Assembly: GCF_011064595.1 (NCBI RefSeq)
Contig: NZ_JAALJI010000015.1
Span: forward strand, 1-64,000
Direction: 5' to 3'
Length of the DNA: 64,000 bases
From: Paludisphaera soli
Lineage (GTDB): Bacteria; Planctomycetota; Planctomycetia; Isosphaerales; Isosphaeraceae
Shown piece after piece: positions 1 through 64,000 of this stretch. The notes beneath the pieces were generated by a model. It did no database searches. It had not been told where the DNA came from and was given only the letters and a program-made list of their open reading frames with translations. The position numbers were made by a program, and so were the translations under genes. How positions within the stretch are numbered: position 1 is the stretch's first letter; each line of letters begins with the position of its first letter.

Positions 1-222
1 GTTTTCGTCTCAGCGTTTGTCCGCTCGACAAGGGAAATACTACCAGACCATCGCCGACCGTCAACAACCCACCGCGATTTCTCCTCGAATTTTTCTCGGT
101 GGCCTTCGGGCGGCCGCTTGCGGGGCCTCACGGGGCCTTCTACCCTAGCGGTCTCTTCTCGAGAGTCGTGCTGGATCTGCGCAGTCGTCGAGGCCCGCGT
201 TCGCGGGTCGGGAGGGTACGTC

Positions 223-2364
223 GTGACGTCCGGTTCTATCCTGTTGGCCGCCGGTGCGCCTTTGATCTCGATGGGGCGGCTGGACGTGGCGATCATCGCG
301 ATCTACTTCGCGGTCGTGCTGGGGATCGGCTTCTATCTGAAGCGCTACGTCAGCACGGGCGAGGACTTCTTCATGGCGGGCCGGAAGATGACGGCCTGGA
401 TCGCGGGGTTGAGTTTCATCTCGGCGAACCTCAGCTCGCTGGAAACGATGGGCTGGTCGGCCATGGCTTACCAGTATGGGATGCTCGGGGCGCACGCCTA
501 CTGGTTCGGGGCGGTGCCGGCGATCCTGTTCCTGGCCGTCGTGATGATGCCCTTCTACTACATCTGCAAGACGCACTCGGTCCCGGGCTACCTGATGCTG
601 CGGTTCGGCACGGGGACGAGCGCCTTGGCGGGGATCTCGTTCTCGTTCCTGACGGTCCTGGTCAGCGGGGCGAGCATGTTCGCGATGGCGAAGATCCTGA
701 ACCTGCTGCTCGGCTGGGACATGAACGTGAGCATCTGGGTCTCGTCGTTGACGGTGGCCCTCTATGTGGCGCTCGGCGGCCTGATCTCGGCGGTGTTCAA
801 CGAGGTGCTGCAGTACTTCCTGATCTGGTTCGGGTCGCTGCTGATCCCGATCCTGGGCCTGATCGACGCGGGCGGGTGGAGCGGCCTGGTGGAGAAGATC
901 GAGCGCAACGTGCCGGTGATCCACCCGTCGGTGCCGAACGCGAATTTCACGAGCCTGTGGAGCAACCTGGGCTCGTTCGACGCCAACCCGATGGGGGTGG
1001 ACTGGATCGGGATCGTGTTCGGGCTGGCGGTGGGGGTGGGGTTCGGGTACTGGTGCACGGACTTCCTGCAGGTTCAGCGGGTGATCGTGGCCAAGGACCT
1101 CCGCGCGGCGCAGAACGGGACGATCATCGGGGCCGTGCTCAAGATGTGCGTCCCCTTGATCGTGACGCTGCCCGGCCTGCTGGGCCTGGCGGTCCTGCTG
1201 CACGGCGACGGCACGCCGATGGTCCTGGTCTCCGAGGCCGACCCGCGGGCGAACATCACCCACCGCACCTACAACGACGTGCTCCCCCTGTTGATGGGGC
1301 GTTACCTGGGCCCTGGGCTGCTGGGGCTGGGGGTGACGGCGATGATCGCCGGGTTCATGTCGGGCATGGCGGGGAATGCGAGCGCGTTCGCGACGGTCTG
1401 GACCTATGACGTCTATCGGACCTTGATCCGGAAGAACGCGAGCGACGCCCACTATCTCGCGATGGGGCGTTGGTGCTCGCTGCTGGGGATCCTGATGTCG
1501 GTGGGGACGGCGTACTCCCTCTTTTACTTCTCGAACATCCTAGAGTTTCTCCAGGTCTTGATCTTCTTCTTCATCGTGCCGCTGTTCGGGGTGGTGATCC
1601 TGGGGATGCTCTGGAAGAGGGCGACGCCGACGGGGGCCTTCGTGGGATTCCTGACGGCGATCCTGTCGTCGATGGCGATGTGGGCGTTCGTCCACACCTT
1701 CCCCGAAGGCCACCGGCCTCGGCCGACCGCGTTCCTGGACCCGGGCGCGGTGGTGAGCGTCGAGAAGGATGGCGAGGGGGACACGGCGGCCGTCACCCGC
1801 GTCGTCGTCGAGCAGGGAGTGGTGAGGACGACGAACGTGCCGATCGAGACGGCCGGCGGCGAGTCGTGGGCGTCCGGCGACCGGACGCTGGAGGCCGAGG
1901 CGAGGGCCCCGGCGGAGGTCCGCGAGCGGGACGAGTCGGTCCCGGTGAGGCTCATCGCCCCCGACGTGGTCCTGGCCGGGTCGAACCTGCCGGACAAGTT
2001 CGGGGCGGAGGGGGCCGTCGTGGTGCTCCGGCCCGGGGTGCGGGTCGTGGGGTCGGACGTGACCCAGACCTTCAATCCGGCGGAATTCAACCCGGACCAC
2101 GCCCGCTACATCGCGCGCTCCAGGAAGGCCAAGCCGATGGCGGTGAACGTCTACAGCTCGATGTGGACGCTGCTGATCTGCGTGTCGGTCATCACAATGG
2201 TGAGTCTGGTCACCACGCCCAAACCCGAGTCGGAGCTGCACAACCTGGTCATGGGCCTGACGCCGATCCCCGATGACGGACCCGTCCCCTGGTACAAGGC
2301 GCCCAAATTCTGGGCGGTGATGGTCGCGATCGCCCTCATCGCGCTCAACATCATCTTCTGGTGA
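223..2364 (+). CDS. Sodium:solute symporter (SSS family)
   Basis: Inner-membrane Na+-coupled symporter of the SSS family; the substrate cannot be read from sequence. About 13 hydrophobic helices are visible, beginning with the typical first helix (LDVAIIAIYFAVVLGIGFYL) and the FFMAGRKM loop, and ending in a helix that runs to the C-terminus. I chose the GTG at 223 because GGAGGG lies six bases upstream; the frame is open back to 118 but that part does not look like protein. The 713-residue protein carries a soluble stretch at about residues 500-638, between the late helices, rich in charged residues and short V-rich strands; this is longer than a usual SSS loop. It stands alone, and a strong stem-loop follows about 100 bases downstream. 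Confidence 0.88.
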   Translation: MTSGSILLAAGAPLISMGRLDVAIIAIYFAVVLGIGFYLKRYVSTGEDFFMAGRKMTAWIAGLSFISANLSSLETMGWSAMAYQYGMLGAHAYWFGAVPAILFLAVVMMPFYYICKTHSVPGYLMLRFGTGTSALAGISFSFLTVLVSGASMFAMAKILNLLLGWDMNVSIWVSSLTVALYVALGGLISAVFNEVLQYFLIWFGSLLIPILGLIDAGGWSGLVEKIERNVPVIHPSVPNANFTSLWSNLGSFDANPMGVDWIGIVFGLAVGVGFGYWCTDFLQVQRVIVAKDLRAAQNGTIIGAVLKMCVPLIVTLPGLLGLAVLLHGDGTPMVLVSEADPRANITHRTYNDVLPLLMGRYLGPGLLGLGVTAMIAGFMSGMAGNASAFATVWTYDVYRTLIRKNASDAHYLAMGRWCSLLGILMSVGTAYSLFYFSNILEFLQVLIFFFIVPLFGVVILGMLWKRATPTGAFVGFLTAILSSMAMWAFVHTFPEGHRPRPTAFLDPGAVVSVEKDGEGDTAAVTRVVVEQGVVRTTNVPIETAGGESWASGDRTLEAEARAPAEVRERDESVPVRLIAPDVVLAGSNLPDKFGAEGAVVVLRPGVRVVGSDVTQTFNPAEFNPDHARYIARSRKAKPMAVNVYSSMWTLLICVSVITMVSLVTTPKPESELHNLVMGLTPIPDDGPVPWYKAPKFWAVMVAIALIALNIIFW

Positions 2365-2464
2365 CGGGAAGGTCAAACGACGGCGCGGGGGTCAAGGTCT
2401 TAAGATCGGCCCGGGCCGCCCCCTGCCCTCTCGCGATTCGACATTTCCCGCCCACCGTCGATCA

Positions 2465-2504
2465 CGAGAATCGCCGCCGGAAGCCACCCCGGCGGCGATT
2501 CTCG
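2465..2504 (+). terminator. 16-bp stem-loop terminator candidate
   Basis: Arms CGAGAATCGCCGCCGG and CCGGCGGCGATTCTCG are perfectly complementary over 16 bp around an 8-base loop, about 100 bases after the symporter stop. No T-tract follows, so it may stop transcription with Rho or stabilise the mRNA 3' end. Confidence 0.55.
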
Positions 2505-2711
2505 AGAGGTCGAGGGAGCAACGCCGGTTCGACCCGCGTCGCAATTAGGGGCCGGCTCCGACCCCGACCGCCACGGCCTCTCATGCAAACCCAGCGCCAA
2601 ACCGTATTGAATCGTCGTTTCCTCCCCCATCCTCGATCCGTGAGACAGACTGGAACATCAGCCGAAATCGACAGTCTAAACAGAAACAACCGTTTTTCCC
2701 GATGTTTTCTC

Positions 2712-2740
2712 TGGAGAGTACGGCGATTCTCCTGTAGATT
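2712..2740 (+). promoter_or_regulatory. Candidate sigma70-type promoter for adk
   Basis: TGGAGA (2712-2717) and TAGATT (2735-2740) each match four of six consensus positions and are separated by exactly 17 bases, in an AT-richer stretch 60 bases before the adk start. Confidence 0.35.
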
Positions 2741-2799
2741 GGACCAAGAGCTGGGGGATCGGCGAACCGACGTCCCGGGCTTACGTAGAGGGAGTCGAG

Positions 2800-3555
2800 A
2801 TGAGCGCGCAGACGAATCGGGCGGCGTGGTTCCAGGGGGGGGATGCGCAGTGTGATGCGAGCCCGGAAGCCCGGGCGCGGGCGTTCCGGCTGGTGCTGCT
2901 GGGACCTCCGGGGGTGGGCAAGGGGACGCAGGCGGAGTTGCTCTGCCAGGCTCTCGGGACGTGCCATCTGTCGACGGGGGATGTCTTCCGAGCGGCGTCG
3001 TGCCAGCAAGAGCCGAGCCCGGCGTTGAAGTCGGCCCTGGAGGCGATGCGGCGCGGGGAGTTGGTGTCGGACGGGCTGGTGGTGTCGATGGTCCAGGAGC
3101 GCTCGGGGTGCCTCTCCTGTTGCGGAGGCTTCCTGCTCGACGGATTCCCAAGGACGGTTTCCCAGGCCGAGGCGCTCGACGAGTTGCTGGAGCAGGAGGG
3201 CGTGGCCCTTGACGCCGTACTCTCGTACGAACTGCCGCTTGGTGAGATCGTGGACCGCCTCAGCGGGCGACGGACCTGCTCGAAGTGCAAGGCGGTCTAT
3301 CATATTACGGCGCGGCCGCCGCATCGCGAGGGGGTCTGCGACCTCTGCGGCGGCGGCCTGATCCAGCGCGACGACGACCGGCCGGACTCGATCCGGGTCC
3401 GGATGCAGGCTTATGAGGAGAGCACACGTCCCCTGGCCGATTACTACTCCCGGACCGATCGCTTGATCACGGTCGCGGCCGAGGGGACTCCCGAGGTGAT
3501 CCTGGAACGATCCCTGAAGGAACTCCAGTCCCGCGCGGCCCAGGTGCGGCACTGA
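2800..3555 (+). CDS. adk: Adenylate kinase, zinc-LID type
   Basis: Cytoplasmic enzyme catalysing ATP + AMP <-> 2 ADP. The P-loop GPPGVGKGT is at residues 35-43, the AMP-site segment STGDVFRA follows, and LLDGFPRTVSQAEAL is the family signature. The LID domain has a zinc site CX2C-X16-CX2C (C160, C163, C180, C183), the form seen in Gram-positive and many planctomycete enzymes. At 251 residues it is longer than the usual 215 or so because of an N-terminal tail of about 30 residues before the first strand. The start ATG has GGGAGTCGAG upstream. The gene has its own promoter and is not in the ribosomal-protein operon where adk is often found. A second adk elsewhere in the genome is possible. Confidence 0.93.
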   Translation: MSAQTNRAAWFQGGDAQCDASPEARARAFRLVLLGPPGVGKGTQAELLCQALGTCHLSTGDVFRAASCQQEPSPALKSALEAMRRGELVSDGLVVSMVQERSGCLSCCGGFLLDGFPRTVSQAEALDELLEQEGVALDAVLSYELPLGEIVDRLSGRRTCSKCKAVYHITARPPHREGVCDLCGGGLIQRDDDRPDSIRVRMQAYEESTRPLADYYSRTDRLITVAAEGTPEVILERSLKELQSRAAQVRH

Positions 3556-3632
3556 TCTTGCTCGGCCTCGCATGATGATGTCGAGGCGACGCAACGCCTG
3601 AGGAAGAGGCCGCGCCGCCAAGCTTCGCCATG

Positions 3633-3641
3633 TGATATAAT
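3633..3641 (+). promoter_or_regulatory. Extended -10 promoter element
   Basis: TGATATAAT is a perfect TATAAT with the TGn extension, in an otherwise GC-rich stretch about 105 bases before the start at 3747. No convincing -35 is present, which is common for extended -10 promoters. Confidence 0.45.
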
Positions 3642-3746
3642 CCTTCGTATCAGACGTCGACGGCGGCGTCGCACGCCTGACCCTCCCGGCGTCCACGCGC
3701 GACTCGGGGCGGCCGACGCGGCCCGATACTTCGGAGAGAGGCCGAT

Positions 3747-4595
3747 ATGCTTGGACTGTTGTTGCTCGCGGCGCCGTGGTTCTTGAATCCTCCCGAAGAG
3801 CGGGAAATGACCGAGCGGATGGTGCCAGCGGGATACCGAGGGAATTACTGGGGCCCCCAGGCCACCCAGGATCGCAAAGACGGCCGACTGCCCCAGATCT
3901 CCCTCACACCCCAGATGCAGCGCTGGGACGACTGGGGCCGGAAGTATCTCCAGAGCGGCGACGTGGTCTTCCGCATGGGCGATGCGCGCGTGGCCAAGGG
4001 CTGGTTCCCGATGAGTCGCTTCCTCGCGAACGCCAGCAACAGCAAGTTCTCGCACACCGGGGTGGTGGTGGTGGAGGACGGCGAGCCGATGGTCTACGAC
4101 ACCACGCGGACGAGCGTTGCACGCCAGCCCTTCTGCGTCTGGATCCTGGACAACGTGGGCAACTTCGGCGTGAAGCGGCTCCGCCCCGAGTTGCGTTCCA
4201 AGGTCCCGCAGGTCGTCGAGTACTGCCAGGACGTCTTCGCCAAGCAGGTCCCGTTCGACTACGAGTTGGGGCTCGACGACGAGGCCTTGTACTGCATCGA
4301 GCTGACCGAAAAGGCGTTCCGGCACGCCGGGCTCAAGCTCTCGGACCCGATCAAGCTCGGCGACATGGAACGGGCGCCCGAGTTCCCGATGCAGATGATC
4401 GGGATCGCAACGGCCTCGAAGTGGGCCCTGAACAAGCCCCTCACGTTCGAGCAAGAGGTCTGGTTCCCCGGCAATGAGCGGCACGGCATCTGGTCGTCGC
4501 CGAAGCTGGAGGTCGTCGTCCCGCCGACTTTCAAGCCCGGCTACCCCTTCATGGCCGACCACGGCGTCCCCGAGATCGTCTCCGCGGCCAACTGA
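3747..4595 (+). CDS. YiiX/YebB-like permuted papain-fold cysteine hydrolase
   Basis: Probable amidase or peptidase of the circularly permuted NlpC/P60 group. The permuted order is visible: strand GDVVFRMG, then FSHTGVVVV with the catalytic His (about H103), then ALYCIELTEKAF with the catalytic Cys (about C183). A short hydrophobic N-terminus (MLGLLLLAAPWF) suggests export or membrane anchoring, so it probably acts in the periplasm on peptidoglycan, lipid amides or peptides. The start ATG follows CGGAGAGAGG by about seven bases. It is convergent with the next gene, with only 31 bases between the stops. The substrate is unknown; YiiX relatives have been discussed as lipid or peptide amidases. 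Confidence 0.75.
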   Translation: MLGLLLLAAPWFLNPPEEREMTERMVPAGYRGNYWGPQATQDRKDGRLPQISLTPQMQRWDDWGRKYLQSGDVVFRMGDARVAKGWFPMSRFLANASNSKFSHTGVVVVEDGEPMVYDTTRTSVARQPFCVWILDNVGNFGVKRLRPELRSKVPQVVEYCQDVFAKQVPFDYELGLDDEALYCIELTEKAFRHAGLKLSDPIKLGDMERAPEFPMQMIGIATASKWALNKPLTFEQEVWFPGNERHGIWSSPKLEVVVPPTFKPGYPFMADHGVPEIVSAAN

Positions 4596-4626
4596 CGCTG
4601 CCGGACGATTTCCCCGCAAGGGCCCG

Positions 4627-5223
4627 TCAACCGGGCGACGGCCCCGCACCGGGGATCGAATAGCGGCGCACGCCTTGCGAGTCGTCCGCGGCGTTCTCGC
4701 GACGGCTGACGTCCGCACGGCGCCCGAGCGCCAGGGCGACCATCCCGAGGAGCGACAGCTCGATCAGGGTGTTCCACCTCACCCCGGCGACGGTCGAGTA
4801 GAGAATCCGATCGAGGTAATGAAACGACGTCGCCCTCGCTCCGAGGAAGCCCAGGAGCAGGACGACCGGTGCCAGCGCGGAGAGGTCCCGCCACGAAGAC
4901 CTCCGCGCCGCCATCCATCCCAGTACGGCCGCACCGACCGCGGCCAACGCACCCGCGACCAGGATGAACGCGAACTGGTACTTGCGGCGATACTCGTACC
5001 AGTCCCCCTCGACCGCCCGCTTTCGCATCGAGTCGGTGAGCAGACTTTGCGCGCCGAACGGCTTGCCCAGCGCCAGCAAGGCGAAGAGGATGGCCAGGCC
5101 CAGCCAGACGGGTGACCCCAGGCGCCTCCGGGGCCGGCGTGCGGCGCGGTCCTCCCACCAGGTCCAGCCGCAGAGCATCGCCAGCCAGAGATAGGCCGCC
5201 GTCGTGATCCAGTCGGGGATCAT
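4627..5223 (-). CDS. Small integral membrane protein, unknown function
   Basis: A 198-residue protein with four to five hydrophobic helices and an Arg-rich loop after the first (EDRAARRPRRR). A central segment (residues WYEYRRKYQFAFILVAG) joins two helices, and the conserved-looking tail ASFHYLDRILYSTVAGVRWN-type segment precedes a last helix and a charged C-terminus. I used the internal ATG at 5223 because residues upstream of it in this frame are Gly/Arg-rich and unlike protein. It is divergent from the ubiquitin-like gene at 5410, sharing a 186-base promoter region that contains a perfect dyad. No enzyme motif was seen. Confidence 0.65.
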   Translation of the reverse strand: MIPDWITTAAYLWLAMLCGWTWWEDRAARRPRRRLGSPVWLGLAILFALLALGKPFGAQSLLTDSMRKRAVEGDWYEYRRKYQFAFILVAGALAAVGAAVLGWMAARRSSWRDLSALAPVVLLLGFLGARATSFHYLDRILYSTVAGVRWNTLIELSLLGMVALALGRRADVSRRENAADDSQGVRRYSIPGAGPSPG

Positions 5224-5351
5224 CGGCTCTTCGGGACTGACGGCGGCGAGCAGGCGGAGCGGTTCCAGATCCAAGGGCGTGGCTCCCGGGGCGTTCTTGG
5301 GTCGCTCGTGTCGATTGCGGATCACGGCGTGGCGGACCGCCCGCGCCGGAA

Positions 5352-5367
5352 CTATCCTAGAGGATAG
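5352..5367. promoter_or_regulatory. Palindromic operator candidate in divergent promoter region
   Basis: CTATCCTAGAGGATAG is a perfect 7-2-7 inverted repeat, 43 bases before the ATG at 5410 and 128 bases before the divergent ATG at 5223. Each half contains a TATCCT resembling a -10 box; on the minus strand a TTGGAG lies 17 bases further upstream. It may be a repressor site or overlapping divergent -10 elements. Confidence 0.4.
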
Positions 5368-5409
5368 GCCCAAACCGCCACGACTCCAACCCTCTCGGGA
5401 GGCCCGCCG

Positions 5410-5814
5410 ATGGCCGCCACCCTGACCGTCCGCGACGAGACCCCCGCCGGCGGCGTCTCGGACGCCTGGTCCCTGGAATTCCTGAGCGAGACGATCACCG
5501 TCCGCGACTTGATCCGCGAGCGGGTCTACCAGGAGGTCCAGGACTACAACGTCAAGCAGCAGGCCGTCGGCCCCTACCGAGGCCTCGTCCAACCCGAGGG
5601 GATCGAGCGGGCCCTCAACGGCCCCCGCGCCGGCGCCAAGGCCCGCCCGATCGACTGGAAGAAGCAGTTCGACAAGGCCGTCGAGGCCTTCGAGACCAAC
5701 CGCGTCCTCGTGCTCATCGACGACCGCCAGGCTGAGTCGCTTGACCAGAGCTTCACCATCGCCCCGACCACGGCCGTCACCTTCCTGCGGCTGACGCTCC
5801 TCGTCGGCGGGTGA
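5410..5814 (+). CDS. Ubiquitin-like (beta-grasp) protein with C-terminal Gly-Gly
   Basis: I infer a beta-grasp fold. Residues 4-9 (TLTVRD) and 20-30 form a hairpin, followed by helix DLIRERVYQEVQ; after an insertion (about 46-95) come strand NRVLVLIDDRQ and the final segment FTIAPTTAVTFLRLTLLVGG, which lines up with the ubiquitin C-terminus (strand, then Leu-rich strand, then Gly-Gly). The reading frame ends directly after the two glycines, as in mature ubiquitin-like modifiers. The 50-residue insertion, with PIDWKKQFDKAVEAFE, is unusual for ubiquitin. The start ATG has GGGAGG seven bases upstream. The next gene on the same strand encodes a DUF4132 protein. No E1, E2, JAB protease or THIF-type gene is seen in the window, so conjugation is unproven; a sulfur-carrier-like or purely binding role is also possible. 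Confidence 0.7.
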   Translation: MAATLTVRDETPAGGVSDAWSLEFLSETITVRDLIRERVYQEVQDYNVKQQAVGPYRGLVQPEGIERALNGPRAGAKARPIDWKKQFDKAVEAFETNRVLVLIDDRQAESLDQSFTIAPTTAVTFLRLTLLVGG

Positions 5815-5981
5815 GTCTCCGACGCCGGCCGATTCTCCGCATCCCGGGACGCCGCCAGGTGGCGGAAGCCCCGCGCAGGCCCTATGTTCAGCGGTGTCGG
5901 ATCAGGAGCCGGGGATCGATCATCCCTCCGCGCCGTCGCGAAGCTCCGCGGGATCCGGCGCGTCCCTCCCGGGGGTGGAAC

Positions 5982-8591
5982 ATGGCGAAAGCGGCGAGCA
6001 AGGCCTCGGTCGACGAGCTCGATGGGCTGATCCAGGAACTGGCGAAGGAGAAGCCCCGGGGGAAGTACGGCGATTCCTGGTATGGGGTCCAGCTCGGCGA
6101 CCTGGATTCGGGGAAGAAGCTGCTGGCCCTGGACCGCGAGAAACAGGTCGAGGTGGTCGACCGCCTGATCAGCCGGGTCCTCGACATCGAGAAACGCGCC
6201 CGCGAGATCATCGAGGCCTCCGACCACGAGCATAACCGCTACATGAAAGACCCCGAGTGGGAAGGGGTGAACCAGCCTCGGTCCCGATTCGAGATCGCCA
6301 TGCGCGGGCTGCTTCGTCGCAAGCATGACCTGGCCCCCGGGACGGTCGTCTCACTGCTCCGCTGGGTCTCCGAGAGCACCCATCCCGGCCCGTATTGGCA
6401 GCCCTTGCCGGGCATCGCGACGGCCGTCGAGAACCTCGCCGCCGTCGGCCCGCTCCCCGAGGACGTGAAGGCCGCCCTGGCCGCGACCATCGCGCGACTC
6501 AAGCCGTTGACCCAGTACGGCGACGACGTCCGCAAGCCCCTCGGCCGCTTGATGAAGCTGGTCGCGGAGGAGCAAACGGCCCGCATCGACGCCGGCGAGG
6601 CCTGGGCCGACGCCGCGCTCGCCGACCTCGCCGCCATGCCCCCGGAACGCCGCTCGGCGTGGCAAGCTCTCTTGCTCTCCTGCCAGGATGCCGGCGCGGG
6701 CAAGCCCTCGGCGAAGTGGCTCAAGGCCGTCAAGCCGCTGATCGACGCCGTCGGCCGCGAGGACTTCAAGGCGAAGCTCCTCAAGTGGTTTCCGCTGGTG
6801 GACAGGCCGCGTACCGAGTCGAAGCCCCGGGCGAACGCCTGGGAACCTGACTACGACCAACTGATCGAGCCGCACCACGTCGACCTGCTCAGGGGGCTCG
6901 CCTGGTGCGCCGGGACGGAGGCCGACCGCGAGCTGGCCCGGGCGCTGGCGGCGCTGGCGCTTTCGGCCTACCGCAAGGTCCCAGGCAAGGGGCCGAGGCT
7001 GGTCTCGCTGGGCCACGCGGCCCTCGCGGCGCTCGGGATGATGCCGGGGATGGACGCCGTCGGCCAGCTCGCGATCCTCAAGCTCCGGATCCGGTTCATC
7101 CCGGCCCAGAAGGAGGCCGAGAAGGCCCTGGCCGCCGCCGCGAACCGCGAGGGGCTGCCGCGCGAGGATATCGAAGAGCTGGCCGTCCCCGCCTACGGCA
7201 TGGAGGAGGTCGGCCGCCGCGTCGAGGTCCTGGGCGATTACACCGCCGAGTTGGCGATCGACGGCCCCGACGTCCACGTCTCCTGGAGCAAGGCCGGCAA
7301 GCCGCTGAAGTCCCTCCCCGCCGCCGCGAAGAAGGAGCATCCCGACGAGGTCAAGGAGTTGCAGGCGGCCGCCAAGGACGTCGGCAAGATGCTCACCGCC
7401 CAGCGCGAGCGGATCGACGGCCTCTTCCTCGCCCGCAAGTCCTGGCCGCTCGAAGCCTGGCGGGCCCGCTACCTCGACCACCCGCTCGTCGGCGCGATCG
7501 CCCGCCGCCTGATCTGGGCCTTCGAGGCCGACGGTAAGGCCGTCGCCGGCGCCTGGCTCGACGGCCGACTCGTCGGCGTCGACGACGCGCCGCTGGAGGG
7601 GCTCGGCGAGGCGACGAAGGTTTCGCTCTGGCACCCGATCGACCGCCCCGTCGACGAGGTGACGGCCTGGCGCGACTGGTTCGACCGCCACCGGGTCCGC
7701 CAGCCGTTCAAGCAGGCGTATCGCGAGGTGTACGTCCTGACCGACGCCGAGCGCAACACCCGCGTCTACTCGAACCGGTTCGCCGCGCACGTCCTGCGGC
7801 AGCACCAGTACCACGCCCTCTGCGCCGCGCGGGGCTGGCGGAACAAGCTGCGGCTGATGGTCGACGACACCTACCCCGCCACGTCCCGCGACCTCCCCGA
7901 GTGGAACCTCCGCGCCGAGTTCTGGATCGAGGGGATCGACGGCGAGTACGGGACGGCGACCACCGACTCGGGCTCCTACCTCCACCTGGCCACCGACCAG
8001 GTCCGGTTCTACGAGGTCGGCGCGCCGCAACGCGAGGCCCACGCGAGCGGCGGCGGCTACGCGCCCGACCGGCGCGAGGCCGACGCCGAGCCGGTCCCCC
8101 TCGACCGGATCCCGCCGCTGGTCCTGAGCGAGGTCTTCCGCGACGTCGACCTGTTCGTCGGCGTGGCGAGCGTGGGCAACGACCCCAACTGGTCCGACGG
8201 CGGCCCCGAGGGCCGGTTCGTCGACTACTGGCGGACCTACAGCTTCGGCGACCTCACCGCCAACGGCAAGACCCGCAAGGCGGTCCTGGAGCGGCTGATC
8301 CCGCGCCTGAAGATCGCCCCGCGCTGCTCGTTCGCCGACAAGTTCCTGGTGGTCCGGGGCGACCTGCGGACCTACAAGATCCACCTGGGGAGCGGCAACA
8401 TCCTGATGGAGCCGAACGACCAGTACCTCTGCATCGTCCCGAAGCGCGGCGGCGAGCCGACGGGCGACGGCGTCTTCCTCCCCTTCGAGGGGGATTCCGT
8501 CCTCTCGATCATCCTCAGCAAGGCGATGATGCTGGCCGAGGACAAGAAAATCACCGACTCCACCATCACCAGCCAGATCGGCCGGGGTTGA
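5982..8591 (+). CDS. DUF4132 domain-containing protein (MolR/YehI-like)
   Basis: A large cytoplasmic protein of 869 residues. The first 480 residues are helical, with alpha-solenoid-like stretches. Residues about 486-690 match the DUF4132 pattern (PLEAWRARYLDHPLVGAIARRL, then the W-H-P-I and YREVYVLTDAE segments). The last 170 residues (PLVLSEVFRDVDLFVG through to DKFLVVRGDLRTYKIHLGSGNI) form the C-terminal domain that accompanies DUF4132. The molecular function is not established; the E. coli relative YehI sits near AAA and VWA genes. I chose ATG 5982, which has GGGGGTGG upstream. A GTG at 5811 would overlap the previous stop, but its extra 57 residues are Arg/Pro-rich and look non-coding. 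It follows the ubiquitin-like gene by 167 bases. Confidence 0.85.
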   Translation: MAKAASKASVDELDGLIQELAKEKPRGKYGDSWYGVQLGDLDSGKKLLALDREKQVEVVDRLISRVLDIEKRAREIIEASDHEHNRYMKDPEWEGVNQPRSRFEIAMRGLLRRKHDLAPGTVVSLLRWVSESTHPGPYWQPLPGIATAVENLAAVGPLPEDVKAALAATIARLKPLTQYGDDVRKPLGRLMKLVAEEQTARIDAGEAWADAALADLAAMPPERRSAWQALLLSCQDAGAGKPSAKWLKAVKPLIDAVGREDFKAKLLKWFPLVDRPRTESKPRANAWEPDYDQLIEPHHVDLLRGLAWCAGTEADRELARALAALALSAYRKVPGKGPRLVSLGHAALAALGMMPGMDAVGQLAILKLRIRFIPAQKEAEKALAAAANREGLPREDIEELAVPAYGMEEVGRRVEVLGDYTAELAIDGPDVHVSWSKAGKPLKSLPAAAKKEHPDEVKELQAAAKDVGKMLTAQRERIDGLFLARKSWPLEAWRARYLDHPLVGAIARRLIWAFEADGKAVAGAWLDGRLVGVDDAPLEGLGEATKVSLWHPIDRPVDEVTAWRDWFDRHRVRQPFKQAYREVYVLTDAERNTRVYSNRFAAHVLRQHQYHALCAARGWRNKLRLMVDDTYPATSRDLPEWNLRAEFWIEGIDGEYGTATTDSGSYLHLATDQVRFYEVGAPQREAHASGGGYAPDRREADAEPVPLDRIPPLVLSEVFRDVDLFVGVASVGNDPNWSDGGPEGRFVDYWRTYSFGDLTANGKTRKAVLERLIPRLKIAPRCSFADKFLVVRGDLRTYKIHLGSGNILMEPNDQYLCIVPKRGGEPTGDGVFLPFEGDSVLSIILSKAMMLAEDKKITDSTITSQIGRG

Positions 8592-9459
8592 GGGGCCGAT
8601 CCGGGGCGTGCTCCGGGCCGATGTCCACGTCCCAGGATCGGCCGCATCCGTCGTCTGGCATGCCTTCGTACGCGATGCCGGCCCTGGAGACGCGCGGAGT
8701 CTATGGACCTCGCGTGGTCGCTCGCCCGGACCAACGACATTGCGGTCGCCGCGCCGGCATGCTCTCGGGCGTCCTGCCGGGCTGCAAGAGAGGGCCTCGG
8801 AGACGACCTCCGAGCGGGGACCAGCCCGCCCTCACGCATCGGCCGCGACGAATCCGAGGGGAGGGCGCGACTCGCGATTCGGCCTCTCGTCGGACCTCGT
8901 CACTCATTGCGACCTGGATCGGGAGTTTCCTCGGGACGTCTCGGTCAGCATCGATCGGGTCCTCGGGCTCCTCGCGGACGAACGGACGAGCCCTGCGCAT
9001 CTCGAACTCGCGAAGGCTGCGACGTCCGCTCTCGTCCGTGCGGTGAGCGACGAAAGCAGATCAGGCCCGTCGCGGCCGCAAATCTCGATCGATCCGACCT
9101 GGCGGCCCCCCCGATCCGCGATGGATCTGAGCGTCGCACGGAGCGCGGCTGATCGAGCCAGGGCCGATCCCCCGTCGCGAGGGACATGAGGGCGATCCTT
9201 CGAGGGGACGGATCCTCCCCGCGGAGCCCCATGATCGAGAGACGGCGTGGAGGGATTTTGTCCACGAGGGATCGCGCATTGTCCTGGACGCCCCGCCTGG
9301 CCCATCAATCAATCGACACAAGGTTATATTTATTTAGGAATTAGGGAATCCTGCTGACAGGGCGCGGCGGTTGCGTTAGGCGGCCGTCCTGTGCCGACCC
9401 GAGAAGCTCGGCCGCGTTTCACCGATCCCCGACGCATGGGCGCCCCGCCGAAGGACCGA
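8592..9459. other. 868-base region without a convincing gene
   Basis: Several overlapping open frames exist on both strands, but all are Arg/Ser/Pro-rich with no hydrophobic pattern or family motif. GC bias is less ordered than in the flanking genes, and the stretch is rich in CGATC/GATCG words. An AT-rich patch at about 9318-9345 (including TATATT at 9325-9330) is the likely promoter zone for the prepilin-like gene that follows. It may be a decayed gene or a long untranslated region. Confidence 0.4.
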
Positions 9460-10449
9460 ATGCACACAATGATCCGCCCCCCCACGAACGGTTCGCCGCG
9501 CCGCGGCTTCACCCTGATCGAGCTGCTGGTGGTCATCGCGATCATCGCCGTCCTCATCGCGCTCCTGCTGCCGGCCGTGCAGTCGGCGCGCGAGGCGTCC
9601 CGCGGGCTCCAGTGCAAGAATAACCTCAAGCAGATCGCGCTGGCGGCGCACAACTATCACGACGTGAACAACTGCTTCCCATCGGCGAGGCCCTCCTCTT
9701 CGCCGCAGTACGGCCACATGGTCGCGCTGCTGCCGTTCCTGGAGCAGGGAGTCCTCACCAACGCGTTCAACGTCTCGCTGTCGGGCGGCTTCGCCGACCC
9801 GGGGAACCAGACGGCGGCGAACACGAACCTCTCGGTCCTGCTCTGCCCGTCGAACCCCAACCAGCAGGTCATCCGCCTGCGCAAGTCCAGCTCGACCGGG
9901 AGGTCGTACGGGGCGTTCATCACCGACGCCGAGGGTCGGAACATGACGGGCTGGGTGTGCGACTACTGGGTCAACCACGCGATCAGTTCGGCGACGATCG
10001 CGCTCCTCAGCCCCGGCTCCGCCGCGCCCGACCCGATCCTCAAGGGGACGACGCCCCGGATGGCGATGGTCACCGACGGGCTCTCGAACACTACGCTCTT
10101 CCTTGAGCACGCCGGCTACGACAAGCACTACGTCAAGGGCGTGGGCTGGCCGATGCCGGACACGGACCTGACGCTCGACCAGCCCGGCGCCTGGGGGGCC
10201 TGGCTGGGCTGGTGCGCGTTCATGGTGCAGGGGTATTCCAACTCGCCCCCGCCGACCAACGCGAGCACGCCCGCCGGGACCGCCTGCGCGATCAACTGCA
10301 ACAACTCCCAAGGGGTCTTCGGCTTCCACCCGGCCGGGGCGAACGTCGCCATGGGCGACGGCAGCGTCCGCATGTTCACGACGGGCACGACGGTCGCCAA
10401 CCTCATGGCCATGGTCAGCCGCAACGGCGGGGAGATCGTCCAGGAATGA
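9460..10449 (+). CDS. DUF1559 prepilin-like protein
   Basis: Planctomycete-type secreted protein with a type IV pilin-like N-terminus: basic leader, then [28 protein letters not shown], where a prepilin peptidase would cut after the Gly and methylate Phe. [27 protein letters not shown] follows, which is the diagnostic DUF1559 segment, and the C-terminus carries [19 protein letters not shown]. It probably sits at the cell surface or in pseudopilin assemblies; its true role is unknown although planctomycete genomes carry many copies. I took ATG 9460, preceded by AAGGA; an ATG at 9469 is also possible. Its stop overlaps the next start (ATGA), indicating translational coupling. Confidence 0.92.
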
Positions 10450-10883
10450 ACTCGTCGCGCCTCGGCACGCTCTCCGCCGCCGCCCTCCTGGCCGCGGCCT
10501 CCGGCTGCGACGCGCCGGAGTCCTGCGTCGTCTCGGGGAGGGTGCTCGTCGACGACCGGCCCGCCGAGGGCGTCTACGTCCTCTTCCGCACCGCCGGGGA
10601 CGCGACCGGCCTGCCCGATTCCGGCTCGGCCCGGACGGGCGAGGACGGCTCGTTCACGGCGGTCGTCAGCACGCCGGGCGAGGCGACGGTCACCGCCTTC
10701 TGGCCGAAGGTGACCGTCATGGATCAGGACGTGATCGAGGGCCCTGACCGCCTCCTGGGGGCCTATCGCGACCCGCGGATCCCCGCCGCCACGCTCACGA
10801 TCGGCCGGGGCGCGAACGACGCCCCCCCGATCAAGCTCACGACCCCATCACGCGGGAGGTCCAGGACCTCGTCCCACCGCTGA
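10446..10883 (+). CDS. Small lipoprotein with carboxypeptidase-regulatory-like domain
   Basis: A 145-residue protein. The N-terminus [21 protein letters not shown] is a lipoprotein signal with the lipobox ending at Cys21. The rest is a single Ig-like beta-sandwich: [21 protein letters not shown] resembles the V-x-G-x-V-x-x-D-G-x-P repeats that planctomycetes pair with DUF1559 proteins. The start overlaps the DUF1559 stop by four bases, so both are probably made together and act at the same surface structure. No catalytic residues are seen. Confidence 0.85.
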
Positions 10884-10935
10884 ATCGCGACGCCGCGCCG
10901 GCCACGCTTCCCCACGCCCCCCTGGAGAGGACCGC

Positions 10936-13029
10936 ATGCAGTTCCCTCGGCTTCCCCGCCTCGCCCTGGCCTTGACCCTGGCCGCCTGGAATCCCTCGAC
11001 CCGGGCCGACGAGCCCCCACTGGTCCGGTCGGCCCGATCCGGCTCCTGGTCCGCGAAGGAGACCTGGGACGCGGGTCGCATCCCGAAAGCCGGCGACCGG
11101 GTCGTGATCGCGGCCGGGCATCGCGTCGACTACGACGTCGTCTCCGAGGAGGTGATTCGCCTGGTGCAGATCGCGGGGACGTTGGAGTTCGCCCGGGATC
11201 GCGACACCCGCCTGGACGCCGGCCTGATCGTCGTCACCGGCTCCGAAGAGCCTTCGGAGGACGGCTTCGACTGCCACGCGCCGATGGCACCCATGAAGGA
11301 TCAGCCCGAGTCCGCCCGACCCGCGTTGCTGGTCGGTCGCCCCGGATCGCCGATCGCCGCCGGGTTCTCGGCCCTGATCCGGCTGCATGAAGTCGAGGGG
11401 ATGGACCGGGACTCGTGCCCGGCGATCGTCTGCTGCGGCGGCCGCATGGAGTTCCACGGCCAGCCGATGCGGCGGACCTGGCTGAAGATCCGCCAGACGG
11501 CCGACGCCGGCGCGTCCGCCGTCTACGTCGACGAGTGGGCCGGAGGCTGGAAGCAGGGGGACCACGTCATCGTCACCAGCACCAAACGCCAGCGCGACGG
11601 CCGCGGAGTCGGGGGCGATTTCCTGGCCGGGGCGCAGACGGAGGAGCGTCGGATCACCGGGCTCTCCGCGAAGGACTTCACCGGGGGCTATCCCGTGAAG
11701 CTCGACCGCCCGCTGGCGTTCTCCCACTTCGCCGAGGGGAACTTCCGCGCGGAGGTCGCCAACCTCACGCGCAACGTCGTCGTGGAGTCGGCCGATCCCG
11801 ACGGCGTGCGCGGGCACACGATGTATCACCGGAACTCGGCCGGCTCGATCAGCTACGCCGAGTTCCGCCACCTCGGCAAGCGGGACGAGAAGGGGCGCTA
11901 CAGCATCCACTTCCACCTGGCCGGCGAGACCATGCGGGGCAGCTCCGTGATCGGGGCCTCGATCTGGGACAGCCACAACCGCTGGATCACCATCCACGGC
12001 ACCGACGCCCTGCTGGTGCGCGACGTCGTCGGCTACAAGAGCGTCGGGCACGGCTTCTTCCTGGAGAGCGGCACCGAGGTCAACAACATCCTCGACCACA
12101 ACCTCGCGGCGCTGGTCCTGCCGGGCAAGCCGCAGGAGGAACAGGAGGTCCCCTTCGACCTCAACCGCGGCGCCGGCTTCTGGTGGGCGAACAGCCAGAA
12201 CAGCTTCACCCGCAACGTCGCCGTCGAGTGCGCCGAGTACGGCTACCGGTTCGACGTGAAGAAGACGGACGACTACGACCCGGTCCGCGCGATCCGCCAG
12301 CCCGACGGCTCCACCGCCGCCAGGGACGTCCGCATCCTGCCGTTCGTCCGCTTCGAGGATAACGAGGCCCACACGATGAAGTTCTTCTGCCTGAACCTCC
12401 GGGGCGTCACGCGTCCCGACCGGGGCCTGGACTTCTACAGCCAGAACGAGAGCCTGGCGCGCGAGGCGTCCGAGGCGATCCCCGAGCCCGGCCATCCCTT
12501 CTGGATCCGCGACTTCCGCGGCTGGGAGGCCAACTGGGCGACCCACCTGGGGACGACCGGCGTGTTCGTCGACGGCCTGGACGTCTTTCGCTCCGACGTG
12601 GCGATCTGGCGGTCCATCATGGACGGGTCCGGCTTCCGACGGATGACCACCCAGGACATGCGCGTCAACGACATCCACAACCCGATGACTTCGGGACGCG
12701 TGCCGACCCGGGAGGAGTCGGAGAAGGGCGCCTTCCGCGGTCTCTCCAGCTTCAAGGACGACATGCCGCCGACCACGGTGATCACGTCGGCCGTGCGCGA
12801 GGGGAACCTCGTCCGCGTGCGGGGCTCGGTCGCCGACGCGAGCGACGTCAAGCGGGTCGTCGTCAACGGCCGGGACGCGACCTCCACGCGCGGGAGCTTC
12901 GCCGAGTGGGAGGCGGTCCTCGAGGCCCCGTCGGGCGCGGCCCTGGACGTCGTCGCGGGGGCCGAGGACGTCCACGGCCACGTCGAGCCCAGGCCGCACA
13001 TGGTCAAGGTGGAGCATCCAGGCCTGTAA
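10936..13029 (+). CDS. Secreted G8-domain beta-helix protein
   Basis: A 697-residue exported protein with signal peptide (LPRLALALTLAAW, cleavage near STRADE). Residues about 30-150 form a G8 domain, seen as SGSWSAKETWDAGRIPKAGD and VVIAAGHRVDYDV followed by glycine-rich strands; it is known from human CEMIP/TMEM2/PKHD1L1. The centre reads as a right-handed parallel beta-helix (repeats such as GHGFFLESGTEVNNILDHNL and NSQNSFTRNVAVECAEYGYRF). The C-terminus (about 615-690) is a small beta-sandwich. In animals such proteins are linked to hyaluronan turnover; for bacteria the substrate is unknown, probably an extracellular polysaccharide. GGAG lies upstream of the ATG. It starts 52 bases after the lipoprotein gene and may share its transcript. 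Confidence 0.85.
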   Translation: MQFPRLPRLALALTLAAWNPSTRADEPPLVRSARSGSWSAKETWDAGRIPKAGDRVVIAAGHRVDYDVVSEEVIRLVQIAGTLEFARDRDTRLDAGLIVVTGSEEPSEDGFDCHAPMAPMKDQPESARPALLVGRPGSPIAAGFSALIRLHEVEGMDRDSCPAIVCCGGRMEFHGQPMRRTWLKIRQTADAGASAVYVDEWAGGWKQGDHVIVTSTKRQRDGRGVGGDFLAGAQTEERRITGLSAKDFTGGYPVKLDRPLAFSHFAEGNFRAEVANLTRNVVVESADPDGVRGHTMYHRNSAGSISYAEFRHLGKRDEKGRYSIHFHLAGETMRGSSVIGASIWDSHNRWITIHGTDALLVRDVVGYKSVGHGFFLESGTEVNNILDHNLAALVLPGKPQEEQEVPFDLNRGAGFWWANSQNSFTRNVAVECAEYGYRFDVKKTDDYDPVRAIRQPDGSTAARDVRILPFVRFEDNEAHTMKFFCLNLRGVTRPDRGLDFYSQNESLAREASEAIPEPGHPFWIRDFRGWEANWATHLGTTGVFVDGLDVFRSDVAIWRSIMDGSGFRRMTTQDMRVNDIHNPMTSGRVPTREESEKGAFRGLSSFKDDMPPTTVITSAVREGNLVRVRGSVADASDVKRVVVNGRDATSTRGSFAEWEAVLEAPSGAALDVVAGAEDVHGHVEPRPHMVKVEHPGL

Positions 13030-13461
13030 ACCGGAGGGCCGGCGCGATCACGATTCGATCGGCCTCCGAGGCGCGGGGAAACCGGCCGGTGGAATCGTGG
13101 GGCACGCCAGGAGTGCAAACCGCGGCCGTCGGCCCGCCCTCTCGCGAAGGCTCGCGTCTTGGGACGGGACCGAAACGCCCTCGACATCGCCCGCCTACGG
13201 ACCGGAAGCCGAACCCTCGGCGATCGCCCGGTCGAAGGCGACCTCGTCCGCGTCGGCCCCGTCCGCGGCTAGAGGCCCCCGGCCGTCGAGAGCCACGACG
13301 GCCTGGCCGCTCGGCTTGTGGGGGCGGTAGGAAGGAGTGCGAGGGGATTCGGAGGGCATGGCGAAGATCCAAAACCGGCAGATTACCGGCTTGACCGCAT
13401 CGCCGCCTCTCACCTCTCAGTGGGTGAGCCCTAACTCGGGGCTACGGCAGGGGTCGTGAAG
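13030..13461. other. Intergenic region downstream of the tRNA
   Basis: A 432-base gap between the G8 gene and the tRNA. A 6-bp stem (CTCACC 13409-13414 with GGTGAG 13423-13428) lies about 35 bases beyond the tRNA 3' end on the minus strand and may help end its transcript. Open frames here are Arg/Pro-rich; no gene supported. Confidence 0.5.
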
Positions 13462-13534
13462 TGCGCCCGGTAGGATTCGAACCTACAACCTTCTGATTCG
13501 AAGTCAGTGACTCTATCCGTTGAGCTACGGGCGC
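13462..13534 (-). tRNA. tRNA-Arg (anticodon TCG)
   Basis: On the minus strand a full cloverleaf folds: acceptor GCGCCCG paired with CGGGCGC, D stem GCTC/GAGT, anticodon loop CTTCGAA giving anticodon TCG, and T arm GTAGG-TTCGAAT-CCTAC. The first anticodon-stem pair is an A-A mismatch. The discriminator base is A and CCA is not encoded, so it must be added after transcription. A 7-2-7 dyad (GGCTCCA-AA-TGGAGCC, 13541-13556) lies just upstream of its 5' end. Confidence 0.95.
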
Positions 13535-13716
13535 CTGGGAGGCTCCAAATGGAGCCGCGGGTGTCAGTATACCCAAGGGAGACGGCCTGGCAACAGCCGA
13601 GGTTCGGATTCGGGGGCGGGGGGATCTCGGGATTCGCCGGACGTTTCGACCCTCGATCCGCGTGGCCTCGCGGAATCTTCATCGGATTGGGGGGCTACGA
13701 ATGGGGCGGCGGGGGA

Positions 13717-13722
13717 TATAAT
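13717..13722 (+). promoter_or_regulatory. Candidate -10 box for the rimO operon
   Basis: A perfect TATAAT stands out in a G-rich stretch, 60 bases before the rimO ATG. No good -35 is visible at the usual distance. Confidence 0.28.
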
Positions 13723-13782
13723 GGGGGCTCATCAGGCAGCCCCGAGTTCCCCCGCGCGCCGAGCGAGAGTCGACACCAGCCC

Positions 13783-15237
13783 ATGACCCCTGCACGCCCG
13801 AACGAACAGAACGATGACGGAGTCCGGGGGACGATCTCGTTCGTCAGCCTCGGCTGCTCCAAGAACACCGTCGACTCCGAGCGGATGCTCGGCCTGCTGG
13901 CGCAGGAGGGGTACGCGCTGGTGCCCGAGGGGCGGGATTCCGACCTCGTCATCGTCAACACCTGCGGGTTCATCGACGCCGCGCGCAAGGAGTCGTGCGG
14001 GGTCATCGAGGAGATGCTGGAGCGGAAGCGCGACGGCCGGGTCAAGGGCGTCATCGTCGCCGGCTGCCTGGCGGAGCGTCAGAAGGACGTGCTGCTGGAC
14101 GAGTACCCGGAGGTCGACCAGGTGGTCGGCGTCTTCGGCCGCGAGCAGATCGCCCACGTCTCCAACCGGATCCTCGGCGGCCTGCACGAGCAGCGGACCC
14201 TGTTCCGCCCGGCCCCGATCCAGGCCCAGGACGACCGGGCCCGGCTGAGGATCACCCCCCGGCACATGGCCTATCTGAAGGTCTCCGAGGGCTGCGACCG
14301 GCTCTGCACCTTCTGCGCGATCCCCTACATGCGGGGCAAGCACGTCACCAAGCCGATCGAACTGGTGGTCGACGAGGCCCGCGAGCTGGCCCGCGACGGC
14401 GTCCGCGAGCTGATCCTCGTCGCCCAGGACATGACGTACTACGGCATGGACCTCTACGGCGAGCCCCGGCTGGCCGACCTGCTCCGCGAGCTGGATCAGG
14501 TCGAGGAGTTGAGCTGGATCCGCATCCTCTACAACTATCCCCGGCACTTCACCGACGAGCTGTACGACGCCATCGCCGGGGCGAAGCGGATCATCCCGTA
14601 CCTCGACATGCCCCTGCAGCACATCAACGACCGGATGCTCAAGGTGATGAACCGCCGCCACACCCGGGCGGAGACCACGGCGATCGTCGACAGGCTGCGT
14701 TCCTCGATCCCTAACCTCGTGCTGCGGACGACGTTCATCGTCGGCTTTCCCGGCGAGACCGAGGCCGAGTTCCGGGAGATGGCCGACTACGTCGCCGAGG
14801 CGAAGTTCGAGCGGCTGGGGGTGTTCACCTACTCGCTGGAGCCCGACACGCCGGCGGCCAAGGTGCCCGGCCACCTCCCCGATGACGTGAAGGAGGCCCG
14901 CCGCGAGGAGATCATGCGGATCCAGCAGCCGCTGGCCGAGGCGTTCAACAAGACCCTCGTCGGCCGCGAGCTGGACGTCCTGATCGACGGCCCGGCCCCG
15001 GGGCAGGACGGCGTCTGGATCGGCCGGACCTACGCCGACGCCCCCGACGTGGACGGCGTCGTCCTGATCCCGGACGCGGGCCTCCAGACCGGGGACCTCG
15101 TCCCCTGCGAGATCCTCGACACCCAGGGCTACGACTTCGTCGCCCGCTCGCTGGCCCTGCCGTCGCGTCGCAAGCGGTCGCGGCCCCGGCCCCGCAAGCG
15201 CCCGGGGCCGTCGCTGACCATCCTCGACGGAATGTGA
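13783..15237 (+). CDS. rimO: Ribosomal protein uS12 methylthiotransferase RimO
   Basis: Radical-SAM enzyme that adds a methylthio group to the conserved aspartate of ribosomal protein S12. The order is typical: N-terminal UPF0004 domain with the three cluster cysteines (SLGCSKNTVDSE, VNTCGFI, VAGCLAERQ), the radical-SAM motif CDRLCTFC (CX3CX2C), and a C-terminal TRAM domain. The Ser-Leu-Gly-Cys-Ser-Lys-Asn start and the GCDRLCTFCAIP segment favour RimO over MiaB. At 484 residues it is slightly long, with a basic tail. I used ATG 13783; the open frame extends back across the tRNA and is not real there. It overlaps or abuts pgsA downstream. Confidence 0.93.
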   Translation: MTPARPNEQNDDGVRGTISFVSLGCSKNTVDSERMLGLLAQEGYALVPEGRDSDLVIVNTCGFIDAARKESCGVIEEMLERKRDGRVKGVIVAGCLAERQKDVLLDEYPEVDQVVGVFGREQIAHVSNRILGGLHEQRTLFRPAPIQAQDDRARLRITPRHMAYLKVSEGCDRLCTFCAIPYMRGKHVTKPIELVVDEARELARDGVRELILVAQDMTYYGMDLYGEPRLADLLRELDQVEELSWIRILYNYPRHFTDELYDAIAGAKRIIPYLDMPLQHINDRMLKVMNRRHTRAETTAIVDRLRSSIPNLVLRTTFIVGFPGETEAEFREMADYVAEAKFERLGVFTYSLEPDTPAAKVPGHLPDDVKEARREEIMRIQQPLAEAFNKTLVGRELDVLIDGPAPGQDGVWIGRTYADAPDVDGVVLIPDAGLQTGDLVPCEILDTQGYDFVARSLALPSRRKRSRPRPRKRPGPSLTILDGM

Positions 15238-15245
15238 GGTCACCC

Positions 15246-15866
15246 ATGCCCGCCGAGAATATCCCCAGCCCCGTCCTGGACGCCCCCCCGCGGCCGGCCG
15301 GGACGTTCTGGAACGTGCCCAACAGCCTGACCGTCTCGCGCATGGGGCTGGCGGTCCTGGTCTTCGCGGCGATCTCGCTGGAGTGGTACGGCTGGGCCTT
15401 CGGCCTGTTCGTGGCCGCGGCGGTCTCCGACGCGCTCGACGGCTACTTCGCCCGGCTGCTCGATCAGGACACGCCGCTGGGCCGCCAGCTCGACCCCCTG
15501 ATCGACAAGGTGATCGTCTCGGGCGCCTACATCTACCTCGCCGCCATCCCCGGCACGGGGGTCTATCCCTGGATGGTCACGGCGATCGTCGTCCGCGAGC
15601 TGCTCATCCAGGGCCTGCGGAGCCTGCTGGAAGGCCAGGGCCAGGCGTTCGGGGCCAAGACGGCCGGCAAGCTCAAGACGCTGTTCCAGTGCCTCTCGGT
15701 CTCGGCGGTGCTGCTCGTCCTGTGGCACGGATCGCCCCCCCAGGGCCTGACGATCCTCCGCGACGCCCTCACCTGGACCGCCGTGGCCCTGACGATCTAC
15801 AGCGGGGCCGCCTACCTCTGGGGCGCCGGCCCCGCGCTGCGGAGCGAAGCCGCCCGCCGACGCTGA
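15246..15866 (+). CDS. pgsA: CDP-diacylglycerol--glycerol-3-phosphate 3-phosphatidyltransferase
   Basis: Membrane enzyme making phosphatidylglycerol phosphate from CDP-diacylglycerol and glycerol-3-phosphate. The CDP-alcohol phosphotransferase motif is complete: DALDGYFARLLDQDTPLG with the following RQLDPLIDK, giving the metal-binding Asp residues. The N-terminus NVPNSLTVSRMGL is the usual PgsA opening, and four to five helices follow. I chose ATG 15246 because GAGGT lies four bases upstream; an in-frame ATG at 15234 would overlap the rimO stop. rimO-pgsA adjacency occurs in many bacteria. Confidence 0.9.
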   Translation: MPAENIPSPVLDAPPRPAGTFWNVPNSLTVSRMGLAVLVFAAISLEWYGWAFGLFVAAAVSDALDGYFARLLDQDTPLGRQLDPLIDKVIVSGAYIYLAAIPGTGVYPWMVTAIVVRELLIQGLRSLLEGQGQAFGAKTAGKLKTLFQCLSVSAVLLVLWHGSPPQGLTILRDALTWTAVALTIYSGAAYLWGAGPALRSEAARRR

Positions 15867-16005
15867 TGAGCCCCGCCCCGATGACGAAGACGATCGCCCA
15901 CGCAGCTCCCCCTCGACGCGGATCCGATCGGCCCCGCCCGGTTCCCGCGAGGCCCTCGTGCTCGTCCTCCCCCCCATCCGGCCCTCCGGGCCGCCTTCCC
16001 CCGAG

Positions 16006-17022
16006 ATGGATCTGCGCATGCTGATCGAATGGATCGAGGCCCTGGTCCTCGGAGTGGTCCAGGGCGTCACCGAGTTCCTGCCCGTCTCCAGCGACGGGCA
16101 CCTCCTCGTCACCCAGCAGCTGTTCGAATGGCTGACCGGGTCGGATCGGAGCGGCGGGGAGAACATCTTCTTCGACGTGATGCTCCACCTGGGGACCACG
16201 GCCGCCATCCTCTACCACTACCGGGGGCCGGTCCGCCTGGGGATCCGCAGCCTGATCGCCGACGACCCGGACGTGGGCCCGGACTTCCGTAGGCCGATGG
16301 TCCTCCGGGTCCTGTTCCTGGCGTTCGTCGCGACCCTGCCGCTGGTCCCGTTCGCCCTGATCTTCAAGCCCTGGGTCGACGGCCTGTTCCAGAGCCGCAC
16401 GGCGGCCCCGGTCGGGTTCCTGATCTCGGCGGCCGTCCTGGCCCTGGTCTCGCTGAAGATGAGGGGGCCGGGCGACGGCGGGCGGGGGCCGTCGGAGACG
16501 ACCTGGGTCGACGCCCTCCTGATCGGCTCGGCGCAGATGCTGGCGCCGCTGCCGGGGGTGAGCCGGAGCGGCACCACGATCGTCGCCGCGCTGTTCCTGG
16601 GGCTGTCGCGGGTCTGGGCCGTCCGTTTCAGCCTCCTGATCGCCGTCCCGGCCGTCGCCGGCGCGGTCGCGAACGAGCTGAAGGACGCGATCCAGGATCC
16701 CTCGAAGCTCAACCTGACGCCCGAGCGGGTGGCGCAGACGCTGGCGGCGATGGTCCTGGCCGGATTGGTGGGCTACGCGGCGATCCTCTGGCTGATCCGC
16801 GTTGTCCGCTCCGGGAAGCTGTGGTATTTTTCTGTATACTTGGTGTTGCTGGCGGTGGTGGTGCTGGGGATCGTCTCGGCGAGTGGGGGAGGGAGCGACT
16901 TTGACGCCTCACCGAACGCTCTGGACGGGCCCTCCCGGCGCCTCGATGCGGGAACGCCTGCTTCAACTGGACCCGTCGCTCCGGGCGGCGCGGTGGATCG
17001 TCCCGACTCCCCTCTGCCGTGA
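16006..17022 (+). CDS. uppP: Undecaprenyl-diphosphatase UppP (BacA)
   Basis: Integral membrane phosphatase that recycles undecaprenyl pyrophosphate for cell-wall and glycan synthesis and can confer bacitracin resistance. Both family motifs are present: VVQGVTEFLPVSSDGH near the N-terminus, and PGVSRSGTTI at about residues 181-190. Eight helices are visible. The last 48 residues after VVVLGIVSA are Ser/Gly/Pro-rich and hydrophilic, unlike family C-termini, and correspond to the stretch that overlaps the next gene. ATG 16006 was used; ATG 16018 is nearly as good and neither has a strong Shine-Dalgarno sequence. Confidence 0.9.
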   Translation: MDLRMLIEWIEALVLGVVQGVTEFLPVSSDGHLLVTQQLFEWLTGSDRSGGENIFFDVMLHLGTTAAILYHYRGPVRLGIRSLIADDPDVGPDFRRPMVLRVLFLAFVATLPLVPFALIFKPWVDGLFQSRTAAPVGFLISAAVLALVSLKMRGPGDGGRGPSETTWVDALLIGSAQMLAPLPGVSRSGTTIVAALFLGLSRVWAVRFSLLIAVPAVAGAVANELKDAIQDPSKLNLTPERVAQTLAAMVLAGLVGYAAILWLIRVVRSGKLWYFSVYLVLLAVVVLGIVSASGGGSDFDASPNALDGPSRRLDAGTPASTGPVAPGGAVDRPDSPLP

Positions 17023-20000
17023 CCAGACGATCCGCGAGCTGGCGATGCACCCGTCGAAGCCGACGTGGCTCGCCGAGCCCCGGGTGCGATGCTGGGCCGA
17101 CCTCTGGCGGTGGGTCGCCTCGGTGGTCCGCAAGGGGCCGACGCCGCTCTCGGAGTCGGCGGCGACCGCCGTGTTCGACCGGGCCCTCCGCGACGAGACC
17201 GCCGGCGGACGACGGGGACCGCTCGCCGCGCTGACCTCGCGCGTCGGCTACCGCCGCCGCCTCCGCCGCCGGATACGCGACTGGACGACCGCCGAACTCC
17301 ACCGCGGGCGCGACGACGATCGTCCGGTCGAGGCGGGCGACGAGCTCGCCGCCGCCGAGGCGTCGGTCTTCCGGCGCTATCGCCGCGTTTTGGCCGACCT
17401 CGACGCCGAGGACGAGGCCGGGCTGGCGGTCTGGGCGTCGCTCCGGCTTCGCGATCGGAATGGCCGGGCGTCGTCGGGCGACGGCGACCACCTCGTCTTC
17501 CTGGACTTCGAGGGCAAGTCGCCGGCCCAGTGGCGGATCCTCAAGGACGTTCTGGAGCGGCCCCGGTCGGTCGACGTCACCCTCTGCCATCAGGACGCCG
17601 CCGAACGCGCCGAGCTGTACCTGGCGACCTCGCCGACCCGCTCCCGCCTGCTGGAGCTGGGGATGACCGAATCGGTCGTCCCGTCCGACCCCCACCGCCC
17701 GGCCGGGCTTCGGGCGGTCGACGCGCTCCTGTTCGCCGCCTCGGCCCCGAGGATCGAAGCCGCCGACGGGCTGAAGATCCGGGGCGGGCCGGCCGGGATC
17801 GACCTAGGCCGGATGGTCGCGAAGGAGGTCAAGGACCTGATCGCGGGGGGGGCCGACCCGGACGAGATCCTGGTCGCCTTCCCCCGCTGGGACGACCAGG
17901 CGGAGGCCGCCTGCGAGGCGATGCGACGGGCGGGCCTGCCGGTCCACGACTCCTCGCCGAGGGCTCTCGACGTCGACCCGGCCGTCGCGGCGACGCTCCA
18001 TGCGGCGCGGATCCCGCTGGAGGATTGGGAGGCCGAGCTGGTCGTCCGGTTCCTCCGCAACGGCCAGCTCCGGCCGACCTGGGGCGGGGGCGTCGACCGC
18101 CTGGCCCTCGCCGAGGCGGCCTCGACCCTCCACGAACAGGACGTCTTCCGGGGTCGCCGGCGGCTCCTCCAGGCCCTCGAACGCGCGATCGCCCGCGGCG
18201 AGGACGCCCCCGACCCGGTCGAGCGCGAGCGCCGCCAGAAGAAGGTGAACCAGGCTCGACGCGCCCACCCGATCGTCGAGAACCTGATCGGCGCGATCGA
18301 CACGCTCAACCGACCGAGGCCCTGGGGCGGGCACGCCGCCGAGTTGCGTCGCGCGGTGGGAGACCTGGGGCTGGGCTCGCGCGACGGCCGGGCTTTGGAG
18401 ACGCTCTGGGACGCCCTGGAGGACCGCGCCGAGGTGTTCGACCGCCTGGGCCGCGGCGCCGTCGAGGTCCCCTGGGAGGAGTTCGTCCATGAGCTGACGG
18501 ACATCGCCGCCGAGACCTGCCTCCCCAGGCCGCCCGCCCCGGCCGGATCGATCCGCACGGCGCTGGCGGACGATCTGGCGGGCTGCCGCGCGGGCCGGGT
18601 CCTGCTGGTCGGCCTGGTCGAGGGGAGCTTCCCGAGGCGGCCCGCCGTGCAACGGTTCCTGGAGCTGAAGCCCGGCGAGGAGCCGCCCCCGGCCGCCCGC
18701 CGGGCCTACGCGGCCGAGACGCTCCGCTTCCTCCGCGCGATCGGCGCGGCCGATCGCGGAGCCTACCTGTTCTATCCGACGACCGACGCCAAGGGTCAGC
18801 CGCTGCTCCGGGCCGGGTTCCTCGACGACCTGCTGGGGGCGCTCTCGTCCGCGGCCGAGTCGGCCTGCCACGTCGCGCACGCCCGGTTCCACCCCGCGCT
18901 GCTCGACCGCGAGGACCTGGCCGTCGCGCCGGCGGACGCCCGGGTCCTGGCCGCGGCCCTCGCCGGCGAGAAGGGCCGCCCGGGCCGCCTCCGCGCCCTG
19001 GCTCGCGACCCGGCCCACCGCGCGGCCCTCGCCGGGACTGCGGCCGCCCTCGCGGCGCTGGAGCTACGCCGCCGAGGCCTCCCCTTCGGCGCGTTTGAGG
19101 GGATGCTCGACGACGCCGAGGCCCGCGCGCGGCTCGCCCGCGACTTCGACGGCGTCGCGCACACCTTCAGCCCCAGCCAGCTGGAGACCTACCTGGGCTG
19201 CCCCTTCCAGTTCTTCAGCCGGCACGTCCTCCACCTGGAGCCGATCGCCGAGCATCACGAGCTGGACGAGGACGCCACCGACCGCGGCAGCCGCCTGCAC
19301 GACATCCTGGAGGAGTTCGAACGCCGACGCGCCGAGGCCGGGCCCGACGCCGACGACCGGCCGCTGCTGATCGCGGCCGTCGACAAGGTCCTGCATCATG
19401 AGGTGTCCGAGCTGAGCGAGCTGGAGCTGGGCCTCCGCTTGATCGAGCAAGGTCAGGTCAATCGGATCATCGACCAGTACGCCCAGCATCGCTCCGAATA
19501 CATGTCGCAGGTCAACGCCGCCACGCCCCGGATGTTCGAGTTCAGCTTCGGCGAGCCCGAGAGCGAACACCCGCTGTTCGAGCTGGCGCTCGGTGCCGAG
19601 GTGGTCCGCCTGAAAGGCCGGATCGATCGCATCGACTTCGCCGACAAGGACGACGGGCCGGGACGGTTCCGGATCATCGACTACAAGAGCGGAAATCCCC
19701 CCGCCGCCAAGGACGTGAAGGAAGGCCGCATGCTCCAGCTGCCCCTCTACGCGATGGCCGTCGAGCGGCTCCTCTACCAGCGCGGCGAGGCCGAACTGCT
19801 GGACGTCGGCTACTGGGGCCTGAAGGACAAGGGCTACCGACCGATCGTGTTCGAACAATGGCGCGAGGTCCGCGAGGCCCTGGTCGAGCGGGTCTTCGCG
19901 ATCGTCCACCGCCTCCGCGCCGGCGCCTTCCCGGTCGCCCCCCGCAAGGAAGGCTGCGAGTCCTACTGCGAATACCGGAGCGTCTGCCGCATCCGCCAGG

Positions 20001-20113
20001 TCCGCGCCGCCGAGAAGTCGACCGGGCTTGACGAGAAGGTCGAGGTTTCGGCCGACCGGACCCTGGGCGGACGGCCGGCGAAGGCCCCGAGATCGAAGGC
20101 GGCGCGGCCATGA
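16901..20113 (+). CDS. addB: AddB-like PD-(D/E)XK nuclease subunit
   Basis: Large subunit of an AddAB-type helicase-nuclease for double-strand break repair. The C-terminal RecB-type nuclease is intact: a GRIDRID segment, then FRIIDYKSG (Asp and Lys of the active site near residue 925) and QLPLYAMAVE. Four cysteines fit an AddB iron-sulfur cluster: one in YLGCPFQFFSRH (about residue 766) and CESYCEYRSVC near 1018-1028. The N-terminal helicase-like part has no working Walker A (WTGPPGASMRERL in its place), which is also known in AddB proteins. The proposed start is TTG 16901, nine bases after GGGGGAGGGAG, inside uppP. ATG 16946 is the alternative. The stop overlaps the addA start (ATGA). Confidence 0.82.
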   Translation: MTPHRTLWTGPPGASMRERLLQLDPSLRAARWIVPTPLCRDQTIRELAMHPSKPTWLAEPRVRCWADLWRWVASVVRKGPTPLSESAATAVFDRALRDETAGGRRGPLAALTSRVGYRRRLRRRIRDWTTAELHRGRDDDRPVEAGDELAAAEASVFRRYRRVLADLDAEDEAGLAVWASLRLRDRNGRASSGDGDHLVFLDFEGKSPAQWRILKDVLERPRSVDVTLCHQDAAERAELYLATSPTRSRLLELGMTESVVPSDPHRPAGLRAVDALLFAASAPRIEAADGLKIRGGPAGIDLGRMVAKEVKDLIAGGADPDEILVAFPRWDDQAEAACEAMRRAGLPVHDSSPRALDVDPAVAATLHAARIPLEDWEAELVVRFLRNGQLRPTWGGGVDRLALAEAASTLHEQDVFRGRRRLLQALERAIARGEDAPDPVERERRQKKVNQARRAHPIVENLIGAIDTLNRPRPWGGHAAELRRAVGDLGLGSRDGRALETLWDALEDRAEVFDRLGRGAVEVPWEEFVHELTDIAAETCLPRPPAPAGSIRTALADDLAGCRAGRVLLVGLVEGSFPRRPAVQRFLELKPGEEPPPAARRAYAAETLRFLRAIGAADRGAYLFYPTTDAKGQPLLRAGFLDDLLGALSSAAESACHVAHARFHPALLDREDLAVAPADARVLAAALAGEKGRPGRLRALARDPAHRAALAGTAAALAALELRRRGLPFGAFEGMLDDAEARARLARDFDGVAHTFSPSQLETYLGCPFQFFSRHVLHLEPIAEHHELDEDATDRGSRLHDILEEFERRRAEAGPDADDRPLLIAAVDKVLHHEVSELSELELGLRLIEQGQVNRIIDQYAQHRSEYMSQVNAATPRMFEFSFGEPESEHPLFELALGAEVVRLKGRIDRIDFADKDDGPGRFRIIDYKSGNPPAAKDVKEGRMLQLPLYAMAVERLLYQRGEAELLDVGYWGLKDKGYRPIVFEQWREVREALVERVFAIVHRLRAGAFPVAPRKEGCESYCEYRSVCRIRQVRAAEKSTGLDEKVEVSADRTLGGRPAKAPRSKAARP

Positions 20114-23100
20114 GCGGCGACGACCGGGTCACATTCACGCGCGAGCAGCAGGGGCCGCTCCAGGCCCGGGGCGTGAGCGTGGCGCTCGCGGCCGGCGCGG
20201 GCTGCGGCAAGACCACCGTCCTGACCGAGCGGTTCCTCCGCGAGATCGACGGCGCCGAGGGCCGCGCCCTGCGGTCGCTGGCCGTGATGACGTTCACCGA
20301 CAAGGCCGCTCGGGAGCTTCGCCAGCGGATTCGCGCCCGCTGCCGCGCCCGGCTCGCCTCCGGGACCGACCCGGAATGGTGGACGACGGTCCTCCGCGCC
20401 CTGGAAGCCGCGCCGATCGGCACCTTCCACGAGTTCTGCGGCCGGGTGCTGCGAGGCCGCGCCGAGGCCCTGGCGGTCGACCCCGAGTTCGTGGTGCTGG
20501 ACGACGTGGTCGCCTCCGCGCTCCGCGAGCAGGCCGTGGGCGCCGCCGTCCGCCGGCTGCTGGCGGATCGCGATCCGGACCTGCTCGACCTGGCCGTGCC
20601 GCACACCCTGCGCGGGCTCCGCGCCATGCTCGAATCGGCGCTCGCCGCCCGCACGGCCGACGAGATCGCCCCGTACTGCGACCTGGAGCCCGGGGAGGTC
20701 GTCGCACGCTGGCGAGACGCCTGGAAGGCCCGCGCCCGCCCCGCGATCCTGGCGCGGCTCGCCCCCACCGCCCGCGCCTGCCGCCGCGTGCTGGAGCCGC
20801 TGTCCGACGTCGGCCCCAAGCTCGCGCAGCTCCGGGGCGAGGTCCTGGAGGCCCTGGCGGCCGTCGAGGAGCCCGGCTGCCGCGACGACGACCTGGAGCG
20901 GCTCCGCGAGGCGGCCAAGGTCGCCGGCCTCCGGGGCAAGAACGACTGGCCCGACGCCGACGTGAAGGAGCGGGTCGGGAACGCCTTCAAGGACCTGCGC
21001 GGCAAGATCGACGACGCTCGCAAGAAGCTCGCCTGGGACGACGCCGTCACCCTGGAGTCGGCCGCCGAGACCGGCCGGTTCGCCCGGGTCTTGCGCTGGG
21101 CCCGCGGCGAGTACGACGCCCTCAAGGCCCGACGCCGCGGCCTCGACTTCGCCGACCTGATCGTCCTCACCCGCGACGCGCTCCGCGAACTGGCGGCGGC
21201 CGCCCCGCGCCCGGGCCGCCTCGGCGAACTGGAGCTGGAGATCGACCCCGACGACGGCCCGCAGGTCGAGGCGTCGGCGATCGATTTCGTCCTGGTGGAC
21301 GAGTTCCAGGACACCGACCAGGTCCAGAGCGACGTGCTCCGCCTGCTGGGCCGCGAGGGCTTCCTGGGGGGCCGGATGTTCGTGGTGGGCGACGCGAAGC
21401 AGTCGATCTACCGCTTCCGAGGGGCGGAGCCGGCCATCTTCGGCCGCTGGCGGGACGAGTTTCCCGAGCCCGGCCGGCTGCGGCTCTCGGAGAATTTCCG
21501 CACCGTCCCGCGCATCCTCGACTTCGTCAACGCCCTGTTCGCCGACTCGTTCGCCGACCCCCTGGCCGAGGCCGCCGACCCCCTGGCCGTGCGCCTGGCC
21601 CCCGCGCGCGAGGACCACGCAGACGGGCCCGCCGTCCACTTCTTTTGGGTCGAGCCCCTCGCGCCCGAGGAGGGCGACGACATCGACGCCGAGTCGCCCG
21701 CGTCCCGCCCCTCGGCCCGCGACGGCCGGATCCGCGAGGCCGACGCCCTGGCCCGCTGGCTCCGCCGCCGGCTCGACGACGGCTGGATGATCGTCGACCG
21801 CAAGACCCGCAAGACGCGACGCGCCCACGCCGGCGACGTGGCGCTCCTGCTCCGCGCCATGACCGACGTCTGGCCTTATGAGACGGCGCTGGCCGACCAG
21901 GGGTTCGAGTACCACACGATCGGCGGCTCGGCGTTCTACTCGCAGCAGGAGATCCTCGACGTCGTCAACCTGCTCTCGGTCGTCGAGGACCCACTCGACG
22001 AGGTGGCCCTGGCCGGCTGCCTGCGGAGCCCGTTCTTCGCCCTGAGCGACGAGGGCCTGTTCTGGCTGGCGAAGGCCGGCGGCCTGAGCCGCGGCCTGGA
22101 ACGCGCGGCCGACGTCCCCGGACTCTCCGACCGCGACCGCGACCAGGCCGGCCGCGCCCGATCGCTCCTGGAGCGTTGGCGGGGCCTCAAGGACCACGTC
22201 CCGATGGCCGAGCTTCTGGCGACGGCGCTGGACGAGTCGGGCTTCGAGGCGGCCTTGACCTGCGAGTTCCTCGGCGCGCGGAAGCTCGCCAACGTCCGCA
22301 AGCTGGTGGAGACGGCGCGCGGGTTCGACCGCCGGGGGGGCTTCGGCCTGGCGGACTTCGTCGGCCGGCTGCGGGCCTTCGCCGACGACCCGCCGCGCGA
22401 GGAGCAGGCGACGACGACCGAGGAGGACAGCCCGAGCGTCCGCATCATGACCGTCCACCAGGCCAAGGGCCTGGAGTTCCCCATCGTGATCCTGCCCGAC
22501 CTGAACAAGGACGCCGGCCTCAAGACCGGCTCGCTGGGCTTCGACCGTGAGTTGGGGCCGGTCCTCAAGCCCCGCCCGGCGCCGACCGACCTCGATCCCG
22601 ACCTGCCGGGGAGCGGCGAGAGCCTGGGCTGGCTCGCGTACCGGGCGGTCGAGGAGCGCGAGGAGCGTGAGGAGGCCCTGCGGCTGTTCTACGTCGCCGC
22701 CACCCGGGCCCGCGACGACCTCGTGCTCTCGGCCGGCTTCGGCAAGCCGCTCGACGAGGTCGCCGCCTCGGTCGCCAAGCTCTCCCCCGCGCTCAACCTG
22801 CTGTGGGAGCGTTTCGACGGGCGGACCGGTCGCTGCCTGGCACCCCTGCCCGAGGACTGGCCCGCCCCCGAAATCCACGTCGTCGACGTCGCGGCGATCC
22901 CGATGGGCGAGGACTCCACCGAACGCCGCGCGCGCACCAAGCTGCCGGAGATCATCTCCGCCATCCTCGACGCCCCTCGCGAGTCGGCCCTCGCGACGCC
23001 CCCCCCGCCCTCGCCTCGCTTCCTCGACCTGGAGACGCCCCGGCTGGCGGATTCGCGGACGGCCCGGCTCGGCGAGCTGATCCGTGCGGCGGCCGTCGAC

Positions 23101-23580
23101 CCCGAGCTGGTCGCCGGCGCGGAGCCCGGGGAGGTCGCGGCCCGGCTGGGGAGCCGACGCACGCCCGCCGCGAACGCCTCGCTGCGGACAGAGGCCGTCG
23201 CCTGGCTCCGCGCCTGGGTCGCCAGCCCCTTCTTCGCCCGGCTCCGCACCGCGCCCCCGCCCGGCGTCCGCCCCGGCGAGGCCTGGATCCTCCAGGGCGC
23301 GACCACCGTCGTCGGCTCGTGCGACGCCCTCGTCCGGGGCGACGACGGCCGCTGGCGCCCGCTCACGTTCCTCGCCCCCGGCGAGCCCGAAGCCTGGGGC
23401 CGCCTCCGCGGCTCGATGGCGATCACGGCCCTCGACCGCAAGGGGCTCGGCCCCCTCGGCCCCTCGTGGCTGATCCGAACGGCCCCAGACGGCTCGCTCA
23501 AGGTCGAACGCCGCGACCCCATCGACGACGCCGAGCGCGACCGCCTCGCCCGCCTCTGGCAAGCCGTCGAGACAGGCTGA
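20110..23580 (+). CDS. addA: AddA-like UvrD/Rep-family helicase
   Basis: SF1A helicase subunit, 1156 residues. Motifs are in order: Walker A AAGAGCGKTTVLTERF (about 27-42), Ia MTFTDKAARELRQRI, Walker B VDEFQDTDQVQ (about 396), GDAKQSIYRFRGAE (about 425), TVHQAKGLEFPIVILPDL (about 780) and LFYVAATRARDDLVL (about 858). The C-terminal 300 residues should hold a nuclease in a full AddA. A remnant-like segment (VVGSCDALVRGDDGRWRPLTFL, about 1067) keeps a GxxDxL-like Asp but lacks the D-Y-K core and the QLxxY motif. Translationally coupled to addB by a four-base overlap, so the two form one complex. Confidence 0.88.
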   Translation: MSGDDRVTFTREQQGPLQARGVSVALAAGAGCGKTTVLTERFLREIDGAEGRALRSLAVMTFTDKAARELRQRIRARCRARLASGTDPEWWTTVLRALEAAPIGTFHEFCGRVLRGRAEALAVDPEFVVLDDVVASALREQAVGAAVRRLLADRDPDLLDLAVPHTLRGLRAMLESALAARTADEIAPYCDLEPGEVVARWRDAWKARARPAILARLAPTARACRRVLEPLSDVGPKLAQLRGEVLEALAAVEEPGCRDDDLERLREAAKVAGLRGKNDWPDADVKERVGNAFKDLRGKIDDARKKLAWDDAVTLESAAETGRFARVLRWARGEYDALKARRRGLDFADLIVLTRDALRELAAAAPRPGRLGELELEIDPDDGPQVEASAIDFVLVDEFQDTDQVQSDVLRLLGREGFLGGRMFVVGDAKQSIYRFRGAEPAIFGRWRDEFPEPGRLRLSENFRTVPRILDFVNALFADSFADPLAEAADPLAVRLAPAREDHADGPAVHFFWVEPLAPEEGDDIDAESPASRPSARDGRIREADALARWLRRRLDDGWMIVDRKTRKTRRAHAGDVALLLRAMTDVWPYETALADQGFEYHTIGGSAFYSQQEILDVVNLLSVVEDPLDEVALAGCLRSPFFALSDEGLFWLAKAGGLSRGLERAADVPGLSDRDRDQAGRARSLLERWRGLKDHVPMAELLATALDESGFEAALTCEFLGARKLANVRKLVETARGFDRRGGFGLADFVGRLRAFADDPPREEQATTTEEDSPSVRIMTVHQAKGLEFPIVILPDLNKDAGLKTGSLGFDRELGPVLKPRPAPTDLDPDLPGSGESLGWLAYRAVEEREEREEALRLFYVAATRARDDLVLSAGFGKPLDEVAASVAKLSPALNLLWERFDGRTGRCLAPLPEDWPAPEIHVVDVAAIPMGEDSTERRARTKLPEIISAILDAPRESALATPPPPSPRFLDLETPRLADSRTARLGELIRAAAVDPELVAGAEPGEVAARLGSRRTPAANASLRTEAVAWLRAWVASPFFARLRTAPPPGVRPGEAWILQGATTVVGSCDALVRGDDGRWRPLTFLAPGEPEAWGRLRGSMAITALDRKGLGPLGPSWLIRTAPDGSLKVERRDPIDDAERDRLARLWQAVETG

Positions 23581-23637
23581 AATCTCCACCCCTCCCCCCG
23601 CCCGGGAAGGCGCTCGATCGTCGGTCGAAGCGGATCG

Positions 23638-25662
23638 TTACTTCGTCGTCGTCGCGTCGGCCCCGGCCGATGCGGCGGCGAGGCGGGAGGACTCGCGGCG
23701 GGCATAATCGCGCCACCGGCGCTCGAGGTCGTCGAGGCCGGCGATGCGGTAGGTGCCGCGGAGGGCGGCGTCGGGGCCGGACTGCTGGGCGTCCTTGAGG
23801 AAGGCGACGAACTGGGCGGGGGTCCCCTCGGCCATCAGGAATTGCGTCAGGGAGACGCTCTGGGCGTAGTAGAGGCTCCAGTCCTTCGACTCGGGGTAGT
23901 CGATCGCCATCAACTTGCCGAGCTGGAAGACCCGATTCTCGGCGAGCGGGGCGTTCAGCTCGGCGGCGCGGGACACCTGCTCGGAGGTCGGCTCGGCGAG
24001 GACGGCCATCCCTTCGTCGGCCCATCGGGGGATCTGCTGGTCGGCGAAGACGTCGGCGAGGACGACGTGGGTGACCTCGTGCGGCAGGATGGCCGAGATG
24101 ACCTGCGGGTGGTCCGCCCTCAGGTTGACGCGGCGGGCGACCACCTGGCCGCCGCCGATCCCCATCGTCGAGAAGCCGGGCGAGGTCTCCGGCTGGCCGG
24201 TCATGCGGGCGAAGTCGGCCGCCGTGGGATAGAGGTAGACGTCGCATCGGGGCGACCACGCCCCCCGCGCCGCCGGGCTCCCCCAGCGCTTCCCCTGCGA
24301 GGCCCGCACGGCCTCGCAGGCCTCGGCCGCCTTCGCGGCCAGCGCCGAGTCGGTGTGGAAGATCCGGAAGCTCGCCGTCTCCTGGACTTGCCAGGCCACG
24401 GGCGACGCCCCATTCGCGGCGGCCGCCGGCGCGGGCGCGGGTTCCGCCGACGCCTGGGGCCCGTCGAGCGGCGGAGTCGGCTCGGGGGCGGGCAGCCCGT
24501 CGGCCGGGGACGGGTCGTCGGCGGCGGGTGGAAGGTCCAGCACCTGCGCCGCGGCGGCCTTGCGGGCCTGGGGGTCGACGGCCGGGCGTCGCCTCGGGGC
24601 GGGCGACGGCGCGCGGGCCGGCTCGGCCTCCACCTCGGGTTCGTTCTCGTCGGGCGAGGCGCCCCGGACGGCCAGGTTCGCCCCCTTTCCGCTCACCGGC
24701 CGCTCGCCGTTGCGGGCCGCGGCGACGCGGTCCTTGAGATACTCGCCGTACCAGTTGCCGGGAGTCAGGCGCTGGACGCTGTCGATCTCGCGCTCGATGA
24801 GGTCCCACTCCTGGTTCGACTTCGGGCCGGCGTTGATCCGGGCGACGACCGCCGCCCAGCGGCAGTAGGCCCAGACCTTGTTGCGGGCGGCGGGGAGCTG
24901 GCCCTTGCGGGCGAGGACCGCGTAGAGCTTCCCGGCCTGGTCGTACTGCTTCTTGTTGAAAAGGGCGTCGGCCTCGGCCAGGCCCCCTTCGGCCGGGGCG
25001 GCGGCGGCCGGCGAGGCTTCGGGACGGGACTCGGGGACGGCGACGGCGGCGGCCCGGCCCACGCGGTCGTCGCGCGTTCCGGGAGGAGGAGCGGCCTTCG
25101 TCGACGACGGGGCCGGTACCGGCAAGGGCTCGGGCTCCGCGGCGGGCGCGAGGGCCGGACCGCCGAGCGGCGGCAGCTCCGTGGTCTCCTCGGCGAGGGC
25201 CGGCGCGGGGGCCGGAGTCGGCGCGGCCTCGACGTGCGGGATCGAGACCCGCTCGGCGGGCGCGGGGGCGGGTGCGGGTGCGGGTGCGGGGGCCGGCGCG
25301 GGAGCCGAGACCGCGGCCGGCGGGGGCGACTTGTCGGGCGCGGGGGCCGGGTTGGGGGCGGTCGCCGGCGCGGGGGAGGCGTCATCCAGGATGGCGAGGT
25401 CGTCCTCGTAGGAGGCGGCGTCCTGGGAGGCGCCCGCGGCCTTGGCGTCGCGGATCAGGCCCTGGTAGGTCTCCTTGAGGAGATCGACGAGGGCCTTGCG
25501 GTCGTCGGCCCTCGCGGAGCCGAGAGCCTCTTCGAGCACCCCGGCGGCGGCCTTCAGGTCCTTGCCCGCGATCAGCCGCCGCGCCTGGTCGATGGCGTCG
25601 CCGGCGAGGGCGGCCGGCGCGACCGCCGCGGCCAACAGGAGGGTCCAGAATGCCTGGCGCAT
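23638..25662 (-). CDS. Exported gluzincin-type metallopeptidase with Pro/Ala linker
   Basis: A 674-residue secreted protein with signal peptide (FWTLLLAAAVAPAALAG). Residues 20-90 are helical. A Pro/Ala-rich disordered linker with an AP dipeptide run covers about 95-230, a tetratricopeptide-like helical module follows at about 230-315, then a second linker. The C-terminus is a peptidase-MA-like domain: ILPHEVTHVVLADVFADQQIP, with the HEVTH zinc motif near 528-532, and WADEGMAVLAE, whose Glu would be the third ligand near 547. A cell-wall- or surface-associated protease is likely; the substrate is unknown. The gene is convergent with addA and divergent from the TPR gene. Confidence 0.8.
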   Translation of the reverse strand: MRQAFWTLLLAAAVAPAALAGDAIDQARRLIAGKDLKAAAGVLEEALGSARADDRKALVDLLKETYQGLIRDAKAAGASQDAASYEDDLAILDDASPAPATAPNPAPAPDKSPPPAAVSAPAPAPAPAPAPAPAPAERVSIPHVEAAPTPAPAPALAEETTELPPLGGPALAPAAEPEPLPVPAPSSTKAAPPPGTRDDRVGRAAAVAVPESRPEASPAAAAPAEGGLAEADALFNKKQYDQAGKLYAVLARKGQLPAARNKVWAYCRWAAVVARINAGPKSNQEWDLIEREIDSVQRLTPGNWYGEYLKDRVAAARNGERPVSGKGANLAVRGASPDENEPEVEAEPARAPSPAPRRRPAVDPQARKAAAAQVLDLPPAADDPSPADGLPAPEPTPPLDGPQASAEPAPAPAAAANGASPVAWQVQETASFRIFHTDSALAAKAAEACEAVRASQGKRWGSPAARGAWSPRCDVYLYPTAADFARMTGQPETSPGFSTMGIGGGQVVARRVNLRADHPQVISAILPHEVTHVVLADVFADQQIPRWADEGMAVLAEPTSEQVSRAAELNAPLAENRVFQLGKLMAIDYPESKDWSLYYAQSVSLTQFLMAEGTPAQFVAFLKDAQQSGPDAALRGTYRIAGLDDLERRWRDYARRESSRLAAASAGADATTTK
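25258..25305 (-). repeat. Short tandem repeat encoding an Ala-Pro run
   Basis: A run of GGCGCG/GGTGCG hexamers encodes about eight consecutive Ala-Pro dipeptides in the linker of the metallopeptidase. Such hexamer arrays can change length by slippage without breaking the frame. Confidence 0.7.
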
Positions 25663-25938
25663 GACGTCCGTGTCCTGCTTGGGGTGCGTTCCGATCGTGG
25701 GGGCGGCCGGGCGAGTCCTTGCGGCCTGGTGCGGAGCGGGCCCGCTCGCCCAGGGGTCCGGGTCGAGAGGTCCGGCGGAGTATCGTCGGAATCGGCGATC
25801 CCGTCAACGGGAACCGCACGGCCTCGGCGCCCGCCGGCTCGACGATTCTCCCCGGGGGTGGACTTGCGAGCGCGTCCCGGATCTGGACATGATCGGTATC
25901 AGCGAACCCCCATCGAAAACAGGCAGGCGAGGCGGATC

Positions 25939-27261
25939 ATCATGGCGGCCAACTCGTCGAAAACGCCGGCCCCGGCGTCGCGAGGTCGGGGGCCCGCGCC
26001 TTCGACGGCGCGACGGCCGATCTTCCGGCTCCGCGCGGATAACTCCTGGTTCCTGATCTGGGTCGCGGTCGCGGGCGGGCTTTCCATCCTGTTGGCGTTG
26101 GTCCTGCCCCTCGTGGCGTCGCGATCGGCCGATCCCGACGCCCTCTGGCGCGACGCCCAGCGCAGCCTGAGCGAGCAACGGATCGATGACGCCGAGCGGC
26201 TCCTCGGCCGCCTCACCGCGGCGCGGACCCCCCTGCCCCAGGACTGGATGCTGCGGGGCCAGGTGGAGGTCGCCCGCGGGCGCATCGACGAGGCCGTCGC
26301 CGCGCTGGAGAAGGTCGACGACTCCCACCCGGTCGCGGCCCAGGCCCGGCTGCTCGCCGGCCAGGTCGAGCTGCGCCGGGATCGGGCGCGATACGCCGAG
26401 CAAGCTTTGCTGGAGGCCCTGAGGCTGGACCCGAAGCTGGCCCAGGCGCGTCGCGAGCTGATCTACATCTACGGGATGCAGCTTCGCCGTCGCGAGCTTT
26501 GCGACCAGTTCGCCGCCCTGTCCGAGGTCGCGGCGCTGAAGTTCGAGAACCTGTTCCACTGGTTCCTGATGCGCAACTGCCAGTGGGAGGCGGGCGAGGT
26601 CGCCCAGACGCTCGGCCGCTACTTGGAGGCCGACCCCGACGACCGCGAGTCCCGATTGGCCCTGGCCGACAACGACCGCCGCCTCGGACTGTACGACGAG
26701 GCCGAGGAGGTGCTCGCCCCGCTCCCCGCCGACGACCCCCGGGCCCTGGCCCACCGCGTGATGATCCTGATGGACCGCCGCGAGGAGGACCAGGCCGAGG
26801 CCCTCCTGAACGAAGGCCCCGCCGACGACCCCGAGCTGGCGCGGCTCCGCGGCCGCGTGGCCCTCGCCCGCCGCGACGGGCCCGAGGCCCTGCGCTGGTA
26901 CCGGATGGCGTACGAGGCCGACCCGGGGAACCGCGACGCCGCCTTCGGCCTGATCAACGCCTACGAGCTTTGCGGCGAGCCCGAAAAGGCCGCGCCCGTG
27001 CGGAAGGCCGCCGAGGCGCTGGAAGCGTTCAACTCGCTGGTCCAGCGGATGGCGACCCCCGCCGGCCGCGCCGACCCCGCGCTCGTCAAGCAGGCCGTGC
27101 AGGTCTGCACCCAGGCCGGCTTGATCCCCGAGGCTCGCGCCTGGCTCAAGTTCGCGATCGGCCGCGACCCGCTCGACGCCGCCTCGCAACAGGCGCTTTT
27201 CCGCTTCAACCAGCAGCATCCGCAGTCGACGCGCGCTGCGGACGCCAGCCCTGAATCTTAA
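25939..27261 (+). CDS. Membrane-anchored TPR protein
   Basis: A 440-residue protein. After a basic, Pro/Ala-rich cytoplasmic tail comes one transmembrane helix (FLIWVAVAGGLSILLALVLPLVA, about 38-60), then about ten tetratricopeptide-like helix pairs through the C-terminus, for example ARYAEQALLEALRLDPKLAQA and GPEALRWYRMAYEADPGNRDA. TPR arrays bind partner proteins; no enzymatic motif was seen. I used the ATG at 25939 (GAGG about ten bases upstream). The frame is open far upstream but only as an antisense image of the metallopeptidase gene. The gene is divergent from the metallopeptidase. Confidence 0.82.
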   Translation: MMAANSSKTPAPASRGRGPAPSTARRPIFRLRADNSWFLIWVAVAGGLSILLALVLPLVASRSADPDALWRDAQRSLSEQRIDDAERLLGRLTAARTPLPQDWMLRGQVEVARGRIDEAVAALEKVDDSHPVAAQARLLAGQVELRRDRARYAEQALLEALRLDPKLAQARRELIYIYGMQLRRRELCDQFAALSEVAALKFENLFHWFLMRNCQWEAGEVAQTLGRYLEADPDDRESRLALADNDRRLGLYDEAEEVLAPLPADDPRALAHRVMILMDRREEDQAEALLNEGPADDPELARLRGRVALARRDGPEALRWYRMAYEADPGNRDAAFGLINAYELCGEPEKAAPVRKAAEALEAFNSLVQRMATPAGRADPALVKQAVQVCTQAGLIPEARAWLKFAIGRDPLDAASQQALFRFNQQHPQSTRAADASPES

Positions 27262-27310
27262 AAATACTCAATCAACCGGGCATTCGCCACCTTCTCGGCG
27301 TACCACCTCC

Positions 27311-27339
27311 AGGCTCGGCACGAGCCTTGCAAAAGGCTC
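27311..27339 (+). promoter_or_regulatory. Two mutually exclusive leader hairpins
   Basis: Segment AGGCTCG (27311-27317) pairs with CGAGCCT (27321-27327) over a 3-base loop. The overlapping GAGCCTT (27322-27328) pairs instead with AAGGCTC (27333-27339) over a GCAA tetraloop. The second hairpin ends five bases before the AGGAGGGAG ribosome binding site of the receiver gene. The shared middle segment makes the two folds exclusive. Confidence 0.45.
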
Positions 27340-27357
27340 ATAGCAGGAGGGAGTACG

Positions 27358-27864
27358 ATGCCAAACCGAACGACGGATCAGGCGCCGCCTGGGCGCTGCG
27401 TCTTGATCATCGACGACAATGAAGACCTGGCGCTGTCTCAGGCCAGTCTGCTGCAATACTACGGCTGCCGCGTGGAGGTCGCCCATGACGGATGGGAGGG
27501 GCTCCGGCTGGCGACCCAGAAGCCCCACGATATCGTGTTCATCGACATCGGACTGCCGGGGATGTCCGGCTACGAAGTCGTCCGCGCGATCCGATCCGCC
27601 CTGGCCGATCCTCCGATCCTGCTGGCTCAGACCGCCTACGGCCAGCCCGAGGACGTGCGGAAGTCGCAGGAGGCGGGCTTCGACGCCCACCTGATCAAGC
27701 CCGTGGACCCCAGCGAGATCATCCGCCACGTCCTGGACGGGCGCGACGCGCTGAATCGCCCGGGCCCGGGGGACGACGCCCCGCCCACGCCCCTCCCGCC
27801 CCGGAAACCCCGCGTCGATTCGGGATCGGGGCCGAACCGTTCCGAAGCCCGGCCCCGACCGTGA
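27358..27864 (+). CDS. Single-domain response regulator (CheY-like)
   Basis: A 168-residue protein made of one receiver domain plus a Pro/Arg-rich tail. The acidic pocket IIDDNED (D19, D20), phosphoacceptor D63 in VFIDIGLPGMSG, the conserved Thr region LLAQTAYG and Lys in HLIKPVD (about 113) are all present. No DNA-binding or enzyme output domain follows, so it should act by protein-protein contact or as a phosphorelay intermediate. The ribosome binding site AGGAGGGAG is the strongest in the neighbourhood. No histidine kinase is adjacent; in planctomycetes such receivers are often served by distant hybrid kinases. Confidence 0.9.
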   Translation: MPNRTTDQAPPGRCVLIIDDNEDLALSQASLLQYYGCRVEVAHDGWEGLRLATQKPHDIVFIDIGLPGMSGYEVVRAIRSALADPPILLAQTAYGQPEDVRKSQEAGFDAHLIKPVDPSEIIRHVLDGRDALNRPGPGDDAPPTPLPPRKPRVDSGSGPNRSEARPRP

Positions 27865-27939
27865 CCTGCGCTCGCCGATTGCGGAGTTCCAGGGCGGGCC
27901 GCACGCGCACGCGGGTCGACCCGACCTTGACTTCCGAGG

Positions 27940-28494
27940 CTAGCGGCGAGACACCCAGGAGTTGCCCTCGATCAGGAATCGCAGCGGCTCCAGGGCCCAC
28001 TCCTTCGCATAATCGACCCCGATTCGGGGCCTGGTCGCGATCGTAAACGCCTCGTCCGGCTCATCGGGCCGTGCGATCACCAGTTCCCCCGCCGAGAGGT
28101 CGTGCCCGTACAGGGTCAGGTCGATCGCCAGCGACCGGCACAGCCGGCCCGGCCCGTTGGTCGCCCCTTCGATCCCCGAGACCGGCTCCAGCGCCCGGAT
28201 CAGGACCGCCGACGAGTGCTCGCCTGGGCCCGTCACGGCGTTCAGGCAGTGGTACATGCCGTAGATCAGATAGACGTACGCGTACCCGGGCGGGCCGTAC
28301 ATGACGCTCGTGCGCCGCGTCTTCCCCTTGGTGGAATGCGCCGCAAGATCGGGCGGGCCGAGGTAGGCCTCGGTCTCGACGATCCGGCCGACCCGGGCCT
28401 CGCCGTCGAGGGTCCGCACCAGATTCATCCCCAGGAGGTCGGGGGCGACCTCCTTGGCGTTGCGGTCGTAGAAGCTCCTGGGCAATATGTCCAT
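27940..28494 (-). CDS. DNA-3-methyladenine glycosylase (AAG/MPG family)
   Basis: Base-excision-repair glycosylase removing alkylated purines. The N-terminus IVETEAYLGPPDLAAHS carries the catalytic Glu (about E42) and the intercalating Tyr (Y44); GYAYVYLIYGMYHCLNAVT and NGPGRLCRSLAI complete the AAG signature. At 184 residues it is a compact, single-domain form. The start ATG 28494 lies in an AT-richer stretch (GAACAGTTTAGCG), probably promoter-proximal. It is convergent with the receiver gene. Confidence 0.93.
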   Translation of the reverse strand: MDILPRSFYDRNAKEVAPDLLGMNLVRTLDGEARVGRIVETEAYLGPPDLAAHSTKGKTRRTSVMYGPPGYAYVYLIYGMYHCLNAVTGPGEHSSAVLIRALEPVSGIEGATNGPGRLCRSLAIDLTLYGHDLSAGELVIARPDEPDEAFTIATRPRIGVDYAKEWALEPLRFLIEGNSWVSRR

Positions 28495-28640
28495 GCGAAC
28501 AGTTTAGCGACCCTTGATCGCTCCCGGCAACGTCGTCTCCGAAATCGCGACGATTGTTGAACAGGTCTGGCCGGCGTCGTACCCTGGATCGCCCCCGACG
28601 CCGGGGGAATCGATTCCCGAAATCCAGGCGAGGGGCGACG

Positions 28641-30212
28641 ATGCCTGACTTGAGGCTCCGGACGGGTGCGGCGTTCTATCTCCTGACGGCCCTCTCGCTC
28701 TCGCTGGGCTGGGGGATTCGGGGGAATTTCGGGCACGAGTACGGGGCGATGATCCCGGGGGCGCTGGCGGCGATGGCCGCGGTGCTGCTCTCGGGGCGGC
28801 GCGACTGGTACGGGCGGCTGCCGTTCTTCGCGATGTTCGGGGCGTTGGGGTGGTCGTTCGGCGGAAGCATCTCCTACATGTGGGTGATCGGGTACACGCA
28901 TTCGGGGCATTCGCCCTCGGTGCTGTACGGGTTCGCCAGCCTCTTCGTCATCGGATTCCTCTGGGCGGCCCCCGGCGGCGCGGGGACGGCCCTTCCCGCC
29001 GAGGCGAGCCGCGACCGCCTGGTCGAGCTGTTTCCGCCGATCGCGGCCGTCTTTGCGGCCTGGCAAGTCCAGGGTCGGCTCCTCCAACCCTGGCTGCAAT
29101 CGCAGGGTTACAACCTCGACTGGTACGACTCGGACTGGCTGGGCGTGATCGTGGCGTTGGCGGCCACCCTCGCCTACGCGGGGACTCGGCGGCGGGTCGA
29201 CCGGGCCGCATCGCTCATCCTGTACATGACGATCGGATGGTTGATCGGATTCGTGACGCTCGTGCCGATCCTGGGCCTGCGCATGACGCCGCCGCGCGGC
29301 GACAACTGGGCCGGCTGCCTGGGCATGGTCGCGGGGATGCTCGCCTACTGCCTGCGCAACGAGTTGCCCCAGGTCGCGCGAGCGGCCGTCGTGACCGGCG
29401 TCGTGGGGGGGATCAGCTTCGCGGGTGCGTCGATGATCAAGCTGGTGGCGGTCACCAGCGGCTACAAGACGAACTGGCACAGCGTGCTGGAGCAGACGAC
29501 CGGTTTGATCAACGGCCTGGGGCTGGCGTTGGCCGTGGCGGCCCTGGCGAAGCGGGTCGGCAGGGTCGATGACGAGGTCGCGGTCCCGCCGTCGCGACGC
29601 TGGCCGGAGCGGTTGGCGGTGGCCTTCACCCTGCTTGCGATCCCGCTGGTGAACTTCCGCAAGAGCGTCGGCCACTGGGTGGACGTGCAGGCGGTGCCGG
29701 CCCTGATGTACGGCGTCCCGGCCGAGGGCTGGTTCGACCTGGGCTTCGCGATCCTGACGACGGCCCTGTTCATCCTGATGATCCGCCACGATCGCCGGCC
29801 CATAGCCGCGGTCCCCGAGTCGGCGCTCGGACGGGGCCAGTCGCTCTACCTGATGCTGCTGGCGATCGTCGTCGTCGGCAACTTCGGCAAGGCGGTGGTC
29901 AAGTTCGCGGATCAACGCCTGATCACCGAGGGCGTCGTCTACGCGAACGCCGTGATCTGCGCCCTGATCCTGCTGCTGGCTTCCCCCTCGCGCGACGAGT
30001 CGGCCGGTAGCTTCGAGGCCCCGACGCCCCGCGACCGCCCGGTGCGCTGGGGGCGGCTCGTCGCGATCGGCGTGCTGGCCTCGGTCCTGGCGATCCTGGC
30101 CGACTGGGCCATCGTCCGGGCGATCTACGGCGACCGTTTCGCCGGCCACGCCGGGCTGCATATCCGCTTCGGGCCCAATGCCACGGGCAACATCCCGACG
30201 AAACATCCCTGA
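28641..30212 (+). CDS. Polytopic membrane protein, unknown function
   Basis: A 523-residue protein with about 12 hydrophobic helices. The first segment (FYLLTALSLSLGWGIRGNFGHEYGAMIPG) contains conserved-looking Gly, Arg and His residues within the membrane, and a loop holds GYNLDWYDSDW. No transporter family signature is recognised; it may be a carrier or a polyprenyl-handling protein. I chose ATG 28641, with AGGCGAGGGG upstream; the earlier in-frame ATG at 28554 adds 29 Arg-rich residues with no protein character. It is convergent with the hydrolase that follows, ten bases between stops. Confidence 0.78.
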   Translation: MPDLRLRTGAAFYLLTALSLSLGWGIRGNFGHEYGAMIPGALAAMAAVLLSGRRDWYGRLPFFAMFGALGWSFGGSISYMWVIGYTHSGHSPSVLYGFASLFVIGFLWAAPGGAGTALPAEASRDRLVELFPPIAAVFAAWQVQGRLLQPWLQSQGYNLDWYDSDWLGVIVALAATLAYAGTRRRVDRAASLILYMTIGWLIGFVTLVPILGLRMTPPRGDNWAGCLGMVAGMLAYCLRNELPQVARAAVVTGVVGGISFAGASMIKLVAVTSGYKTNWHSVLEQTTGLINGLGLALAVAALAKRVGRVDDEVAVPPSRRWPERLAVAFTLLAIPLVNFRKSVGHWVDVQAVPALMYGVPAEGWFDLGFAILTTALFILMIRHDRRPIAAVPESALGRGQSLYLMLLAIVVVGNFGKAVVKFADQRLITEGVVYANAVICALILLLASPSRDESAGSFEAPTPRDRPVRWGRLVAIGVLASVLAILADWAIVRAIYGDRFAGHAGLHIRFGPNATGNIPTKHP

Positions 30213-30222
30213 CCTGGGCCGA

Positions 30223-30975
30223 TCAGTCGTCCGCGACCTCGTCCAGGAAGGCCGACGTCTCGGCGATCAGCCGGTCCCTGTCGCGGTCGAGGGCCGCCAG
30301 GTGGTCGCTGCGCGGCAGCATGACGAGCCGCTTCGCGCGCGAGCCGAGGCGGCCGTAAAGCCAGTCCGCGCGGGAGGGCTCGACGACCGTGTCGAGGCTC
30401 CCCTGGAGGATCAGGGTCGGGGCGTCGATCGCCGGGAGCGTCGGCTCGACCACCTCGATCAGCTCGAGCGCGGAGACGGCCGCGGCCAGGCTGAACGTGC
30501 GGAAGCGGTCGAGCGACGCGACCCGGGCCCGCGCGTCGGGGTCGCGCGCGGCGGGGCCGCGGCGGGGGATGTCGGGCCGGAACCTGGCGACCGCCCGCAG
30601 CACGCGCGAGGGCCGGAACGGCAGGCGGCTGGTGTAGCGGATCGCGAAGAAAGGGGCGATGAGCACGAGGCGGTCGACCGGCCGTCGGCTCGCCAGGTGG
30701 AGCGAGATCAGGGCCCCCGTCGAGAAGCCGACGACGCTCGCCGGGCCTCGTCCCGCCGTCAGGTCGTCGTACCAGGATTCCGCCGCGCGGGTCCAGTCGA
30801 CCCACGAGGACGGGGGCATGACCGGCCCCGGCCCCTCGTGCCCGGGGAGCGTCGGCGCGTCGACGCGGCGGCCCGACCGGCGGAGGGCGTCGATCAGCGG
30901 TTGCAGCTCATAAGGGCCGCCCCCCAGTCCGTGGATCGCGAGGCAGGCGGCGGGCTCGGGTCCTTCCGTCGTCAT
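30223..30975 (-). CDS. Alpha/beta hydrolase (monoacylglycerol lipase/carboxylesterase-like)
   Basis: A 250-residue cytoplasmic hydrolase. IHGLGGGPYELQPL is the oxyanion-hole region, VVGFSTGALISLHLA is the nucleophile elbow (Ser about 85), Asp in LQGSLDTVVEP and His in PRSDHLAALD complete the triad. The Gly-x-Ser-x-Gly core with Thr (GFSTG) and the small cap resemble bacterial Est30-like carboxylesterases. ATG 30975 is used with AGGAAAGG upstream; a GTG two codons earlier is equally placed. The substrate is not predictable. Confidence 0.82.
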   Translation of the reverse strand: MTTEGPEPAACLAIHGLGGGPYELQPLIDALRRSGRRVDAPTLPGHEGPGPVMPPSSWVDWTRAAESWYDDLTAGRGPASVVGFSTGALISLHLASRRPVDRLVLIAPFFAIRYTSRLPFRPSRVLRAVARFRPDIPRRGPAARDPDARARVASLDRFRTFSLAAAVSALELIEVVEPTLPAIDAPTLILQGSLDTVVEPSRADWLYGRLGSRAKRLVMLPRSDHLAALDRDRDRLIAETSAFLDEVADD

Positions 30976-31050
30976 CCTCACGGACCTTTCCTGGGGCCGA
31001 CGAAGTCTGCCTGGTCCCCTCGCGGACCGGACGCCTCGCCCTGGCCCATT

Positions 31051-32250
31051 CTAGCCGATCCTGGCGTGGGCGTCGGCCTGGCGGAGCGGGGTCGGCCGGG
31101 CGAGGAAGTGGGGTCGGCGGGACGCGGGGTCGAGGCCGAGTTCCCGGCGGGCCTCGGGGATGGCGCGTTCGAGGGCCTCGGCGAGGTCGCCGGCCGACCG
31201 GAACCGCGCCCTCGGGTCGCGGGCGGTGGCCCGCAGGAGGACGGGCTCGAACGCGGTCGGGAGGCCCGGGTCCACCGAACGGGGCGGTCGCGGGCGGGCC
31301 GTGGCCAGCGCCGTGGCGAGGGCGGGGAGCGGCACGTTGCGCACCGGGTCGTAGAGGCGGCCGAGGGTCAGGGTCTCGAACAGGGTCACGCCCATCGAGT
31401 ACACGTCCGAGAGGATCTCGTCGGCCGGGGCCTTCAGGAGGCGCTCGGGCGACATGTACATGGGAGTTCCCGCGCCGTCGCGCATCTGCTCGGTCGTGGC
31501 CCAGTCCAGGTCGCGGCCGAGTCCCAGGTCGCACAGGTAGACGCCGAACGGCCGACGACGCTCCAGCAGGATGTTCGCCGGCTTGACGTCGCGATGGACC
31601 ACGCGGTGCCGGTGGATGAAGTCGAGCGCCCGGGCGGCCCGGGCCAGCAGCCTGGCGGACTCCACGTAGTACCGGGGGTCGTCGAGGGTGACGAGGGCGT
31701 GGATCGGATCGGCCGCGTCGCCGGCCTTGTGGATGCGGCGCTCGTGGATCACGTCCTGGAGCGTGGCGGCCTCGACGAAGGGCATCGCCATGTAGAAGCA
31801 GCCGTCGACCTCGCCGGCGTCGACCACCCGGAGCAGCGACGGCCCGTCGAGCCGCGCGCCGCGCTCGGCCTCGCGGCGGAACTGGGCGAGCCGCCGGGGG
31901 TGGATGGAGAGCCCGGGGTTGAGGATCTTGAGCGCGACCACGCGGCTCCGGCCCTCTCCGCGGACGGCCTTCCAGACCTCGCCCTGGGCCCCGCGCCCCA
32001 GGCGGGCGAGCAGCCGATACGGGCCGATCCGCTGGAACGGCCGCAGCCGCGAGGCGGGCGGGGGCGGGGCCGGGGCGATCGGGCCTCGCCGGGCGCCGAT
32101 CGACGTCGCGTCGAGGCCGCTCGACTCGTCCAGCGGCTGCGAGATCAGGATGTGGGTCAAGGCGGAGGGCGTCGCCGAGAAGGCGTCGTCCACGCCCGGA
32201 TGATGCTCCCGCGAGACCTCGTCCGCCGGGGATTCCTTCGCGACGATCAT
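31051..32250 (-). CDS. Hanks-type Ser/Thr protein kinase
   Basis: A 399-residue soluble kinase. A low-complexity N-terminus (about 90 residues) precedes the domain. Its glycine loop LGRGAQGEVW, VALKIL lysine, FRREAERGARL helix C, HRDVKPANILL loop, DLG (in CDLGLGRDLD), YMSPERL and DVYSMGVTLFETL are all intact, so it should be active. No transmembrane or sensor domain follows; the C-terminus is short and basic. I chose ATG 32250, which follows AGGAAGGG; the frame is open to 32373 with Gly/Arg-rich sequence. Planctomycetes have many such kinases and the target is unknown. Confidence 0.88.
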   Translation of the reverse strand: MIVAKESPADEVSREHHPGVDDAFSATPSALTHILISQPLDESSGLDATSIGARRGPIAPAPPPPASRLRPFQRIGPYRLLARLGRGAQGEVWKAVRGEGRSRVVALKILNPGLSIHPRRLAQFRREAERGARLDGPSLLRVVDAGEVDGCFYMAMPFVEAATLQDVIHERRIHKAGDAADPIHALVTLDDPRYYVESARLLARAARALDFIHRHRVVHRDVKPANILLERRRPFGVYLCDLGLGRDLDWATTEQMRDGAGTPMYMSPERLLKAPADEILSDVYSMGVTLFETLTLGRLYDPVRNVPLPALATALATARPRPPRSVDPGLPTAFEPVLLRATARDPRARFRSAGDLAEALERAIPEARRELGLDPASRRPHFLARPTPLRQADAHARIG

Positions 32251-32519
32251 GGTTCTCGTGCCCTTCCTGATGGATTCTTCGTCCCGGCCGCCACGCCCGC
32301 CGGCTCCACTCAACGCTAGGCCCGGTTTGGAGGGCCCGCGCCCGGGCCGTGACGCATGTTGCCGGGATTCCACGACGGTCGAAATCCGGCTCGCATCCGT
32401 CGCGTGACGGCCTATGTTGCCAGCCGATGGCGTCGGCCCCGCGGGCCGCGTACGATGGACCCCCCTGTCGCGAGGCTGAGGGTCGTCGGGTCGAATCGTC
32501 GGGTGGGAGCGGGATCGAA

Positions 32520-34010
32520 ATGAGCGAGCAGGCGCACGAGCACGAGCCGGAGGGACACGACCTCTACGCCACGCCGGTCGACGCGGTCGAGGAACCGCCG
32601 CGCACGCTGGTCACGGCGCTCGGCCGGATCGGCCCTGGCCTGATCCTGGCGGCGGCGATCGTCGGCACCGGCGAGCTGATCAACACGACCGGCCTCGGCG
32701 CCAAGGCCGGGTTCACCCTCCTCTGGCTGATCCTGGCGAGCTGCGTGGTCAAGGTATTCGTCCAGGTCGAGCTGGGGCGGTACGCGATCGTCCACGGCAA
32801 GACGACGCTCGCGGCCTTCGACACGCTTCCCGGCCCCCGGCTGGGGGCCTCGTGGATCTGCTGGCTCTGGCTGATCATGATGCTGGCGACCCAGGCGCAG
32901 ATCGCGGCGATGGAAGGGACCGTGGGCCAGGCGGCGCACATGGCCTTCCCCGCCGCCTCCGACGCCATGGCCGACGCCGTGGGCGCGGTCGTCCCCTCGT
33001 GGGGGGCGTTCCTCAAGACCCGCGAGGAATACATCTGGGCCGGCCTGACGACGATCGCGGCGGCCGCCTTGCTGCTGTCCGGCGGCTACAAGCGGATCGA
33101 ACGGATCACGACGATCCTGGTGGCCGCCGTGACCCTCTTCACGGTCGCCAGCGTGGTCATCCTGCAGTGGACGACGTTCCGCATCGGCCTGCCCGACCTG
33201 GCCTCGGGCTTCACGTTCGCCCTGCCGGCGACCGCCGTGGGGCTGGCCTTCTCGGCCTTCGGCATCACCGGCGTGGGGGCCGCCGAACTCGTGGCCTATC
33301 CTTATTGGTGCATCGAGAAGGGCTACGCCAAATTCGTCGGCCCCAAACCGGCGAGCGACGACGCCCGATGGGTCGACCGGGCCCGGGGCTGGACCCGCGT
33401 GATGCAGCTCGACGCCTGGGTCAGCATGCTCGTCTTCACGATCGCCACGGTCGCGTTCTACCTGCTGGGCGCGGCGGTGCTGCACCCCCAGGGGCTCGAC
33501 CCCAAGGGGCCCGAGATGATCCCGACCCTGGCGCGGATGTACCTCGGCCCGCTCGAAGGGACGCCGCTGGCCTCGCTGCGGGGCGGCGTGCGCGTCGCCT
33601 TCCTGCTGGGGGCGTGGGCCGTGCTGTTCAAGACGCTGTACGTCGCGACCGCCGCCAACAGCCGCCTCACGGTCGACTTCCTGAACTTGACCGGCATCTG
33701 GCGGCCCGAGGGCGACGCCGGCCGTGAACGCGCCGTGAAGGTCTTCTGCGTCGTCTACCCGGCGCTAGCCCTGGCTCTCTACTATGCGGTCCGCGAGCCC
33801 CTGGGCCTGGTGAAGGCCGGCGGCGTGGCCCAGGGGATGATGTTGCCCCTGATCGCCGGCGCCGTCATCTACCTCCGCCGCCGCGACGACGACCCCCGCG
33901 TCGGCCCCTCGCGCCTGAGCGACACGTTCACCTGGATCGCCTTCCTCGCCATCACGATCGTCGCCGGCTACAGCGCGTTCGACCTGGCGAGAAGTCTCGT
34001 CGCGGCGTGA
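32520..34010 (+). CDS. Nramp-family transporter lacking the DPGN metal motif
   Basis: A 496-residue inner-membrane protein with 11-12 helices. The opening helix IGPGLILAAAIVGTGELINT aligns with Nramp helix 1, but the metal-binding DPGN is GTGE (about 49-52), and the helix 6 MPH region reads AELVAYPYW. It therefore belongs to the Nramp-related branch and may not carry Mn2+ or Fe2+. The start ATG 32520 lacks a clear Shine-Dalgarno sequence. The following gene begins in a GTGA overlap with its stop. Confidence 0.82.
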   Translation: MSEQAHEHEPEGHDLYATPVDAVEEPPRTLVTALGRIGPGLILAAAIVGTGELINTTGLGAKAGFTLLWLILASCVVKVFVQVELGRYAIVHGKTTLAAFDTLPGPRLGASWICWLWLIMMLATQAQIAAMEGTVGQAAHMAFPAASDAMADAVGAVVPSWGAFLKTREEYIWAGLTTIAAAALLLSGGYKRIERITTILVAAVTLFTVASVVILQWTTFRIGLPDLASGFTFALPATAVGLAFSAFGITGVGAAELVAYPYWCIEKGYAKFVGPKPASDDARWVDRARGWTRVMQLDAWVSMLVFTIATVAFYLLGAAVLHPQGLDPKGPEMIPTLARMYLGPLEGTPLASLRGGVRVAFLLGAWAVLFKTLYVATAANSRLTVDFLNLTGIWRPEGDAGRERAVKVFCVVYPALALALYYAVREPLGLVKAGGVAQGMMLPLIAGAVIYLRRRDDDPRVGPSRLSDTFTWIAFLAITIVAGYSAFDLARSLVAA

Positions 34011-35110
34011 GCGGGGATGACCGGGCCTCACTCCGGAATCCGGGGCCAAGATCGATGACTGCAGCGGAACAGGATTCGGCCTCATCGGGCGAGACGTCGG
34101 CCGGCCCGTCGTCCACCGGGGCGATGAGCCGGTGGACCGTCCGGGCGATTCGGGCCGCCGGTTGGGGCGCCGCCGCCCTGGCCTCGCTCGGCTTCGCCGG
34201 GGCGGTGGCCGGCGCGGCCGATCTGGCCTCACATTTCCGGGTCGCCTACGCGCTGGCGATGATCCCGGCGATCGCCACCTACACCGTGCGACCGAGACGC
34301 GCGTGGCGGCGAGCCGCGATCCTGGGGCTCGTCCTCTTGCTCGACTCCGCGGCGATCGTCGTGCTGTACCTGCCCGTCCGGGACGCCCTCGATCCGGGAT
34401 CGAAGCAGACCCCGATCCGCTTGCTCCAGTTCAACACGTGGCCGAAGAATCCGCGCGACCACGAAGTTCTCGCTCTCGTCAGGTCGGAGCGGGCGGACGT
34501 GGTCTCGCTCCAGGAGACCAGCCATTCGCTCCGCGAGGCCGTCGGACGTGAACTCTCGGACCTCTACGACATCCTCTCGGCCGACTCCGAGATGCTCCTG
34601 ATCCGGCGCGACGAGCCAGGGATCCGGATGCGAGATCACGACCGGCACCCCCTCCCCGGCGGTCTCCAGGCCATCTCGGCCGGGCTGGAGATCGGGGGGC
34701 GTGAGGTCTCCGTGCTGAGCCTCCACGCCATGGCCCCGGTCGGGCTCGCCCGGGCGGCGATCCGCGACGCCCAATTCGAGTGGGTCGCCCGATGGCGCCG
34801 CGCCCAGCCCGGCCCCGTGATCGTCCTGGGCGACCTCAACGCCACCCCCTGGTCGTCTCCTTTCGGCCGCCTCCTCCGCGAGGGAGGACGGATCGACTCC
34901 ACGCGAGGGTTCGGCGTGCAGCCGACCTGGAGGACGAGCTATGGGCCCTTGAGCGGCCCCCTGGCCTGGCCGGTGCAGATCCCGATCGACCACTGCCTGC
35001 ACTCGGCGGGGTTCGTGACCCTGGACCGCAAGACCGGTCCGGCGTGCGGATCGAATCACTTCCCGCTGCTCGTCACCCTCGGATGCACCGAGACCGCGCA
35101 GCCTGATTGA
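34007..35110 (+). CDS. Membrane-anchored endonuclease/exonuclease/phosphatase-family protein
   Basis: A 367-residue protein with two to three N-terminal hydrophobic helices (about 48-120) followed by an EEP domain: LLQFNTWPKNP, VVSLQETSHS with the metal-binding Glu, VIVLGDLNATPWSSPF with Asp and Asn, and the final SNHFPLLVTL with the catalytic His. The layout (helices, then EEP) matches YafD-like proteins; the substrate could be nucleic acid, phospholipid head group or phosphoinositide-like. The GTG start overlaps the previous stop, suggesting coupling; ATG 34055 is the alternative. It is convergent with the zinc-ribbon gene 22 bases on. Confidence 0.8.
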   Translation: MSGDDRASLRNPGPRSMTAAEQDSASSGETSAGPSSTGAMSRWTVRAIRAAGWGAAALASLGFAGAVAGAADLASHFRVAYALAMIPAIATYTVRPRRAWRRAAILGLVLLLDSAAIVVLYLPVRDALDPGSKQTPIRLLQFNTWPKNPRDHEVLALVRSERADVVSLQETSHSLREAVGRELSDLYDILSADSEMLLIRRDEPGIRMRDHDRHPLPGGLQAISAGLEIGGREVSVLSLHAMAPVGLARAAIRDAQFEWVARWRRAQPGPVIVLGDLNATPWSSPFGRLLREGGRIDSTRGFGVQPTWRTSYGPLSGPLAWPVQIPIDHCLHSAGFVTLDRKTGPACGSNHFPLLVTLGCTETAQPD

Positions 35111-35132
35111 GAGACCGGCCGGAACGCCGGCG

Positions 35133-35651
35133 TTACGGAAACGGCGAGTCGAAGTCGTCGACGGCGGCCTTCTTCTTCGGGGCCCAGCCGAAGAGTTCCA
35201 GCTTCTCCTCTCGGGTGAGGCGGGGCCAGTTCCGGGTCTCGCGGAGGGCCTGGTCCCAGGGGACGCCGCGTAGCTCGCGGTAGCGGCGGGGGACGGCCGA
35301 CGAGCCCGCGGCGCAGAGGGCGTCGACCTCGGCGACCGCCGCGCCGATCTCGCGGGCGACCTCGGTGTCGGGCAGGTCGCGAAACGGCCCCCGGTCGAAG
35401 GCGTCCAGCTGCTGCCGGGCGATCTCCTCGCCGTTGCGGGCGATGAAATCCCGCAGGGCGTCGGGATCGACGGCCGACCAGACCAGGCCGCACGAGGCGC
35501 ACGCGGCGAACGTCGACCGGACGCCCAGGCCGGAGCTGTACGGCCGGCAGTGTCGAGGCCGGACGCAGCACGAGCCCCCGTCGCCGACGGCCAGCACGTC
35601 GACGCTCAGGACGGACGAGCCGCCGCAACGGGGACAGCAGGCGGATTTCAC
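35133..35651 (-). CDS. Zinc-ribbon protein, unknown function
   Basis: A 172-residue soluble protein. A four-cysteine zinc ribbon (CPRCGG and, after about 45 residues, CASCGLVW) opens it, with three more cysteines and histidine between them. The rest is helical, with RNGEEIARQQLDAFDRG and a C-terminal acidic-basic region (KKKAAVDDFDSPFP). The GTG at 35651 was chosen because GGGAGG lies four bases upstream. The family was not recognised. Ribbons like this often bind nucleic acid or structure a small domain. Confidence 0.6.
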   Translation of the reverse strand: MKSACCPRCGGSSVLSVDVLAVGDGGSCCVRPRHCRPYSSGLGVRSTFAACASCGLVWSAVDPDALRDFIARNGEEIARQQLDAFDRGPFRDLPDTEVAREIGAAVAEVDALCAAGSSAVPRRYRELRGVPWDQALRETRNWPRLTREEKLELFGWAPKKKAAVDDFDSPFP

Positions 35652-35795
35652 GGGCACCTCCCGTCGTCAGATGTGGATACGATCGGTTTCCGCCCGGCGA
35701 TTCGTCGATTTGGCAGGGATATTGCGGATAATCGCCCGACAGCAGCCGGGCTCTCCCGGTCCTGTCCACATCTTATCGCGATTCCGAGGATCGCC

Positions 35796-36323
35796 ATGAA
35801 CACGCGAAAGAGCGACGAGAAGCTAGTGGACCTCCCCCCCTTCGGCGAGCGCAACGCCGACCCCGCGACCGACCAGCCGGGCTCGCACCCGATCGAGACC
35901 GGCATCGGGGCCGCCGTCGGCGGCGCGGCCACCGGGGCCTCCCTCGGCTCGGCGGCCGGGCCGGTGGGGACCGTCATCGGCACGGCCGTCGGCGCCATCG
36001 CCGGAGGTCTCGCCGGCAAGGGGATCGGCGAGTTGATCGATCCGACCACCGAGGACAACTGGCTCCGCGACAACTTCCGGTCGCGCCCCTACGTCGAGGA
36101 CGGCGACCAGTTCGAGGACTTCCACCACGCCTTCCGCTACGGTGCGTGGGCCGAATCCAGGTACGGCGACGCCGGCATCGACCTGTCCGACAAGAAGTTC
36201 CAGGACGATTGGGAGGCCAGCAAAGAAAGCGACCTCCCCTGGACCAAGGCCGTCGGCGCCGTCAAGGACGCCTACGACCGCGCCGTCCACGTCCGCCGAC
36301 ACCGCGAGAAGTCCGGGGGCTGA
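35796..36323 (+). CDS. Glycine-zipper protein
   Basis: A 175-residue protein whose residues about 36-80 form a glycine zipper (GAAVGGAATGASLGSAAG and GTVIGTAVGAIAGGLAGKG), a pattern that packs helices in membranes or in stress-related assemblies. It is followed by a hydrophilic, aromatic- and acid-rich tail (about 81-175). No signal peptide is visible at the start. GAGGA lies five bases before the ATG. Only four bases separate its stop from that of the convergent beta-propeller gene. Confidence 0.75.
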   Translation: MNTRKSDEKLVDLPPFGERNADPATDQPGSHPIETGIGAAVGGAATGASLGSAAGPVGTVIGTAVGAIAGGLAGKGIGELIDPTTEDNWLRDNFRSRPYVEDGDQFEDFHHAFRYGAWAESRYGDAGIDLSDKKFQDDWEASKESDLPWTKAVGAVKDAYDRAVHVRRHREKSGG

Positions 36324-36327
36324 CCGC

Positions 36328-37590
36328 TCACGCCCCGGCCGCGTCCAGGATGACGACGTGCGACGGGTTGCCCACCGGGACGTAATGCCCGGTGAACGCC
36401 AGCCCGCCGCTCGGCACGTCGACGCGGAAGACGGCGATGTTGTCGCCCCGCTGGTTGCAGCAGTAGAGGAACCGGCCGGTCGGGTCGAAGGAGAAGCTGC
36501 GAGGGTAGTCGCCGCGCGTCCATTCCTCGCCGACGTAGCTGAGCGTCCCGTCCGGGCCGACGGCGAGGATCGCGATGCTGTCGTGCAGACGGTTGCCGGC
36601 GTAGACGAAGCGGCCGTCGGCCGACACGAGGATCTCCGACGTGAAGTTACTGCCCGCGAATCCGGGCGGCAGCGTCGAGATCGTCTGCCGCGGCGACAGC
36701 CGACCGCGCTCGGCGTCGTAGTCGAACAGGACGATCGTCGAGCCTTCCTCCTGGATCGAGTAGAACCAACGGCCGTTGGGATGGAAGTGGAAGTGTCGCG
36801 GGCCGTCGCCCGGCGGCAGGGCGACGGCGTGCGGCTCGTTCGGCGTCAGCTTGCCCGTCTCCGCGTCGAACTTCCAGACGAAGATCCGATCCAGACCCAG
36901 GTCGACGTGGATGACGAACCGGCCCGAGGGGTCGGCCTGGATCATGTGCGCGTGGGTCCGGTCGTGGCCGCTGATCGCGAACGAGCCCGGCGGCGCGTGC
37001 GTCGCCTTCCGAGGCCCGATCTCGCCGGCGTCGACCTTCGCGTCGACCGGCTCGCCGAGCTTGCCTCCTTCGAGGATCGGCAGGACCGCCACCGAGCCGC
37101 CGAAGTAGTTCGCCACCAGCAGGAACCGCCCCGACGGATGCAGACTCACATAGGTCGGCCCCGCGCCGCCCGATTGGACGGTGTTCAACGGCGTCAGGGT
37201 CCCCGTCGCGCGATCCACGGCGAAGGCGCTGACGGTCCCGTGCTTGTCGTCCCCCACGCGGTCGGTCTCGTTGGCCGAATACAGGTGCGTGCCCGATGCA
37301 TCCAGCGCCAGGCAGCTCGGGCTCGTCCCCATCTCGTGCACGCCGACGGCCGTCATCGCGCCGGTCTCGCGATCGACCCGGAAGACGTGGATCCCCCGGC
37401 CGTTCCCCGGCGGCAGGTCCACCTGCGTCGGCAAGACGTCCCGGAGCGGCGAGCTGAACGTCCCGACGAAGGCCAGGAGGTCCCCCCCTCCCTGCCCCGC
37501 TCGGAGCGAGCCGGCGACGATCGGGGCGGTCGCGGCCAGCGCGAGGGATTCCTTCAGGAACAGACGACGGGAACGATCGGAGGATGTCAT
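36328..37590 (-). CDS. Tat-exported lactonase-type seven-bladed beta-propeller
   Basis: A 420-residue protein. The N-terminus SDRSRRLFLKESLALAA is a Tat signal. The body reads as a 6-phosphogluconolactonase-like (PF10282) propeller, with blade repeats such as ALDASGTHLYSANETD, SLHPSGRFLLVANYFGGSV, HFHPNGRWFYSIQEEGST and VSADGRFVYAGNR. Family members hydrolyse lactones in the cytoplasm, but an exported version more likely acts on extracellular sugar or homoserine lactones, or only binds ligand. ATG 37590 was chosen as the Met directly before the Tat motif; upstream sequence is Arg-rich. Confidence 0.82.
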   Translation of the reverse strand: MTSSDRSRRLFLKESLALAATAPIVAGSLRAGQGGGDLLAFVGTFSSPLRDVLPTQVDLPPGNGRGIHVFRVDRETGAMTAVGVHEMGTSPSCLALDASGTHLYSANETDRVGDDKHGTVSAFAVDRATGTLTPLNTVQSGGAGPTYVSLHPSGRFLLVANYFGGSVAVLPILEGGKLGEPVDAKVDAGEIGPRKATHAPPGSFAISGHDRTHAHMIQADPSGRFVIHVDLGLDRIFVWKFDAETGKLTPNEPHAVALPPGDGPRHFHFHPNGRWFYSIQEEGSTIVLFDYDAERGRLSPRQTISTLPPGFAGSNFTSEILVSADGRFVYAGNRLHDSIAILAVGPDGTLSYVGEEWTRGDYPRSFSFDPTGRFLYCCNQRGDNIAVFRVDVPSGGLAFTGHYVPVGNPSHVVILDAAGA

Positions 37591-37835
37591 GGGGTTGATG
37601 CCGTCTTTCGTGATGCGATCGGGATGAACGGGCGGGTCGGCCGCCGGGCTACTTCCGAGATAGACTACCCGCCCCCCGCTCCTGCATTCCACTCCGCGGA
37701 TCCGACGCCGACGTCGGTTATTTCCTTGAGCCCGCCACGCTCCTCGCATCCAATGGGCGAGTCCGAACATGGCCCTCGCCAGGCCCGCGACATCGATACG
37801 ACCCACGGCTTATCAGCTTCGCGAGTCATCATGCC

Positions 37836-39629
37836 ATGACGTCAACACTTGTCTTCGCCCTGCTCTTCACGACGGCCGGCACGTCCCTCGCCGAGGAACC
37901 GCCCACGCTCCCCGAGGGGTACTGGCCCGAGGCGAAGGCCGCCGAGATCCTGGCGAAGACCCAGGAGATCCGCCTGGCCCCGGATCTCGCGGGGCTCGAC
38001 GAAAACGAGCAGGCGGCCCTGGCATCGCTGCTCCAGGCGGGCGCCGTCTTCCAGAGGCTCTACGAGGACGCGCGGCATCACCAGGCGTTGAAGTCGCACC
38101 AGGAGCTGATCGACCTGGACCGCAAGCTGGGGAGCCCGAAGCGGACGAAGGACCTCCTCGACCTCTACCGGCTCTTCCAGGGGCCGATCGCCACCACGCT
38201 GGCCAACGCCCGCGAGCCGTTCCTCCCCGTCGGCCCGCAGCTCCCGGGGCGGAACGTTTACCCGATCGACGCGACCGGCGAGCAGGTGACCGGCTTCGTC
38301 GACGCCCACCCCGACCGCAAGGAGACGATCCTCGCCGAACGCTCCGTCGTCCGCCGCTCGACCCGCGAGAACCTCGACCGCGACCTCAAAGCGCTCGAAG
38401 ACGGCGCCCTCGACATCCTGCACCCCGGCCTGAAGGCGCATCTCCAGACGCTCGCGAAGGCCCCCGACGAGGCGACGTTCTACGCCGTCCCCTACGCCGT
38501 GGCGTATGCGCACGACCTGCGGCTCGCCTTCGGCCACCTCAACGCCGCCGCCGACCGGCTGCAGGCGACCGACGAGGACCTGGCCGCCTACCTCCGCAAC
38601 CGGGCCCGCGACCTCCTTTCGAACGATTACGAGAGCGGCGACGCCTCGTGGGTCTCCGGCCGATTCCGGAAGCTCAACGCGCAGATCGGCGCTTACGAGA
38701 CCTACGACGACGCCCTCTTCGGCGTGAAGGCGTTCTCCAGCTTCAGCCTGCTCCTGATCGACCGCGCGGCGACCGACGAGCTGCGGAAGAAGCTCGGCGG
38801 GCTCCAGAAGGTCGAGGACGCCTTGCCCTACGACCACGCCAAGCGCGTGCGCGAGGACATCTCGGTCGGCGTCTACGACGTGATCGCCGACTTCGGCCAG
38901 GCCCGGGGGACGAACACGGCGACCATCCTCCCGAACGACGCGACCTATTCCCGCAAGTACGGCCGGACGATCCTCCTCCGCCGCAACGTGATGGAGAACC
39001 CCGAGCTGTTCGCCACCGACCTGCGGATCTGGAAGGCCGCGACGGCCGACCGCTTCGCCGACGACCTCGCCCCGGCGGGGAACTTCCAGCGCACGCTCTG
39101 GCACGAGGTCGGCCACTACCTGGGCGTCGACCGCGACAAGCAGGGGCGGACGCTCGACGCCGCCCTCCGCGACCAGGCCGACGCCATGGAGGAGATGAAG
39201 GCCGACCTCGTCTCCCTCTTCACCTTGCATCGCATGGCGAAGGACGATGCGATCGACGCCAAGCTCCTCCGCGCCGTGCAGGCCGGCGGGATCCGCCGCA
39301 CGCTCCAGAACGTGAAGCCCCGCAAGGACCAGCCGTATCAGACGATGCAGCTCGCCCAGTTCAATTACTTCCTGGACCGGGGCCTGATCGCCGCCGACCC
39401 CGAGACCGCGAGGCTCACGATCGACTACGCGAAGTACGCCGAGGTCGTCACCGACCTGCTGCACGAGGTGCTCGGCGTGCAGTACGAGGGCGACCGGGAC
39501 TCCGCCGAGGCCTTCCTCACGAAATGGGGCGCCTGGACCCCCGAACTCCACGAGAGGCTCGCCGCCCGGATCCGAGACGCCCAGGGCGCCCGCTTCCGGA
39601 TCGTCCGCTACGGCGCGCTGGGGGAATGA
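37836..39629 (+). CDS. Exported zinc metallopeptidase, M49 (DPP III)-like
   Basis: A 597-residue protein with a short signal (TLVFALLFTTAGTSLAEE). The zinc motif is LWHEVGHYLG (H423-E424-V-G-H427), with EEMKADLVSLF about 29 residues on providing a third Glu ligand. The EExxAD element and the large helical N-terminal half resemble dipeptidyl peptidase III, which classically carries HEXXXH; this one has HEXXH. DPP III enzymes trim dipeptides from short peptides. A signal sequence suggests action outside the cytoplasm, unusual for the family. No ribosome binding site is strong; ATG 37836 gives the signal peptide. Alternatively a distinct planctomycete gluzincin family. Confidence 0.72.
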   Translation: MTSTLVFALLFTTAGTSLAEEPPTLPEGYWPEAKAAEILAKTQEIRLAPDLAGLDENEQAALASLLQAGAVFQRLYEDARHHQALKSHQELIDLDRKLGSPKRTKDLLDLYRLFQGPIATTLANAREPFLPVGPQLPGRNVYPIDATGEQVTGFVDAHPDRKETILAERSVVRRSTRENLDRDLKALEDGALDILHPGLKAHLQTLAKAPDEATFYAVPYAVAYAHDLRLAFGHLNAAADRLQATDEDLAAYLRNRARDLLSNDYESGDASWVSGRFRKLNAQIGAYETYDDALFGVKAFSSFSLLLIDRAATDELRKKLGGLQKVEDALPYDHAKRVREDISVGVYDVIADFGQARGTNTATILPNDATYSRKYGRTILLRRNVMENPELFATDLRIWKAATADRFADDLAPAGNFQRTLWHEVGHYLGVDRDKQGRTLDAALRDQADAMEEMKADLVSLFTLHRMAKDDAIDAKLLRAVQAGGIRRTLQNVKPRKDQPYQTMQLAQFNYFLDRGLIAADPETARLTIDYAKYAEVVTDLLHEVLGVQYEGDRDSAEAFLTKWGAWTPELHERLAARIRDAQGARFRIVRYGALGE

Positions 39630-39798
39630 GGTGCCGACCTGCCGTCGGAGGACCCGGCCGTTTTCGTCTCCTCGGTGGATGCCCCGGGGGCGGGGCCTTC
39701 TCTCGTCCGCTCGTCTACCGAGCACCCCATCGCTCGTTGTGGCCGATCGGCCGAGCCCGGGTGGCACAGGCCGATCGACCTGAAACCAGGAGGTAGGG

Positions 39799-40227
39799 AT
39801 GAGAGGCGGCTTCGATAGGAGCAAGACCCTCCAGGAGATAGAGCGACGCGACTGGGGGGAGCCCACTTACGACTCGTACCTGGTGACGACCTGCCACCGG
39901 CTGCGTCGAAAACCGCTGGATAAGTTCACGGCGGAGGACCTCCGAATCATGATCGGCCAGAAGATCTCGCTACCGATACTCATGCCCTTGGCGGTGGAGT
40001 GGCTAGAGCGGGAGCCCCTGGCCGCCGGACGCTTTTATGGGGGCGATCTGCTGGCTGCGGTGACGGCCGTCGGCGACGACTTTTGGGCCATCCATCCGGA
40101 CTCTCTGCAGAGGGTCCGTCGGGTCTTGGGCCGTGTCCAAGACCTTCTGCCGTCCCTCGACGAGGTCGATCAAGGCACGATCAACCAGGTTTTGGAAGAA
40201 GCCCCACGAATGCTCAAAGCCGAGTGA
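39799..40227 (+). CDS. CdiI-like contact-dependent inhibition immunity protein (orphan)
   Basis: A 142-residue cytoplasmic protein. Its pattern, EIERRDWGEPTYDSYLVTTC followed by HRLRRKPLDKFTAEDLRIMI, then GQKISLPILMPLAVEWL, is that of the CdiI_2-type immunity family, which protects cells from CdiA toxin tips by binding the toxin domain. The ribosome binding site AGGAGG lies five to six bases before the ATG. No CdiA, CdiB or toxin-tip gene is visible in the window, so it is an orphan, possibly guarding against neighbours. The nearest downstream genes are small unknowns. Confidence 0.75.
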   Translation: MRGGFDRSKTLQEIERRDWGEPTYDSYLVTTCHRLRRKPLDKFTAEDLRIMIGQKISLPILMPLAVEWLEREPLAAGRFYGGDLLAAVTAVGDDFWAIHPDSLQRVRRVLGRVQDLLPSLDEVDQGTINQVLEEAPRMLKAE

Positions 40228-40362
40228 GGCCGTGAAGCGAGGCTCGTTACTCAACTCGCTTTACATCAAAGGCTTTAAGATGCGTTAGCCCCGGCCTCGG
40301 GGGTATGGGCCGAGGAGAGCCCCACGACCTCGATTTTCGCCCAGAAGAGGCTGGTCCTCGGT

Positions 40363-40647
40363 GTGAAAGCGTCCGTCGCCGATCGATGCTGGGGCAAAGG
40401 CAGGCCGACCGAGGCGACCGTTCGAGCCGTCGAGTCCGGTCATCGTCGCCTGCCGTATTCCGAATGCTCGTGCACGGGTCCGGTGCGATTCAACGGCCAC
40501 CGCGACCTGCTGGCGGGCCTCGCGGACGGCGAGGGCCTGTGGGTCGCCGCGCGCAGGGAGTCCGAGTTCCGAGAGTTCCGCCGGCTCCTGGAGCCGACGG
40601 GCATGTCATGGGAGGCCGGTTCCGACGATTGGCCCCGCGACGGGTGA
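40363..40647 (+). CDS. Possible small protein, unknown
   Basis: A 94-codon frame opening with GTG. Its second half (GHRDLLAGLADGEGLWVAARR and ESEFREFRRLLEP) has third-position GC typical of this genome and reads as a helical protein. The first half is weaker, and no clear ribosome binding site exists (AGAAGAGG is 12 bases away). It may be real, with a misplaced start, or a decayed gene. No family recognised. Confidence 0.3.
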   Translation: MKASVADRCWGKGRPTEATVRAVESGHRRLPYSECSCTGPVRFNGHRDLLAGLADGEGLWVAARRESEFREFRRLLEPTGMSWEAGSDDWPRDG

Positions 40648-40690
40648 CGCCCGATCCGCGGCGTCGACCCGATGCGAAGCCCCCTGGGGC

Positions 40691-41017
40691 TCAGTCGCCG
40701 TTGACGAGATGGTCGCGATCCTCGTAGCGGATCAGGGTGGACTCGGGGACGTCCAGCGATCGGAGGATGCGACGGGCCGCCTCGATCCCCCGGTCGACGT
40801 CGCATTCCCGCACCTCGACCTCGATCGACCAGAGCATGCGGTTCTTGTAGGTTCCGTAGGAGAAGACGCGGCCCAGCCCGACGGCCCGGAACTCCCGGTC
40901 GACCCGCTCGGCATATTCGCCGATCGACCGGCCGGCGGGGCCCAGCTCGGCCAGGACGAGGGTGATCCATCGAGCTTCGAGCACGTCGATGTCGTCCACG
41001 TCGAAGGCGTCGCCCAT
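40691..41017 (-). CDS. Conserved-looking small protein, unknown
   Basis: A 108-residue soluble, acidic protein. The pattern of alternating strands and helices (WITLVLAELGP, then VFSYGTYKNRMLWSIEVEVRE, then IEAARRILRSLDVP) suggests an alpha/beta fold such as a ferredoxin-like sandwich. GAGGAGG stands eight bases before the ATG, and third-position GC is strong, so it is probably real. No family recognised. Confidence 0.6.
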   Translation of the reverse strand: MGDAFDVDDIDVLEARWITLVLAELGPAGRSIGEYAERVDREFRAVGLGRVFSYGTYKNRMLWSIEVEVRECDVDRGIEAARRILRSLDVPESTLIRYEDRDHLVNGD

Positions 41018-41263
41018 TCGAGGGGCCTCCTCGCCGGTTCGGGTCTCGGGATGGGAAGTCGGCCGGGCCGTCGTCCGTCGCGTGAGTATCGAGCGAGCGG
41101 CCGTCCCTCACAACGCCCCACCGACCTAGGCTCGTCCGGAGCCCGCGCCGGCGCTCTCAAATCGGGCCCGTCTCGGTAAGCTGGGTGACGTATTCGCGAC
41201 GGCCCCGCCAGGGAGACGGCCGTCGCGACCGGTCCGTTTCCCCCGAGAAGGGTCCTCGCCCCC

Positions 41264-43657
41264 GTGATCGACATCCTGCTGCGGTCCCGCTACGTCCTCG
41301 GTTCGATCGTGCTCGCGCTGCTGGCCTACCTGATCGTCTTCGGCGAACACGTCGGCTATGAGCAGTCGATCAGCTCGTTCTTCGCCGACGACGACCCGGC
41401 GATGCTCGTCTACCAGGACGCCGCCGGGACGTTCGGCGACGACAACTTCGTCTTCCTCGTCTACGACGATCCCGAGGTCGTCAGCCCGGCCGGGGTGGAC
41501 CGCGTCGCCGAGCTGGCCGCGGCCGTCGCGCCCGATCAGATTCCCGGCGTGCAGCGGATCGAGTCGCTCGACGCCATGCCGCTCGTCTGGGCCCTGGACG
41601 ACGCCCTGCTGGCGCTCGACAAGATGCCGAACTTCGCGCGTCGGATGGCGATGGACGCGGCGCGGAAGGCGGTCGGCAACATCGACCTGAAGAGCAACAG
41701 CATGACCGTCGGCGGGGCCGTGCGAGCGGCCGATCCCGCGCGAGCCGCTTCGATCCGGGAGCGGCTGACGAAGAACCCCCTGTTCGTCGGCACCCTGATC
41801 GACCCGAGCGGCACGTCCACGGCGGTGGTCGCCCGGCTGCGGAAGACCGCCGATCACGACGTGGTCGAGACTGTCCGCCGGCTTCGCGAGGAGGCCGACG
41901 CCTTCGCCGAGCGGCATGGAATCGCCCGGCCGGCGGTGGTGGGCCCGCCGGTGCTGCTCGCCGACGGCTTCGCGTCGATCGAGATCGACGGCCGGCGGCT
42001 GGCGGCGGTGGGGATGTTCCTGATCGCCCTGGTGACGCTCTCGGCCGTGCGGAGCGTCTGGTGGGCGATCGTGCCGATCGTCTCCGGCTGGACGGTCTGG
42101 CTGGCGACCGAGACCCTGCTGCACGCCTTCGGCATCCGGCTCTCGCTCTCGGGGGGGCCGTTGGTGGCCCAGATCATCGTCCTGACGATGCCGGCGGCCA
42201 GCCACCTGGCGATCCACTTCCGCGACGACCGCCGCCGCCTGCCGGCCCGCACCGCCGCGCGGCTGACCCTCAAGACGGTCTCCACGCCGATCCTCTGGAC
42301 GGCCGTCACCGGGGCCGTCGGCTACCTCGCGCTGGTGACGAGCAACGTGATGCCGATCCAGCAGTTCGGGGCGATCCTGGGCTCCTGCACGCTGACGGCC
42401 GCGGTGCTCGTCATGGCCCTCGCCCCCGTCGCCATGCTGCCCCCCTTCCCGATGGAGATCCCGGTCCGCCAGGGCTCCAAGTCGCGGGTCTCCGCCGCGA
42501 TGAACCGGCTGACCCTGCTGGTCCACCGCCGGCCGGCGATCGTCGTGGCGATCCTCGCCCTGGCCACCATCCCGCCGGCCTTCGGGATGTTCCGGCTGAC
42601 GTATGAAACCAACTACATCAACCTGTTCAAGCCCGAGACGCGGGTCGTCGGCGACTACAAGGCGGTCGAGGCCAAGCTCGGCGGCATCGGCCTGGTCGAG
42701 ATCATCGCGCCCATCGGGACGACCATCGACCCCGAGACCCTCGGCAAGCTCGACCGCGCCGGCGACGTCATCCGCGGCCTGGAGCCCGGCCGCCCGGGGG
42801 CCGTGGCCCAGGTGCTCTCGCTGGCGACCGTGCTCGACCCCGACGGCCGCATCGCCGAGCTGGCCCCCGACGCCCGCGCCCGCGTCCTGGCCGACAAGCT
42901 GGCGTTGATCGAGGCCTCGCCCCAGGCGTCGCTGCTGCGGAGCTTCTGGAATCCGGAGGAGAAGCGAGCCCGGATCCTCGTCCGCCTGCTGGAGCAGCAG
43001 CCGGCCGCGACCAAGGCGTCGATCTTCCGCCGCGCCGAGGACGCCGCCCGCGCCGAGTTCGGCCCGGAGGCCTACCTCACCGGCCTTTCGTTCCTGATGA
43101 CGAAGACGACCGAGGGGGTGGTGGCGACCCAGTGGAGCACCTTCGCCTGGTCGGCCTTCGGCATCCTGGCGATGCTCACAATCGCCTTCCGCAGCCCGAC
43201 GCTCGCCGCCCTGGCCCTGCTGCCGACGCTCCTGTCGGTCGGCCTGGTGCTGGGCCTGATGGGCTGGCTCTCGATCAAGCTGGACATCGCCACGGCGCTG
43301 GTCGCCAGCGTGGCCCTGGGGCTCTCGGTGGACGACACGTTCCACTGCCTGATCCAGTACCACAAGCTGCGCCGCAAGCGGGGGTTCCGCCGCAGCCTGT
43401 TCGCCAGCTACGCGGTCTCCGGGCCGGGGGTGTTGCTCTCCAGCCTGGCGGTGGCCGTCGGTTTCCTGGCGCTCCGGACGAGCGAGTTCGAGCCGTTCGT
43501 GAACTTCGGCACGATGGTCGCCGTCGCCACGGCGGGCAGCACGCTGGGGAACCTGCTGCTGCTCCCCGCCTGCCTGACGCTGATCGAACGACGACGACGG
43601 CCGAGCCCGTCGGCGAAGCCTCCCACGCCGGCCCCGGTCCCGATCGCGTCGCCGTGA
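41264..43657 (+). CDS. MMPL/RND-family exporter
   Basis: A 797-residue inner-membrane transporter with two RND halves, each of one helix, a large extracytoplasmic domain (about 30-235 and 445-615) and five clustered helices. GLSVDDTFHCLIQYHK in the second half is the RND/MMPL helix-4-type motif with paired acidic residues. It resembles HpnN/MMPL lipid exporters, which move hopanoids or complex lipids across the envelope; the substrate here is unknown. The start is GTG, with GAGAAGGG about 16 bases upstream. No periplasmic adaptor gene is beside it. Confidence 0.87.
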   Translation: MIDILLRSRYVLGSIVLALLAYLIVFGEHVGYEQSISSFFADDDPAMLVYQDAAGTFGDDNFVFLVYDDPEVVSPAGVDRVAELAAAVAPDQIPGVQRIESLDAMPLVWALDDALLALDKMPNFARRMAMDAARKAVGNIDLKSNSMTVGGAVRAADPARAASIRERLTKNPLFVGTLIDPSGTSTAVVARLRKTADHDVVETVRRLREEADAFAERHGIARPAVVGPPVLLADGFASIEIDGRRLAAVGMFLIALVTLSAVRSVWWAIVPIVSGWTVWLATETLLHAFGIRLSLSGGPLVAQIIVLTMPAASHLAIHFRDDRRRLPARTAARLTLKTVSTPILWTAVTGAVGYLALVTSNVMPIQQFGAILGSCTLTAAVLVMALAPVAMLPPFPMEIPVRQGSKSRVSAAMNRLTLLVHRRPAIVVAILALATIPPAFGMFRLTYETNYINLFKPETRVVGDYKAVEAKLGGIGLVEIIAPIGTTIDPETLGKLDRAGDVIRGLEPGRPGAVAQVLSLATVLDPDGRIAELAPDARARVLADKLALIEASPQASLLRSFWNPEEKRARILVRLLEQQPAATKASIFRRAEDAARAEFGPEAYLTGLSFLMTKTTEGVVATQWSTFAWSAFGILAMLTIAFRSPTLAALALLPTLLSVGLVLGLMGWLSIKLDIATALVASVALGLSVDDTFHCLIQYHKLRRKRGFRRSLFASYAVSGPGVLLSSLAVAVGFLALRTSEFEPFVNFGTMVAVATAGSTLGNLLLLPACLTLIERRRRPSPSAKPPTPAPVPIASP

Positions 43658-43760
43658 TCCCCTTCCGCCGGCCCGCGCGGAGCGGGTAATCTCGGAAGTC
43701 CGCCGCCGCGCAGCCAGGAGCGGCGGCCGGGACGCACCGAAGCGGAAAGAGGATCCTCGC

Positions 43761-46700
43761 ATGAGCATGGGTGGACGAATACGGGGCCTGCGCGTCGCGC
43801 CGGCGATCGCCCTGGGGCTGGCGTGCTGGGCGGCCGTCGCCGCGAGGGCCGACGAGACCCCGGCCGACGTGGTGATCCAAGGGGGCGTCCTGATCGACGG
43901 CTCCGGCGCCCCCCGACGACGGGCCGACGTGGCGATCAAGGGGGACCGCGTGATCGCCGTCGGCGACCTCGCCGGCACGGCCCGCGTCCGGACCGTCGAC
44001 GCCTCGGGCCTGGTCGTCGCGCCCGGCTTCATCGACCTCCACACCCACTCCGACGACGGCATCGTCGCCGACAAGGCCCGGCTCAACCTCAACTACATCA
44101 CCCAGGGCGTCACCACGATCGTCACCGGCAACTGCGGCTCGGGACCGATCGACGTGAAGGCGTACTTCGACAAGATCGACGCCCGCGGCGCGGGCTCGAA
44201 CGTCGTCCACCTGATCCCCCACGGCTCGCTCCGCCGCGCCGTGCTGGGCGTCGAGGACCGCGAGCCGACCCGCGACGAGACGGCCCGGCTCAAGGAGCTG
44301 GCGAAGGCGGCGATGGACGCCGGCGCGTGGGGGATGTCGACGGGGCTCATCTACGTCCCCAGCCGATACGGCCGCACGCCCGAGCTGGTCGAGCTGGCGA
44401 AGCTCGTCCACGGCTACGGCGGGATCTACGCCAGCCACATCCGCACCGAGGAGGACGGTCTCCTGGACGCCGTCGACGAAGCCCTGGCGATCGGCGAGCA
44501 ATCCGGCGCGCCGGTGCACGTCTCGCACCTCAAGGCCAGCGGCCGGCGCAACTGGGGCAAGACCGCCCAGGCCCTGGCGAAGATCGCCGACGCCCGCGCC
44601 AATGGGCGGGCCGCCAGCGCCGACCAGTATCCGTACGTCGCCTCCAGCACGTCGCTCGGCGCGATGGTCGTCCCCCACTGGGCCGTCCGCGTCAGCAAGG
44701 AAGAGTTCGCGCAGATCGCCGACGACCCCGTGCAAGGGCCGAAGCTCCGCGAGGAGATCCTCCGCGAGCTGGAATCCCGCATGGGGGGCGCGGCGATCCG
44801 CCTGACCACCTACGCACCCAAGCCCAGCCGCGTCGGCAAGGACCTGGAGACGATCGCCAAGGAGGAAGGGACGACCCCTCTCGAAGTCGTCCTGGACGTC
44901 CAACGCCACGGCGGCACGCAGGCGATCAACTTCAGCATGAGCGAGGACGACGTCCGGGCCGTCATGCAGTCCGACTTCGTCGCCACCGCCTCAGACGGCG
45001 GCGCCCGCGGCGAGCTGAACGACGCCAACCGCCCCCACCCGCGCTCGTTCGGCACCTTCCCGCGCAAGATCCGCTACGCCGAGGACGACCGCGTCATCAC
45101 CCTCGAACACGCGATCCGCGCCAACGCCGGGCTCCCCGCCTCGATCCTCGGCCTGCGCGACCGCGGCGTCGTCCGCCCCGGCGCCTTCGCCGACCTCGTC
45201 GTCTTCGACCCCAAGACCTTCCGCGACGCCGCGACCTTCGACGAGCCTCAGAAGTACGCCGAAGGGGCGCGCTACGTCTTCGTCAACGGCGTGCCCCTCA
45301 TCGACGAGGGCAAGCGTCCCGAATTCCCCGCCGCCGACGCCAAGCTCCCCGGCCGCGCGCTCCGGCTCCGGCAGGACGGCCCGGCCGACGTGGTCCTGCT
45401 CCCCGGCCGCATCTGGACGGGCGACAAGGCGAAGCCCTGGGCCGAGGCCCTCGCGACCCGCGACGGCGCGATCGTCGCCGTCGGCTCGCGCGAGGAGGTC
45501 CTCGCCTGGAAGGGGCCGTCGACCCGCGTGATCGAGGCCCCCGGCACGCTCGCCACGCCCGGCCTGGTGGACGCCCACGGCCACATCGAGATGCTCGGCG
45601 CCAGCCTGCTCCAGCTCGACCTTCGCGGCGTGAAGACGCTCGACGAGGTGGCGAGGAGGATCAAGGAGCACGCCGCGACGCTGCCGGCCGACGCCTGGGT
45701 CCTGGGGGCGAACTGGGACCAGAGCCTCTGGCCCGGCGGCGAGTTCCCGGACGCCTCGACCCTCGACGCCGCCTCGCCCGACCGGCCGGTCTGGCTCTCG
45801 CGGGTCGACGGCCACGCCGGCTGGGCGAACACCGAGGCCATGAAGCGCGCGGAGGTCGACGCCAAGTCGCAGCCGCCGTCGGACGGCCAGATCCACCGCC
45901 TGCCCGACGGCCGGCCCTCGGGCGTCTTCATCGACGGCGCGATGGGCCTGGTCGGCCGCGTCGTCCCCCCCGCCTCGCGCGAAGACCTCCGAAAGCGGAC
46001 CCTCGCGGCGCAGGACCGCATCCTCGCCTACGGCCTGACGGGGATCCACGACGCCGGGGTCTCGCGCAGCGAGGCCGAGGTCTTCGCCGAGCTGGACCGC
46101 GAGGGGCTGCTGAAGATCCGGGTCTACGCGATGGCCTCGCCCCCTTCGGGCCGCGAGGTCGAGTTCGTGAGCAAGCCGCCGGCGTCGCCTTCGGGGGGCC
46201 GGTTCGAGATGCGGGCGATCAAGCTGTTCATCGACGGCGCGATGGGCTCGCGCGGGGCGCTCCTGTTCGAGCCCTACGCCGACGACCCGCACAACACGGG
46301 GCTCCTCCTCATCGACCCCGAGACGCTGGAGAAGACGACCGTCGCCGCCCTGAAGAACGGCTGGCAGGTGGCCGTCCACGCGATCGGCGACAAGGGGAAC
46401 GCCCTCGTGCTCGACGCCTTCGCCGCCGCGCGGAAGGCCGTCCCGGAAGCGGCCGACCCGAGGCTCCGGATCGAGCACGCGCAGGTGGTCCGCAAGGAAG
46501 ACGTGCCGCGCTTCGCCGCCCTGGGGGTGATCGCGTCGATGCAGCCCTCGCACGCCAGCGACGACCTGCGCTGGGCCGACGCCCGCCTCGGCCCCGGCCG
46601 CGTCGACGGTGCCTACGCCTGGCGCTGGTTCCTCGACGCGGGCGTCCGCCTGGCGTTCGGCAGCGATTTCCCCGTCGAGGTCGTCGACCCCCAGTGGGGC

Positions 46701-46985
46701 CTCTACGCCGCCCTCACCCGCCAGGAGGCCGACGGCTCCCCCGCCGGCGGCTGGCACCCGGACCAGCGGATGAGCCTCGACGAGACCCTCCGCGCCTTCA
46801 CCGCCGGATCCGCCTACGCCGCCTTCGCCGAGGACCGCCTCGGCGTCCTCAAGCCGGGCTTCCGAGCCGACCTCACCGTCTTCGACCGCGACCTGTTCCA
46901 GTCCCCCCCCGCCGACGTCCTGACCGCCAAGGTCAAGTACACGATCGTCGACGGCGAGGTGGCGTTCGAGGCGGCCCGTCCGTAA
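43761..46985 (+). CDS. Fused double amidohydrolase: D-aminoacylase plus YtcJ-like domain
   Basis: A 1074-residue secreted protein (signal MGGRIRGLRVAPAIALGLACWAA). Residues about 35-530 are an N-acyl-D-amino-acid deacylase: FIDLHTHSDDG metal motif, NCGSGP, YASHIRTE and ATASDGGARG with the catalytic Asp region. Residues about 540-1070 are a second amidohydrolase of the YtcJ group: LLPGRIWTGDKAKPWAEALA, GLVDAHGHIEM, IKLFIDGAMGSRGA and LAFGSDFPVE. Both are normally separate proteins of about 500 residues; the frame is continuous through the junction. Together they may hydrolyse N-acylated D-amino acids and related amides or carbamates. A planctomycete-specific fusion is possible. Confidence 0.85.
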   Translation: MSMGGRIRGLRVAPAIALGLACWAAVAARADETPADVVIQGGVLIDGSGAPRRRADVAIKGDRVIAVGDLAGTARVRTVDASGLVVAPGFIDLHTHSDDGIVADKARLNLNYITQGVTTIVTGNCGSGPIDVKAYFDKIDARGAGSNVVHLIPHGSLRRAVLGVEDREPTRDETARLKELAKAAMDAGAWGMSTGLIYVPSRYGRTPELVELAKLVHGYGGIYASHIRTEEDGLLDAVDEALAIGEQSGAPVHVSHLKASGRRNWGKTAQALAKIADARANGRAASADQYPYVASSTSLGAMVVPHWAVRVSKEEFAQIADDPVQGPKLREEILRELESRMGGAAIRLTTYAPKPSRVGKDLETIAKEEGTTPLEVVLDVQRHGGTQAINFSMSEDDVRAVMQSDFVATASDGGARGELNDANRPHPRSFGTFPRKIRYAEDDRVITLEHAIRANAGLPASILGLRDRGVVRPGAFADLVVFDPKTFRDAATFDEPQKYAEGARYVFVNGVPLIDEGKRPEFPAADAKLPGRALRLRQDGPADVVLLPGRIWTGDKAKPWAEALATRDGAIVAVGSREEVLAWKGPSTRVIEAPGTLATPGLVDAHGHIEMLGASLLQLDLRGVKTLDEVARRIKEHAATLPADAWVLGANWDQSLWPGGEFPDASTLDAASPDRPVWLSRVDGHAGWANTEAMKRAEVDAKSQPPSDGQIHRLPDGRPSGVFIDGAMGLVGRVVPPASREDLRKRTLAAQDRILAYGLTGIHDAGVSRSEAEVFAELDREGLLKIRVYAMASPPSGREVEFVSKPPASPSGGRFEMRAIKLFIDGAMGSRGALLFEPYADDPHNTGLLLIDPETLEKTTVAALKNGWQVAVHAIGDKGNALVLDAFAAARKAVPEAADPRLRIEHAQVVRKEDVPRFAALGVIASMQPSHASDDLRWADARLGPGRVDGAYAWRWFLDAGVRLAFGSDFPVEVVDPQWGLYAALTRQEADGSPAGGWHPDQRMSLDETLRAFTAGSAYAAFAEDRLGVLKPGFRADLTVFDRDLFQSPPADVLTAKVKYTIVDGEVAFEAARP

Positions 46986-47071
46986 GCGACGGCCGACGGC
47001 CCGGACGTGTATGATGATGAGCCGTCGCGGTCGACGTCCGACCGCCCGATCCCTCGGGACGAGGCGAGTCC

Positions 47072-47497
47072 ATGCGATGGCTCCAGGCCTTCCTTCTGAT
47101 CCTCGGCTCGGCGGCCCTGGGGACGACGCTCGGGTTCTTCGGCCTCGCCGTCGTGGCCGCGTCGATGCAGCGTCCCGGCGGCGAGCCGTGGCAGGCGGGG
47201 TATGGTCAATATATGGCGGGGCTCTTCTGCGGGGCCCCGGTGGGCGCCATGATCGGCTTCGCGTCGGGCCTCGCCAGGGTTTGCTCTCGTCATCAGGCCG
47301 GGATCTGGAGCCGGCTCGTCTGGGCGGGGGTCGCCCTCGGCGTCGCGGCCGGGGCGTTCCTCAGCTTTCGCTTCGGCGTCCACCGGGGGATGGGCTGGTG
47401 GGGGACCGCCGTCGCCTCCCTGGGCTTCGCCACGCTCGGAGGCATCCTGGCGGGCCTCGTCGCGGAAGCCCGCCGCCCGGACGGACGGTCGCGTTGA
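47072..47497 (+). CDS. Small membrane protein, unknown
   Basis: A 141-residue protein with three to four hydrophobic helices (LQAFLLILGSAALGTTLGFFGLAVVAA, then AGLFCGAPVGAMIGFASGL, RLVWAGVALGVAAGAFLSF and TAVASLGFATLGGILAGLVA), glycine-rich throughout. Short basic C-terminus. GAGGCGAG precedes the ATG. No family recognised. It is convergent with the UvrA-like gene, 19 bases between stops. Confidence 0.65.
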   Translation: MRWLQAFLLILGSAALGTTLGFFGLAVVAASMQRPGGEPWQAGYGQYMAGLFCGAPVGAMIGFASGLARVCSRHQAGIWSRLVWAGVALGVAAGAFLSFRFGVHRGMGWWGTAVASLGFATLGGILAGLVAEARRPDGRSR

Positions 47498-47516
47498 ACG
47501 AGATCCCCGGGCGCGT

Positions 47517-49889
<2,373 letters not shown>

Positions 49890-50262
49890 GCTTGCGCTCT
49901 TCAAATCGAGGATCGACGGTTTGTAAGGAGGCCCCCCGGCTGGATCGGGACGCCCGCGGCGCGTGCCGATCATGATGAAGAGGCGTCCATCGGTCAACCG
50001 GAGGGGACGGTTCTTCCGGCCATCGTCTTGACCAACCGAGCCCGCCGGGCCATCGTCGAGGGCGGGTTGGAGTGAGGCTCCTCGCTCAACTCCCCCGACT
50101 TCCGGCGGAAGGACCTCGGGTGCCACAGGTTGGAAGACCCCGTGGCACCTCGATCGCCGCCTCTCGACGACCTTGAGACGATTACGCTCCGTGCAGTGTC
50201 GTTGGAGTTCGAGGCGGGTCGTCCTTGAAGTCTCCGATCGAGAGCGGGAGCGGAGGGCTTGA
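49890..50262. other. Divergent intergenic region
   Basis: A 373-base gap between the UvrA-like and HEAT genes. It holds an 8-bp inverted repeat (GGTGCCAC 50119-50126 with GTGGCACC 50142-50149, loop with an inner 3-bp stem) that may be a regulatory or terminator hairpin. No gene supported. Confidence 0.4.
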
Positions 50263-51642
50263 ATGTTAGACGTTCCTGACGCCTGGGATTCGGGTCGAGT
50301 CCAGGCGGCCGGCGGCTTCCAACTCGCGGCGAAGGTCGTCGTCGCGGCCCTGGCCCTCGGGGCCGCCTACTGGATCGTGGGGCGACCCTGGTACGAGGCG
50401 ATGCAGGGCGGTGCGCGGGCCGAGATCCAGGCCCTGCGGGACGCCGACGCCACCGCGCGCCAAAACGCGGCGGCGGCCCTGGGGAACGTCCCGGTCGACG
50501 AGGCCGGCATGGCGCTCGCGGCGCTTGCCGGAACGCTCGACGACCCCGAGCCGCACGTCCGGGAGCTGGCCGTCCAGTCCATCGGCCGGATCACCGACAC
50601 GATCGCCGCCGATCCCCTCGCCCGCGTCGAGCACCTTTCTCCCGACCTGCCGAGCGATGGGCTCCAGGCCGCGAGGGCGGGCGCGTTGCAAGCCTTCGAC
50701 GACCCCGACCTGGCCGTCCGATTGGCGGCCGTGCGGACGCTGGCGATCCTCGGCCGGCGGACGGGCTCCGCGCCGCCGCCGAGGCTCGTCGCCGCCCTCG
50801 ACGACCCTTCCCCGGACGTGCAAGCCGCCGCCGTCGCGGCCGTGCCGAGCTTCTCTGGCGGATCCGACCTGGCGATCCCGGCCTATTTCCGGCTGGTCGA
50901 GCGCGACGACGGCCTGCTCGGCGCGGCTGGCGCGGGGCCAGGTTTACGGCCCTCGCGAGCCGCCGTCCCGGACCTCGTCGCGAGGCTCAAGGGGCCCGAC
51001 TCCCGATCCCGCGTCGCGGCCGCAGCCATCCTCGGCGGCATGGGGGCGGACGCTTCGGAAGCGATCCCCGAGCTTCTCGCCGCCTTCGCGAGCAGTCCCG
51101 CGACCGACGACGCGACCGACGCCTTCTCGACGAAGGGGAATCTGACCAATGCGTCCTCTCAGGCGCTCACGCGTCTCGCCCCCGGCACGTCGTCGTCGGG
51201 CGAAGTCGTCGCCGCCCTGGCCGCCGCCCTGCGGTCGGATCGTGCCCACATGCGAGCCGCCGCGGCGACCGCCCTGGAGTCGATGGGGAGCGATGCGGAG
51301 GCGGCCGTCCCCGCGCTCATCACGGCGATTCGGGAAGCGGCCGCAAAGGAGGATTTTTCCTATGACGGCACAGCCGCCGTGCAGGCCCTAGGCCGCATCG
51401 CCCCGGGCCGGGCCGAGGCCCCGGCCGCCGTCGCCGCCCTGACCGAGGCGCTCCGATCCGACGCCCAGGGCCTTCGAATCGCCGCCGCCCAGGCCCTGGA
51501 GCCGTTCGGCCCGCAAGCCGCGCCGGCGATCCCGGACTTGCAACGCCTCCAGGCCGACGCCGACCCGTACATCCAGGAGGCCGCCACGCGGACCTTGAGC
51601 GCAGTCGAGGCTCCCCCGCGGCTGCCAACTGCGGCCCCGTGA
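50263..51642 (+). CDS. Membrane-anchored HEAT-repeat protein
   Basis: A 459-residue protein. One N-terminal helix (AAKVVVAALALGAAYWIV, about 22-40) anchors it. Eight to nine HEAT-like repeats follow, each with Ala-rich helix pairs, for example ALAALAGTLDDPEPHVRELAVQ, LVAALDDPSPDVQAAAVAAV and LTEALRSDAQGLRIAAAQAL. They form a solenoid that binds partner proteins. GGAGGG lies seven bases before the ATG. The partner is unknown. It is convergent with the following unknown gene, 22 bases between stops. Confidence 0.8.
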   Translation: MLDVPDAWDSGRVQAAGGFQLAAKVVVAALALGAAYWIVGRPWYEAMQGGARAEIQALRDADATARQNAAAALGNVPVDEAGMALAALAGTLDDPEPHVRELAVQSIGRITDTIAADPLARVEHLSPDLPSDGLQAARAGALQAFDDPDLAVRLAAVRTLAILGRRTGSAPPPRLVAALDDPSPDVQAAAVAAVPSFSGGSDLAIPAYFRLVERDDGLLGAAGAGPGLRPSRAAVPDLVARLKGPDSRSRVAAAAILGGMGADASEAIPELLAAFASSPATDDATDAFSTKGNLTNASSQALTRLAPGTSSSGEVVAALAAALRSDRAHMRAAAATALESMGSDAEAAVPALITAIREAAAKEDFSYDGTAAVQALGRIAPGRAEAPAAVAALTEALRSDAQGLRIAAAQALEPFGPQAAPAIPDLQRLQADADPYIQEAATRTLSAVEAPPRLPTAAP

Positions 51643-51664
51643 ACCTGGCGTGAACTCCGGTCGA

Positions 51665-52252
51665 TCACGGCCGTCGGTCTTCGAGGTCAAGGAGTTCGGA
51701 CCTCGACCAGAATTCCCACCAACGTCGCTTCCTGAGGGATGAGGCTTCTCGTTCGGTGAGCCGAGCCGGCCGGTGCCCCGGCACCGCGTCGGCTGGTGGG
51801 ATGGGGTCGCGGCCGAGGAGTTCGGCGACCCGGCCGTCCTGCTCCAAGATCGCGTCCGTGATCGCGAACACCTGGCGGGCGATCGGCCGGCCCACGACCT
51901 CGTCTCGCCGCAGGGCCTTGGAAGCGACGTTCGGGTCGTCGATCCGCCCTTCCGCGTCGACGACCATGAATCCGGGACCATCCTCGGCCAGGCGGTAAAG
52001 GAGCGAGACGACCGACCGGTCGGCCCCCGAAGTCCCCTCGCCCCACGCGCCGAGGACGACGTCGAAAGTCGCCCCATGCTCGACGACCCGGCCCAGCGTC
52101 GAGTGGACGTAATAGGCGGCGACGGCGGCGTCGGGCGTTGCGACGAAGCCCCAGACCCGGCGGCTGTGGTGGCCGCAGCATTCGCAAACGCCGGTGTCCT
52201 TCGACCCGGCGGGCTCGATGATCAGGCTCGGCGTCTCCGACGAAGGCCCCAT
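51665..52252 (-). CDS. Conserved-looking protein, unknown
   Basis: A 195-residue soluble protein. Near the N-terminus stands CECCGHHSRRVWGFV, a possible metal site, followed by YYVHSTLGRVVEHGATFDVVLGAW (a mixed alpha/beta segment) and ALRRDEVVGRPIARQVFAITD. The C-terminus ends in an acidic tail, DLEDRRP. ATG 52252 was chosen for GAGAGGACG upstream. It follows the next gene by 28 bases on the same strand and may be co-transcribed. No family recognised. Confidence 0.6.
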   Translation of the reverse strand: MGPSSETPSLIIEPAGSKDTGVCECCGHHSRRVWGFVATPDAAVAAYYVHSTLGRVVEHGATFDVVLGAWGEGTSGADRSVVSLLYRLAEDGPGFMVVDAEGRIDDPNVASKALRRDEVVGRPIARQVFAITDAILEQDGRVAELLGRDPIPPADAVPGHRPARLTEREASSLRKRRWWEFWSRSELLDLEDRRP

Positions 52253-52280
52253 GCCACGTCCTCTCAAGTCCTCGCGATCG

Positions 52281-52952
52281 TCACCAGTACGAAGCCACGA
52301 CGAGCCGGACGCCCTCGGGCGACCCGAGAGCCGCCAGGCGGGGCGGCACGTCCTCATGAAAGTCGGGAGCGATCTCGGCGTAGGATTCCAGCCATTCCAC
52401 CGTGATGCCGTCCCGCCGCCAGCCGGCGTAGGAAATGGGGAGGTCCTTCGGCCAGCTCGACGCGGGAAAGCCCCGCGGGCAACCGGCGAAGAGCCCGGCG
52501 ACGCGGGGATCGACCATCGCCCGACGCCTCATGATCCGCGTCTCCCAGCCGAAAGCCCCCAACTCGGCGCGGGTGAACCAACTCGCGTGAACCGAGTCGT
52601 CGTGCTCCAGAGGGCGGAGCCAGTCGGAGAGATGCTGCGAAAGGTCCGACGGGAGGCCGCGACGCGGGACGACGGGCGTATACGGTTCGCTCGACCGGAT
52701 GACGTCCCCCGCGCCCGTGAGGATGGCCGCCAGTTCTTTCGAATAAGACTCGAACAGCGGCCTCGGCATGAATTCCCTCTCGGCGTGCGGATCCCGATCC
52801 TCGGGTCGATCGTGCGGCCAATGCCTCGGATCGGGGCCCGTCATTTCCGTCCAGAGCGGATCTTCATATTGCGGATTCGGCACCCACTCTCCGGGGAAGA
52901 GCCAGGCTCCCTCGACCAGGACTTCCGCGAAACACTGGATATAGACGCCCAC
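52281..52952 (-). CDS. Conserved-looking protein, unknown
   Basis: A 223-residue soluble protein with many aromatic and proline residues. The N-terminus (MGVYIQCFAEVLVEGAWLFPG) reads as an edge strand, and the C-terminal half includes a helix-rich stretch (HLSDWLRPLEHDDSVHASWF). The GTG start follows GGAGGT by eight bases, a good ribosome binding site. It lies upstream of the 51665 gene on the same strand, so the two are probably a short operon. No domain recognised. Confidence 0.6.
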   Translation of the reverse strand: MGVYIQCFAEVLVEGAWLFPGEWVPNPQYEDPLWTEMTGPDPRHWPHDRPEDRDPHAEREFMPRPLFESYSKELAAILTGAGDVIRSSEPYTPVVPRRGLPSDLSQHLSDWLRPLEHDDSVHASWFTRAELGAFGWETRIMRRRAMVDPRVAGLFAGCPRGFPASSWPKDLPISYAGWRRDGITVEWLESYAEIAPDFHEDVPPRLAALGSPEGVRLVVASYW

Positions 52953-52988
52953 GCCCGGCGACCTCCACTCGGCTCCCGCATCCTCGCG

Positions 52989-53018
52989 CCGCCCCCCTCA
53001 CCGTGTTGAGGGGGGCGG
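52989..53018 (-). terminator. 12-bp stem-loop terminator candidate
   Basis: CCGCCCCCCTCA and TGAGGGGGGCGG are perfectly complementary around a 6-base loop, 17 bases past the stop of the ThuA-like gene. No T-tract follows on the minus strand. Confidence 0.5.
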
Positions 53019-53034
53019 ACATTGGGCAGGTTCG

Positions 53035-53934
53035 TCACCGCGTCAGCTTGTCGTAGCCGGGGGTGACTTCCTTGACGTTGGGGGTGACGTCGGCGTCGGC
53101 GAGGCCGGTGGTCCAGGCGAGGGCGCCGAGGAGGAGGCCCTGGTAGTTGGGGTTGGTCCAGACGTCCTCGCGGTGGCCCATCGAGGTGTAGAAGACGCGG
53201 CCGTCGCCGTGCTTGCGGGCCCAGGTGGAGGGGAAGTCGGGGCGGTTGTACATGAAGCCATTCATCCCCTCGGTCTTCTGCACGAGGATCACGTGCAGGT
53301 CGTCGGGCATGTTCTTCAGCGCGTACCACTCGTCGTTGATGTCGAACGACGAGGCCTTGCCGAAGCCGTCGGCCAGGCCGGGGAACTTGGGGTCGACGAC
53401 GGCCTGAGTCGCCACTTGCTGCGGGCCGTGCGAGACGAACTCGCCGCCGATCATCTGGATGAACGGGTCCTCGGCCCCCTTGTTGCGCGCGCCGTGGTGG
53501 CCGAAGGTGTCGGTGGCGCAGTGCATGCCGACGAAGCCCTTGCCGCCCCGGATGGCGTCGTAGAGGGCCTTCTCGCCGTCGGCCGAGAGCGGGGGCGTCT
53601 TGTCGGTGCCGGGCGTGGTCAGGTCGCCGGTGGTGTAGAAGACGAAGCCGTCCCACTCGCCGATCTTGTCGGGTTCGAACAGCCGGCCGTCCTTGGAGGC
53701 GACGACCTCGAAGCCGTGCGCCTTGCCGATCTCGGTGAGGATCTTCTCCGAGTGCGCCGGGGCGTCCCCCTGGCGGGTGACGACCGAGTGCGGGAAGCCC
53801 GAGCTCTTGGTGAAGTAGAGCACCTTCTTGGGGGCCCTGGCCGTCGCCCCGAGGGCCCGGGAGAGGACGCCCGAGCCCAGCCAGGCGGCGCCCGCGCTCG
53901 CGAGCAGATCTCGACGGTTGATGTTTCGCGACAT
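53035..53934 (-). CDS. Tat-exported ThuA-like domain protein
   Basis: A 299-residue protein with a Tat signal (NRRDLLASAGAAWLGSG). The body is a ThuA-like domain (PF06283), a class I glutamine amidotransferase-like fold: KKVLYFTKSSGFPHSVVTRQ, WDGFVFYTTGD, GGKGFVGMHCATDTF and GDGRVFYTSMGHREDVW. The Cys of the amidotransferase triad appears as MHCATD. ThuA relatives are linked to sugar (trehalose) use and are expanded in planctomycetes; the reaction is undefined. AGGAG lies 11 bases before the ATG. A stem-loop follows the stop. Confidence 0.85.
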   Translation of the reverse strand: MSRNINRRDLLASAGAAWLGSGVLSRALGATARAPKKVLYFTKSSGFPHSVVTRQGDAPAHSEKILTEIGKAHGFEVVASKDGRLFEPDKIGEWDGFVFYTTGDLTTPGTDKTPPLSADGEKALYDAIRGGKGFVGMHCATDTFGHHGARNKGAEDPFIQMIGGEFVSHGPQQVATQAVVDPKFPGLADGFGKASSFDINDEWYALKNMPDDLHVILVQKTEGMNGFMYNRPDFPSTWARKHGDGRVFYTSMGHREDVWTNPNYQGLLLGALAWTTGLADADVTPNVKEVTPGYDKLTR

Positions 53935-54243
53935 GTCTGCGGTTCTCCTGCGCAAGGGGAGGCTGGCGAGGCGGGGCGAATCGGCCCGACGCCGCGTCCC
54001 GACCCTCCCTTGTACTCCGCCCCGGACGCCGAGGGAACCCGCCGCCGCGCCGAGGCCCCGCACCACCCTGATCAGGCGTCGACCGACGCCGGGCTTTCCG
54101 CTTGCAAGCGGCGGGGGGTCGGAGTAACCTCCAGGAGAATTTCGATCCCCCCGGGGATTTCGACTCAAGGCGACGATCCACACCAACGCACGGACGCTGA
54201 CGCCTCGCCAGGTGTCCGGCCTCGGCCCGGAGACACTCCAAGG
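53935..54243. other. Divergent intergenic region
   Basis: A 309-base gap. It contains a 6-2-6 dyad (ATCCCC-CC-GGGGAT, 54145-54158) that could be a protein-binding site for the downstream pair. Otherwise nothing distinctive. Confidence 0.4.
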
Positions 54244-54549
54244 ATGTCCCAGCTCACAGCGCCACCGGAGGCCGCAGGGAGCGTCACGCTCTCCAAGCTC
54301 TCGGTCTCGATCCGCGGCAAGCTCCAGTTCATGGACTATCTCGTCCGCGCCGCCGTCGCCGACGTGGAGCGGTTCCAGGACGAGCCCGACCCGGGCACCC
54401 GGATCTTCATCAAGCAGCTCGTCGAGATGCACACGGCCAACCTCCGTCAGGAGAGCCAGCACCTGCAGGCCATCGGCGAGCTGTGCGACCTGCTCGACGC
54501 CCAGGTCCAGTCGCCCGAGCCTGGCTTCCCGGCCGGAGGCCCCTCATGA
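54244..54549 (+). CDS. Small helical protein A of a paralogous pair
   Basis: A 101-residue soluble, all-helical protein. Core pattern: LSVSIRGKLQFMDYLVRAAV, then DEPDPGTRIFIKQLVEMHTANL and ESQHLQAIGELCDLLDA. It aligns with the next gene product: IRGKLQFMDYL with IKGQAQFLLYL, and IKQLVEMHTANLRQESQHL with LCKVLGMYSAQLETKHQGL. The start is 11 bases after GGAG. The stop overlaps the next ATG (ATGA), so translation is coupled. No family recognised; a heterodimer is plausible. Confidence 0.65.
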   Translation: MSQLTAPPEAAGSVTLSKLSVSIRGKLQFMDYLVRAAVADVERFQDEPDPGTRIFIKQLVEMHTANLRQESQHLQAIGELCDLLDAQVQSPEPGFPAGGPS

Positions 54550-54914
54550 GCGCCTCGACCGAGAACGGAACCCCGACCCTTCGCGAGTTCCACGACCCGG
54601 AAGGCCACGGCCGCCCCTACGACGACCACGAGGCCCCCGACGCGGCCCCGGGCGACCTGGTCTCGCCCGACCTCCGGAGGTACCTGGCCGAGATCAAGGG
54701 ACAGGCCCAGTTCCTCCTGTATCTGGCCGACCAGATCGAGGAATCCCTGGACCAGCTCGTCCAGGAAGGGGACCCCTGCCACGGCGCCTTCCTCTGCAAG
54801 GTGCTGGGGATGTACTCCGCCCAGCTCGAGACCAAGCATCAGGGCCTGGGCGAGAAGATCGCCGAGACCTGCCAGGAAGTGTACGTCACCGTCCGCGAGC
54901 GCGAGCACGGCTGA
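54546..54914 (+). CDS. Small helical protein B of a paralogous pair
   Basis: A 122-residue soluble protein. The first 40 residues are acidic and Pro-rich (EFHDPEGHGRPYDDHEAPD), followed by helical segments LRRYLAEIKGQAQFLLYLAD, IEESLDQLVQEGDPCHGAFL and LETKHQGLGEKIAETCQEVY that parallel the preceding gene product. Cys residues at about 78 and 110 are not in protein A. It overlaps protein A by four bases. No family recognised. Confidence 0.65.
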   Translation: MSASTENGTPTLREFHDPEGHGRPYDDHEAPDAAPGDLVSPDLRRYLAEIKGQAQFLLYLADQIEESLDQLVQEGDPCHGAFLCKVLGMYSAQLETKHQGLGEKIAETCQEVYVTVREREHG

Positions 54915-55297
54915 CGAGAGGATGGAAGGCCGATCGCCGGCCCGGGCCAGGCGGGGGAGAAGCAGGCGTCGCCTCCGGTGCGTCTTTCGCCGCGCGGATC
55001 GCGCGACGTCCGACGCCGCCGTACGTCTCGCCCCGCCCGGGAAGGGGGGCGAGCGGGAGCACCGCGTGGAACGTCGACGACGCCTGCTCTTCCAGATTAC
55101 CAAGCACGACGCGTCGCTTCGGCTGGCGCCTCGCTCGGTCGTTAGGAAAGCCATCGGCCCCGGTCGCGAGGTTTCATCACTCGTTCCGCCGGAAAGTCGA
55201 ATCCGTCGGGAGATCCTCCCCCACCGAACGCCGGGCTCGACCGCGTCGCGGGGGCGGGTCGCGACGGCCTGAGCGACCGCCGCGCCGATGCCCGGGA
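54915..55297. other. Convergent intergenic region
   Basis: A 383-base gap between convergent genes. Open frames are Arg-rich on both strands. No hairpin, promoter or repeat of note was seen. Confidence 0.4.
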
Positions 55298-55870
55298 TTA
55301 CTTCTTCCCCTTGGCGTATTCGAGCCAGCCCTGGCCCTGCCAGGCGTACACGACGGGATCCTTGTCCCCGAGTACGAACGGCTCGGTCGTCGCGACCATG
55401 ATGAAGCTCCCGTCCACCACCCTGGCGAAACGCCCCGTGGACTCCTCGGGGATCGGGTTGAACTCGGCGACGAAGACGGCGACGAAGCGGCCGTCGGGCT
55501 GCGGCGTCAGCGTCACGTTGCCCGGCTCGGCCGCGCCGTTGTCGACGTCGCCGTAGGTGAAAGCCAGCCGATCGCCGTTCGCGGCGATGAACACGAACGG
55601 CTCGGAGCTGGAGAATTCCGCGGTCGTCGGGCTCGTGAACTGGATGAGCGCGAAGCTCCCCTCGCCGAAATACCGCCCGAGTTCCGTGGCCTGGCCGACC
55701 GCGAAATGGTGGGCCGGCTCGTCGGGGACGACGGGCAGGTAGCTGGCGATCCCGCCGCCCGTCACCTTGAACGGTTTCACCTGGGCCTCCGCCCGGGGGA
55801 TCACCAGGGCGAGGATCGCGAGCAAGGCGGCCTTCGAAACGATCGAAGTCGGTTTCATGGTGCGAATCAT
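55298..55870 (-). CDS. Small secreted beta-rich protein (paralog 1)
   Basis: A 190-residue exported protein with signal (IVSKAALLAILALVIPRAEA). The mature part is beta-rich: VGQATELGRYFGEGSFALIQF, AANGDRLAFTYGDVDNG, and TGRFARVVDGSFIMVA. This resembles small planctomycete surface proteins with a GTGRFAGATG-type motif of unknown function. GGAG stands seven bases before the ATG at 55870 (a Met four residues later is the alternative). It lies downstream of a paralog at 56005 on the same strand, 134 bases apart. Confidence 0.65.
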   Translation of the reverse strand: MIRTMKPTSIVSKAALLAILALVIPRAEAQVKPFKVTGGGIASYLPVVPDEPAHHFAVGQATELGRYFGEGSFALIQFTSPTTAEFSSSEPFVFIAANGDRLAFTYGDVDNGAAEPGNVTLTPQPDGRFVAVFVAEFNPIPEESTGRFARVVDGSFIMVATTEPFVLGDKDPVVYAWQGQGWLEYAKGKK

Positions 55871-56004
55871 GGGGAATCTCCGGCCCGCGTGGTGACGCGA
55901 CGCCCCGGCTCGACTCCGCGCGGACCGTGCGGCGAGGGGGCCACGAACCTTCGAGAGGGCCGATCGACGGCCCCGATGCCGCGATCAGGCTGGCCCGACG
56001 CGGC

Positions 56005-56478
56005 CTATTTCCCGTGGAAGTCGAGCGAACCTTCCAGGTCGAAGAAGAGGTCGCCCGTGAAGCCGCCGTTCATGGTCGACCGGCCCTGCGCGCCGGCCAG
56101 GCGTCCGGTCCCGCCCACGGCGACCAGCTCGGCCACGAAGCCGAAGGGATAATCCGGGTCGCCGCTCGGGAAGACCTGGCCTGTGTAAGTCGCCCTCAGC
56201 GAGGAGCCGTCCTGCGCCGTCCACGCGGCCTCGCCCCAGAAGGTGAAGTCGAACGGATCCAGGACGTGGAACCCCCCGCCCTGGAACGGGCCGAGGCGGG
56301 TCGTCCGGCCGACGAATTCGTCGACGTGGACGCCCCCCTCGGGCCTCGTCGTGCCGGATCCCCCCCCTTTCCAGTTGGGCGGCTCGCCCTTCTTCCCCCC
56401 GGCGGCGGCCCCCGCCGCGACCCCGAGCGACAGGAACGTCACGAACCCGCACCGAATCATGCCGTGGACAGGTCTCAC
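56005..56478 (-). CDS. Small secreted beta-rich protein (paralog 2)
   Basis: A 157-residue exported protein with signal (IRCGFVTFLSLGVAAGAAAGG). Mature part: VGRTTRLGPFQGGGFHVLD, AQDGSSLRATYTGQVF and VGGTGRLAGAQGRSTMNGGF; these positions match the paralog downstream (G-x-T-x-L-G, D-G/N-G-D-x-L, TGRLA/TGRFA). The GTG start at 56478 has GGGGGAG eight bases upstream; ATG 56460 is the alternative. The start of the mature region is Gly/Lys-rich. Function unknown. Confidence 0.6.
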   Translation of the reverse strand: MRPVHGMIRCGFVTFLSLGVAAGAAAGGKKGEPPNWKGGGSGTTRPEGGVHVDEFVGRTTRLGPFQGGGFHVLDPFDFTFWGEAAWTAQDGSSLRATYTGQVFPSGDPDYPFGFVAELVAVGGTGRLAGAQGRSTMNGGFTGDLFFDLEGSLDFHGK

Positions 56479-57109
56479 TGGTGAGCTCCCCCTGGTGATC
56501 TGACTTGGCGTCGGCCGGCTCGCCGGGAAATCGGCCTCGAAGCGGACTCGGCCGACGGCCGGATCGAGGCGACGCGGCCCGCGACGACACGAGACGGGCG
56601 CGTGCGACCGCCGTAACGACCTCTCGGCCGACGACGACGTTTGCGTTTCAGAAGATCATGGGGCCGCGCCCCCGCAGGGCCGCCGCGGCCGTCGAGGCGG
56701 TGAAGATCGGGTCGAGACAGGAGCGGACGCCCGCAAACCGGGACGGACGCCTAGGGACCGGAACGCGTCGACGGCACGCAGGCGGTGCCGTCTTGAGGAG
56801 GACCAGGACACCGAGGTGATCGCTTGCGCTCGCGATCATGAGGACTTCCGAACACAAGCTCTTGAATGTTCGGAAAGCCCACGCCGCCCGTCAAGATGAT
56901 TCTAAAAGTTTTTTAACCACCCGATTCCGCGTGCGTCGGGGTGCCGCGTCGGGCGATCAAAGGTCCCGACGCCTTCGGGGGCGGACGTTCGCCGGCCTGG
57001 CCGACGGTCCCGCGGGAGGGAGTCGACCTGCGGGGATGATGCCGGTGGGTGGGAGGCCGGCCGTGAGGATGCTTCGGCATCTGCCGAGGTGGGGTGCCCA
57101 GGCGGCGAG
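56479..57109. other. 631-base intergenic region with dyads
   Basis: No convincing gene: the 56838 frame is Arg/Ala-rich and crosses a dyad. Two hairpins are present: an 8-bp stem GACGGCAC/GTGCCGTC (56770-56792) and a larger dyad TTCCGAACA/TGTTCGGAA (56846-56875, with an inner CAAG/CTTG stem). A short AT block follows near 56901-56916 (TCTAAAAGTTTTTTAA). Confidence 0.45.
56846..56875. repeat. Inverted repeat with inner stem
   Basis: TTCCGAACA (56846-56854) is perfectly complementary to TGTTCGGAA (56867-56875). Inside, CAAG (56855-56858) pairs with CTTG (56861-56864), so the whole element folds with only two unpaired bases besides the loop. It lies about 370 bases upstream of the minus-strand start at 56478 and could be an operator or a terminator. 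Confidence 0.4.
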
Positions 57110-57139
57110 GGCCGGGTGCAAGGGCCCTCGCACCCGGCC
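57110..57139 (-). terminator. 10-bp stem-loop terminator candidate
   Basis: GGCCGGGTGC and GCACCCGGCC pair perfectly around a 10-base loop, eight bases past the stop of the ExeA-like gene. No T-tract is seen. Confidence 0.5.
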
Positions 57140-57147
57140 GGCCGCGA

Positions 57148-58488
57148 TCAGCTCGACTGCCGCAGCTTGGTGAAGAGCTGGCTGTAGGGGGCGTGCTCGT
57201 GCCGAGGCTCGGCGCGGAGGTCTTCGCCGAGGGGCGACTCTTCGTCGTCCTCGGCGTCGGACTCCTCAGCCACGAAGTCGTCGCCGGCCTCGGCGGTGTC
57301 GGACGCGCGAACCTCGGCGATCTCGGCGTCTTCCACTCCCTGGTCCTCGACCGACTCCACGGCCTCGGACGCGACGCCTCGGCTGAGGCGGTCGCGGTTG
57401 CGGGCCCATTCGGTCCAGGCCTGGAGGGCGGCGTAGTGATCCTCGACGAGTTCGCCGTCGGCCGGGGTGGACTCCACCGAGGTCTCGGACTCGGCGGACT
57501 CCTCGGCCTCGAAGCTCCCCTCCCAGCCCACCTCGATCAGGCCGTCCTCGATGCGCAGCGGGGGCCGGCTGGGGAGCAGCGGGGCCGGGGCGGGGCGGAC
57601 CTCGGCCTCGACCTGGACGTTCGGGGTCTCGACTTCGGCCTCGGCCTCGTACCGGGGCGCGGGTCGGCTCCAGGCCGACGGCTCGACGGGGGCCGCGACC
57701 GGGCGGTCCGCCGGGACTGCGGGGGCCGGAGCGAGGACCTCCCGGCGCACGACTGGGGCCAGGGCCCGCGAGGCCCGGTCGCCGGCCAGGGCGAGCAGCC
57801 GGCGCGGGTTGCCCGCGGCGTCGCGGTGCAGCCGCTCGACCTCCGAGGCGTCGACGCCGGCCAGCAGGCGCGCCGCCTCGTCGACGTCCAGCGGCGGCAG
57901 ATGGACATGCTTCGCCAGTCGGCTGGCGACCGGCCTCAGCGGCCGCGAGGCCAGCCGTCGCGCCAGGTCGGTCCGGCCGACCAAGACCACGCCCGCGAAG
58001 CCCCCCGTCGCGTGCAGGCCGTCGCAGAGGGCCTCGATCTCGGCCCAGACCTCGGCCGAGGCGTGCTGCGCCTGTTCGACGACCAGGAGCCAGGGCCGGC
58101 CCTCGCGGGCGTCGTCTTCCAGGGCCTCGGCGAGGGCGATCCGCAGGGTGGCCGGGCGGTCGGCGGCGCAGGCCGCGCCGAGCCGGGCGGCGGCCAGCGT
58201 CAGGAAGTCGACCGCGTCGATCGTCGGGGCGACCTCGACCACGGCCGCCCGCCAGCCCTCGGGGAGCCGGTCGACGAGCCGCTTGCGCAGCCAGGTCTTG
58301 CCCGCGCCGGCCTCCCCGGTGAGCAGCAGGACCGGGCCGGCGCCGGGGGCGCCCGGGAGGGTCGAGCCGAGCGATTCGAGGGCCGTGCGCCGGCTGGCCA
58401 CGGCGTCCCCCGCACCCGACCCGGGGCCCGCGACGGGCCGAGGTTCCGGGGCGCTTCCCTGCGGGGCGTTGTGCCGATTCCGCTCCAT
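57148..58488 (-). CDS. ExeA-like AAA ATPase with acidic tail
   Basis: A 446-residue cytoplasmic protein. Walker A is LLTGEAGAGKTWLRKRL (about 56-72). The Walker B position reads LLVVEQAQHA, where the usual Asp-Glu pair is Glu-Gln. A sensor-like VVLVGRTDLARRL segment and the LPPLDVDEAARLLAG and GNPRRLLALAGDR elements follow, as in ExeA/GspA-type ATPases (AAA_22). The last 180 residues are Pro/Ala-rich then strongly acidic. ATG 58488 follows AAGGAG by ten bases. It is divergent from the kinase gene, with 338 bases between. Confidence 0.75.
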   Translation of the reverse strand: MERNRHNAPQGSAPEPRPVAGPGSGAGDAVASRRTALESLGSTLPGAPGAGPVLLLTGEAGAGKTWLRKRLVDRLPEGWRAAVVEVAPTIDAVDFLTLAAARLGAACAADRPATLRIALAEALEDDAREGRPWLLVVEQAQHASAEVWAEIEALCDGLHATGGFAGVVLVGRTDLARRLASRPLRPVASRLAKHVHLPPLDVDEAARLLAGVDASEVERLHRDAAGNPRRLLALAGDRASRALAPVVRREVLAPAPAVPADRPVAAPVEPSAWSRPAPRYEAEAEVETPNVQVEAEVRPAPAPLLPSRPPLRIEDGLIEVGWEGSFEAEESAESETSVESTPADGELVEDHYAALQAWTEWARNRDRLSRGVASEAVESVEDQGVEDAEIAEVRASDTAEAGDDFVAEESDAEDDEESPLGEDLRAEPRHEHAPYSQLFTKLRQSS

Positions 58489-58826
58489 GATCGACCGACT
58501 CCTTGATTGGCTCCTTCGGGCGACGCGGCGGTCGCCCGATCGGTCCCCGACTTCACGCATCGACGGCCGAGGGGCCGCGTCGTCTCGTCGTGGCCGCCGG
58601 CGCGCGGACCGCCCGGCGGATTTCCCGCAATCTCATGATCGACGCGACCCGCCTCCACTCTTGAATGCCGCGTCGGACGGGACGGCGGCGAGGCTTGCGG
58701 GCGCGTTGTCGGCGATCCCGAGATTTTGTAGGATGAATCGGGTCGTGCGGCATACAGGGATTTCGCCGAGGACGCGGTCGCGGCCCCACGGGGCCGACGA
58801 GACCGCCTGCGCGAGGGGGCTGGGGA
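58489..58826. other. Divergent intergenic region
   Basis: A 338-base gap between the AAA and kinase genes. Besides the kinase promoter candidate below, open frames are Arg/Ser-rich. No gene supported. Confidence 0.4.
58706..58734 (+). promoter_or_regulatory. Candidate sigma70-type promoter for the kinase gene
   Basis: TTGTCG (58706-58711) and TAGGAT (58729-58734) match four of six positions each with a 17-base spacer, in the most AT-rich stretch of the gap, 92 bases before the proposed start. Confidence 0.35.
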
Positions 58827-59729
<903 letters not shown>

Positions 59730-59799
59730 ACTCGTCCGGCCCCGCCCCCCCGACCGCGACCGCGACCGTGCGTCCCCGAATTCGAGGATCAAGCGTCCC

Positions 59800-60831
59800 A
59801 TGCGCAGCGCCCACGAACAGCGTCTCCCCTTCGAGGCCCCCATCTACGAGATGGAGCAGCGGCTCGGCGACATGGAGGCGCAGTACGCCAAGAACCGCGC
59901 CGGCGGCGACAACTCGAAGATCGGCGAGCAGATCCGCCGCCTCCGCCGCGAGCTGGCGGCGCTCAAGCGCGAGATCTACTCGCAGCTCGACCCGTGGCAG
60001 ACGGTGCAGGTCTCGCGACACCCCCAGAGGCCCCAGACCCGCGACTACATCGACATGCTGTTCGGCCAGTTCCTGGAGCTTCACGGCGACCGCGCCGTCG
60101 GCGACGACCAGGCGATCGTCACCGGCCTGGGCTACCTCGACGACGTGAAGGTCATGTTCGTCGGCCACCAGAAGGGGAAGAACCTGGCCGAGCGCACCGC
60201 CTGCCACTTCGGCTGCGCCCACCCCGAAGGCTATCGCAAGGCGATGCTCAAGATGCGGTTCGCCGAGAAGTTCGGCCTGCCGATCGTCACCTTCATCGAC
60301 ACCCCTGGCGCCTACCCCGGGATCTCGGCCGAGGAGCGCGGGCAGGCCGCGATCATCGCCGAGAGCCTGATGGAGATGTCCGGCATCGCCACCCCCATCG
60401 TCTGCGTCGTCATCGGCGAGGGGGGCTCCGGCGGCGCGCTCGGCATCGGCATCGGCGACCACCTGGGGATGCTCGAGCACACCTACTACTCCGTCATCAG
60501 CCCCGAAGGCTGCGCCACCATCCTCTGGAAGGGTGCCGAGCACGCCCCCAAGGCCGCCGCCGCCCTGAAGTTCACCAGCCGCGACCTGCTCCGCTTTGGC
60601 ATCATCGACGAGATCATCCAGGAGCCCCTCGGCGGCGCCCACCGCGACCACGCCGAGATGTCCACCGCCCTCAAGCAGTTCCTCCTCCGCAACATCCGTC
60701 GCCTCAACACCGTCCCCAAGGACGAGCTGCTCCAGCGCCGCTACGACAAGTATCGCAAGATCGGCGTCTTCCACGAGCAGGCCCCCGACATCGAGATCCG
60801 CCGCAACGGCCACGCCCCTTCGCCCGCCTGA
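59800..60831 (+). CDS. accA: Acetyl-CoA carboxylase, carboxyltransferase alpha subunit
   Basis: Cytoplasmic enzyme subunit transferring carboxyl from carboxybiotin to acetyl-CoA, with AccD. The N-terminal helices (IYEMEQRLGDMEAQY) and the crotonase-like domain are clear: ARDYIDMLFGQFLELHGDR-like segment, VMFVGHQKGKNLAERT, LPIVTFIDTPGAYPGISAEE, VVIGEGGSGGALGIGIGD and YSVISPEGCATILWK. At 343 residues it is slightly longer than E. coli AccA (319). accD is not adjacent. The gene may share the kinase transcript, being 70 bases downstream. Confidence 0.95.
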   Translation: MRSAHEQRLPFEAPIYEMEQRLGDMEAQYAKNRAGGDNSKIGEQIRRLRRELAALKREIYSQLDPWQTVQVSRHPQRPQTRDYIDMLFGQFLELHGDRAVGDDQAIVTGLGYLDDVKVMFVGHQKGKNLAERTACHFGCAHPEGYRKAMLKMRFAEKFGLPIVTFIDTPGAYPGISAEERGQAAIIAESLMEMSGIATPIVCVVIGEGGSGGALGIGIGDHLGMLEHTYYSVISPEGCATILWKGAEHAPKAAAALKFTSRDLLRFGIIDEIIQEPLGGAHRDHAEMSTALKQFLLRNIRRLNTVPKDELLQRRYDKYRKIGVFHEQAPDIEIRRNGHAPSPA

Positions 60832-61122
60832 CCCGCCCCCCGGAGCAAGAATCGCGGCGGGCTTCGCGGACGCCCAAACCCTCTCGGGCGAGGAATGGCG
60901 TGAATCCTGAGACTCCATTCTCAGTTGCGAGTCGATCGCCCAAAAGTTTTCCCCCATTTTCGTTGCCCGGTCCCCTCCGCCTCGGCCATGCTCCTTAGCT
61001 GGTATCCGGATGACTTCGGACGATCCCCCGCCAACGCCGGGCCCAACTTCCATCGAATCCGCCGATGACGCGGGCGACTTTCACGGGCTGGCCGGTGCTG
61101 ATTTCCGCCAAGAGAGGCCGCT

Positions 61123-62088
61123 TTGAACCTTACACAACGGCTGATCCGCCCCTACATCTTCCGCGAATTGCCAGGCTGGGGGCGACTGTACGGTCGGTTC
61201 GTGGGCGACTATCGGCGCGACGTGCACTGGGCCGGCGCGGGTCGGCGCACGATCCGGGGCAAGCTCCACGGCTACGAGATGGACCTGGATCTCTCCCACT
61301 GGTCGGAGCGGACCACCTACTTCCTGGGCCGATTCTACGACCTGGAGATGCAACTGCTGCTCATCGGCCTCCTACGTCCCGGCGACCGCTTCGTGGACGT
61401 CGGCGCCAACATCGGCATGATCTCGCTGGTCGGGGCCAGGTTAGTGGGGGAATCGGGGGTCGTGGACGCGTTCGAGCCGAACCCTGCGTGCGCCTCCCGC
61501 ATCGAGTCCTTCGTCGCCCGCAACCGGATCTCCCAGGTCCGCATCCATCGCATGGGCGCGGGCGAGGCCGACGCGGAACTGACCCTGACCATCCCCCGTC
61601 GCAACGCCGGCGAGGCGAGCCTCACCCGATTCGACGGCGAGGCGATGGACCCCGAGGCGTTCGAGCGCGTCTCCGTCGCCGTCCGCCCGGCCGACGCGGT
61701 CCTGGACGAGGATCCGCGCCCTCCCGTCTTCATCAAGATCGACGTCGAGGGCTACGAGTGCTTCGCGCTCAAGGGCCTGGCCGGGACGCTCGCCCGGCAT
61801 CGCCCGCTGGTCGCCACCGAGGTGGCCGCCGACTACCTGAAGCAGGCCGGCTCCACCCCCGCCGATTTGGCCCGCATCCTGGAAGGGCTCGGTTACCACG
61901 GCTGGAGCATCACCTCGCGTCGCGTCGGCCTCCGGCGCGAGCTGGCCCTGGAGCCGATCGATCCCGCGTCGACGTTCTACAACGCGCTCTGGATCCCCGA
62001 CGAGGGCCCCGCCCGGGAACGCTTCCTCGCGAGCTTCCCGAACCTGGCTCGCCTCGTCAGCGCCCCCGGCGTGGCCGTCGCCCCCTGA
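61123..62088 (+). CDS. FkbM-family methyltransferase
   Basis: A 321-residue SAM-dependent methyltransferase. The FkbM pattern is visible: motif I FVDVGANIGMISLVGARLVG, VDAFEPNPACASRI, a TLTIPRRNAGEASL segment, VFIKIDVEGYECFALKGL, and a short C-terminal tail. Such enzymes methylate sugars or polyketides, for example lipid-linked glycans. The start is TTG 61123, with AGAGAGG five bases upstream and no ATG in range. No glycosyltransferase is adjacent, so the substrate cannot be inferred. Confidence 0.82.
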   Translation: MNLTQRLIRPYIFRELPGWGRLYGRFVGDYRRDVHWAGAGRRTIRGKLHGYEMDLDLSHWSERTTYFLGRFYDLEMQLLLIGLLRPGDRFVDVGANIGMISLVGARLVGESGVVDAFEPNPACASRIESFVARNRISQVRIHRMGAGEADAELTLTIPRRNAGEASLTRFDGEAMDPEAFERVSVAVRPADAVLDEDPRPPVFIKIDVEGYECFALKGLAGTLARHRPLVATEVAADYLKQAGSTPADLARILEGLGYHGWSITSRRVGLRRELALEPIDPASTFYNALWIPDEGPARERFLASFPNLARLVSAPGVAVAP

Positions 62089-62129
62089 CGCCACGATCGG
62101 TCCCCGGCGCGGCGGCCCGGCCCGTCCCG

Positions 62130-63584
62130 TCACCGCGCCGCGTCGGCCGCGGGCAGGCGGATCGTGAACCGCGAACCCCCGCCGGGGACCCCGTCGACGG
62201 CGATGGTCCCGCGCGAGGCGCGGACGATCCGCTGGACGACCGAGAGGCCCAGGCCGACGCCGCCGCGCCCCAGCAACCGCGCGCGGGGGGACCGGTAGAA
62301 CGGCTCGAACGCGGCGTCGCGCTCCTCCTCGGTCAGGCCGCAGCCGCGGTCCGAGACCGACAGCACGGCAGCGCCCGGCTCGCCGCGGACGGACACGACG
62401 ACCGGCGTGCCGGGCTCGCTGTACTTCAGGGCGTTGTCGATCAGGTTCTCGACCGCCTGCGCCAGCAAGGGGGGATGCGCGCGGACCCAGACCGGCCTCG
62501 ACTCGCCCGCCAGGCCCAGGTCCGACGCCCGGGGCCGACCGTCCCAACGCCGGAGCAGCTCCGGGAGCCACGCGGCCAGGTCGATCGGCTCCTCGCGCGG
62601 TGGATCGGCCTCGGATTCGGCACGCGCCAGGAAGAGCAGCGATTCGACGATCTGGTTCAGGCGCGCGGCCTCGCGGCGGACCTGGTCGAGCGTCTGCTCG
62701 TACTCCTCGGCGGGCCGGGGGCGACGACGCACCACGTCCACCAGGCTGAGCATCCCGGCGATCGGCGTCCGCAGTTGATGCGAGGCGTCGCCGGCGAACC
62801 GCCGCTGGCGCTCCAGCGCCTCGCGACGCCGCTCCAGGAGCGCGTTGAAGGCCCCCGCCAGCTCCTCCAACTCGTCGCCCGTCTCCGGCGTGGGCAGGCC
62901 CCCCTGATCGTCGGCGTCCCCCTTGGCGCGGGCCGCGGCCGCCAGCCGGGCGATCGGCGCCAGCGCCCGACGGCAGAGCCGGCCCCCCAGCGCGGCGCAG
63001 GCCAGCCAGGTCGACGCCGAGGCGGCCGCCAGCGTCAGCCCCAGTCGGGCGACGCCGGCGTCGACCGGCCCGGGGGCCAGGGCGGCGATCAGGATCAACT
63101 CGTCGTACTCGCCGTCGTCGGGCTCGTCGGGGTCCGGCCTCCTCCCATCCTGCCGGAGCATCTCCGCGAGCCGCAGGCGACGGCGTCCCACCCGCCAACC
63201 GGGATGGTTGGAGAAAGCCGCAGCGTCGCCCTCGGCCCCGTCGAGCGTCCCCGGAACGGCCAGCGGCGGGCTCGGGCCGGGGGCCGACTCCCAGTTCGCC
63301 GATCGGTCCACGACCCGCCCCCGGCCGTCCTGGATCGCCCAGCGGACCTGGTCGATCGCCGGGTCGACGCCCATGGTGATCCGGCGCTCCTCGGGCTTCC
63401 ACTCCAGGCCGTCCGCCTCGAAATGGACGGCCGCCTCCAGAGCCGCGAGGGTCCTCCGCATGTGGTCGTCCAGCCCGCGATGGAGATACGACCGGCCCAG
63501 CGCGTACAACGTCGCCGAGAACGCCAGGAGGACCACTGCCAGCGTCCCCAGGAAGTACAGCAGCAGCCGGGTCGCCAGGCTCAC
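62130..63584 (-). CDS. Sensor histidine kinase
   Basis: A 484-residue membrane sensor. An N-terminal helix (LLLYFLGTLAVVLLAFSATLYAL), an extracytoplasmic domain of about 130 residues, and a second helix with HAMP-like region (LAAASASTWLACAALGGRL) precede HisKA (FAGDASHQLRTP, phospho-His near 269) and HATPase (VENLIDNALKYSEPG, DRGCGLTEEERDAAF, GGVGLGLSVVQRI). The GTG start overlaps the stop of the response regulator upstream (GTGA), so the pair is translated together. Ligand unknown. Confidence 0.9.
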   Translation of the reverse strand: MSLATRLLLYFLGTLAVVLLAFSATLYALGRSYLHRGLDDHMRRTLAALEAAVHFEADGLEWKPEERRITMGVDPAIDQVRWAIQDGRGRVVDRSANWESAPGPSPPLAVPGTLDGAEGDAAAFSNHPGWRVGRRRLRLAEMLRQDGRRPDPDEPDDGEYDELILIAALAPGPVDAGVARLGLTLAAASASTWLACAALGGRLCRRALAPIARLAAAARAKGDADDQGGLPTPETGDELEELAGAFNALLERRREALERQRRFAGDASHQLRTPIAGMLSLVDVVRRRPRPAEEYEQTLDQVRREAARLNQIVESLLFLARAESEADPPREEPIDLAAWLPELLRRWDGRPRASDLGLAGESRPVWVRAHPPLLAQAVENLIDNALKYSEPGTPVVVSVRGEPGAAVLSVSDRGCGLTEEERDAAFEPFYRSPRARLLGRGGVGLGLSVVQRIVRASRGTIAVDGVPGGGSRFTIRLPAADAAR

Positions 63585-64000
63585 GTCCCCTCCTCCTGGG
63601 CCGATCCGGGGGGGCGGCCGAACGAGTAGCCCCGGCCCCGGTGCGTGTGGATCAGCCGCTCGCCGTACGCCTCCAGCTTGCGGCGAAGCTCGAAGACGTG
63701 GACTTCCAGCGTGTTGGAGATCCCGTCATACCTCTCGTCCCAGACGTGCTCGTAGATCCGCGTCCGCGAGAGCACCTGCTCCGGGTGCCGCACGAAGTAG
63801 AGCAGCAGCGCGTACTCCTTGGCCGTCAGTTCGATCCCCTTGCCGGCCCGGGCGACCCGCTGGGTGGCGAGGTCGATCGCGACGTCGGCGTGGCCCAGCC
63901 GCGTCCCCCCCCTCCCCTCGCCTCGCCGCACCAGCGCATGGACCCTCGCGAGCAGCTCGTCGAACGCGAAGGGCTTGCACAGGTAGTCGTCCGCGCCGCC
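63581..64000 (-). CDS. OmpR-family response regulator (partial, 5' end beyond window)
   Basis: The C-terminal 139 residues are present; the gene continues past the window end. The visible start, GADDYLCKPFAFDELLARVHALVRR, is the end of a receiver domain with the conserved Lys-Pro. A Trans_reg_C winged helix follows: DVAIDLATQRVARAGKGIEL, LTAKEYALLLYFVRHPEQVLS, then the DNA-contact helix VHVFELRRKLE and the RGRGYSFG wing. It is co-translated with the histidine kinase and probably controls it and unknown targets. Confidence 0.88.
   Translation of the reverse strand, partial: GGADDYLCKPFAFDELLARVHALVRRGEGRGGTRLGHADVAIDLATQRVARAGKGIELTAKEYALLLYFVRHPEQVLSRTRIYEHVWDERYDGISNTLEVHVFELRRKLEAYGERLIHTHRGRGYSFGRPPGSAQEEGT

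Follow-up and report, generated by a model that had tools for sequence, protein, structure and literature searches.

We examined a two-gene locus within the window, a 64,000-nucleotide stretch of the Paludisphaera soli genome analyzed as a whole (contig NZ_JAALJI010000015.1, positions 1 to 64,000; here C57). The locus holds a small gene for a predicted ubiquitin-like (Ubl) protein and a DUF4132 gene, and residues of the latter product, the partner, are counted from the ATG at 5982.

5352..5367, no strand: inverted repeat CTATCCT-AG-AGGATAG, 43-58 bp 5' of the Ubl start
5410..5814, plus strand: gene of the Ubl (predicted beta-grasp) protein of 134 residues, its stop codon immediately following Gly-Gly
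5791..5811, plus strand: C-terminal tail LTLLVGG, conserved among homologs
5982..8591, plus strand: DUF4132-DUF7737 partner gene, 869 aa from ATG 5982, in an ORF open from GTG 5811
5982..7181, plus strand: putative N-terminal helical-repeat (HEAT/ARM-like) region of the partner, ~residues 1-400, from fold search
7296..7838, plus strand: DUF4132 domain (PF13569), with conserved H551, K577, R581, E582, R599, H603 and R617
8268..8579, plus strand: DUF7737 domain (PF24879; Pfam profile), which distinguishes the DUF4132 subtype that is paired with Ubl

According to the ORF list and the sequence, the Ubl frame starts with an ATG, just 5' of which GGGAGG was read by eye, and its product terminates in ...FLRLTLLVGG before a TGA stop. 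For the partner, ATG 5982 is the likelier start, since the resulting 869 aa agrees with the 833-890 aa of many relatives, and this start leaves ~167 bp between the two genes. The inverted repeat is possibly an operator; it was intact in genome G031 and partial in G029 and G030, and no second copy that would point to a regulon was found in its own genome.

The secondary structure predicted for the Ubl protein, E-E-(E)-H-(weak helix)-H-E-E-E followed by a tail with very low confidence values, bore out the strand-strand-helix, insertion and strand layout put forward by an earlier, sequence-only reading of this DNA, and ~50 residues lie between the main helix and the next strand in the predicted model. 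Structure prediction with AlphaFold2 (pLDDT 74.4, pTM 0.71) yielded the beta-grasp topology that this reading had proposed, followed by a disordered tail. The top solved fold match of the model in VIA was MoaD (5mpo_B, Z 8.0), ranks 2-4 were U11 snRNP chains, and ubiquitins and ISG15 matched over residues 1-132 at Z ~7; the 50 matches listed, by title mostly ubiquitin, ISG15, UBL or MoaD entries, had Z values of 6.9-8.0 and rmsd values of 1.9-3.6 with 70-91 residues aligned. Foldseek gave a best E of 0.0097, which is not significant by itself, and superantigen chains were among its matches. The Ubl protein is thus predicted to adopt a ubiquitin-like beta-grasp fold, with Z values up to 8 that fall short of proof. 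Scans of Pfam, NCBIfam and PADLOC revealed neither a credible family nor, as judged by profile matching, a curated model for it (the lowest E that any Pfam model reached among 33 members was 0.0048), and nothing significant emerged from a PDB sequence search.

The Gly-Gly end proved to be conserved. Among 48 Ubl homologs paired with a DUF4132 gene, Gly-Gly is the very end of 44, this count being composed of 43 of the 47 loci that hold both genes plus L041, in which a GG-ended Ubl lies at the contig start with a DUF4132 end just upstream. Of the four other paired members, two from a single genome end in GA, one ends in SG, and the one from Bacteroides ends in SGRLW. The Ubl gene of L047 ends in LVGG, its row in our Ubl alignment A3 being one residue short. 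Most members retain Gly-Gly at the end, while the mean column identity across 33 diverse members was 40%. Two Ubl copies in G001, a genome devoid of DUF7737, both lack the GG end. Most members also carry Arg or Lys just before the last seven residues, and the tryptic remnant left on a lysine would therefore be LTLLVGG for the window protein and LTALAGG for the Deinococcus radiodurans homolog rather than Gly-Gly. By our sums these remnants add about 653.41 and 583.33 Da, against 114 for Gly-Gly, and the Gly-Gly remnant search suggested in the sequence-only reading would overlook them. Ending in Gly-Gly is characteristic of tails that become activated, as in MoaD, ThiS, Urm1, SAMP and ubiquitin.

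Linkage to DUF4132 was recurrent as well. The next same-strand frame encodes a DUF4132-type protein for 40/44 planctomycete Ubl genes, and in all 47 loci selected for the presence of both genes the two share one strand, with the Ubl gene first in 42 and the DUF4132 gene first in 5. Thus, another predicted fold, an unconserved Gly-Gly or unrecurrent linkage, the three outcomes named beforehand as refuting the proposal, did not arise. Counting its own genome, Ubl matches occurred in 13/45 genomes of the family Isosphaeraceae and in 20/392 genomes of Planctomycetota; the pair was also present in Deinococcus, Nonomuraea, Novosphingobium and Bacteroides, so that the homologs span five phyla. At the genome level, sampled in Planctomycetota only, DUF7737 was found in 19/20 genomes with Ubl versus 5/372 without it (Fisher p 8e-27, the genomes not being independent). 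The association has exceptions on both sides. A GG-ended Ubl without an adjacent DUF4132 gene lies in a genome without DUF7737 (L083/G102), and Ubl-type DUF4132 genes without a neighboring Ubl occur on contig C79 of the same P. soli genome, as a second copy in Nonomuraea, and in Acetobacter, G258 and G364, plus fragments. For the C79 copy, no Ubl match was detected within a 20-kb stretch, and the small ORF before it is membrane-protein-like. A mirror-tree comparison of Ubl and partner (45/47 pairs, L038 and L060 dropped) gave r 0.95, which we set aside as contact evidence because shared species history explains it.

Other gene clusters at Ubl loci recurred in no more than 5/43 loci. The window neighbors scanned were an SSF transporter, an adenylate kinase, a C92 peptidase, a DUF1559 protein, a CEMIP-like protein and one unassigned protein.

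Pfam searches with ORF 5811-8591 identified DUF4132 (E 1.4e-52; 178.7 bits versus a cut-off of 27) as well as DUF7737 (E 4.5e-41), a domain missing from the sequence-only reading. Residues 1-398 gave many HEAT/ARM chain matches (best Z 10.4, in a range unspecific for helical repeats), and helical-repeat chains filled the lists from both Foldseek and VIA, which barely probe the C-terminal half. Ubl-type partners carry K577, E582, R599, H603, R617, R720 and D723, and most of these key positions hold other residues in 14 DUF4132 sequences that are not of this type. Three Ubl-less copies of the Ubl type keep nearly all of them, indicating that the residues are a signature of the subtype and not of having a Ubl next door. 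The partner belongs to a separate subtype of DUF4132 proteins, in which putative helical repeats are followed by DUF4132 and then DUF7737. The other, YehI-type proteins share the DUF4132 domain but sit in MoxR-DUF5682-VWA(-SWIM) clusters, have different key charged residues, and lack both DUF7737 and a Ubl match at their loci; 14 control genomes, E. coli among them, had no DUF7737, and no MoxR, DUF5682, VWA or SWIM gene was found among the scanned window neighbors. Phage records gave no match to the partner at a threshold of E 1e-3, and a viral-contig scan with one tail pattern returned 14 stretches, none a Ubl relative.

As noted in the sequence-only reading, no E1 or protease gene lies nearby: profile searches detected no ThiF, Prok-JAB or ThiS-family match on C57. 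Elsewhere in the P. soli genome such matches occur on C35, C134, C1, C111 and C2, with ThiF and Prok-JAB on C35, C134 and C1. Within contig reach, ThiF and JAB genes are absent from the 60 kb to either side of Ubl in all 13 family genomes that encode it. The suggestion that the machinery is encoded elsewhere fared in two ways, in that ThiF-type E1s and JAB proteins are available in 45/45 family genomes but their presence does not track Ubl, our search for an E1 or JAB that would do so having come up empty. Since they are also found where Ubl is absent, these ubiquitous proteins could be used by Ubl without being specific to it. For the other suggestion, machinery built into the DUF4132 protein, we found no support: Pfam and PDB-sequence searches of the partner gave no match to a known enzyme, an ATP-using enzyme or a ligase, and no cysteine is invariant (C817 is present in 30/32 sequences), with none conserved at 93% when the final 480 residues were compared across 45 partner sequences.

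The Deinococcus radiodurans member of the family, DR_A0165, ends in LTALAGG and adjoins the DUF4132 gene DR_A0166. The available text of a DdrO-regulon paper (PMC8533742) names this operon, with a DdrO box (RDRM) and mitomycin induction, and we confirmed the motif in the DNA. DR_A0165 was also published as the MoaD-like stress peptide SEP068184 with a predicted MoaD/SAMP1-like fold (PMC9650054), and two printed statements there, as far as its available text goes, are affected by our data. Homologs in four further phyla speak against its being Deinococcus-only, and the RDRM in the DNA, which the available text of PMC8533742 had already listed, speaks against its lacking one. Neither paper uses the word "ubiquitin" in its available main text, and no paper naming DR_A0165 a ubiquitin-like modifier was found in one open-access library. 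The neighboring trxC gene was not seen again at three other Deinococcus loci.

Recurrent pairing in five phyla, together with the ubiquitin-like shape and the Gly-Gly tail, suggests that the two proteins form an uncharted ubiquitin-like modifier or sulfur-carrier pair, and the overall interpretation of the sequence-only reading is partly supported. We lean slightly toward the Ubl being a Gly-Gly carrier or modifier activated by a housekeeping ThiF-type E1, with the DUF4132-DUF7737 protein as receiver; the chemistry is what we infer. The flexible tail LxLLVGG would be the working end. After adenylation of the terminal glycine by the E1, this tail would insert into a pocket of conserved charged residues in the partner, and either the partner or a client bound to the helical repeats of the partner would receive the acyl group (a thiocarboxylate or the Ubl itself). 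DNA damage induces the pair in Deinococcus via the DdrO/IrrE circuit, and given this induction its use is probably in stress. TtuB, SAMPs and Urm1 are dual sulfur carriers and modifiers served by a housekeeping E1, and they resemble this proposal in the GG end, an E1 in trans and a link to stress; we know of no DUF4132 partner for them. Prokaryotic Ubl-E1-E2-JAB operons, as described in the available text of PMC7159879, share a bacterial Ubl with the window pair but differ from it in their linked E1 and JAB; a separate operon of this type lies on C134 of the same genome.

Possible, though on the unlikely side, is that the Ubl is a non-covalent structural or regulatory subunit whose GG is retained because a narrow tunnel admits nothing but glycines, without the tail ever being activated. 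The tight pairing, the absence of nearby ThiF and JAB genes and the four paired members with GA, SG or SGRLW ends are consistent with it, as are the 157 proteins common to pull-downs of N- and C-terminally tagged DR_A0165 (available text of PMC9650054), which argue that those contacts do not require a free tail. However, a tunnel fit would presumably more often allow extra residues than the exact stop after GG in 44/48 members suggests, and terminal Gly-Gly is typical of activated tails. A sub-case of the favored carrier/modifier proposal, in which the Ubl donates sulfur as a thiocarboxylate like MoaD, ThiS or TtuB and the partner acts as sulfurtransferase or sulfur acceptor, appears unlikely as such. 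MoaD as the top fold match points to it, as do a weak in-register hhalign match to MoaD/ThiS at the tail only (probability 11.9, 33 columns), ThiF and ThiS-family genes in 45/45 family genomes, modA and thi genes within 12 kb of DR_A0165, and the suggestion in the available text of PMC8533742 that the DUF4132 of DRA0166 may serve molybdopterin biosynthesis. Against it stand the lack of an invariant cysteine, thi/mod neighbors that are missing from three other Deinococcus loci, and profile searches that gave no family-level match (PF02597 ThiS in 1/33 Ubl members, E 0.16). MoaD and ThiS likewise combine a beta-grasp with a GG end, but their partners are MoaE or ThiG instead of DUF4132, and the ~50 residues after the main helix set the Ubl apart.

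We consider it quite unlikely that DUF4132-DUF7737 is a novel Ubl ligase or acyl-acceptor working without cysteine thioesters in a damage-induced two-gene modification system of at least five phyla, and slightly less likely still that the protein activates or ligates the Ubl on its own as an enzyme of a novel kind. The subtype-specific charged residues, the added DUF7737 domain and the scarcity of other recurrent clusters favor such an enzyme, but no ATP-using enzyme or ligase was matched and an invariant cysteine for a thioester is missing. Hardly credible is a chance look-alike, a hypothetical small ORF with an accidental Gly-Gly: high G+C content alone favors it, and we ruled it out on a protein family whose sequence and end are conserved across five phyla.

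Annotations assign no function to DUF4132 or DUF7737, and a recurrent GG-ended Ubl partner provides a specific hypothesis for one subtype of the former. In D. radiodurans the operon is damage-induced and amenable to genetics, and a deletion strain with an H2O2 phenotype has been published, making the question directly testable. If true, the logic of SAMP, TtuB and Urm1 would be extended to five bacterial phyla by a Ubl system of two genes that lacks an E1 of its own.

The window has a G+C content of 66-76% and carries the gene for the ubiquitin-like protein (Ubl, a name used here for its homologs as well), directly followed by that of its partner.

5410-5814, + strand: Ubl ORF, 134 residues, C-terminus LTLLVGG and then the stop
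ATG 5982 (most likely start), + strand, the same as Ubl: partner gene, DUF4132 plus DUF7737, next after Ubl

The genes 5′ of Ubl encode an SSF transporter, an adenylate kinase and a permuted papain-like peptidase of type C92, plus an opposite-strand protein without family assignment, and those 3′ of the pair encode a DUF1559 protein and one that is CEMIP-like; these neighbors look unrelated to the pair. The YiiX-like C92 peptidase (3747-4595) is two genes 5′ of Ubl, and since its cluster was limited to 5 loci, mostly of the same genus, its proximity is probably synteny. An inverted repeat 5′ of Ubl (CTATCCT-AG-AGGATAG, 5352-5367) occurs once in the genome and, among nine compared, only in near relatives. 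In two related genomes, Ubl is followed by a DUF2442 protein (L040, 10713-11027, by domain scan; L041, 549-854, assigned by shared cluster).

The 134-residue protein represents a real, conserved protein family, present in 13 of the 45 genomes of the window's taxonomic family. A profile search of the phylum detected it in 20 of 392 genomes, and a scan of genome contigs found it in 13 loci, with all named relatives belonging to Planctomycetota. No Pfam or NCBIfam model was found for the 33 members scanned, which gave scattered weak matches (best Pfam E value, 0.0048, in one member). The AlphaFold2 model, built from 24 sequences (mean pLDDT 74.4, pTM 0.71), contains strands at 3-10, 16-24, (28-30), 99-103, 114-116 and 122-127, helices at 31-48 and 83-95 with a weak one at 65-70, and a tail with pLDDT below 50. 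Foldseek returned nothing significant with this model (best E value, 0.0097), its list mixing ubiquitin-fold chains with staphylococcal superantigen chains. VIA-align ranked MoaD first (5mpo_B; Z 8.0, rmsd 3.2, 79 residues), ahead of three chains from U11 snRNP and entries for ubiquitin, ISG15 and UBL (Z 6.9-7.9, residues 1-132), values that by the program's own note may mean merely a common arrangement. Because the VIA-align list is consistent, and given the topology and the tail, beta-grasp is the best reading of the predicted fold. The fold that another group predicted for the Deinococcus radiodurans homolog resembles those of 5MPO, SAMP1 (3PO0) and 1WGK (PMC9650054).

Across 43 planctomycete loci, 40 of 44 Ubl genes had a same-strand DUF4132-type frame as partner, and in 39 of these 40 the stop-to-stop frames overlapped or sat within about 125 bases, the gap in L032 being 832 bases; the partner was split into two frames in L038 and L075. 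Every other gene cluster from blastp clustering of the 43 loci occurred in at most 5 of them. In a joint table of 47 loci, selected for having both genes, the two always shared one strand, with Ubl preceding its partner in 42 and following it in 5. Two groups were apparent, one Ubl set with partners of about 670-1515 residues, the other a separate Ubl subfamily whose partners have about 1620-1690; DUF5724 was found in L043, the sole long partner scanned, and a DUF5724 end also in L082.

The Gly-Gly end was retained in most members. In a 24-member alignment it was found in the 20 members at least 47% identical to the window protein and in two at 28%, and was missing from L015 and L017; 20 further matches from the phylum search ended in GG (17), GA (2) or SG (1), and seven members from outside the phylum in GG (six) or SGRLW (one). 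Of the paired Ubl genes in the joint table, from which L019, L020, L024 and L026 were dropped as repeats of genomes already counted (contigs of equal length), 43 of 47 ended in GG. L041, L042 (two genes) and L083 were excluded because their loci lack a DUF4132 match. L041, however, begins at a contig edge, where its first bases appear to encode the C-terminus of a DUF4132-DUF7737 protein. Its Ubl has the GG end, and counting it as paired gives 44 of 48. In G001, two tandem Ubl copies end in LVCC and LDRP, DUF7737 is absent, and the four DUF4132 matches all lie away from the Ubls; this single case agrees with retention of the tail for the sake of the partner. The distant Ubl of L083 (genome G102, 1834-2424) ends in QVAGG, with no DUF4132 gene beside it and no DUF7737 in the genome; it is flanked by an NTP_transf_5 nucleotidyltransferase gene immediately 5′ and, about 1.2 kb 3′, by a class V aminotransferase gene. 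The SGRLW protein, from Bacteroides finegoldii (L129, 11938-12357), is encoded next to a DUF4132 protein that has about 1690 residues, with a rhomboid protease gene directly 5′; it might need trimming, or its tail chemistry might have been lost.

The partner belongs to a distinct subtype of DUF4132 proteins. Ubl-paired partners match the model to its end, DUF7737 included, whereas the proteins of Escherichia coli and Allorhizobium and most extra planctomycete copies end before DUF7737; the neighbors of E. coli yehI are MoxR, DUF5682 and VWA genes, and those of the Allorhizobium gene AAA, DUF5682, VWA and SWIM genes. DUF7737 was found in none of 14 control genomes (E. coli included). In the 392-genome sample, it was present in 19 of the 20 in which Ubl matched strongly versus 5 of the other 372 (Fisher p 8e-27, with related genomes not independent). 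Those five were G079, G258, G364, G335 (a fragment) and G109 (a match under the cut-off); weak Ubl matches in G079 (E 0.0087), where the DUF4132 gene starts at a contig edge, and G129 (E 0.008) were scored absent. Within the family, DUF7737 was detected in 12 of 13 genomes with Ubl, the exception being G001, versus 2 of 32 without (short pieces in G021 and G034); the G023 match lay on a contig separate from Ubl.

The last 480 residues of 45 Ubl-type and 14 other DUF4132 sequences were compared. P446, H551, Q578, R581 and D721 were widely common to both types, while K577, E582, H603, R617, R720 and D723 were nearly invariant in the Ubl type alone (R599 occurred in 5 of the 14 others), and DUF7737 contributed R765, Y798, H801 and S804. 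Since L113, L144 and L131, which bear DUF7737 and lack an adjacent Ubl, have nearly all Ubl-type residues, these residues mark the subtype. L113 is a second such gene in the window's own genome (contig C79, 8066-10489), and the single Ubl detected there might serve both. The partner model was good, at a pLDDT of 85.6, with probable helical repeats over residues 1-400. No cysteine reached 93% in the compared region, C817 was present in 30 of 32 sequences of the partner alignment, and a thioester enzyme within the partner, though conceivable, is not supported.

Among 23 plasmid-collection records with a DUF4132 match, 7 carried Ubl beside it: D. radiodurans, D. ficus, D. psychrotolerans, Deinococcus sp. 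D7000, Nonomuraea (Actinomycetota), Novosphingobium (Alphaproteobacteria) and B. finegoldii. The stretches of five of the other 16 (Acetobacter, Streptomyces, E. coli, Burkholderia and Allorhizobium) gave no Ubl match. In D. radiodurans, the drA0165-drA0166 operon (Ubl and DUF4132) is described as strongly upregulated on DdrO depletion, with a DdrO box listed at -83, and tagged DRA0166 as increasing with mitomycin C in an IrrE-dependent manner; the authors propose a possible role for its DUF4132 in molybdopterin biosynthesis (PMC8533742). DR_A0165 is also the stress peptide SEP068184, reported to rise after irradiation and H2O2 and to bind Trx1, with 157 proteins common to four pull-downs and higher H2O2 survival upon its deletion; that paper states that it is confined to Deinococcus and lacks an RDRM, the DdrO box (PMC9650054). 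The RDRM TTATGCTATTTACATAA was found once in the 24-kb D. radiodurans locus, 80-64 bp 5′ of the DR_A0165 start, and identically 5′ of two other Deinococcus Ubls, D. ficus having TTCTGCTATTTACAGAA. The main text of both papers lacks the word ubiquitin. A JAMM protease paper speculates on a Ubl modification system in D. radiodurans and does not name DR_A0165 (PMC8832034). One open-access literature collection yielded no paper pairing a ubiquitin-like protein with DUF4132 or calling DR_A0165 a ubiquitin-like modifier.

Tail conservation, fold and partner specificity together suggest that the Ubl tail would insert into the DUF4132-DUF7737 protein. Tails of this form are activated by ThiF-type E1s. 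The sequence-only reading saw no machinery genes nearby, which was borne out for E1 and JAB. ThiF-type E1s are encoded in all 45 family genomes, which makes an E1 available in trans, as it is for TtuB, SAMPs and Urm1. In the window's own genome, one on contig C35 adjoins a ThiS-family gene. A separate operon there (contig C134, about 4150-7937; L137) encodes a Ubl-like protein with a VAG end, a protein that looks E2-like by eye, a ThiF-type E1 and a JAB protein, and by coordinates most of the 45 genomes have ThiF and JAB matches within a few kb of each other. We lean, by a modest degree, toward covalent chemistry of the tail, giving a thiocarboxylate or a conjugate; a purely sulfur-based role is a sub-case of this. 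Binding of Ubl to the partner without covalent chemistry appears rather unlikely. Whatever the tail chemistry, this is a real, widespread Gly-Gly Ubl family, still lacking a curated name, with a recurrent DUF4132-DUF7737 partner.
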